IMG/VR virus record: IMGVR_UViG_3300027833_000197
Span: 1-25,866 of that record
Strand: one strand, 5' to 3'
Length of the DNA stretch: 25,866 nucleotides
Source of the DNA: a virus
The first letter of the stretch is position 1, and every line of letters starts with the position of its first letter. Shown here piece after piece: positions 1-25,866 of the stretch. Under the pieces are notes generated by a model, which made no database searches, was not told where the DNA came from, and worked only from the letters and a program-made list of their open reading frames with translations. A program made the translations under genes and the position numbers.

Positions 1-470
1 CACCCATCGGCTTTACTGTGGCTGTGTCTCGTTTGCCTAACGTAGAGTTCTTCACACAGAAAGCATTTATCCCAGGCGTCACATTGGAAGCACCACAACT
101 AGTAAACCCCATGGGTAACTTGTTTGTTGCTGGTGACAGATTGGCATACCAAGATTTGGATTTGAGTTTCCTTGTAGACGAAAACATGGATAACTATATG
201 GAATGTTACAATTGGATGAAGGCTTTATCAAGCCCAGAAAAGTTCGATGACTACAAACCATTAGAAGATGGGGTTGAAGGTCTTAATAGTGATATCAGCA
301 TTTTGATCTTGAACAGCAACAAAAATCTAAACGTGAAGTTTAACTTCTTGAACTGCACACCAGTATCTCTGAGTGCTGTAAATCTTGACGTGACTGGAAC
401 TGATGTTTTTTACCCAGAAGTTAACATGTCCTTCAGATATGACAGGTACACCTTCGAAAAGGTTGCTTGA
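1..470 (+). CDS. T4-type tail-tube-like structural protein, 5'-truncated
   Basis: The reading frame is open from the left edge. Codons upstream of the GTG at 18 read PIGFT and continue into the protein, so the true start lies outside the window. About 156 residues remain, ending at TGA 468-470. The pattern of PNVEFF, then IPGV, then a phrase like VAGDRL, then FLVDENMDNYMECYNWM and a closing beta-rich segment matches, from memory, the gp19-like tail-tube or tube-related virion proteins of marine T4-like phages. A position beside uvsY also fits a virion gene. The exact paralogue (tube, tube initiator or another structural protein) cannot be fixed from this fragment. Its stop codon is inside the -35 of the uvsY promoter. 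Confidence 0.6.
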   Translation, partial: PIGFTVAVSRLPNVEFFTQKAFIPGVTLEAPQLVNPMGNLFVAGDRLAYQDLDLSFLVDENMDNYMECYNWMKALSSPEKFDDYKPLEDGVEGLNSDISILILNSNKNLNVKFNFLNCTPVSLSAVNLDVTGTDVFYPEVNMSFRYDRYTFEKVA

Positions 471-495
471 CAACATCCAATAACTGTGATATAAT
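467..495 (+). promoter_or_regulatory. Consensus sigma-70 promoter for uvsY
   Basis: TTGACA at 467-472 and TATAAT at 490-495 are separated by 17 bp, so both boxes are perfect. The TGA stop of the upstream structural gene (468-470) lies inside the -35 box. Transcription would begin near 502 and reach the uvsY start at 525. This separates early expression of uvsY from the upstream late virion gene. Confidence 0.85.
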
Positions 496-524
496 TCTCT
501 TATTACATTAGAGAGGGATATGTC

Positions 525-959
525 TTGGAAAATAAAATCAGTGAGATTTGGTCAGAAGATTCGAAGATCAACGAAAACGACTTAATGAATGAGTTGCGGA
601 ATATCCCTTCGCTACACAGTAAATATTACAACATGTATTACACAGAAGCATTGCGTGTTAAGAAGCTCAAGGGCGACTACAAAGAACTTGAGATGGACAA
701 GCGTGACTACTATAGTGGTGAGATGGCTGAAGAAGACTTGCGAGTTCGTGGTTGGAAGCCATTTCAAAGAAAAGTAATACGTGCTGACTTGGATAAACAT
801 ATTCAATCGGATAGAGATATTATCAACCTAAGCCTTAAGATTGATTTCCATACAGAGAATGCGAACTATCTTGAGAGTATTATTAAGACTATTCACAGTC
901 GAAACTTTATTATTAAGTCTATGGTAGACGTGATCAAGTTCCAAGCAGGTGAATATTAA
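525..959 (+). CDS. uvsY: UvsY recombination mediator
   Basis: A 144-residue protein close in length to T4 UvsY (137). UvsY helps load the UvsX recombinase onto ssDNA covered by gp32 and works in recombination-dependent replication and repair. Recognisable elements are the DYYSG segment in the middle (T4 has DYYSG in a comparable place) and the C-terminal segment SRNFIIKSMVDVIKFQAGE, which lines up with the T4 ending SRGFAIKHIQDMRAFEAGK. The start is a TTG at 525, 7 bases after the strong GAGAGGG ribosome site at 511-517. The ATG at 520 is in another frame, too close to that site, and meets a stop after about 20 codons. It lies directly upstream of uvsW, as in T4-like gene clusters. Confidence 0.9.
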   Translation: MENKISEIWSEDSKINENDLMNELRNIPSLHSKYYNMYYTEALRVKKLKGDYKELEMDKRDYYSGEMAEEDLRVRGWKPFQRKVIRADLDKHIQSDRDIINLSLKIDFHTENANYLESIIKTIHSRNFIIKSMVDVIKFQAGEY

Positions 960-974
960 CCATTAGCCACCTTG

Positions 975-982
975 TATAAATA
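975..982 (+). promoter_or_regulatory. T4-type late promoter ahead of uvsW
   Basis: A perfect TATAAATA octamer followed by G stands 32 bases before the uvsW ATG, in the short gap after uvsY. This is the sequence recognised by gp55-directed RNA polymerase in T4. T4 uvsW is also a late gene, so the regulatory arrangement appears conserved. The ribosome site GTGAGG follows at about 1002-1007. Confidence 0.8.
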
Positions 983-1013
983 GTAGCATATACTATGAAC
1001 AAGTGAGGTTAAC

Positions 1014-2504
1014 ATGGCTGAAGTAATTACTGTTGAACAACTAGATGCTATCAATCTTAAGGTGACTGCCGACCCAGGCATTCGTCAAGAGATACAGCAG
1101 TTCTTTTCGTTTAGACCAGCCAATTATCAATTCACACCATCATTCAAAAATAAAATCTGGGATGGCTTCATTAGGCTTTATAGTCCAATGCGCCCTACCC
1201 TAATGGTTGGATTGATGAAGAAACTAATTATCTTCTGTGAAGACCGTGGTTATGACATCAAGGCTCCTGATCATTTGATTCATGGCGAAGAAATCCCTGA
1301 TGATTACGGTATGACAATAGCTAAGGAAGTGAACTGTAAGTTTACTCCAAGAGACTATCAAAACAAATACATTGTTGACGCCTTACGTGATAGTAGATCA
1401 TTATCTTTGTCGCCAACATCGTCTGGCAAGTCTCTGATCATTTATTTAATTCAACAACATTATTACAACAAATTTAATCATAGAACTCTTATCATTGTTC
1501 CTACGATATCTCTTGTTCATCAGATGCAAGGTGACTTTATTGAATATGGTTGTGACCCTGATGCAATCCACATAATTAAGGGTGGTGCTGAGAAGAATAC
1601 AGACAGACCTGTTGTTATATCTACATGGCAGTCATTAGCAAAGTTACCCAAAGATTGGTTCGATCCGTTCAAAGTAGTTCTTGGGGATGAGGCGCATCAG
1701 TTCCAAGCTAAATCACTTCAGAAGATCATGGGCATGTTGCCTGAGTGTTACTATAGACATGGGTTCACTGGTACGTTGAAGACAGAAGAAAGTAAGACAC
1801 ACCAACTTGTTCTTGAAGGATGTTTTGGTTCTGTTAGACAACATGTCACTACAAAGAACCTTATTGATGATGGTACTGTAGCTGACTTTGATGTGAAGGC
1901 AATTGTTCTTTCTCATAACAAATATATACGTAAAAGCTTCAAGAAGGCTATCAATCAACTTGAGAACACTAAAAAGTTTTCTGCTGAACGTGAGTTCCTA
2001 GTGAACTGCGAACGAAGAAACATATTCCTTAGAAATTTACTGTGGTCTTTAGAGGGTCAGAATAACTTGGTCTTGTTTGATTTGGTTGAGAAACATGGTA
2101 AACTGTTAGAACCCCTTTTTCAAAAAGAAGGCAGAGAACTACATTTTATTCATGGTGGTGTTAAAGGTGAAGAGCGTGAACGTGTTAGACATCTAGTCGA
2201 GAATGATCCTGAGAAGAAACATAATATTCTTGCTTCATTTGGTACTTTCTCTACTGGTGTTAACCTTAAGAGATTGGATAATGTTATCTTTGCTTTTGGT
2301 GGTAAATCAGAGATTAAAGTGTTGCAGTCTGTTGGTCGTTCACTAAGAAAAGGTAATGGTTCTGATAAAGCTGTTCTTTATGATATTTCTGATGATTTGT
2401 CATCTGGATCATATACCAATTATACATTAGATCATTTCCGTAAGAGAGTTGAGATGTATGGAGATCAGCAGTTTAAGATGAAAATCTTTACTGTAGAGAT
2501 ATAA
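1014..2504 (+). CDS. uvsW: UvsW RNA-DNA/DNA helicase
   Basis: A 496-residue superfamily 2 helicase, close to T4 UvsW. UvsW unwinds R-loops and branched DNA, turning off origin-initiated replication late in infection and promoting recombination-dependent replication. The N-terminal 110 residues correspond to the small DNA-binding domain. Helicase motifs follow in order: motif I PTSSGKS at 134-140, motif Ia IVPTISLV near 161-168, DEAH at 225-228, motif III FTGT at 251-254, and motif VI QSVGRSLRKG at 438-447. It has its own late promoter at 975. A minus-strand promoter at 2554-2581 points back into its 3' end and could make antisense RNA. Confidence 0.95.
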   Translation: MAEVITVEQLDAINLKVTADPGIRQEIQQFFSFRPANYQFTPSFKNKIWDGFIRLYSPMRPTLMVGLMKKLIIFCEDRGYDIKAPDHLIHGEEIPDDYGMTIAKEVNCKFTPRDYQNKYIVDALRDSRSLSLSPTSSGKSLIIYLIQQHYYNKFNHRTLIIVPTISLVHQMQGDFIEYGCDPDAIHIIKGGAEKNTDRPVVISTWQSLAKLPKDWFDPFKVVLGDEAHQFQAKSLQKIMGMLPECYYRHGFTGTLKTEESKTHQLVLEGCFGSVRQHVTTKNLIDDGTVADFDVKAIVLSHNKYIRKSFKKAINQLENTKKFSAEREFLVNCERRNIFLRNLLWSLEGQNNLVLFDLVEKHGKLLEPLFQKEGRELHFIHGGVKGEERERVRHLVENDPEKKHNILASFGTFSTGVNLKRLDNVIFAFGGKSEIKVLQSVGRSLRKGNGSDKAVLYDISDDLSSGSYTNYTLDHFRKRVEMYGDQQFKMKIFTVEI

Positions 2505-2534
2505 CCTTAAATAGCCTTAAAGAATCTTATTGTA

Positions 2535-2560
2535 TATCATAAGGGTTAACCCTATTATAC
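2535..2560 (-). repeat. 26-bp promoter/palindrome repeat, copy 1 (inverted)
   Basis: These 26 bases are the exact reverse complement of 23332-23357. The core is the perfect 12-bp palindrome AGGGTTAACCCT (2542-2553), flanked on the minus strand by the -10 hexamer TATAAT. This looks like an operator overlapping the start site of a minus-strand promoter. Only two copies of the palindrome were seen in the window. Confidence 0.85.
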
Positions 2561-2581
2561 ACGGCATGAAAAGTTTGTCAA
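2554..2581 (-). promoter_or_regulatory. Minus-strand sigma-70 promoter facing into uvsW
   Basis: Read on the minus strand, TTGACA (2581-2576) and TATAAT (2559-2554) are separated by 16 bp, and the AGGGTTAACCCT palindrome follows the -10 directly. The promoter diverges from the gene 55 promoter, with the two -35 boxes 15 bp apart. The first minus-strand ATG downstream opens only a 7-codon frame, so the product is more likely an antisense RNA to the uvsW 3' end than an mRNA. The assignment rests on box matches alone. Confidence 0.6.
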
Positions 2582-2596
2582 GTAAAAAATGCATGG

Positions 2597-2625
2597 TTGA
2601 CAAATTATAGTAGTTATGGTATACT
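2597..2625 (+). promoter_or_regulatory. Sigma-70 promoter for gene 55
   Basis: TTGACA at 2597-2602 and TATACT at 2620-2625 have a 17-bp spacer. From -35 to -10 it matches the promoter at 16142-16170 at 24 of 29 positions, including the spacer, which suggests a duplicated or co-regulated element. The 145-base gap it sits in also holds the divergent promoter and palindrome at 2535-2581. Confidence 0.8.
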
Positions 2626-2649
2626 TAAACAAATCATAAGGAGACATTT

Positions 2650-3192
2650 ATGGCACGTCGAGCTAAAAAAAATTATGTAAACAACAGAGACTTACTAGAT
2701 GCTTTGGTACAATACCAGAGCGATTGTAAAGACGCAGAAGAGGCAGGGGAAGACTTGAAACCTCGTGTCCCAGATTATATTGGAACTTGCATCTTTCAAA
2801 TTGCAACACGACTATCCACCAAACCAAACTTCAGTGGCTATACATATAAAGATGACATGATCTCTGATGGGATTGAGAATTGTCTATTGTATATTGGTAA
2901 CTTCAATCCAGAGAAATCATCCAATCCATTTGCGTACTTCACACAGATCATTTGGTATGCATTCTTAAGACGTATTGCCAAAGAGAAAAAACAGATGTAT
3001 ATTCGTTTCAAGTCAAGCCAACAGATGATTTCAACAGGTGGAACATATGAAGGTGGTGATGAGGTATTAAATCTGTATACAAATGCCGACTATATGAATA
3101 CATTTGTTCAAGACTTCGAAGACAAGATCGAACGTGATAAAGCTAAGAAAAAAGAAGATGCTAAATCAGCAGACGTCAAGAAAAAGGATTAA
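2650..3192 (+). CDS. 55: gp55 late-transcription sigma factor
   Basis: A 180-residue protein, close to T4 gp55 (185). It acts as a divergent sigma-70-family subunit that lets host RNA polymerase recognise TATAAATA late promoters, activated by the gp45 clamp. The region-2-like core runs from about residue 60 to 120, with ISDGIENCL, NPFAYFTQIIWYAFLRRI and then a lysine-rich stretch. This is the usual gp55 pattern of an acidic helix followed by an aromatic DNA-melting segment. The C-terminal 25 residues are highly charged (KKKEDAK, VKKKD), with no obvious hydrophobic clamp-binding end. It starts at ATG 2650 after AAGGAGA and has a dedicated promoter. It lies upstream of 47/46, as in marine T4-like phages. 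Confidence 0.9.
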   Translation: MARRAKKNYVNNRDLLDALVQYQSDCKDAEEAGEDLKPRVPDYIGTCIFQIATRLSTKPNFSGYTYKDDMISDGIENCLLYIGNFNPEKSSNPFAYFTQIIWYAFLRRIAKEKKQMYIRFKSSQQMISTGGTYEGGDEVLNLYTNADYMNTFVQDFEDKIERDKAKKKEDAKSADVKKKD

Positions 3193-3199
3193 TCTTCTA

Positions 3200-3373
3200 A
3201 TGATGAAAAAGTGGTGGCGCATTTGGGCTAAGAGCCTTGGTGAAAAAGTAGGTGAGACTGATGGACAAGCAAATGCTGTGGCAGTTATCAGAACTTTTTG
3301 GTGGGTAGTTCATATCCTCACTTGCTTTGCCATTATTATACACAACACAACTAAATTAGGATGGTGGGGATGA
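3200..3373 (+). CDS. Conserved small membrane protein between 55 and 47
   Basis: A 57-residue protein starting at tandem ATGs (3200 and 3203). It begins with a Trp- and Lys-rich amphipathic segment (MMKKWWRIWAKSLGEK), followed by a charged stretch and one hydrophobic segment at about residues 28-48 (AVIRTFWWVVHILTCFAII). This suggests an inner-membrane protein with a cytoplasmic N-terminus. I recall similar short proteins next to gene 55/47 in marine T4-like phages, but no function is known to me. Its TGA overlaps the ATG of gene 47 at 3370 (ATGA), so the two are probably translationally coupled. A longer in-frame extension into gene 55 is not needed. Confidence 0.7.
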   Translation: MMKKWWRIWAKSLGEKVGETDGQANAVAVIRTFWWVVHILTCFAIIIHNTTKLGWWG

Positions 3374-4431
3374 AGATAGCAATCATCACAGATATGCACC
3401 TTGGAGTACGTGGAGACTCTAAGGTGTTCTTGGATCACCAAGAGAAATTCTTCTCTGAGGTATTCTTTCCGTATATCGATGAACACAACATCAAGACTGT
3501 TCTTGATCTTGGCGATACCTTTGATCGTCGTAAGTATATTAACTATGTAACTCTTAATAGAGCTAAGAAGTTTTTCTTTAACCAACTCCAAGAGCGAAAC
3601 ATAGAGTATCACGCCATCACAGGCAACCATTCCGTTTACTATTCAAACACCAATGAGGTTAACTCAATGGATTTGTTGCTTCAAGAGTACGACAACTTCC
3701 ATATTTACGAGTCTACCCCAGTAGATTTGACGTTTGGCTCTACCAATGTAGTTATGGTTCCGTGGTTGACTAAAGACAACATTCAGAACTCACTAGATGT
3801 TTTGAAAACAAGTAAGGCTCATATCTGCATGGGTCACTTTGATATTGTTGGCTTTGAGATGTTGAAGGGAACTCTATGTAGTCATGGATTGAACAAAGAA
3901 GTCTTTACACACTTTGAGTCTGTTTACTCTGGTCACTTCCATCATCCGTCTGAGTATGGGAACATCAACTACCTTGGTGCGCCCTATGAGATGACGTGGA
4001 GTGACCATGGTGGCAAGCGTGGCTTTAGAGTTCTCGACACTGAGACACGTGATCTTGAGTGGGTACTCAATCCATTCCCAGTCTTCCATAAGATTGAATA
4101 TGACGATGCTGATATGACAGTCGAAGATGTTGAGGCACTTGATATCTCTAACATCAATAATGCTTTCATTAAAGTCATTGTGAAAAACAGAACTAATCCG
4201 TATGTATATGATTTATTCCTTGACAAACTATCCGATAGTGGTGCATCAGATGTGAAATCTGTAGAAGATTCGCTAAACTTAGAAGATAGTGGCGTTGAGG
4301 AAATACTTGATCAGAGTGCTGACACCAAGGATATTCTCCACAGCTACATTGAGACTTTAGATACAGCGGCTAACAAGGCGGCGATTAAACAGATTGTTGA
4401 TGAACTATACAATGAGGCACTAAGTCTATGA
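3370..4431 (+). CDS. 47: gp47 recombination nuclease subunit (SbcD/Mre11-like)
   Basis: A 353-residue calcineurin-type nuclease, the phage counterpart of SbcD/Mre11. With gp46 it resects DNA ends to produce ssDNA for UvsX. Metal-binding motifs in order: DMHLG at 8-12, LDLGDTFDRR at 45-54, TGNHSVYY at 84-91, MGHFDI near 150, and the double-histidine SGHFHHP near 185. I chose ATG 3370 rather than 3361 because it overlaps the previous stop as ATGA and gives the family-typical MKI start directly before the first motif; the ribosome site would be too close for 3361. Its own stop overlaps the gene 46 start by four bases, consistent with a fixed-ratio complex. Confidence 0.95.
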   Translation: MKIAIITDMHLGVRGDSKVFLDHQEKFFSEVFFPYIDEHNIKTVLDLGDTFDRRKYINYVTLNRAKKFFFNQLQERNIEYHAITGNHSVYYSNTNEVNSMDLLLQEYDNFHIYESTPVDLTFGSTNVVMVPWLTKDNIQNSLDVLKTSKAHICMGHFDIVGFEMLKGTLCSHGLNKEVFTHFESVYSGHFHHPSEYGNINYLGAPYEMTWSDHGGKRGFRVLDTETRDLEWVLNPFPVFHKIEYDDADMTVEDVEALDISNINNAFIKVIVKNRTNPYVYDLFLDKLSDSGASDVKSVEDSLNLEDSGVEEILDQSADTKDILHSYIETLDTAANKAAIKQIVDELYNEALSL

Positions 4432-6137
4432 AAATACAATTCCAAAGTGTGCGATATAAAAATCTCTTGTCATCTGGCAACGCTTGGACGGAGATACAGT
4501 TAGACAAGAGTAGAACAACACTGATTAGTGGTTCTAACGGTAGTGGCAAGTCTACACTGTTGGACGCTATTGTATTTGCACTGTATGGTAAGGCTTTCCG
4601 TAAGATCAACAAAGCACAACTGGTCAACAGTATTAATGGACGTGAGGCGATGGTTGAGGTGATCTTTAAGATTGCCCAGAACTATTATAAGATTGTTCGT
4701 GGGATTAAACCTAACGTATTCGAGATTTGGAAGAACGGTGAACTTGTCGATCAAGAAGCGGCTACTAAGGATCAACAATCATATCTTGAGCAAACTATTC
4801 TTAATCTTAATTACAAGTCGTTCAATCAAATTGTTGTTCTTGGCTCTGCTACCTATGTCCCATTCATGGAACTGACTGCACAAGCAAGACGTGAAATCAT
4901 TGAAGACCTCTTGGACATTCAAGTATTCTCTACGATGAACACTCTACTGAAAACACGTGTGTCAGATAATAAAGTTGATATTAATGATAATAATTACAAG
5001 ATAGATTTGACTGAGACTGAGCTTCGATCAGCAAAGGAATACAACGCATCTATCCGTGCTATCAAAACAGAAGAAGTTGATAAGATCAAAGAGAAGATGA
5101 AAGGTCACCTCGACAGTATTAGTGAGGCACAGAAATGGATAGAAACTACCCAAGACATTATACAAGTAATTATTGATGATATTTCTGACAAAGCTGAGAT
5201 GAAAGCCAAGGAACATAAGGCAAACGAACTTCGCCGCAATATAGAAATCACGATGGCGAACCATAAGAAAGAACTGTCGTTCTATCATGATCATAATGAT
5301 TGTCCTACATGCAAGCAAGGTATTGAACATGACTTTAAAGCCAGTATCGTTGCTGAAAAAGACAAAAAGATCATTGAGTTGCAAGAGGGGCTAGAAAAAT
5401 TAGCAGTGAAGCGCAAAGTCTATACTGATCGTCTTGAGTCTATATCTATTCTTGAAGATCAAATCCGTGATGGTAATATGAAAATTGGTGATCACAGAGC
5501 CACTATTAAGATGGCTAAAAGCGCCTTAATATCTTATAAAAACGAATTGGACACAGCGGAGAAAGATGTTGAAGCTATAGATACAACAAAGCTTAATGCT
5601 TTGAATGAAACACTTCGAAGCACAAAGTCTGACCAAGAGGTCTTGCATAAAGACAAAGAAGCACTTTCGGTTGTACAAGCTATCCTAAAGGATGGTGGTA
5701 TTAAGACACGTATCATCAAGCAGTATATCCCAGTGATGAATAAACTTATTAATACGTATCTAGGTGCGTTTGACTTGTTTGTTGATTTTCAACTAGATGA
5801 AAACTTCAATGAGGTTATCAAGTCAAGGTTCCGTGATGCTTTCTCATATGCGTCTTTCTCTGAGGGTGAGAAGTTGCGCATTACATTGTCGATCATGTTG
5901 GCATGGCGTTCTGTTGCTAAACTACGCAACAGTGTGTCAACAAACTTGCTTTTATTGGACGAAACGCTAGATGGCGCTTTAGACGCAGTAGGTATTGAGA
6001 ACTTGATTGATCAACTACACAACTTAAATGCAGATGATAACATATTCGTGATCAGCCATAGGGGCTTGCAGTTTGGCGATAAGTTTGACTCTAACATAAC
6101 CTTCCAGAAGGTAAAAAACTTTAGCGAGATTGCTTAA
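4428..6137 (+). CDS. 46: gp46 recombination ATPase subunit (SbcC/Rad50-like)
   Basis: A 569-residue SMC/Rad50-type ATPase (T4 gp46 is 560) and partner of gp47. The Walker A GSNGSGKST is at 35-43. Long charged coiled coils run on either side of a zinc hook with CPTC at 292-295. The ABC signature FSEGEK is at 477-482, Walker B LLLLDE at 507-512, and the distal-histidine motif VISHR is near the C-terminus. All motifs needed for ATP-driven end processing are present. It starts with an ATGA overlap after gene 47. After it comes GGAGAG and a small gene with only a 13-base gap. Confidence 0.95.
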   Translation: MKIQFQSVRYKNLLSSGNAWTEIQLDKSRTTLISGSNGSGKSTLLDAIVFALYGKAFRKINKAQLVNSINGREAMVEVIFKIAQNYYKIVRGIKPNVFEIWKNGELVDQEAATKDQQSYLEQTILNLNYKSFNQIVVLGSATYVPFMELTAQARREIIEDLLDIQVFSTMNTLLKTRVSDNKVDINDNNYKIDLTETELRSAKEYNASIRAIKTEEVDKIKEKMKGHLDSISEAQKWIETTQDIIQVIIDDISDKAEMKAKEHKANELRRNIEITMANHKKELSFYHDHNDCPTCKQGIEHDFKASIVAEKDKKIIELQEGLEKLAVKRKVYTDRLESISILEDQIRDGNMKIGDHRATIKMAKSALISYKNELDTAEKDVEAIDTTKLNALNETLRSTKSDQEVLHKDKEALSVVQAILKDGGIKTRIIKQYIPVMNKLINTYLGAFDLFVDFQLDENFNEVIKSRFRDAFSYASFSEGEKLRITLSIMLAWRSVAKLRNSVSTNLLLLDETLDGALDAVGIENLIDQLHNLNADDNIFVISHRGLQFGDKFDSNITFQKVKNFSEIA

Positions 6138-6150
6138 ATAGGAGAGAGAT

Positions 6151-6369
6151 ATGCAACATTCAATAGAAGACTTAATACAAAGAATTAATGCAATGCACGA
6201 CAAAGCTGTTCTATTGCACAGGGTGCGTAATGAGTTTGCTGAGATTTCTTATAAAGAATACGATAAAGCGGCTTGTCAAGCACTTATTGACGATATACAA
6301 GCTATGGCACTTAGTATCGCTAACGATAAAGAGGGTACTGATATTATTACTGATATGGAGTATAAATGA
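6151..6369 (+). CDS. Small helical protein, unknown
   Basis: A 72-residue, apparently all-helical protein with alternating charged and hydrophobic residues (IEDLIQRINAMHDKAVLLHRV). There is no recognisable motif, signal peptide or membrane segment. It starts at ATG 6151 after a good GGAGAG ribosome site and overlaps the next gene by ATGATG at 6366. It therefore belongs to the 46-downstream operon and is probably made together with the acidic protein that follows. I do not recognise a family. Confidence 0.6.
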   Translation: MQHSIEDLIQRINAMHDKAVLLHRVRNEFAEISYKEYDKAACQALIDDIQAMALSIANDKEGTDIITDMEYK

Positions 6370-6830
6370 TGGAAGTTGAAGAAGTGACAGAAGTAAAAAT
6401 GGGAGTGAGCTATCTCGTATCTAACCGAAATAGGTGGGGTGCTGTAGAGGTTGGCGTGTTCAACAAAGAGGGTTCCCCAGGCGTTAATGTACAAATTGAA
6501 TGGAAACGTGGAGACGGTAAAGTAACGCCAACAACCCAAGAAGAAGTTGATCTGTTAAACAACTTATTGGAGACTAAGGGCGATCTGTGTATGAGTGATA
6601 TTGAAATGCATGAGATACATGACACAATGGATGGCAACGAATGTTTTGTGTACCACGAAGGTTGGTCTGTAGAAGATAAAGAGGCACTAGAAGCTGAGTA
6701 CGACAATGACGAAGACGGTGCTTACTTTGACCGAAGAGACTTGCTAGAGGTTAAAGGTTACGAACATGATTACTACGAACTTTACCTAACAGATATTATT
6801 CTTGAGGAAGAAGTTGACGTAGATGAATAA
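6366..6830 (+). CDS. Very acidic protein, unknown
   Basis: A 154-residue protein with roughly 42 Asp/Glu against about a dozen Lys/Arg, most strongly acidic in the C-terminal half (EAEYDNDEDGAYFDRRD and the end EEEVDVDE). It is rich in aromatic residues near acidic ones, and there is no signal peptide or membrane segment. No family is recognised. Strong acidity and small size are shared by DNA-mimic phage inhibitors, but also by many inert proteins, so this is only a suggestion. The -35 of the gene 43 promoter (6814-6819) lies in its last codons. Confidence 0.6.
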   Translation: MMEVEEVTEVKMGVSYLVSNRNRWGAVEVGVFNKEGSPGVNVQIEWKRGDGKVTPTTQEEVDLLNNLLETKGDLCMSDIEMHEIHDTMDGNECFVYHEGWSVEDKEALEAEYDNDEDGAYFDRRDLLEVKGYEHDYYELYLTDIILEEEVDVDE

Positions 6831-6842
6831 CTGTGTTATTAT
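6814..6842 (+). promoter_or_regulatory. Sigma-70-like promoter for DNA polymerase
   Basis: TTGACG at 6814-6819 and TATTAT at 6837-6842 have a 17-bp spacer. The -35 box is inside the end of the preceding coding region. Transcription would start about 20 bases before the gene 43 ATG, giving the polymerase a short leader with an AAGGA ribosome site. Confidence 0.65.
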
Positions 6843-6867
6843 AGTATAAACACAAGCAAGGATTCCA

Positions 6868-9414
6868 ATGTCTAAATTTTACACATCAGTTGAGCGCTAT
6901 GGTCAGAACATTCTTTGGCGTGGCTATGAGAATGGCAAGCAGTTCAGCAAGAAGGTTAAGTTTCAACCAACTCTTTTCACGAATGGTAAGAAAGATGTTA
7001 CTGATACTAAGTACAGAAGTCTTGCCACTGACAAGCCATTAGTGCCGCACCAACTAGACGGTATGAAAGAGGGCAAGGATTTTGTAGAGCGCTATAAAGA
7101 TGTGCATGGTCTTGAGATTGCTGGGAACACTAATTATGTGTCTCAGTTCATCCAAGAAAAGTATCCAGATGAAATCAAGTTTGACGCATCACTGATCAAC
7201 ATCGTATCTTTCGATATTGAGGTTGACATTGCCAATGGTTATCCAAATGTAAATGAGGCTGACAAAGAAATCACGTCTATTGCATACAAGTCATCTAAGT
7301 CTTCTGATTACCATCTGCTAGGGCGCAAGGACTATGACAAGAGCAAGACATTACTTGATCTACACCCTGATAACATTCACTTCATGAAATTTGATAGCGA
7401 AGAAGCCTTGCTGAAGCGTTTCAAAGAGATATGGGTTAACCGCTATCCTGATATTATTACAGGTTGGAACGTGGAATACTTTGATGTTCAATACATCATT
7501 ACTCGCATGAAGCGACTGTTCGGTGAAGAATGGGTAAAAGATTTAAGCCCATGGCGCAATGTACGACACAAAGAGCGTGAGATGTTTGGTAAGATGCAAG
7601 GCACATATCAGATCAGTGGCATGACTGTCGTTGACTATATGGATGCATTCAAGAAGTTTGGCTACAAGTATGGCACACAAGAGAGCTATAAGCTTGATCA
7701 CATCGCATACACTGTGTTGGGTGAAAAGAAGCTAGACTATTCTGAGTATGGCAACCTAAACGCACTGTACGAACAGAACCCACAACTGTACCTAGACTAT
7801 AACCTTAAAGATACAGAACTGATCCAACGTTTCGAAGATGAGACAGGTTTGATGTCTCTTGTTATGACTGTTGCTTATGGCGGTGGTGTAAACTATCAAG
7901 ATGCATTTGGTACTGTGGGTATTTGGGAAACAACACTATATCGTCGCCTGATGAAAGATGGTAAGGTTCCACCAGTTAAGGGTGAAGCAGGTCAACGTGC
8001 GGGTGAACTTGTCGGTGGCTATGTAAAAGACCCAAGAGTTGGTATGCATCCATGGATTGTATCGTTCGATCTTAACTCTCTGTATCCACACTTGATGTTG
8101 CAGTACAATATGTCACCTGAGACATACTTGGAAAACGAACGTAAGCAAGTATCCCAAGATATGGTTCTTGAAGGTCGTTTCCAAAACAACGATGCATCTA
8201 TGTCTGTGGGTGCTAATGGTGCTTGTTTCAGTAACAAGTTTAAGGGTGTTATTCCTAGCATCATTGATGAATACTACAACAACCGTAAGGTCATCAAGCA
8301 GAACATGCTTAAGGTAGAGCAACAGTTGGAAGACGCTACTGATGCATCTGAGAAGTCACGACTGAAGCGTGAGGCTACACAGCTACACAACTCTCAGATG
8401 GCTATCAAAATTGCTATGAACTCATTGTATGGCGCAACTGCTAACGTGTACTTCCTGTACTATATTAACGACATGGCAGAAGCAATTACGACATCTGGTC
8501 AGTTGTCTATTCGATATGCACAGAAGTCCGTGAATGATTATCTAAACCGTATTCTCAAAACTGATACAGATTACATTGTGTATATCGACACTGACTCTAT
8601 CTATGTTGATATGGCTCCAATCGTTGAGAATGCTTTTGGTACGGTAGACATTGATCGTAAGAAGGGCGAAGAGTTCCTTGATAAAGTTTGCCAAATGAAA
8701 ATCGAACCAGTTCTTGAAGCTGGTTATGAAGACCTTGCTAAAAAGATGGGTGCGTATCGCCAAGCGATGTTCATGAAGCGTGAGAAGATTACAGACAAGT
8801 CCATCTTTATTGCTAAGAAGCGTTACATAATGAATACTCTGAACTCTGAGGGTGTACACTACGACAAGCCAAAGGTTTCAGTGACTGGTCTTGAGTCTGT
8901 ACGTTCGTCAACACCTGAGGTGTGTCGTGACAAACTCAAAGCATCATTTGAGGTTATCATGAACGGTAATGAAGAATCAGTACAAGAGTTTATTGAGAAC
9001 TTCCGTCAAGAATTCTATAACCTACCACCAGAAGACATTGGACGTAATAGCGGTACGCAAGAGATAGCTAAGTATATGGATAGCGTGTCACTTTATAAGA
9101 AGGGTTGTCCAATGCATGTTCGTGGTTGTATCCTATATAACAACGAAATAAAGAAAAGAAACTTGGGTAAAACGTATGAACCTATTGCTGGGGGTGATAA
9201 AATCAAGTTTGTTTATCTTAAAACACCTAATCCAATCCGTGAGAACATCATTTCATTCCCAGGACAACGACTTCCACCAGAGTTTGCATTGGCGAACTAT
9301 ATAGATTATGAAAAGCAGTTCGAGAAGGTGTTTCTAAGCCCAATCGAAGCGATCCTAGAGGCAGTAGGGTGGTCTGCCGTTAAAATCAATACCATTGACA
9401 GTTTTTTTGTATAA
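6868..9414 (+). CDS. 43: gp43 DNA polymerase, family B
   Basis: An 848-residue replicative polymerase with proofreading exonuclease (T4 gp43 is 898). Exonuclease motifs: FDIEVD with D116 and E118, GWNVEYFDVQY near 200, and YNLKDTEL near 316. Polymerase motifs: A, SFDLNSLYPHL near 400; B, KIAMNSLYGA near 513; C, YIDTDSIYVD near 571-580; followed by KKRY. The protein ends in SAVKINTIDSFFV, resembling the short hydrophobic clamp-binding tail through which T4 polymerase contacts gp45. It is complete, with no intein or split. It has its own promoter and is followed after 11 bases by a coiled-coil gene with a GGGGGG ribosome site. Confidence 0.97.
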   Translation: MSKFYTSVERYGQNILWRGYENGKQFSKKVKFQPTLFTNGKKDVTDTKYRSLATDKPLVPHQLDGMKEGKDFVERYKDVHGLEIAGNTNYVSQFIQEKYPDEIKFDASLINIVSFDIEVDIANGYPNVNEADKEITSIAYKSSKSSDYHLLGRKDYDKSKTLLDLHPDNIHFMKFDSEEALLKRFKEIWVNRYPDIITGWNVEYFDVQYIITRMKRLFGEEWVKDLSPWRNVRHKEREMFGKMQGTYQISGMTVVDYMDAFKKFGYKYGTQESYKLDHIAYTVLGEKKLDYSEYGNLNALYEQNPQLYLDYNLKDTELIQRFEDETGLMSLVMTVAYGGGVNYQDAFGTVGIWETTLYRRLMKDGKVPPVKGEAGQRAGELVGGYVKDPRVGMHPWIVSFDLNSLYPHLMLQYNMSPETYLENERKQVSQDMVLEGRFQNNDASMSVGANGACFSNKFKGVIPSIIDEYYNNRKVIKQNMLKVEQQLEDATDASEKSRLKREATQLHNSQMAIKIAMNSLYGATANVYFLYYINDMAEAITTSGQLSIRYAQKSVNDYLNRILKTDTDYIVYIDTDSIYVDMAPIVENAFGTVDIDRKKGEEFLDKVCQMKIEPVLEAGYEDLAKKMGAYRQAMFMKREKITDKSIFIAKKRYIMNTLNSEGVHYDKPKVSVTGLESVRSSTPEVCRDKLKASFEVIMNGNEESVQEFIENFRQEFYNLPPEDIGRNSGTQEIAKYMDSVSLYKKGCPMHVRGCILYNNEIKKRNLGKTYEPIAGGDKIKFVYLKTPNPIRENIISFPGQRLPPEFALANYIDYEKQFEKVFLSPIEAILEAVGWSAVKINTIDSFFV

Positions 9415-9425
9415 GGGGGGTTATA

Positions 9426-9617
9426 ATGACTAAAGAAAATGATGAGTACCGTTTAGAGCTACTGAAAAAGCGACACAAGCATCTCCATGCTACAGTTGAA
9501 GCTTTGGAAGCTGAGAAAGCACCAGAAAAGCACACCAAGAAGATTAAAGTAGAAAAACTTAGGCTGAAAGATGAGATTACAATGCTTGAGAGTAAAATTA
9601 GCTTGCAAAGTCACTAA
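9426..9617 (+). CDS. Small coiled-coil protein, unknown
   Basis: A 63-residue, highly charged protein. Heptad-like spacing (LLKKRHKHLHATVEALEAEK, then VEKLRLKDEITMLESKI) predicts a two-helix coiled coil. It is translated from ATG 9426, close behind gene 43, after a GGGGGG ribosome site, so it is expressed with the polymerase. No family is recognised. A role as a small adaptor is possible but not supported by any motif. The promoter of the next gene begins inside its last codons. Confidence 0.6.
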   Translation: MTKENDEYRLELLKKRHKHLHATVEALEAEKAPEKHTKKIKVEKLRLKDEITMLESKISLQSH

Positions 9618-9631
9618 TTGTGTGGTATAAT
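9603..9631 (+). promoter_or_regulatory. Sigma-70 promoter for dexA
   Basis: TTGCAA at 9603-9608 and a perfect TATAAT at 9626-9631 have a 17-bp spacer. The -35 lies within the end of the coiled-coil gene. The start site would fall near 9638, ahead of the AAGGAG ribosome site at 9650-9655. Confidence 0.65.
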
Positions 9632-9664
9632 GAATAACTACAACCATCCAAAGGAGTTATGCTA

Positions 9665-10303
9665 ATGGCAACCCATTTTATATTTGATTTTGAAACTATT
9701 GGTACTAACTCACGAAAAATACCTGCAATTGATGTGTCTTACACTACATTTGAGTGGAAACGGTTTACAGAAAACCCATATACGTTTAAAGAGTTGGTTC
9801 TTGGGATGGAACAGGCTAAATTTGATATTAAGGATCAGATGACGAACCATGGGTGTGCATACAAGAAAAGTGATCTTGATTGGTGGTTATCGCAACCACC
9901 AGAACTTAGACAAAACCTCAAGCCATCAGCCAATGATCTGACTGCAAGTCAGTTTATAGAAAAGCTTGTAGATTATCTACGTTCTTCTAATAAGATTGAA
10001 TGTTGGTGGTCGAGAGGTAATACGTTCGATCCCATTATCTTGGATCGTATTGCAGAAGATGCTGGCAAACAAAGTTTGCTGAGCCAACACTTAAAGCATT
10101 ATGCTGTACGTGACACTCGTACATTCATTGATGCAAAATTCAACTTTGACATTGATCCTAATGGATTTATTCCTGTTAGTAACGTAGAGAAGTGGAATTA
10201 CAACTTTAACGCCCATGACAGTAAGCATGATGTAGCGGCTGATATTTTACGCCTTCAGTCTATTACTAGGGCAGAGCATGACTTGGAGATAACTGAAATA
10301 TGA
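9665..10303 (+). CDS. dexA: DexA-type 3'-5' exonuclease
   Basis: A 212-residue DEDD-family exonuclease resembling T4 exonuclease A (DexA, 227 residues). Motif I is FDFETIG with D8 and E10. The middle motif is WWSRGNTFDPIILD near 110-125. A conserved RDTRTF follows, then the last motif HDSKHDVAADILRLQ near 180-195, the same order as in T4 DexA. It probably removes ssDNA ends during degradation or repair. ATG 9665 is preferred over 9659 because the AAGGAG site then has normal spacing and the catalytic motif comes directly after the start. The stop overlaps the glycosyltransferase start as ATGA. Confidence 0.88.
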   Translation: MATHFIFDFETIGTNSRKIPAIDVSYTTFEWKRFTENPYTFKELVLGMEQAKFDIKDQMTNHGCAYKKSDLDWWLSQPPELRQNLKPSANDLTASQFIEKLVDYLRSSNKIECWWSRGNTFDPIILDRIAEDAGKQSLLSQHLKHYAVRDTRTFIDAKFNFDIDPNGFIPVSNVEKWNYNFNAHDSKHDVAADILRLQSITRAEHDLEITEI

Positions 10304-11154
10304 AACTACAAATATCAATCGAAGAACTTCGAAAACACAAAATCTTTATTGGTACGCCAATGTATGGCGGTAACTGTAGTGGGTCATATACAAAATCGTG
10401 TACTGATCTAGCTATGATGTGTGCCGCTAACGGTATCGATGTTCGTTTTTATTACTTGTTCAATGAGAGCCTAATCCAAAGAGCAAGAAACTACGTAGTT
10501 GATGAGTTTATGCGCTCTGACTGTACACACCTTGTCTTTATTGATTCTGACATTGCATTTGACCCTCGTGACGTACTAGGATTGATTGCAATCCAAGTTT
10601 CTGATCCTAAGTTCAATATTGTGACAGGTCCGTATCCTAAGAAGACTATCGCATGGGAAAAGGTCAAGAAGGCTGTTGAAATCGGTAAAGCAGAAGACAC
10701 GCCATTCGCATTGGATCAATACACAGCGGATTATGTTTTCAATCCAATTAATAAGCTTGCTAGTTTTAATCTTTCTGAGCCTCTTGAGATTGGCGAAGGT
10801 GGTACAGGCTTCATGTGTATTCCAAGAGAAACATTCGAGAAATACAAAGAAGCATATCCAGAATACTCATACAAACCCGATCATATCCGTACTGAAAACT
10901 TTGATGGTTCGAATGAGATCATGGCTTACTTTGATTGTATTATTGATCCAAAGACCAAGCGTTATTTGAGTGAGGACTACTTCTTCTGTCACAAAGCACG
11001 TGCCGCTGGGATGCAAGTATGGATGTGTCCGTGGATGCAAATCAACCACATTGGCTCTTATATCTTCAAGGGCAACATGGCGGCTATTGGCTCGTTGGGT
11101 GTATCAGCAACGGCTGATAAATCAGCTAGTAAAAAATCTTATAAAAAAGATTGA
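10300..11154 (+). CDS. GT-A type glycosyltransferase
   Basis: A 284-residue nucleotide-sugar glycosyltransferase-like protein. The N-terminus has a Rossmann-like start (HKIFIGTPMYGG). A family-2-like core leads to the DxD metal/nucleotide motif IDSDIAFDPRD (D82, D84). Later segments GEGGTGFMCIPRETFEK and LSEDYFFCHKARAAG resemble the acceptor and base motifs of GT-A folds. No membrane segment is seen, so it acts in the cytoplasm. Such genes are frequent in marine T4-like phages; the acceptor (phage DNA base, virion protein or cell surface) cannot be told. It overlaps dexA by ATGA, and its TGA stop lies inside the next -35 box. Confidence 0.8.
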   Translation: MKLQISIEELRKHKIFIGTPMYGGNCSGSYTKSCTDLAMMCAANGIDVRFYYLFNESLIQRARNYVVDEFMRSDCTHLVFIDSDIAFDPRDVLGLIAIQVSDPKFNIVTGPYPKKTIAWEKVKKAVEIGKAEDTPFALDQYTADYVFNPINKLASFNLSEPLEIGEGGTGFMCIPRETFEKYKEAYPEYSYKPDHIRTENFDGSNEIMAYFDCIIDPKTKRYLSEDYFFCHKARAAGMQVWMCPWMQINHIGSYIFKGNMAAIGSLGVSATADKSASKKSYKKD

Positions 11155-11178
11155 CAACCACGAAAACGGTGATATTGT
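11151..11178 (+). promoter_or_regulatory. Sigma-70-like promoter overlapping a stop codon
   Basis: TTGACA at 11151-11156 contains the glycosyltransferase stop TGA (11152-11154). A weaker -10, TATTGT at 11173-11178, follows after 16 bp. It would serve the small gene at 11211. Confidence 0.55.
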
Positions 11179-11210
11179 GCAGACATAGATAGCAACAAAG
11201 GAATGTTAAA

Positions 11211-11441
11211 ATGGATGATGATCTGTCAATCTTTAAGGAATCTGCACGTAAAGCCGAAATCGACTCACTTATTTCCAAACTCCAAGAATCCGCTACCAGA
11301 CGGTTTGCGGAATATAACGAATCATATATGGTAGGGGTACTCGAAAGTTTGCTAACAACTTCGATGATGGGAATGACTGAATGGCAATATGAGACAACAT
11401 CAGAAGTCATCACCAATCTAACAAATATTTCTTGTGAATGA
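11211..11441 (+). CDS. Small helical protein, unknown
   Basis: A 76-residue protein, mainly helical by composition (SARKAEIDSLISKLQESATRRF), starting after an AAAGGAAT ribosome site. It has no recognisable motif or membrane segment. It stands as a single gene between two sigma-70 promoters (11151 and 11473). I do not recognise a family. Confidence 0.55.
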   Translation: MDDDLSIFKESARKAEIDSLISKLQESATRRFAEYNESYMVGVLESLLTTSMMGMTEWQYETTSEVITNLTNISCE

Positions 11442-11472
11442 GGGGTTGTTGCCTATCAAAACATAATATTGC

Positions 11473-11501
11473 TTGACACGCATATTAAATTGTGGTATGC
11501 T
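11473..11501 (+). promoter_or_regulatory. Sigma-70 promoter for the sliding clamp
   Basis: TTGACA at 11473-11478 and TATGCT at 11496-11501 have a 17-bp spacer. The leader of about 38 bases is A-rich (repeated ACAAAACAAAA) and ends in TTGGAGA before the gene 45 ATG. Confidence 0.75.
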
Positions 11502-11545
11502 GTGTTAATACAAACAAAAACAAAACAAAACTTGGAGACTATATA

Positions 11546-12208
11546 ATGAAATTTTCTGAACGAACTCTGACAATACTCAAGAGTTTTTCCACTATCAACA
11601 AGTCGATCTTGATGGAAGCTGGGAATACTCTTAAGACTATTACACCAGAAAAAACCTTGATTGCCAAGGCGACTATTGCTGATAGCATTCCGTCTCAGGC
11701 ATGTATTTACGATTTATCACGCTTTTTATCTATTTTGGGTCTTTATCGTGATCCTGACGTAGAATTCCATGATAAATACTTCTTGGTAACAGAAGGCAAA
11801 CAGCGTACCAAGTATGTATTCGCAGATATCTCTATGATTCATGCGGCTCCTACCAAGGAGATTGAATTGCCGACTAAAGATGTTGAAGTGAATGTTGCAT
11901 GGGATGATCTTCAATCGGTAATTAAAGCGGCGGGTGTACTTCAATTCCAAGAAGTTGCATTTGTCGGTGAGGAAGGTAAAATTTACCTCAAGGCAATCAG
12001 TAGCACCGATACAGGAGCTGATGATTATGGTATTGAAATTGGTTCAACCAATGATACCTTTAAGGTTATTATTAAGACTGAAAACCTTAAGCTATTGCCT
12101 CAAGACTATAGCGTAACTCTATGCGCAAAAGGCATTTCTGAGTTTAAAAGCCCAGATGCTACATACTATGTGGCAATCGATACCAAATCAACTTATCGGA
12201 AAGGATAA
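11546..12208 (+). CDS. 45: gp45 sliding clamp
   Basis: A 220-residue protein (T4 gp45 is 228). It forms a trimeric ring that tethers polymerase to DNA and, with gp55, activates late promoters. The start MKFSERTLTILKSFSTINKS matches the T4 family N-terminus, including the conserved NFSTIN-like segment, and length and gene context agree. I chose ATG 11546, which follows TTGGAGA, over upstream in-frame starts that fall inside the promoter leader. It is followed by a small companion gene with a 5-base gap and then by the clamp-loader genes, the usual marine T4-like order. Confidence 0.93.
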   Translation: MKFSERTLTILKSFSTINKSILMEAGNTLKTITPEKTLIAKATIADSIPSQACIYDLSRFLSILGLYRDPDVEFHDKYFLVTEGKQRTKYVFADISMIHAAPTKEIELPTKDVEVNVAWDDLQSVIKAAGVLQFQEVAFVGEEGKIYLKAISSTDTGADDYGIEIGSTNDTFKVIIKTENLKLLPQDYSVTLCAKGISEFKSPDATYYVAIDTKSTYRKG

Positions 12209-12213
12209 TTAAT

Positions 12214-12483
12214 ATGAGCGAACAAGATCAACAACAACAGCAAGAGCCTGTATCAATCTCATTGCAAGATATTGCAACTGTGGTACAACTAATTGATGTT
12301 GTAAGTCGCCGTGGTGGCATTGAAGGACGTGAACTAGCAGGTGTAGGTATGCTACGCAACAAGCTAGAGATGTTCCTACAGCAAAATGCGCCACAAGGTG
12401 AAGCACCAGAAGGTGGTCTGCCATCAGAAGCTCCAGCAGACATTCCTGCTGATGCTCCATTGGCTGACAAAGTATCTAACTAA
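12214..12483 (+). CDS. Clamp-companion small protein
   Basis: An 89-residue protein with a Gln-rich start (EQDQQQQQ), a conserved-looking helical core (SISLQDIATVVQLIDVVSRR then GVGMLRNKLEMFL at about 13-60) and a low-complexity Ala/Pro/Glu tail. Short proteins with this ISLQDL...VIDVCSRRG core lie between genes 45 and 44 in marine T4-like phages as far as I recall; their function is unknown. It is translated 5 bases after gene 45 and should be co-expressed with the clamp. Confidence 0.7.
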   Translation: MSEQDQQQQQEPVSISLQDIATVVQLIDVVSRRGGIEGRELAGVGMLRNKLEMFLQQNAPQGEAPEGGLPSEAPADIPADAPLADKVSN

Positions 12484-12493
12484 GACTAAGCGA

Positions 12494-12518
12494 TGTAGGC
12501 TCTCGCTATAAACCTACA
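12494..12518 (+). other. Hairpin between clamp and clamp-loader genes
   Basis: TGTAGG (12494-12499) pairs with CCTACA (12513-12518) around a 13-base loop, followed by an interrupted U-rich stretch. The stem is too weak for a confident terminator. It may modulate read-through into gene 44. The T4 RegA site for gene 44 lies at its ribosome site, so the leader 12519-12549 is where a RegA operator would be expected. Confidence 0.35.
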
Positions 12519-12549
12519 ACTTATTTTTATATGATGAAATGGTGAACAC

Positions 12550-13503
12550 ATGACAATTGATGCAAAGACGAATGAAGTATTGTGGGTCGAGAAGTACAGA
12601 CCACAGCGAGTAGATGATACGATCCTCAGCCCAAAGCTGAAGACAACTTTTAAGAAGTTTATCGAAGACGATAGTGTACCAAACCTTTTACTCTCTGGTG
12701 GCCCAGGCGTTGGTAAAACAACTGTCGCAAAAGCTATGTTGGAAGAAATGGGTTGCGACTATATTGTTAAGAATGGTTCATTGAACGTAAACATTGATAC
12801 ACTGCGTTATGATATTTCAACATACGCATCCGCAGTATCACTTTCTGGTGGACGTAAGTATGTGATCTTTGATGAAGCCGATTATCTCAATGCTACATCA
12901 GTGCAACCAGCACTACGTAACTTCATCGAAGAATATTCTTCTAATTGTGGGTTTATCTTTACCTGTAATTTCAAAAATCGTATCATTGCACCACTACGTT
13001 CACGTATGTCTCAAGTAGATTTCTCAATTAATAATGATGAGAAGCCTAAGATGGCGATGAAGTTTTTCAAACGTGTATGTGCTATTCTTGACCAAGAAGA
13101 AGTCAAATACGATGCCAAGGTTGTAGCTAAGGTTGTAGAACAACACTTCCCTGATTTCCGTCGAGTATTAACTGAGCTACAATCATATGCGGCTTCTGGT
13201 AGTATTGACGAAGGTATCTTTGTTAACATCAAGCAAGAGACAGTCGAAGAAGCATTCCGTATGTTGAAAGCAAAGGACTGGACTAATCTGCGCAAATGGT
13301 GCGCCAAGAATTCTGATCAGTCTATGCCTGAGATGTTTCGTCGTATCTATGATATGGGAACTGAGAAGGTAGAACTACGCAGTCTTCCAGGATTTGTTGT
13401 GACTATTTCTGATTACATGGACAAGGCATCACGAGTCGCTGATCACGAGATTAACCTGATTGCGTTCATGTCCGAAGTGATGATGGAAGCTGAGTACAAA
13501 TGA
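12550..13503 (+). CDS. 44: gp44 clamp-loader ATPase subunit
   Basis: A 317-residue AAA+ protein (T4 gp44 is 319). It assembles with gp62 (4:1 in T4) to open and load gp45. The N-terminal WVEKYRPQ box is at 12-19, Walker A SGGPGVGKTT at 49-58, Walker B IFDEAD at 106-111, sensor 1 FIFTCNF near 135-141, and an SRM in place of the usual SRC arginine-finger motif at 151-153. The C-terminal domain is helical, as expected for the collar. Its stop overlaps the start of a 45-codon gene (ATGA at 13500). Confidence 0.95.
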   Translation: MTIDAKTNEVLWVEKYRPQRVDDTILSPKLKTTFKKFIEDDSVPNLLLSGGPGVGKTTVAKAMLEEMGCDYIVKNGSLNVNIDTLRYDISTYASAVSLSGGRKYVIFDEADYLNATSVQPALRNFIEEYSSNCGFIFTCNFKNRIIAPLRSRMSQVDFSINNDEKPKMAMKFFKRVCAILDQEEVKYDAKVVAKVVEQHFPDFRRVLTELQSYAASGSIDEGIFVNIKQETVEEAFRMLKAKDWTNLRKWCAKNSDQSMPEMFRRIYDMGTEKVELRSLPGFVVTISDYMDKASRVADHEINLIAFMSEVMMEAEYK

Positions 13504-13637
13504 AGATCAAAGGCACAACTATCCAACCAGTACAACCTGTTTCCAAAACAGTTTTTGTCAAAGATAAACCACGCGAAGAGCAACCTGATAGGGCGGCTCG
13601 TTTCGCGCAGTACATGAAAGACAAGGAAAATGGGTAA
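13500..13637 (+). CDS. 45-residue basic peptide, unknown
   Basis: ATG 13500 overlaps the gene 44 stop as ATGA and opens a 45-codon frame ending at TAA 13635-13637. The peptide begins MKIKGTTIQPVQPVSKTVF and ends YMKDKENG; it is polar, with many Lys and Arg. The next gene's ATG at 13630 overlaps its end. Coupling on both sides and absence of any other frame argue that it is real. No family is recognised. Confidence 0.6.
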   Translation: MKIKGTTIQPVQPVSKTVFVKDKPREEQPDRAARFAQYMKDKENG

Positions 13638-13836
13638 GTGGGCTGATGCGTTATTCAGCAAAGTGATATGTTGGGAATGTAATAAGAGAATAGCGAAGAA
13701 AGACATCAACACAGTTAATGTCGATACACAGGATGGCAAATTGGACTTGAAACTTTGCGCAACCTGTGTTATACCGTTTAATGATATGTTGAAAGATTTG
13801 GAGAATACAATTGCCGAAAGAAATAACACCTTTTGA
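13630..13836 (+). CDS. Small zinc-finger-like protein
   Basis: A 68-residue protein with two CxxC knuckles, CWEC at about residues 14-17 and CATC at about 43-46. This spacing is typical of a small structural zinc site. The region between them is a short beta-rich segment (TVNVDTQDGKLDLKLC). It overlaps the peptide gene upstream by eight bases and gene 62 downstream by 26 bases, so it is embedded in the clamp-loader operon. The role is unknown; nucleic-acid or protein binding is possible. Confidence 0.7.
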   Translation: MGKWADALFSKVICWECNKRIAKKDINTVNVDTQDGKLDLKLCATCVIPFNDMLKDLENTIAERNNTF

Positions 13837-14206
13837 TTTTATCAATGCGGCTTCGTTCTCTAAGGACGATCTCATTGGTGATCACGAAATTCCAGAACAA
13901 GCTGAGAAGCTGTATACGGCTTATATTGTCAATAAAGGGTTCTCGTGGTTTGAAGATACAGTTCTCCACGCCAACGAGATGAATATGAGGGCTAATCTAT
14001 TTGGTGGCGCTCAATTCGACTACTATCGTGGTGCTTTGCGTAAACGTAAACGTTTCTCTAAGTGGTTCAAGCCAGATGTTGATAAAGACTTGGATGCTAT
14101 ACAAGAAGTGTATCAGTGCAATCGCACGGTAGCTAAAATGTACCAGAAAGCACTAAATCCTGATCAAATGGTAGAGGTACGCGCCAAACTAGAAACGGGG
14201 GGTTAG
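13811..14206 (+). CDS. 62: gp62 clamp-loader small subunit
   Basis: A 131-residue protein that pairs with gp44. It is much shorter than T4 gp62 (187) but has the size and pattern I recall from marine T4-like phages: PFDFINAAS, a YTAYIVNKGFSWFEDTVLHANEMN segment, then FDYYRGALRKRKRFSKWFK. The last compares with the T4 segment LMAAVPRGKRYGKWAK. The start is TTG at 13811, because no ATG in frame precedes the conserved region and GGAGA at 13800-13804 is well placed. It overlaps the zinc-finger gene by 26 bases. Confidence 0.85.
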   Translation: MPKEITPFDFINAASFSKDDLIGDHEIPEQAEKLYTAYIVNKGFSWFEDTVLHANEMNMRANLFGGAQFDYYRGALRKRKRFSKWFKPDVDKDLDAIQEVYQCNRTVAKMYQKALNPDQMVEVRAKLETGG

Positions 14207-14296
14207 AGAAAAGCCAATTTAGCTAAATATATCAGATGGTCGAATTATTTGACGATCAGCATAACATAATAATAATAAAAAAAGGTGCTGTAGATT
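14207..14296 (+). promoter_or_regulatory. regA leader with hairpin
   Basis: The 90-base gap between 62 and regA contains TGGTCG (14236-14241) able to pair with CGATCA (14252-14257, one G-U), then an A-rich stretch of AATAATAATAAAAAAA and the ribosome site AAGGTG. T4 regA represses its own translation at the ribosome site, so an operator is expected here, but I cannot prove one. No good sigma-70 or late promoter is seen. Confidence 0.4.
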
Positions 14297-14701
14297 ATGA
14301 ACTCAGAAGATATTTTTAAAGGCGTAGGAATCGAGATTGCTCTTCCAACACCAGATAGTTTCCTAAAGGTAAAAGAAACTCTCACTCGAATTGGCATTTC
14401 ATCAAGAAAAGAAAAAAAGCTATACCAGACTTGTCACATCTTGCATAAACAAGGTAGGTATGCTATACTACACTTTAAGGAACTGTTCATCTTAGATGGC
14501 AAGACAGATACCTTTATCGAAGAAGACGCATCAAGAAGAAATACAATCGTTAATCTTTTAGAAGAGTGGGGTTTGGTTTCTGTTATACAAACAGAAAAAG
14601 CTCAAGACCCAGTAGCTCAACTAAATCAAATTAAAATCTTATCTCACAAAGAGAAAAGCAATTGGACTTTGGAAGCTAAGTATAACATCGGAAAGAAGTG
14701 A
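14297..14701 (+). CDS. regA: RegA translational repressor
   Basis: A 134-residue RNA-binding protein (T4 RegA is 122). It represses early phage mRNAs by covering their ribosome sites. Strong recognisable blocks are PDSFLKVKETLTRIGIS, KKLYQTCHILHKQGRY, HFKELF with a following DGK, DASRRNTIVNLLEEWGL and the ending KYNIGK. Each aligns with the T4 protein (PEDFLKVKETLTRMGIA, LYQSCHILQKKG, HFKEM, LLEDWGL, KYTIG). The N-terminus has about ten extra residues. It sits after gene 62 and is followed by dUTPase with no gap. Confidence 0.95.
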   Translation: MNSEDIFKGVGIEIALPTPDSFLKVKETLTRIGISSRKEKKLYQTCHILHKQGRYAILHFKELFILDGKTDTFIEEDASRRNTIVNLLEEWGLVSVIQTEKAQDPVAQLNQIKILSHKEKSNWTLEAKYNIGKK

Positions 14702-14702
14702 A

Positions 14703-15209
14703 ATGAATATTTATAGAATGAATGAAAAGGCAGAACTCCCAGAGTACGCAACAAAAGGTTCAGCCTGTTTCGATATCAAAGCATGTTTTCAGAATGGCGA
14801 TATGCTCAAAGCTTACAATTCTTGGAACAAAGAACAATCTGTGGCAGTTAAAGGTGTTTCCACAGATCGTGACGCATTTCAGCTTCCACCAGGAATTAGG
14901 GTGCTAGTACCCACAGGATTAATTTTCGACGTACCAGAGAAACATGTTTTAAAACTATTCATTCGTTCTGGACTAGCCTTGAAGAAAGGTTTGTCTTTGT
15001 CGAATGGCACTGGAATTATTGATTCTGATTACACACTAGAGACATTCGTTATGTTACAAAACAACACCGACAGTCTTGTCAAGATCACTAATGGTGATCG
15101 TATTGCTCAAGGTATGCTTGAAAAAGTTGTTCAACTAAAAATTACAGAAACAACAAAGCCAATGGAATTGACTGGGCGAGATGGGGGTTTCGGTTCAACA
15201 GGAGAATAA
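14703..15209 (+). CDS. dut: dUTP nucleotidohydrolase (trimeric dUTPase)
   Basis: A 168-residue enzyme that converts dUTP to dUMP and pyrophosphate, limiting uracil in phage DNA and feeding dTMP synthesis. All five family motifs are present: 1, KGSACFDIKA at 18-27; 2, IRSGLALKKG at 87-96; 3, NGTGIIDSDY at 101-110 with the catalytic-site Asp and Tyr; 4, NGDRIAQ at 130-136; 5, the P-loop-like RDGGFGSTG at 159-167. About 25 residues (30-55) between motif 1 and the next strand make it longer than minimal dUTPases. It follows regA by one base. Confidence 0.93.
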   Translation: MNIYRMNEKAELPEYATKGSACFDIKACFQNGDMLKAYNSWNKEQSVAVKGVSTDRDAFQLPPGIRVLVPTGLIFDVPEKHVLKLFIRSGLALKKGLSLSNGTGIIDSDYTLETFVMLQNNTDSLVKITNGDRIAQGMLEKVVQLKITETTKPMELTGRDGGFGSTGE

Positions 15210-15213
15210 GCTT

Positions 15214-15522
15214 ATGCTTAAATACTTAATACCGACTATTCTATTATCAACAGGGGCGTTTGCTCAAGAAGTACCACCTTTCCATTCAGTACAAGCTTGT
15301 GGGACGATGCCTGATATGGCAGAACAAATGCGTGAATATGGTGAAGAAATTTTGTTTAATGGCAAAATTCTACAGCAACACATAAGTGGTCAACTTGTTG
15401 ACACTGAATTTGTTTTTAGTACAAATCAAGACACAGGTTCTTGGACTATGATTTCCTTGTTTCCAAACGGTTGGTCGTGCTTAGTAGCTAATGGTACTGG
15501 TTTTGAGCCTTTTATTAGATAA
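15214..15522 (+). CDS. Small secreted protein
   Basis: A 102-residue protein with a clear signal peptide: LKYLIPTILLSTGAFA, with a likely cleavage after AFA at about residue 16. The mature part has two cysteines (in QACGTM and GWSCLV) that could form a disulfide in the periplasm, and the end has the pattern GSWTMISLFPNGWSCLVANGTG. I recall similar exported proteins of unknown role in marine T4-like phages. ATG 15214 is chosen because AGGAGAA (15200-15206) is well spaced and the signal peptide begins there. The first base follows dut by four. Confidence 0.75.
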   Translation: MLKYLIPTILLSTGAFAQEVPPFHSVQACGTMPDMAEQMREYGEEILFNGKILQQHISGQLVDTEFVFSTNQDTGSWTMISLFPNGWSCLVANGTGFEPFIR

Positions 15523-15547
15523 ATTTAAAATTACGACAAAGACACTT

Positions 15548-15555
15548 TATAAATA
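15548..15555 (+). promoter_or_regulatory. T4-type late promoter for hsp20
   Basis: A perfect TATAAATA followed by AA lies 60 bases before the hsp20 ATG. The leader that follows can form a hairpin, GTGTGA (15559-15564) with TCACAC (15576-15581), and a second one over the ribosome site. Confidence 0.75.
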
Positions 15556-15587
15556 AAGGTGTGATGCCTAATGGGTCACACTACTTA

Positions 15588-15608
15588 ATCTTGCTTAATA
15601 AAGGAGAT
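15588..15608 (+). promoter_or_regulatory. Candidate RNA thermometer over hsp20 ribosome site
   Basis: ATCT (15588-15591) pairs with AGAT (15605-15608), and CTT (15594-15596) pairs with AAG (15601-15603), with an AATA loop and a TG/G internal bulge. This encloses the ribosome site AAGGAGAT. A short, imperfect, A/U-rich stem of this kind is typical of heat-opened thermometers on small heat-shock genes. It is inferred by eye only. Confidence 0.4.
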
Positions 15609-15614
15609 AGCAAA

Positions 15615-16070
15615 ATGAATAAACGTAGTTTAGACGGTAGACTAGATGCCGCAATGCTTAATGATCCATTCTTAATCGGGTTTGACCGAATGATTGAAAG
15701 AATGAGAGACACAGCCCCAAATCAACAGGCTTACCCACCCTACAACATCGTCAAGGTAGACGATGACCAATATGAATTGCAGTTAGCAATTGCTGGGTTC
15801 ACCTATGACGATCTTGATATTCAGATCAAAGATGGGGTGCTAACAATCGAAGGCAAACAGGAAGACACAGATGAGAAACATTACATCCATCGTGGAATTT
15901 CTGGTCGTTCCTTCTCAAGAGTTTTCACATTAGCTGATACAGTTGTTGTGAATGGCGCTGACCTTATCGATGGTATCTTAACCGTCAAATTGGAAAACGT
16001 AATACCAGAAGCAAAGAAACCTCGTAAGATTGAAATCAATCGTGGGGAACCCCAGCTTCTAAAGGGGTGA
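15615..16070 (+). CDS. hsp20: Hsp20 small heat-shock chaperone (IbpA-like)
   Basis: A 151-residue alpha-crystallin-domain protein. The domain runs from PYNIVKVDDDQYELQLAIAGF (about residue 39) through YIHRGISGRSFSRVFTLAD to DGILTVKLE and PRKIEI. The IbpA-type features YIHRGI, a LADxVxV strand and PEAKKPRKIEI are all present. It would hold aggregating proteins, perhaps virion parts, during infection. Hsp20 is a common core-type gene in marine T4-like phages. ATG 15615 follows AAGGAGAT and is preferred to an upstream in-frame start in the leader. A late promoter lies at 15548 and a strong terminator follows. Confidence 0.92.
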   Translation: MNKRSLDGRLDAAMLNDPFLIGFDRMIERMRDTAPNQQAYPPYNIVKVDDDQYELQLAIAGFTYDDLDIQIKDGVLTIEGKQEDTDEKHYIHRGISGRSFSRVFTLADTVVVNGADLIDGILTVKLENVIPEAKKPRKIEINRGEPQLLKG

Positions 16071-16086
16071 TGTCCTAAGCATCAAG

Positions 16087-16115
16087 TGGGGAGGCAACCG
16101 CCTTCCCATTTTTTT
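16087..16115 (+). terminator. Strong intrinsic terminator after hsp20
   Basis: A 9-bp stem, TGGGGAGGC (16087-16095) with GCCTTCCCA (16100-16108, one G-U), has an AACC loop and a run of seven T (16109-16115). It ends the 45-to-hsp20 region before the next sigma-70 promoter. Confidence 0.92.
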
Positions 16116-16141
16116 ATAATATGTGCTAATACCATATTTAC

Positions 16142-16170
16142 TTGACAGATTATAGTCATTATGATATAAT
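16142..16170 (+). promoter_or_regulatory. Consensus sigma-70 promoter for phosphoesterase operon
   Basis: TTGACA at 16142-16147 and TATAAT at 16165-16170 have a 17-bp spacer. It agrees with the gene 55 promoter (2597-2625) at 24 of 29 positions, including most of the spacer. Confidence 0.9.
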
Positions 16171-16207
16171 ATAGGTACATTTAAATTATGTAAGGAGATT
16201 AACACTA

Positions 16208-16987
16208 ATGGCAGGTAAAACAGCAGTTGTGTTTTCATGCGCCCATAGTGACCCTCAAGTTAGCAACGAGCGATTTGATTGGTTGGGCGAATTAATCTGG
16301 GACGTAAAACCTGACTACGTTGTAGATTTAGGTGACGGTGCAGATATGAGGTCACTGAACAGTTTTGATTCAGCCAAGGCTCCGAAGAATTTCGTAAGCC
16401 AAAGCTATGAAGCAGACATTGAATGCTACAACGAAGCAATGGATCGTATGCGTATTAAGTTTAAAGCTAATAAACGCAAACGTCCTGCATATTACGGATT
16501 TGAAGGCAATCACGAGACTAGGATTAGAAGAGCTATCGCAATGGACCCTCGCATCGAAGGGGAGAAGTACGGTATTTCTTTTAAGCATCTTGGTACAGAT
16601 AATTGGTTTGATGAATATCACGAGTACGAACATGACGCACCAGCCATTCATGATTATGATGGCGTAAGTTATGCACATTTCTTTACTAATGGCTATCGCC
16701 CAATGTCTGGTGTAAACCACGCTGCTGGCATTTTAGCTAAACGTTTTGGTAGTGCAACTTGTGGTCATAGTCATAAACGTGACATGAAAATTCGAGATGA
16801 TGTACATCCATACGGAGCAATCGGCTTAGTTGCAGGTTGTTACAAGGGCGCACCCGAAGGTTGGGCAGGTCAGATGAACAAAGAATGGTGGTCTGGCGTT
16901 GTTATTAAACGTGAAATCGAGAATGGCATGTATGAGCCAGAATTTGTTTCACAAGAAAGGCTAAAAACAACTTATGGTAAAAAGTAA
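16208..16987 (+). CDS. Calcineurin-like metallophosphoesterase
   Basis: A 259-residue protein with the binuclear-metal motifs of the calcineurin superfamily: a start motif CAHSDPQ (H13, D15), VVDLGDGAD at 38-46, GFEGNHETR at 98-106, and GHSHKRD near 187. It is more like the stand-alone phage phosphoesterases than like gp47. The substrate (nucleic acid, nucleotide or phosphoprotein) cannot be told. It starts after AAGGAGATT and has a strong early promoter. Its end overlaps the next gene by 14 bases, so the two are coupled. Confidence 0.85.
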   Translation: MAGKTAVVFSCAHSDPQVSNERFDWLGELIWDVKPDYVVDLGDGADMRSLNSFDSAKAPKNFVSQSYEADIECYNEAMDRMRIKFKANKRKRPAYYGFEGNHETRIRRAIAMDPRIEGEKYGISFKHLGTDNWFDEYHEYEHDAPAIHDYDGVSYAHFFTNGYRPMSGVNHAAGILAKRFGSATCGHSHKRDMKIRDDVHPYGAIGLVAGCYKGAPEGWAGQMNKEWWSGVVIKREIENGMYEPEFVSQERLKTTYGKK

Positions 16988-17198
16988 AACCAAAACTAAT
17001 CTGCGTTCGGCTCCTATGTCGAGCGCAGAAATCGAACGGTTAGAAGATGAGCAAGCGGATAACGCTGACCAAATTCTAATTCAGCAATGGCTTGCTAAGA
17101 AGGAAAACAAAGTTGAAGTGTGTGACTACAATACTCGCACAGATGAAGAAGACATTGTTTACCATTGGAAGAAGAACAAAGCTAACAAAAAATCCTAA
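16974..17198 (+). CDS. Small charged protein, unknown
   Basis: A 74-residue protein, basic at both ends (MVKSKTKTNLRS and KKNKANKKS) and acidic in the middle (IERLEDEQADNADQ). It starts at ATG 16974 inside the end of the phosphoesterase gene, in another frame, implying translational coupling. No motif, membrane segment or family is recognised. Confidence 0.55.
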   Translation: MVKSKTKTNLRSAPMSSAEIERLEDEQADNADQILIQQWLAKKENKVEVCDYNTRTDEEDIVYHWKKNKANKKS

Positions 17199-17212
17199 TA
17201 GGAGATTATATT

Positions 17213-17584
17213 ATGGCTACTGCGAATCCATACGACACACTCGTAGAAATTAGTGAAGAAGATTACTGCAATCAGATGATGCAAAACCCACTTGGTCGAA
17301 AGTGGTTTATCTGGCACAGAGAAAACCCTGCGTTTTTCGAACTGTTTGAACAGTTTACTAAAGAAGCAATCAGAGCAGGTCACACACAACTCAGTGGTTG
17401 GTTGATTATTAATCGTGTACGTTGGGAAACTGATGTTGTTACTACTGGCGACAAGTATAAGATTTCTAACAATTACGTAGCATTGTTTGCACGTTTGTTT
17501 ATGATCAAGTATCCAGAGTACATCGGCTTTTTCACAACAAAGAAAATGTCCAGTATACCAGAAGATGTTTTTAATCCAACATAA
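17213..17584 (+). CDS. Conserved phage protein of unknown function
   Basis: A 123-residue globular protein with a WHRENPAFFELFEQFTKEAIRAG segment, an INRVRWETDV block, then KISNNYVALFARLFMIKYPEYIGFF. I recall this layout (helical start, RWE, NNYVA-ARLF, hP..gFF) in hypothetical proteins from many unrelated phages and some bacteria. No catalytic motif is evident. It begins at ATG 17213 after TAGGAGAT and closes the phosphoesterase operon. Confidence 0.7.
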   Translation: MATANPYDTLVEISEEDYCNQMMQNPLGRKWFIWHRENPAFFELFEQFTKEAIRAGHTQLSGWLIINRVRWETDVVTTGDKYKISNNYVALFARLFMIKYPEYIGFFTTKKMSSIPEDVFNPT

Positions 17585-17598
17585 GGAGTTTTGGCGTG

Positions 17599-17606
17599 GA
17601 TAAATA
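17599..17606 (+). promoter_or_regulatory. Possible late promoter
   Basis: GATAAATA followed by AAA differs from TATAAATA at the first base only and lies 47 bases before the ATG at 17654. A short hairpin, GTTAC/GTAAC (17611-17625), follows in the leader. It is weaker than the three perfect late octamers in the window. Confidence 0.45.
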
Positions 17607-17653
17607 AAACGTTACATTAAGTAACAACACACATACACACAAAGGAGACTATT

Positions 17654-17875
17654 ATGTCTAACAAAAACCCATTTGAAATTCGTGCAGAAATGCTTCAACT
17701 TGCCAAAGATTATATGGATCAGCAATACCATATGAATATCCAGTTCACAGAGAAAATGGTGGAGCAAGGCAAACAAACCATGGAAGAAGTCAAAGAAACC
17801 TATAAGATGTATTCTATGGCTGATTTGATGGAAAACGCTAAAGAGTTGTATTCTTTTGTATCTAAAAAAGATTAA
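17654..17875 (+). CDS. Conserved small protein of marine T4-like phages
   Basis: A 73-residue helical protein beginning NPFEIRAEMLQLAKDYMDQQY and ending LMENAKELYSFVSKK. I recall this N- and C-terminal pattern as a small conserved protein in cyanophage-type genomes; its function is not known to me. It starts after AAAGGAGA. A possible late promoter precedes it and a terminator/promoter composite follows directly. Confidence 0.7.
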   Translation: MSNKNPFEIRAEMLQLAKDYMDQQYHMNIQFTEKMVEQGKQTMEEVKETYKMYSMADLMENAKELYSFVSKKD

Positions 17876-17880
17876 TATCT

Positions 17881-17917
17881 AAAGGGGGTTGACAGCCCCC
17901 TTTTTTGATTCTATAAC
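17881..17917 (+). terminator. Terminator with the next promoter's -35 in its loop
   Basis: AAAGGGGG (17881-17888) pairs with CCCCCTTT (17896-17903) and is followed by more T (TTTTTT at 17901-17906), a typical intrinsic terminator. Its 7-base loop is TTGACAG, so the -35 TTGACA (17889-17894) is the loop itself. With TATAAC at 17912-17917 after 17 bp it forms a promoter for the gene at 17943. Confidence 0.85.
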
Positions 17918-17942
17918 ATACCAATAAACAATGAGGTACGTT

Positions 17943-18080
17943 ATGCAAGAATTCGAAACACTTCTTAAAAAAGCTTATATGACTGAAGGCACAGATAAGT
18001 CTGTAGTCATCGCTGAATTGTGGGAAAAGTTCCCTGAGTATTGTGAGATGATGGGTCTTACTAACGGATTGAAAGGTTAA
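17943..18080 (+). CDS. 45-residue protein, unknown
   Basis: ATG 17943 follows TGAGGT with good spacing. The frame, which begins MQEFETLLKKAYMTEG and ends MMGLTNGLKG, stops at TAA 18078-18080. An in-frame ATG at 17931 is possible but would lie inside that ribosome site. The peptide is helical, with a single Trp and Cys. It has its own promoter and is followed after four bases by the next gene, which supports it as real. No family is recognised. Confidence 0.55.
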   Translation: MQEFETLLKKAYMTEGTDKSVVIAELWEKFPEYCEMMGLTNGLKG

Positions 18081-18084
18081 TAAT

Positions 18085-18312
18085 ATGCGTGATGTTCAAT
18101 ATAAAGTTACTTATGCTATAGCCGCTTTGGCTGAGCCAGAAGTTCGCACCTTTGATACTCATGATGAGGCTACCGATTGGATTGATGAGTGCATCCAAGA
18201 GCAGATTGATTTTGCGCAAGATGATGCGAATGGAAACCTTACCGTTCGAGAAATTTGCGAAGTTCGTGATGACGTAATGTCTTTAATGCGTTTCGAAGAA
18301 GTTTTCTCTTGA
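18085..18312 (+). CDS. Small protein, tandem paralogue A
   Basis: A 75-residue acidic protein. Residues 16-32 (AEPEVRTFDTHDEATDW) match the next gene's SEPEVRIFDTQDEATDW almost exactly, and the first strands and last helices also correspond. This indicates a tandem duplication. The pattern of a short beta strand, then F-D-T-x-D-E-A-x-x-W, resembles small alpha/beta phage proteins, but I do not know a function. Its TGA stop (18310-18312) is inside the -35 of the promoter for paralogue B. Confidence 0.65.
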   Translation: MRDVQYKVTYAIAALAEPEVRTFDTHDEATDWIDECIQEQIDFAQDDANGNLTVREICEVRDDVMSLMRFEEVFS

Positions 18313-18337
18313 CAACATCGAATCAATATGGCATAAA
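18309..18337 (+). promoter_or_regulatory. Sigma-70-like promoter overlapping a stop codon
   Basis: TTGACA at 18309-18314 contains the stop TGA of paralogue A. CATAAA at 18332-18337 follows after 17 bp. The leader contains AAAGGTAACAAACAAAAGGA, related to other leaders in this island. Confidence 0.6.
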
Positions 18338-18367
18338 CTAAAGGTAACAAACAAAAGGATAGATAAA

Positions 18368-18601
18368 ATGAAAAAATATAAAGTTTCTTTAAAAATAGCC
18401 GATACGTCTGAGCCAGAAGTTCGCATCTTTGATACTCAAGATGAGGCTACCGATTGGGCGGGGGCGGTTATCTTAGGGAAAATCGACATCATCCAAGAGC
18501 ATGAGGGCAGAAAACTTACTGTTGCAGAATTTAACCAAGTTTTTGATTCACTGATGGAAAGTATGGTTCTCAGCGAATTAACAGTTGCTTACCTACAATA
18601 A
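18368..18601 (+). CDS. Small protein, tandem paralogue B
   Basis: A 77-residue protein paralogous to the gene at 18085, sharing the block EPEVR-FDT-DEATDW at about 15-31, also at DNA level. The C-terminal half has diverged. It has its own promoter (18309) and an AAAAGGA ribosome site. Its stop is 25 bases before the next gene, with an AAAGGTAACAAAGAGAAAG leader between them that copies the leader of paralogue B itself. Function unknown. Confidence 0.65.
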   Translation: MKKYKVSLKIADTSEPEVRIFDTQDEATDWAGAVILGKIDIIQEHEGRKLTVAEFNQVFDSLMESMVLSELTVAYLQ

Positions 18602-18626
18602 AGGTAACAAAGAGAAAGTTGAAATT

Positions 18627-18848
18627 ATGATTAATGTAGGTGATATGGTTTTTAGTAGTCGTCATGGATACGCTAATGTAACTGTGATTGAGATTGTCCC
18701 AGATATTTACCAAGGCAATAAGTATGGTGTTGATGTCAAATCAATTCCTATTGGGATGAAAGATAACTGCATCTTTGATCTTGATAATGGTCATTGGTCA
18801 TATGGACACGATGTACATTCTTTGGAAAAAGATGAAGAAAGTTGTTGA
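18627..18848 (+). CDS. Small beta-rich protein, unknown
   Basis: A 73-residue protein starting MINVGDMVFSSRHGYANVTV, a pattern like a small SH3/KOW-type barrel, followed by VPDIYQGNKYGVDVKSIPIG and FDLDNGHWSYGHDV. ATG 18627 follows AGAGAAAG; a longer in-frame reading would begin inside paralogue B and is unlikely. The fold suggestion is by pattern only. Its TGA stop (18846-18848) lies in the next -35 box. Confidence 0.6.
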   Translation: MINVGDMVFSSRHGYANVTVIEIVPDIYQGNKYGVDVKSIPIGMKDNCIFDLDNGHWSYGHDVHSLEKDEESC

Positions 18849-18873
18849 CAACCAGTTAAGTTGATTCTATAAG
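18845..18873 (+). promoter_or_regulatory. Sigma-70 promoter with TGATTC-TATAAG and repeated leader
   Basis: TTGACA at 18845-18850 contains the upstream stop TGA. TATAAG at 18868-18873 is 17 bp further, preceded by TGATTC. From 18860 to about 18900 the sequence is nearly identical to 20259-20299. Confidence 0.8.
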
Positions 18874-18905
18874 TTATATGTAATCAAAACGAAAGTGAGA
18901 ATAGA

Positions 18906-19271
18906 ATGTCTTTTGAAACCACAATGAACCACTTCTTCGCAATGAAAGATGAACTGAACATGAATACTGTTTGGAGCATCTATGATGTTGGTCTTAAAGA
19001 TTCAGATCACGCAATTCTTACCAACAAAGCACGTAAGGTTGTTTACGAAACTGTCGATCCTAATGCTTCGCAAGAAGACTTGATGGCAGACATCAAAGAT
19101 CGTGGTAAGCGCACTACCATCGAAGTTACTGCTTGGGCTGAGAACGGTACAATCAAAGCATTGTGGAAAGCCGCTGAAACTTGCATCAAACTAAGTGGTA
19201 CGCATCACGCTTACATTGAAAACTTTGAGATGCAAGAAGACGGTTCACTTTGGCTCACAACAGGATCATAA
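18906..19271 (+). CDS. Unknown protein
   Basis: A 121-residue protein of mixed alpha/beta composition starting MSFETTMNHFFAMKDELNMN. It contains SIYDVGLKDSDHAI and later WAENGTIKALWKAAETCIK, with no known motif, signal peptide or membrane segment. It follows a strong promoter with the repeated leader (GAAAGTGAGA ribosome site) and is followed after one base by the Cys-rich gene, so the two form an operon. I do not recognise a family. Confidence 0.6.
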   Translation: MSFETTMNHFFAMKDELNMNTVWSIYDVGLKDSDHAILTNKARKVVYETVDPNASQEDLMADIKDRGKRTTIEVTAWAENGTIKALWKAAETCIKLSGTHHAYIENFEMQEDGSLWLTTGS

Positions 19272-19272
19272 T

Positions 19273-19470
19273 ATGGCTTTTTGTTATAAAGATAAAACAT
19301 TTTGCAACAGCGATTGCACAAACACACAATGTCATAGAAACTTTTCACCACAAGTAAGTGCAGAAGCAGACGCTTGGGCAGAGTCATTTGGACTTGATTA
19401 TGCACCAATTGCCCTATCAGACTTTTCAAATGATTGTGGTGGTTACCAAAAAAACCAAAAAAAGAGTTGA
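19273..19470 (+). CDS. Small Cys-cluster protein
   Basis: A 65-residue protein whose N-terminus has C4, C11, C15 and C20 in the pattern CYKDKTFCNSDCTNTQCHRNF, with a further Cys near residue 57. The C-terminal half has APIALSDFSNDCGGY. I recall proteins with TFC-x2-DC-x3-xC-x-R and an ending like sDFS..C..Y in many phages. The four cysteines could bind zinc or an Fe-S cluster. The function is unknown. Its TGA stop (19468-19470) is inside the next -35 box. Confidence 0.7.
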   Translation: MAFCYKDKTFCNSDCTNTQCHRNFSPQVSAEADAWAESFGLDYAPIALSDFSNDCGGYQKNQKKS

Positions 19471-19495
19471 CAACCCCACCACGATTCGCTAAACA
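19467..19495 (+). promoter_or_regulatory. Weak sigma-70-like promoter overlapping a stop codon
   Basis: TTGACA at 19467-19472 includes the stop TGA of the Cys-cluster gene. The -10 region (TAAACA, 19490-19495) is a poor match after 17 bp, though GATTC stands just before it as in the related promoters. The leader continues AGTAAGAGTAACC. Confidence 0.45.
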
Positions 19496-19522
19496 GTAAG
19501 AGTAACCTTGAAAGGATAAGTT

Positions 19523-19813
19523 ATGAATGATGAAATGAAAATTGAACTTGAAGCAATCACTTCTGACGTTGATACTGTAATTTCTAATCTCGAAGCCGCG
19601 AAGCGTGAGTCACAGCGTAGCAATGATAATATCGATCTGTATGACGGTATGGATGATGAAAATGAGCAAAAGATTAATCATCTCCAAGATGCTCTTGCTG
19701 ACGCCACACACGATCTTGACAGCGCAAAAGACCAGTTGGTCAAAGTTGTTACTTATCTCGAACGTTTGGTTGAAGATAATGAAATCGCAGAGATCATGAA
19801 AAACATGATTTAA
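19523..19813 (+). CDS. Small coiled-coil protein, unknown
   Basis: A 96-residue acidic protein, almost entirely helical. Heptad patterns run through ITSDVDTVISNLEAAKRE and KINHLQDALADATHDL and on to LVKVVTYLERLVEDN. It has no Cys or Trp and no membrane segment. It follows AAAGGAT and is the only gene between a stop-overlapping promoter and a terminator/promoter composite. No family is recognised. Confidence 0.6.
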   Translation: MNDEMKIELEAITSDVDTVISNLEAAKRESQRSNDNIDLYDGMDDENEQKINHLQDALADATHDLDSAKDQLVKVVTYLERLVEDNEIAEIMKNMI

Positions 19814-19820
19814 AAACAAA

Positions 19821-19857
19821 AAAGCCCTTGACTGGGCTTTCTTCTTTTGGTAATAAT
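19821..19857 (+). terminator. Terminator with a -35-like loop
   Basis: AAAGCCC (19821-19827) pairs with GGGCTTT (19834-19840) and a U-rich tail (CTTCTTTT) follows. The 6-base loop is TTGACT, one base from TTGACA. AATAAT at 19852-19857, 18 bp further, can serve as -10 for the gene at 19887. Confidence 0.75.
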
Positions 19858-19886
19858 AAGTGTAATCAAGAGAAAGAGACGAATCA

Positions 19887-20240
19887 ATGACTGTTTTAGT
19901 AAAAACCCCATGTGCCAGTGCTACTTTGAACTTCTTCGGTGTGTCAGGCACTACGTGGAACGACAGAACAGGTAAGAACGTTTGGGACAATACCTTACGT
20001 CGTAATGGCTTTGCTGTTCGTAGTCGTTTGTCTGCTTTAGGTAGCGCAACCACTGTTGGAGCCGCTAGACCAAAGATCAGAAAAATCGCCTCTAAAGATA
20101 AAGATATCATTGCGTTTGTTGCAAGAGTTGATGGTCATGTATTAGTGATTGATAGAGACGGTAACACTGTTGTCGATACCGATCCTAGAAAAAAAGACAA
20201 AAGAAGAATGTTTGGTTTTGTTGCTGTTTGGAAGAAATAG
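19887..20240 (+). CDS. Possible papain-like (C39-type) small protein
   Basis: A 117-residue basic protein. TPCASATLNFFGV places a Cys (C9) at the start of a helix, and VARVDGHVLVIDRDGNTVVDT supplies a His (H84) and an Asp (D97 or D99). This order and spacing is that of compact papain-like cysteine peptidases such as C39-type domains. TLRRNGFAVRSR between them resembles the substrate-side helix of such phage proteins. If real, it could be a protease, deamidase or inactive relative. The assignment is by motif only. It has a repeated-type leader with AGAAAGAGA. Confidence 0.5.
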   Translation: MTVLVKTPCASATLNFFGVSGTTWNDRTGKNVWDNTLRRNGFAVRSRLSALGSATTVGAARPKIRKIASKDKDIIAFVARVDGHVLVIDRDGNTVVDTDPRKKDKRRMFGFVAVWKK

Positions 20241-20243
20241 TTC

Positions 20244-20272
20244 TTGACAGCAACCACCGTTGATTCTATAAG
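20244..20272 (+). promoter_or_regulatory. Sigma-70 promoter with repeated leader, second copy
   Basis: TTGACA at 20244-20249 and TATAAG at 20267-20272 have a 17-bp spacer and TGATTC before the -10. The downstream leader is nearly identical to that at 18860-18900 (TTATATGTAATCAAAAC then AAAGTGAGA). Confidence 0.8.
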
Positions 20273-20305
20273 TTATATGTAATCAAAACAAAAGTGAGAT
20301 ATCAA

Positions 20306-20617
20306 ATGTCAAATTCTGCCGCAATGGATCATGCTCTTAAGCAAATCGAAATGTCATTTAACCCTGTACGCTCTGCAATCACAGATAAGAAATGTGCAAT
20401 GATGCGTACTGTGACAATGTTAGCTGATCCTCATTGGGCGTCTCGTGCGTGGGGCAACGTTGCTGAGTACGACATCACTAACACTGATGAGTTAGTCGCC
20501 GCTATGATTGAATTGCGTGATGCAGAAGAAGAATTTGTTGGTCACGAATTTATTGTTGGCGCTGATTGGAATGTACGTGATCTTAATCGTGGTGTAGAAA
20601 AAATTGCCAATCTTTAA
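20306..20617 (+). CDS. Unknown small protein
   Basis: A 103-residue protein, helical in the first third (AAMDHALKQIEMSFNPVRSA), with DPHWASRAWGNVAEYDITN and ELVAAMIELRDAEEEFVGHE further on. No motif identifies a function. ATG 20306 is preferred over the in-frame GTG at 20294, because the latter lies inside the AAAGTGAGA ribosome site. It is a single-gene unit with its own promoter. Confidence 0.6.
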   Translation: MSNSAAMDHALKQIEMSFNPVRSAITDKKCAMMRTVTMLADPHWASRAWGNVAEYDITNTDELVAAMIELRDAEEEFVGHEFIVGADWNVRDLNRGVEKIANL

Positions 20618-20626
20618 AATAAAGGG

Positions 20627-20655
20627 TTGACACTAAGTTAATTTGATTCTATAAC
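20627..20655 (+). promoter_or_regulatory. Sigma-70 promoter with TGATTC-TATAAC
   Basis: TTGACA at 20627-20632 and TATAAC at 20650-20655 have a 17-bp spacer, with TGATTC before the -10. The leader, AGAGTAACAAAAAGAAAGAGA, belongs to the same family as the neighbours. Confidence 0.78.
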
Positions 20656-20686
20656 ATAAGAGTAACAAAAAGAAAGAGACAAAATC

Positions 20687-21121
20687 ATGGCTTATATTTC
20701 ACAAGAACGTAAAAAGCAGTTAGCTCCTAATATCAAAGCTGTTCTTAAAAAGTATGGTGCTAAAGGTACTATTGCTATCAAACATCACTCTTCTTTAGTG
20801 GTTAACATTTCTTCTTCGCCTTTTGATTTTGTTGGTGTTCGAAATGCAGAGACGAAAAAAGAATGTGAAAGAACTGGTCGTACTTATTATGAGAACACTA
20901 GTAACTATATCCAAGTTAATACACATTGGATTAGTGATCACTACGAAGGTGCGGCTAGTGACTTCTTGACTGAGCTTGTAGTAGCTATGAAAGGTGACGA
21001 ATGGTTTGATCATTCAGACATGATGTCAGATTATCACCACGTTGATTTTTACCTAGACATCAACATCGGTAAGTGGAACAAGCCTTACGTTTGTATTCAA
21101 GAAGAAGCTATGGCGGCTTAG
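20687..21121 (+). CDS. Conserved phage protein of unknown function
   Basis: A 144-residue protein beginning AYISQERKKQLAPNIKAVLK, with KYGAKGTIAIKHHSSLVVNI, SPFDFVG, YIQVNTHWISDHYEGAASDFL and an ending DFYLDINIGKWNKPYVCI. I recall very similar text in small phage and plasmid proteins, also fused in larger ones, without a known activity. The His-rich strand and LDINIGKWNKPYV look conserved. It has its own promoter, and its TAA is followed by the inverted repeat with the late promoter. Confidence 0.7.
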   Translation: MAYISQERKKQLAPNIKAVLKKYGAKGTIAIKHHSSLVVNISSSPFDFVGVRNAETKKECERTGRTYYENTSNYIQVNTHWISDHYEGAASDFLTELVVAMKGDEWFDHSDMMSDYHHVDFYLDINIGKWNKPYVCIQEEAMAA

Positions 21122-21136
21122 AAATTCTCCCTCGAC

Positions 21137-21177
21137 GTGTTCTATTTGTATAAATAACACTATACCAAATAGAACAC
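21137..21177 (+). promoter_or_regulatory. Late promoter inside a 12-bp inverted repeat
   Basis: A perfect TATAAATA (21149-21156) lies in the 17-base spacer between GTGTTCTATTTG (21137-21148) and its exact complement CAAATAGAACAC (21166-21177). The ribosome site TGAGGA (21179-21184) follows the right arm after one base. Read-through RNA would form a 12-bp hairpin next to that site; RNA begun at the late promoter would lack the left arm. Confidence 0.85.
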
Positions 21178-21188
21178 ATGAGGATGGC

Positions 21189-22166
21189 ATGCTAAACTTT
21201 AAAAGCTTTATGATCGAAGAAGAAACCTTAATCACTGAACAATATCTATCTGAACAGTATGACATTTTGATGGAAAAGATGATTACCTTTGGTGGAAAGA
21301 CTTCCCCGAAATATGGTAATGTTGTTATTCTTGCGGGTGGCATGGCTTCTGGTAAAGGTTTTGTAAAGAGCAATCTTATTGGCGTTGATGGATATTCATT
21401 CGACCCTGATGCACTAAAACCGTTGGTTGCATCTGCACCGATTTTAGTGGCTAAGATTAAGCAAGAATTTGGAAGAGACGTTCCCGAATTAGCCAAAGAT
21501 ATGAACCCAAAAAATGCAACTATATTGCATAACCTCATTGGTAAAGAATTAAAGATTGGCGATCGTAGGTTAGAGGCATTATATAAATCTGTTACGACTG
21601 CCCCTCAAGATCGTAAACCAAATATCATTTTTGATTTCAGTTTACAAAAGTTTGATAAGCTTGATAAGACTATTGATGCAATCCTACCACTTGGATACGA
21701 CAAGTCTAACATCCACATTGTGTGGGTTGTTAATGACGTTGAGGTGGCATCTGCACAGAACCAAGCACGTCCCAGAACAGCCCCAGAGGACTTGCTGAGG
21801 GCTTCTCACGCGGGTGCGTCCCTATCCATGCAGAAGCTTGTCTCTATGGGCGAAGGCATTGGCAGATACCTTGATGGCGAGATCGTTATTGCTTTCAATA
21901 AAGTTAAAGTCGATAACGAATTGGCAACAGGCATTAAAGTTAAAGATAAAAAATCAAAAGGTAAAGTACAAGGCGCTAACATGCCAGTACAGACAAAACG
22001 TGGACTTAAGAAAGTTGGTGCGGGTTCTACAGGACAGTATTTGAAAGATGCTGAATACGTTTACCTAAAGCGCAAAGGCAAAAAGGTAACATCAGTGAAG
22101 AATTTAGCAACTGATATTATCAGAAAGATTAAATCGTATGTGCCTAACCCAGAGATTTGGAAATAA
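21189..22166 (+). CDS. P-loop kinase-like protein with putative capsid-targeting N-terminus
   Basis: A 325-residue protein. The N-terminus MLNFKSFMIEEETLITEQYLSE resembles T4 capsid-targeting sequences (MKTYQEFIAEA), with I-T-E and L-S-E fitting the (L/I)-x-E cleavage rule of prohead protease gp21. After it comes VVILAGGMASGKGFVKSN (Walker A at 50-57; the usual Ser/Thr after Lys is Gly), then YSFDPDALKP. That arrangement is like zeta-toxin and related kinases, with Arg-rich RPRTAPEDLLR near 200. The C-terminal 90 residues are Lys-rich. A late promoter precedes it. Suggested role: a virion-carried kinase or nucleotide-binding effector; the substrate is unknown. Confidence 0.75.
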   Translation: MLNFKSFMIEEETLITEQYLSEQYDILMEKMITFGGKTSPKYGNVVILAGGMASGKGFVKSNLIGVDGYSFDPDALKPLVASAPILVAKIKQEFGRDVPELAKDMNPKNATILHNLIGKELKIGDRRLEALYKSVTTAPQDRKPNIIFDFSLQKFDKLDKTIDAILPLGYDKSNIHIVWVVNDVEVASAQNQARPRTAPEDLLRASHAGASLSMQKLVSMGEGIGRYLDGEIVIAFNKVKVDNELATGIKVKDKKSKGKVQGANMPVQTKRGLKKVGAGSTGQYLKDAEYVYLKRKGKKVTSVKNLATDIIRKIKSYVPNPEIWK

Positions 22167-22168
22167 CA

Positions 22169-22612
22169 GTGAAAAGTTTTAAAACACATTTGTCAGAACT
22201 AAAAGTTTGGATGCCACCAAAAGGCTCTGGCTTGGGGATTGCTAGAATTAACATGCCACAAGTTAAGGCAGATGATTACCCAGATTACATAAAATACTTA
22301 GAGAAAATGGGAATTGTTTTCAAAGCAAAGACTATTGACCCAAATAAGCTTTTGCCTATTCAAAGAGAATTTAATATTCAAGGTGTCGAACGATCATTGT
22401 CCAAAATGGCATCACTTGTCCCTGGGGCGAAAGACAAATCTATTATCATATCAAAAGATAATTACATTGTGGATGGACATCACAGATGGATTGCTTATAA
22501 GAATGTTGGAAAGAATATTAATGTCATGCAAGCAAATGTTGATATGAAAAAACTTCTCGACGCCACGAACAAATACCCAAAGGTATATAATAGAAGTAAT
22601 CAAAATAAATAA
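22169..22612 (+). CDS. ParB-like domain protein with putative capsid-targeting N-terminus
   Basis: A 147-residue protein from GTG 22169, two bases after the previous stop, with GGA upstream. That start gives MKSFKTHLSEL, matching the T4 capsid-targeting pattern with a likely L-S-E cleavage point. An in-frame TTG at 22157 would bury it. The rest has IDPNKLLPIQREF near 57-69 and IIISKDNYIVDGHHRWIAYK with DGHHRW at 102-107, the hallmark of ParB/sulfiredoxin-fold nucleases and CTPases. It is co-transcribed with the kinase-like gene from the late promoter. DNA cleavage or binding in the injected cell is an inference. Confidence 0.75.
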   Translation: MKSFKTHLSELKVWMPPKGSGLGIARINMPQVKADDYPDYIKYLEKMGIVFKAKTIDPNKLLPIQREFNIQGVERSLSKMASLVPGAKDKSIIISKDNYIVDGHHRWIAYKNVGKNINVMQANVDMKKLLDATNKYPKVYNRSNQNK

Positions 22613-22613
22613 C

Positions 22614-22642
22614 TTGACAATCATTGTTGCATAGTTTAGTTA
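22614..22642 (+). promoter_or_regulatory. Possible weak sigma-70 promoter
   Basis: TTGACA at 22614-22619 is perfect, but the expected -10 position (TAGTTA, 22637-22642) is poor; a better TATGAT at 22641-22646 is too far away (21 bp). It could give low expression of the gene at 22679. Confidence 0.4.
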
Positions 22643-22678
22643 TGATGAGTAAACAGAATCACTAAGAAAGTAAATACT

Positions 22679-22873
22679 ATGAGCCATACACCAGAAGAAC
22701 TAGAAGAAATGATTGCCGAGATGATCCCTTTGATTGCTCAGCACAAAGCAAATGGTAAAATGTCTACCGCAGAAACATGCGAGAAGATCAAGCAAGTCTA
22801 TGAGAACGAATTACATTATGTGTTGACTGGCGAGGAAATCACTATGCCATACGAAGAATGGTATGATGGCTAA
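22679..22873 (+). CDS. Small acidic protein, unknown
   Basis: A 64-residue helical protein, acidic at the start (TPEELEEMIAEMIPLIAQHK) and end (EEITMPYEEWYDG). It lacks the capsid-targeting-like N-terminus of its neighbours and follows a possible separate promoter, so it may be cytoplasmic, for example a protective partner. That idea has no motif support. The ribosome site is weak (AAGAAAG). It is followed by the toxin-like gene after 18 bases. Confidence 0.55.
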   Translation: MSHTPEELEEMIAEMIPLIAQHKANGKMSTAETCEKIKQVYENELHYVLTGEEITMPYEEWYDG

Positions 22874-22891
22874 CAACCAAGGAAGACAAAA

Positions 22892-23302
22892 ATGAAAAAT
22901 TTTAAACAACATTTGGCAGAAGCTGAAGCTAAATCATGTGACTTGATTGGCATGAAACAAATCAAAGCATTCGAAAAGATTGTTGATCAACTCTTTAAGA
23001 AGTATGATATTGACTTTAACTTCACACGTCACTTTGGTGATCGTATGAGTGATGAGCGTAATACACCTTGTATCACACTCAAGGAATTGGCTGAGTTCAT
23101 CAAGAAAGTTTACGCACAGAAAGGCAAGTCTTTGAAAGACGTTGCAGGTGCTGAAGCTGTTCTTAAAGACATCCAAAAAGATTTAAATATTCCAGTTGCA
23201 GTTACATACGACAGACGAAAAGACGAATTCGATGTTGTTATGAAAACAATTATGCGCAAAAAGAATTTCAAAAGCCCAGATAAATTTATCAATTACAAGT
23301 AA
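22892..23302 (+). CDS. RNase-toxin-like protein with putative capsid-targeting N-terminus
   Basis: A 136-residue protein. MKNFKQHLAEAEA is the closest match in the window to T4 MKTYQEFIAEA, with L-A-E then A as the expected gp21 cut. The remaining domain has FTRHFGDRMSDERN (H47, R51, R56), ITLKELAEFIKKVYAQ, then VTYDRRKDEFDVV and KTIMRKKNF. An early H-x3-R-x4-R, a late YDRR and a basic T/R end are seen in RelE/barnase-like (BECR-type) nucleases, including phage versions. Activity is inferred only. It starts after AAGGAAG and probably reads on from the late transcript. Confidence 0.7.
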   Translation: MKNFKQHLAEAEAKSCDLIGMKQIKAFEKIVDQLFKKYDIDFNFTRHFGDRMSDERNTPCITLKELAEFIKKVYAQKGKSLKDVAGAEAVLKDIQKDLNIPVAVTYDRRKDEFDVVMKTIMRKKNFKSPDKFINYK

Positions 23303-23309
23303 AAAAGAC

Positions 23310-23338
23310 TTGACAAGTGTTTAATAGTATGGTATAAT
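23310..23338 (+). promoter_or_regulatory. Consensus sigma-70 promoter with palindromic operator
   Basis: TTGACA at 23310-23315 and TATAAT at 23333-23338 have a 17-bp spacer. The palindrome AGGGTTAACCCT (23339-23350) covers the expected start site. It would express the membrane protein gene and the tRNA-like element. Confidence 0.85.
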
Positions 23339-23357
23339 AGGGTTAACCCTTATGATA
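23332..23357 (+). repeat. 26-bp promoter/palindrome repeat, copy 2
   Basis: An exact inverted copy of 2535-2560, including the -10 hexamer, the AGGGTTAACCCT palindrome and TATGATA. The flanking ACTTGACAA around the -35 is also shared, but the spacers differ in sequence and by one base in length. Confidence 0.85.
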
Positions 23358-23385
23358 ATAAATGATTCGTTTAAAAGGTTTTAAT

Positions 23386-23637
23386 ATGGAAAGATTGTAT
23401 CTACTATCATCATTTGTATTAGTTGTTATGGTAATGTCTCAATGGACAATAGCGACAATATTAATGTTACTCATGTTGACAATACCAACATCTATCTTTG
23501 GTTCATATCTTGTATATGCAACATTCACACGTAGAAAAGAAGATGGTTCAATTGCATTCTTAGTGCCATTCTTATTTGGTTTAGCTCTAATATCAGTAAC
23601 AGTTAAATGTTTATCAGTGATCTATCAGATCATCTAA
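23386..23637 (+). CDS. Small multi-pass membrane protein
   Basis: An 83-residue very hydrophobic protein with three likely membrane segments (residues about 3-19, 21-43 and 55-80) and one basic loop, TRRKEDGS, at about 48-55. The start at ATG 23386 has AAAGG at 23374-23378 with good spacing. An in-frame ATG at 23362 would add a short leader with no ribosome site. Its promoter carries the palindromic operator. Phage proteins of this size and type include superinfection-exclusion and holin-like factors, but nothing here is specific. Confidence 0.65.
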   Translation: MERLYLLSSFVLVVMVMSQWTIATILMLLMLTIPTSIFGSYLVYATFTRRKEDGSIAFLVPFLFGLALISVTVKCLSVIYQII

Positions 23638-23718
23638 GTCAGTGTAGGTTTGCTAACCTTGAAGATATCTAGGCGTCATATCATAAGGTGGTAGGGTTCA
23701 ATTCCCTAACTGACACCA
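23638..23718 (+). tRNA. tRNA-like element, non-canonical or decayed
   Basis: A perfect T-arm, TAGGG-TTCAATT-CCCTA (23692-23708), is followed by ACTGAC, A and an encoded CCA (23716-23718). ACTGAC pairs with GTCAGT (23638-23643), directly after the previous stop codon. Inside, AGGTT-TGCT-AACCT and GATAT-(9 bases)-ATATC fold as two hairpins. It departs from a normal tRNA: 6-bp acceptor, 4-base D-loop lacking GG, 9-base anticodon loop and 9-base variable region. It is therefore a tRNA relic or a stable tRNA-like RNA, and no amino acid can be assigned. Confidence 0.55.
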
Positions 23719-23753
23719 AATCCAATTAAATTAAAATAACGTTCATTTAGTGC

Positions 23754-23782
23754 TTGACAGCACCCTTCAATGATTCTATAAC
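23754..23782 (+). promoter_or_regulatory. Sigma-70 promoter with TGATTC-TATAAC, -35 in a small hairpin loop
   Basis: TTGACA at 23754-23759 and TATAAC at 23777-23782 have a 17-bp spacer, with TGATTC before the -10. GTGC (23750-23753) and GCAC (23760-23763) enclose the -35 exactly as a 6-base loop, but no U-run follows, so this is at most a degenerate form of the terminator composite. Confidence 0.78.
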
Positions 23783-23823
23783 GTATGTATAAGTTAATCG
23801 AAAGTCTTTGAAAGGACATTAAA

Positions 23824-24075
23824 ATGAACGTATCAGAAATCAAAAACGCAATGATGACAATGACACAAACAGAGTTGTCACAGATCATGAACATCGCTCA
23901 ACAGATCAAAGCGATTAGCGCTCAAGCCACTTTTAATGTTGGTGACTCAGTTTGGGTTGTTCAGAAAACAAAACGTACTCAAGGCGTCATCGAAAAGATG
24001 AACCCTAAGAAAGCTGTCGTGTCTATGCGTGGATCACGTTACACTGTTCCTTTCTCAATGTTGGAAGCGGCATAA
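23824..24075 (+). CDS. Small KOW/SH3-like protein
   Basis: An 83-residue protein with an N-terminal helix (VSEIKNAMMTMTQTELSQIM) and a C-terminal small barrel (FNVGDSVWVVQKTKRTQGVI then KAVVSMRGSRYTVPFSMLE). The G-D-x-V, G-x-V/I and VP-x-S-ML pattern is that of KOW-like beta barrels. I recall this helix-plus-barrel layout in small proteins of several T4-like phages. Binding to RNA or RNA polymerase is possible but unproven. It starts after AAAGGAC and is followed directly by a terminator/promoter composite. Confidence 0.7.
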   Translation: MNVSEIKNAMMTMTQTELSQIMNIAQQIKAISAQATFNVGDSVWVVQKTKRTQGVIEKMNPKKAVVSMRGSRYTVPFSMLEAA

Positions 24076-24080
24076 AAATA

Positions 24081-24114
24081 GGGGGTTGACACCCCCTTCT
24101 CAATTTGGTATAGT
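24081..24114 (+). terminator. GC hairpin with the -35 box as its loop
   Basis: GGGGG (24081-24085) pairs with CCCCC (24092-24096), and the 6-base loop is exactly TTGACA (24086-24091). TATAGT at 24109-24114 follows after 17 bp, making a promoter for the gene at 24145. The tail TTCTCAATTT is a weak terminator tract, so termination may be partial. Confidence 0.75.
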
Positions 24115-24144
24115 TTAAAAGTAACAGTACGAAGGAGTACATAT

Positions 24145-24480
24145 ATGAGTAAAATCCCTTTTGGAATTATCATGCGTGGTCAGAAAGACTATGTGCATAG
24201 TGAATTGTCAAACTTCATTGAGTGTGCTGAAGGCATTGAGCCTAAGTCTCTGTGTGACAGCTACGTTGAGTTCCTTGACGAATTTCTGTCTGGTAACATT
24301 AAGAAGTCTACGATGGTAGACATTAATATTCTAAAGGAGTTCCGTGCTGATCTCGACAACCGTGCCGACATCGATTACCGTGAAGGACATTGGGATGATG
24401 AACCAACTATCTATGCGGGTGGTAAATACTTTGCCAAGATTGCAGATAAACTTAGGGCGCATATTAATGCGTCTGCATAA
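24145..24480 (+). CDS. Unknown small protein
   Basis: A 111-residue, mainly helical acidic protein starting SKIPFGIIMRGQKDYVHSEL and continuing with LCDSYVEFLDEFLSGNIKKS and an end KIADKLRAHINASA. No motif, signal peptide or membrane segment is recognised. It has a good AAGGAG ribosome site and its own promoter, and ends the plus-strand accessory island before a strong terminator. Confidence 0.6.
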   Translation: MSKIPFGIIMRGQKDYVHSELSNFIECAEGIEPKSLCDSYVEFLDEFLSGNIKKSTMVDINILKEFRADLDNRADIDYREGHWDDEPTIYAGGKYFAKIADKLRAHINASA

Positions 24481-24482
24481 AG

Positions 24483-24510
24483 AAGAGGGGGCTTAGCGCC
24501 CCCTTTTTTT
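24483..24510. terminator. Terminator between convergent genes
   Basis: GGGGGC (24487-24492) pairs with GCCCCC (24498-24503) around TTAGC and is followed by seven T (24504-24510), extended at the base by AAGA/TTTT-type pairs. It is strong for plus-strand transcripts. On the minus strand the tail (TCTTCTTT) is weaker but could also work. The T-run reaches the stop of the minus-strand gene. Confidence 0.9.
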
Positions 24511-25866
24511 AATTTGAAAAGTAAGGTAGAAAGTTTTGATTCACAGTGTGACCGCTACCACCACCACCAATAACTGACAAACTATTTTGAGATTGCGCAC
24601 CTTGGACGTTGTTTACTGTAACTGGATTGTTCTGTGGTGCATTGATCACGGTCACGCCACTTGTTGCTTCCATACCACCTACACTTCTGTTCTTAACAAC
24701 AGTCTCAAACATTCTTAAGAACTGACCTTCTGGTGAGCTTTCATTAATTACAGCCTCATTACCATGAAGCATCGAAAGAGTTCCGTTGCCAAAGTTTCGG
24801 AAGCCACCAGAACCCCTACGAAATGATGTGCCATTAAATTCAGCCATTGATGTAAAAAATGCTTGTTGTGATGGTGTCAAAGCACCAAAGTTTTCCATGC
24901 CGAGCATCACTTGGTCGCCGCTTTCGCCAGCTTGTCCCACTAACCTCAGGTAAGCTTGAGCCGCCAACCCTCTTATTTCTGGGTTATCACTGCGTAACGT
25001 TGTTTGAAATCCTTCAAGTAGTTGATCTAAGTTGACATCATCTCTGTCCTCTCCAAGTGAACCTATCAATTCCTCTGTAGTATTGTTCAAAAGATTTCTG
25101 ATGCTTGCCCCATTTTGAATAGCTTTATCGTCAACAGCCGCCGCGATTGCTTCTCCCACCGCTTGTTTGGCTGCTGGGTCTTCTAACGCATTTACAATCA
25201 TATCTTCTGTTAGTGTTCCGTTATTCAATGCAAGTGCCATTGCTTCTTGTGTTTTCATTGCAGGGACTAGGGCAGATGAATCGGTAGCACCCGCATCATC
25301 AATAATACCACCTACATCACCACCAGTTCCACTTTCATTGCCAAATATTTCGTCTAACAAAGAAAGCCTTCTTTGCGCTTCGGCGGCGGCTTTAGCTTCA
25401 TTTTCTTTAATCCAATTGTAAATTGTTTTGCCTACAACGAAAGCAAGACCAACAGCCGCCACAATTATCATGCCAGTAGGACCAAGACCAAACATCATTG
25501 CTAAAGTAGCCCCACCAAGAACTGCTTGAGTTGCATCTACTGCAAAGTTTGCGACATCTGGGTCTACGCCAGCTTGTTCGATCAGATATTCTTCTACCTT
25601 ACTACCATAAGCAATAGCCAATCCTGTGACAGCGGTAAGAATTGTACCTCTGATGCCACCCAAACCAGCCAAAGGCGCTCTAGGTCCTCTAGGTCCTCCC
25701 CTGTTGTTCACACCTGATGCTAATCCAAAAGCGGCTTGCTTAGCCGCAAAACCTACCATACCACCACCAATCAAAAGATTAGGTAGGTTCCCTAACCATT
25801 CTTCAAATGTAGTAAGAGCCGCTATCATACCGTTAAACTTTTCTTTGAAACCTTCCCAATTAATAT
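24509..25866 (-). CDS. Large structural protein, tape-measure-like C-terminal part
   Basis: The only clear minus-strand gene. The frame is open to the right edge (upstream codons read INWEGFKEKFNG before the Met at 25828), so 450 or so C-terminal residues are seen and the start lies outside. The N-terminal half of this part is Gly/Ala-rich, with hydrophobic stretches (LPNLLIGGGMVGFAAKQAAF and LGPTGMIIVAAVGLAFVVGK). A helical region follows, and then GNGTLSMLHGNEAVI, a motif I associate with the C-terminal ends of large tail tape-measure or tail-associated proteins. The end is Asn/Gln/Gly-rich. A tail or virion role is likely; the exact T4 counterpart is not clear. Confidence 0.6.
   Translation of the reverse strand, partial: INWEGFKEKFNGMIAALTTFEEWLGNLPNLLIGGGMVGFAAKQAAFGLASGVNNRGGPRGPRAPLAGLGGIRGTILTAVTGLAIAYGSKVEEYLIEQAGVDPDVANFAVDATQAVLGGATLAMMFGLGPTGMIIVAAVGLAFVVGKTIYNWIKENEAKAAAEAQRRLSLLDEIFGNESGTGGDVGGIIDDAGATDSSALVPAMKTQEAMALALNNGTLTEDMIVNALEDPAAKQAVGEAIAAAVDDKAIQNGASIRNLLNNTTEELIGSLGEDRDDVNLDQLLEGFQTTLRSDNPEIRGLAAQAYLRLVGQAGESGDQVMLGMENFGALTPSQQAFFTSMAEFNGTSFRRGSGGFRNFGNGTLSMLHGNEAVINESSPEGQFLRMFETVVKNRSVGGMEATSGVTVINAPQNNPVTVNNVQGAQSQNSLSVIGGGGSGHTVNQNFLPYFSN

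Follow-up and report, generated by a model that had tools for sequence, protein, structure and literature searches.

A late promoter nested in a conserved hairpin before a zeta-like gene of a distant T4-like phage: a candidate late-only translational leader

In a 25,866-nucleotide stretch of viral DNA (the whole stretch analysed, hereafter the window), a T4-type late promoter lies in the loop of a perfect inverted repeat, directly before the ribosome-binding site of a zeta-toxin/kinase-like gene. This arrangement raises the question of whether the promoter chosen decides if the gene is translated, as for T4 lysozyme and soc, or whether the repeat is a DNA operator, the second reading offered in a preliminary description of this locus. 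Judged by its sequence, the phage is T4-like and distant from sequenced isolates. The window encodes UvsW, an SbcC-like gp46 and a family-B polymerase, the last at most 44% identical among its best matches in the phage collection. It also encodes a sliding clamp, a RegA-type repressor and the factor on which T4-type late leaders depend, a gp55-family late sigma factor (2650-3189; phrog_234, E 2.9e-59).

The hairpin and the two predicted transcripts

The arms of the repeat, GTGTTCTATTTG at 21137-21148 and CAAATAGAACAC at 21166-21177 (like the other elements of this locus and the uvsW leader, on the + strand), are perfect 12-bp complements with 17 nt between them, and TATAAATA lies inside the loop at 21149-21156. 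The 12-bp stem stops at 21177 and is followed by a single base, A21178, and then by TGAGGA (21179-21184), all as first described. TGAGGA is the Shine-Dalgarno sequence for the ATG at 21189. This is the sole perfect 12-bp inverted repeat with a loop of at most 30 nt in the window, where the chance expectation is a mean of 0.025 (40 dinucleotide shuffles). With four occurrences against 1.84 expected, TATAAATA alone is not rare in the window; its nesting is. As RNA, 21120-21220 folds at -23.7 kcal/mol (z -3.94), and none of 200 shuffles folds as well. The predicted stem extends inward, with UAUA at 21149-21152 pairing with UAUA at 21161-21164, and also outward, in a helix absent from the preliminary description. 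In this outer helix an anti-Shine-Dalgarno arm, CCUCG at 21130-21134 (CCTCG in the DNA), pairs with UGAGG at 21179-21183, which places the Shine-Dalgarno sequence itself within the stem. In total, the predicted stem comprises 21 bp and would occlude the Shine-Dalgarno sequence in read-through RNA. No Rfam family reached its gathering score in this region, and a DNA similarity search of the region against named phages returned no match.

Read-through RNA is expected at this site. A sigma70-type, presumably early promoter (TTGACA-17-TATAAC, 20627-20655) drives an upstream gene of unknown function (20687-21121; 144 aa, phrog_10415) that ends 8 nt before the left anti-Shine-Dalgarno arm. The promoter occupies the same place in the related contig L085 and has a variant form in another, L083. 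Because this promoter is strong and a terminator scan lists nothing terminator-like in the interval up to the hairpin, transcription from 20627 is expected to cross the hairpin. As judged from promoter and terminator predictions only, the zeta-like gene thus lies downstream of early transcription without an intervening terminator, as T4-type leaders do.

RNA started at the nested promoter is predicted to be different. By the T4 late promoter convention, TATAAATA spans positions -13 to -6 relative to the start (PMC1524935), which puts the predicted +1 at 21162. A start there would remove the 5′ arm, as T4-type late-start leaders require, and leave the right arm (21166-21177) partnerless. Consistently, the fold predicted for RNA that starts at 21162 is no more stable than expected (z +1.4). 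Pairing of the Shine-Dalgarno sequence in the read-through RNA, the other property required of such leaders, is also predicted. Opening its six nucleotides is predicted to cost 6.1-7.5 kcal/mol in the read-through RNA of the window compared with 2.0-2.5 in the late RNA, and the corresponding predictions are 5.1-6.3 and 1.4-1.9 for L083 and 6.3-6.5 and 0.8-1.0 for L085. For T4 gene e, used as a control, the predicted values are about 14 and 3-4 kcal/mol, a larger contrast than in the window leader. Weak structure near the Shine-Dalgarno sequence persists in the late RNA, with a predicted unpaired probability of about 0.2-0.45.

Conservation of the pairing and the alternatives to a switch

The preliminary description named conservation of pairing in relatives as a check on its reading, and our comparison bears this out. 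Searching via the upstream gene yielded three distinct homologous leaders, those of the window, L083 and L085 (the leader of L084 is identical to that of L083, and that of L086 to that of L085). All 21 pairs are kept in both relatives (63 of 63 cells paired over the three distinct leaders), in part through compensatory change. One pair is altered on both sides, from U-A to G-C, and three others change to wobble pairs, once each (C-G to U-G, A-U to G-U and U-A to U-G). The five CCTCG/TGAGG pairs are invariant in the three distinct leaders, and the spacing differs by a single base where the right arm meets the loop. When the partner strand is slid, pairing falls from 100% to 31-52%. A covariation shuffle control with three rows is not significant (173 of 500 shuffles reach the observed value), and the weight of the conservation rests on the 63 paired cells, the slide controls and a parallel leader upstream of uvsW. 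A DNA pattern search gave no homologous leaders beyond those already known, except in the contig L140 (6824-6857), where the same promoter core, TTTGTATAAATAACACTATAC, with other complementary arms precedes an HNH-like ORF. This case is expected, because the leader class is already known at homing endonucleases.

The uvsW leader (964-1011) is, at the level of sequence, a second, parallel case of a nested covarying hairpin, with its late promoter at 975-982 and the uvsW ATG at 1014. The same promoter core, together with compensating changes in the arms, is found in 13 relative loci. In the region compared (964-1013, with the right arm aligned by hand), position 7 of the left arm forms C-G, A-U or G-U among 14 sequences of five types. 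Position 6 forms C-G, U-G or A-U except in one type, that of the window itself, where it is mismatched. The predicted folds of this leader include pairing over or beside the Shine-Dalgarno sequence.

The substitutions in the L083 and L085 leaders point to pairing in RNA rather than to a DNA operator. In the operator reading, a dimeric repressor would bind both arms and block the late promoter. A perfect dyad does flank the promoter, and in T4, I-TevI represses its own expression at an operator that overlaps its late promoter, showing that both controls can coexist (PMC2988022). However, the wobble changes in the relatives place T opposite G, and because they break the DNA dyad while keeping G-U pairs in the RNA, they argue against a pure operator. 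An operator would also not account for the invariant CCTCG/TGAGG pairs, which extend to the Shine-Dalgarno sequence, and the one-base variation in spacing speaks against it as well. With changes that only G-U pairing tolerates and a conserved anti-Shine-Dalgarno arm, we regard the operator, the second reading of the preliminary description, as improbable.

Somewhat less probable still is that the main role of the hairpin lies in RNA stability or processing, as an RNase III site or a 5′ stabilising stem, or in marking the end of the upstream transcript, with no switch involved. Its position as a long stem just 3′ of a stop codon and between two transcription units would suit such roles, but the Shine-Dalgarno sequence lies inside the stem, and RNA started at the late promoter would not carry the stem and so could not be stabilised by it. 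The terminator form was rejected, as neither arm is followed by a U-run and the hairpin is not among the sites listed by the terminator scan on either strand. A functionless chance structure or recombination relic is the least probable reading, for although the phage DNA is AT-rich and homologous leaders are few, only 0.025 such repeats are expected per window, the pairing survives substitutions, the uvsW case is independent and the site ranks first in a survey of late promoters.

That survey covered 110 distinct late promoters with plausible ribosome-binding sites from T4-like contigs, each scored by pairing across the start site relative to shuffles of the left flank. The window site heads the ranking (-19.0 kcal/mol, z -5.7). 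Across the whole set, pairing of this nested kind exceeds chance (21 of 110 at p<=0.05, binomial 1.2e-7). Nested hairpins are not a speciality of genes with a capsid-targeting-like (CTS-like) N-terminus, as 21% of these and 18% of other late genes fall at p<=0.05. Nor is the hairpin common to all relatives of the zeta family, since only 10 of 42 size-matched phrog_5268-relative ORFs fall at p<=0.05; most of these relatives have a late promoter and no clear nested hairpin. In one phrog_5268 relative, around position 4947 of L061, TATAAATA sits between the arms of an 8-bp perfect repeat (CTGATGTG/CACATCAG) of unrelated arm sequence, which also reaches into the beginning of the Shine-Dalgarno sequence GGAG. 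In T4, the same scan places the established example, gene e, at the top by energy; the ORFs ranking after it are, as we take them to be, I-TevII in second place and then genes 26 and 51. Against left-flank shuffles gene e is not significant (z -0.5) though strong in energy, which indicates that the shuffle test is conservative and misses some real leaders.

Hairpins of other kinds also occur near promoters. At two places in the window (17881-17904 and 24080-24097), a G/C-rich stem resembling an upstream terminator carries in its loop the -35 TTGACA of a sigma70-type promoter, and the same is seen in the contig G001. Systematic nesting of this type was not established, as it was found at 2 of 9 promoters but also at 7 of 65 TTGAC sites without a -10 box. 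At the late promoter at 15548, the RNA would start with GTGTGA...TCACAC (15561-15583), forming a 5′ hairpin upstream of an HSP20-like gene at 15615, and its counterpart in L157, GCGTGA...TCACGC, carries a compensated change. Upstream of the start codons of T4 ipII and ipIII (L144) lie the perfect inverted repeats CTAGAATTGTGA/TCACAATTCTAG and AATTGTGA/TCACAATT, respectively, which apparently surround an early -10 box.

A switch set by the start site and the genes it would control

With these alternatives weighed, we consider it highly likely that the hairpin acts as a late-only translational switch at the zeta-like gene. The switch would act in cis and depend on the transcription start site. 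Early or middle RNA from upstream, for example from 20627, would carry 21130-21183 and fold into the 21-bp stem, burying the Shine-Dalgarno sequence and leaving the zeta-like gene untranslated. gp55-RNA polymerase would initiate at the nested TATAAATA, giving RNA with a 5′ end near 21162, in which the left arms are missing and the Shine-Dalgarno sequence is exposed. The toxin-like, putatively capsid-targeted protein, and the product of the CTS-type gene behind it, would then be made only while heads are built. Every step of the lysozyme/soc-type logic first proposed for this locus that can be tested in sequence fits, namely the upstream sigma70-type promoter, the lack of an intervening terminator-like site, the gp55 factor and clamp, a Shine-Dalgarno sequence predicted to be occluded only in read-through RNA, and compensated pairing in relatives. 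From the same sequence evidence we infer the timing, transcript ends, translation, toxicity and packaging in this scheme.

The zeta-like gene (21189-22166; 325 aa) begins with the capsid-targeting-like N-terminus MLNFKSFMIEE, and its product best matches phrog_5268, a family of unknown function (E 2.9e-83). The preliminary description called the genes here toxin-like, which a match to Zeta toxin (PF06414) weakly suggests; the match exists, but its 19.6 bits fall below the gathering cut-off of 22.3. A ParB-like CTS-type gene follows (22157-22612; probable start, from the sequence, GTG at 22169, giving MKSFKTHLSE) and is probably co-transcribed with it. We call these N-termini CTS-like by their resemblance to T4 internal proteins.

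In relatives, the segment at 21218-22887 is replaced by other genes. By blastn, homology with L085 (about 90% identity) breaks off at 21217, roughly ten codons inside the ORF and just past the CTS-like MLNFKSF. It restarts at 22888, where the next CTS-type gene is four bases away. The window carries the zeta-like kinase and the ParB-like gene as cargo, and L083 and L085 carry a RelA/SpoT-like protein (a match of 20.2 bits, below the cut-off of 27), a 110-aa ORF and an HD_4 hydrolase. Because DNA homology stops just after the CTS codons and the genes beyond differ, the leader and CTS appear to stay while the cargo changes, and the best reading of these sequences is that the leader serves an exchangeable cargo slot. 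We propose more tentatively that the leader and CTS codons may form a fixed late-only docking site into which toxin-like head-packaged effectors are swapped as cassettes, each never translated early and packaged for delivery at the next infection. The breakpoint just after the CTS provides a concrete model of how phages could swap effectors carried in the head without poisoning the infection that makes them.

Comparison with known late-only leaders

Leaders that act in this late-only way have been established at T4 e, soc, 49 and I-TevI, and comparable ones have been described for I-TevII, I-TevIII, segB and Aeh1 mobE (PMC3014915, PMC2988022). In a limited literature search, we found no report of this control at capsid-tagged toxin-like genes or at uvsW. 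Our analysis would extend the classic T4 switch to a distant T4-like phage, to uvsW and to toxin-like genes with a seemingly head-destined protein, and it offers a sequence signature for locating late-gated phage genes.

T4 internal protein genes, like the genes at this locus, join a conserved N-terminal CTS to diverse cargo (PMC3012670), whereas in ipII and ipIII no hairpin with TATAAATA nested in it immediately precedes the start codon. The homing endonuclease genes I-TevI, I-TevII, I-TevIII, segB and Aeh1 mobE share with the window leader a hairpin that hides the ribosome-binding site on early or middle read-through RNA, and at I-TevI a late start removes the hairpin (PMC2988022); the gene in the window is instead zeta-like, and a DNA operator such as the one at which I-TevI also autorepresses is improbable there. 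T4 gene e likewise has TATAAATA within a hairpin, hides its Shine-Dalgarno sequence in read-through RNA and yields late RNA without the 5′ strand (PMC3014915). In gene e, the Shine-Dalgarno sequence AGGAGG lies in the right arm of the hairpin and two late promoters are used, whereas the window leader sets a long upper stem on a short helix of Shine-Dalgarno and anti-Shine-Dalgarno sequences, before a zeta-like CTS gene. Taken with these likenesses and differences, the best reading of the sequence is that the window leader belongs, as a new member, to the class of late-only translational leaders known from T4 e, soc, 49 and I-TevI.
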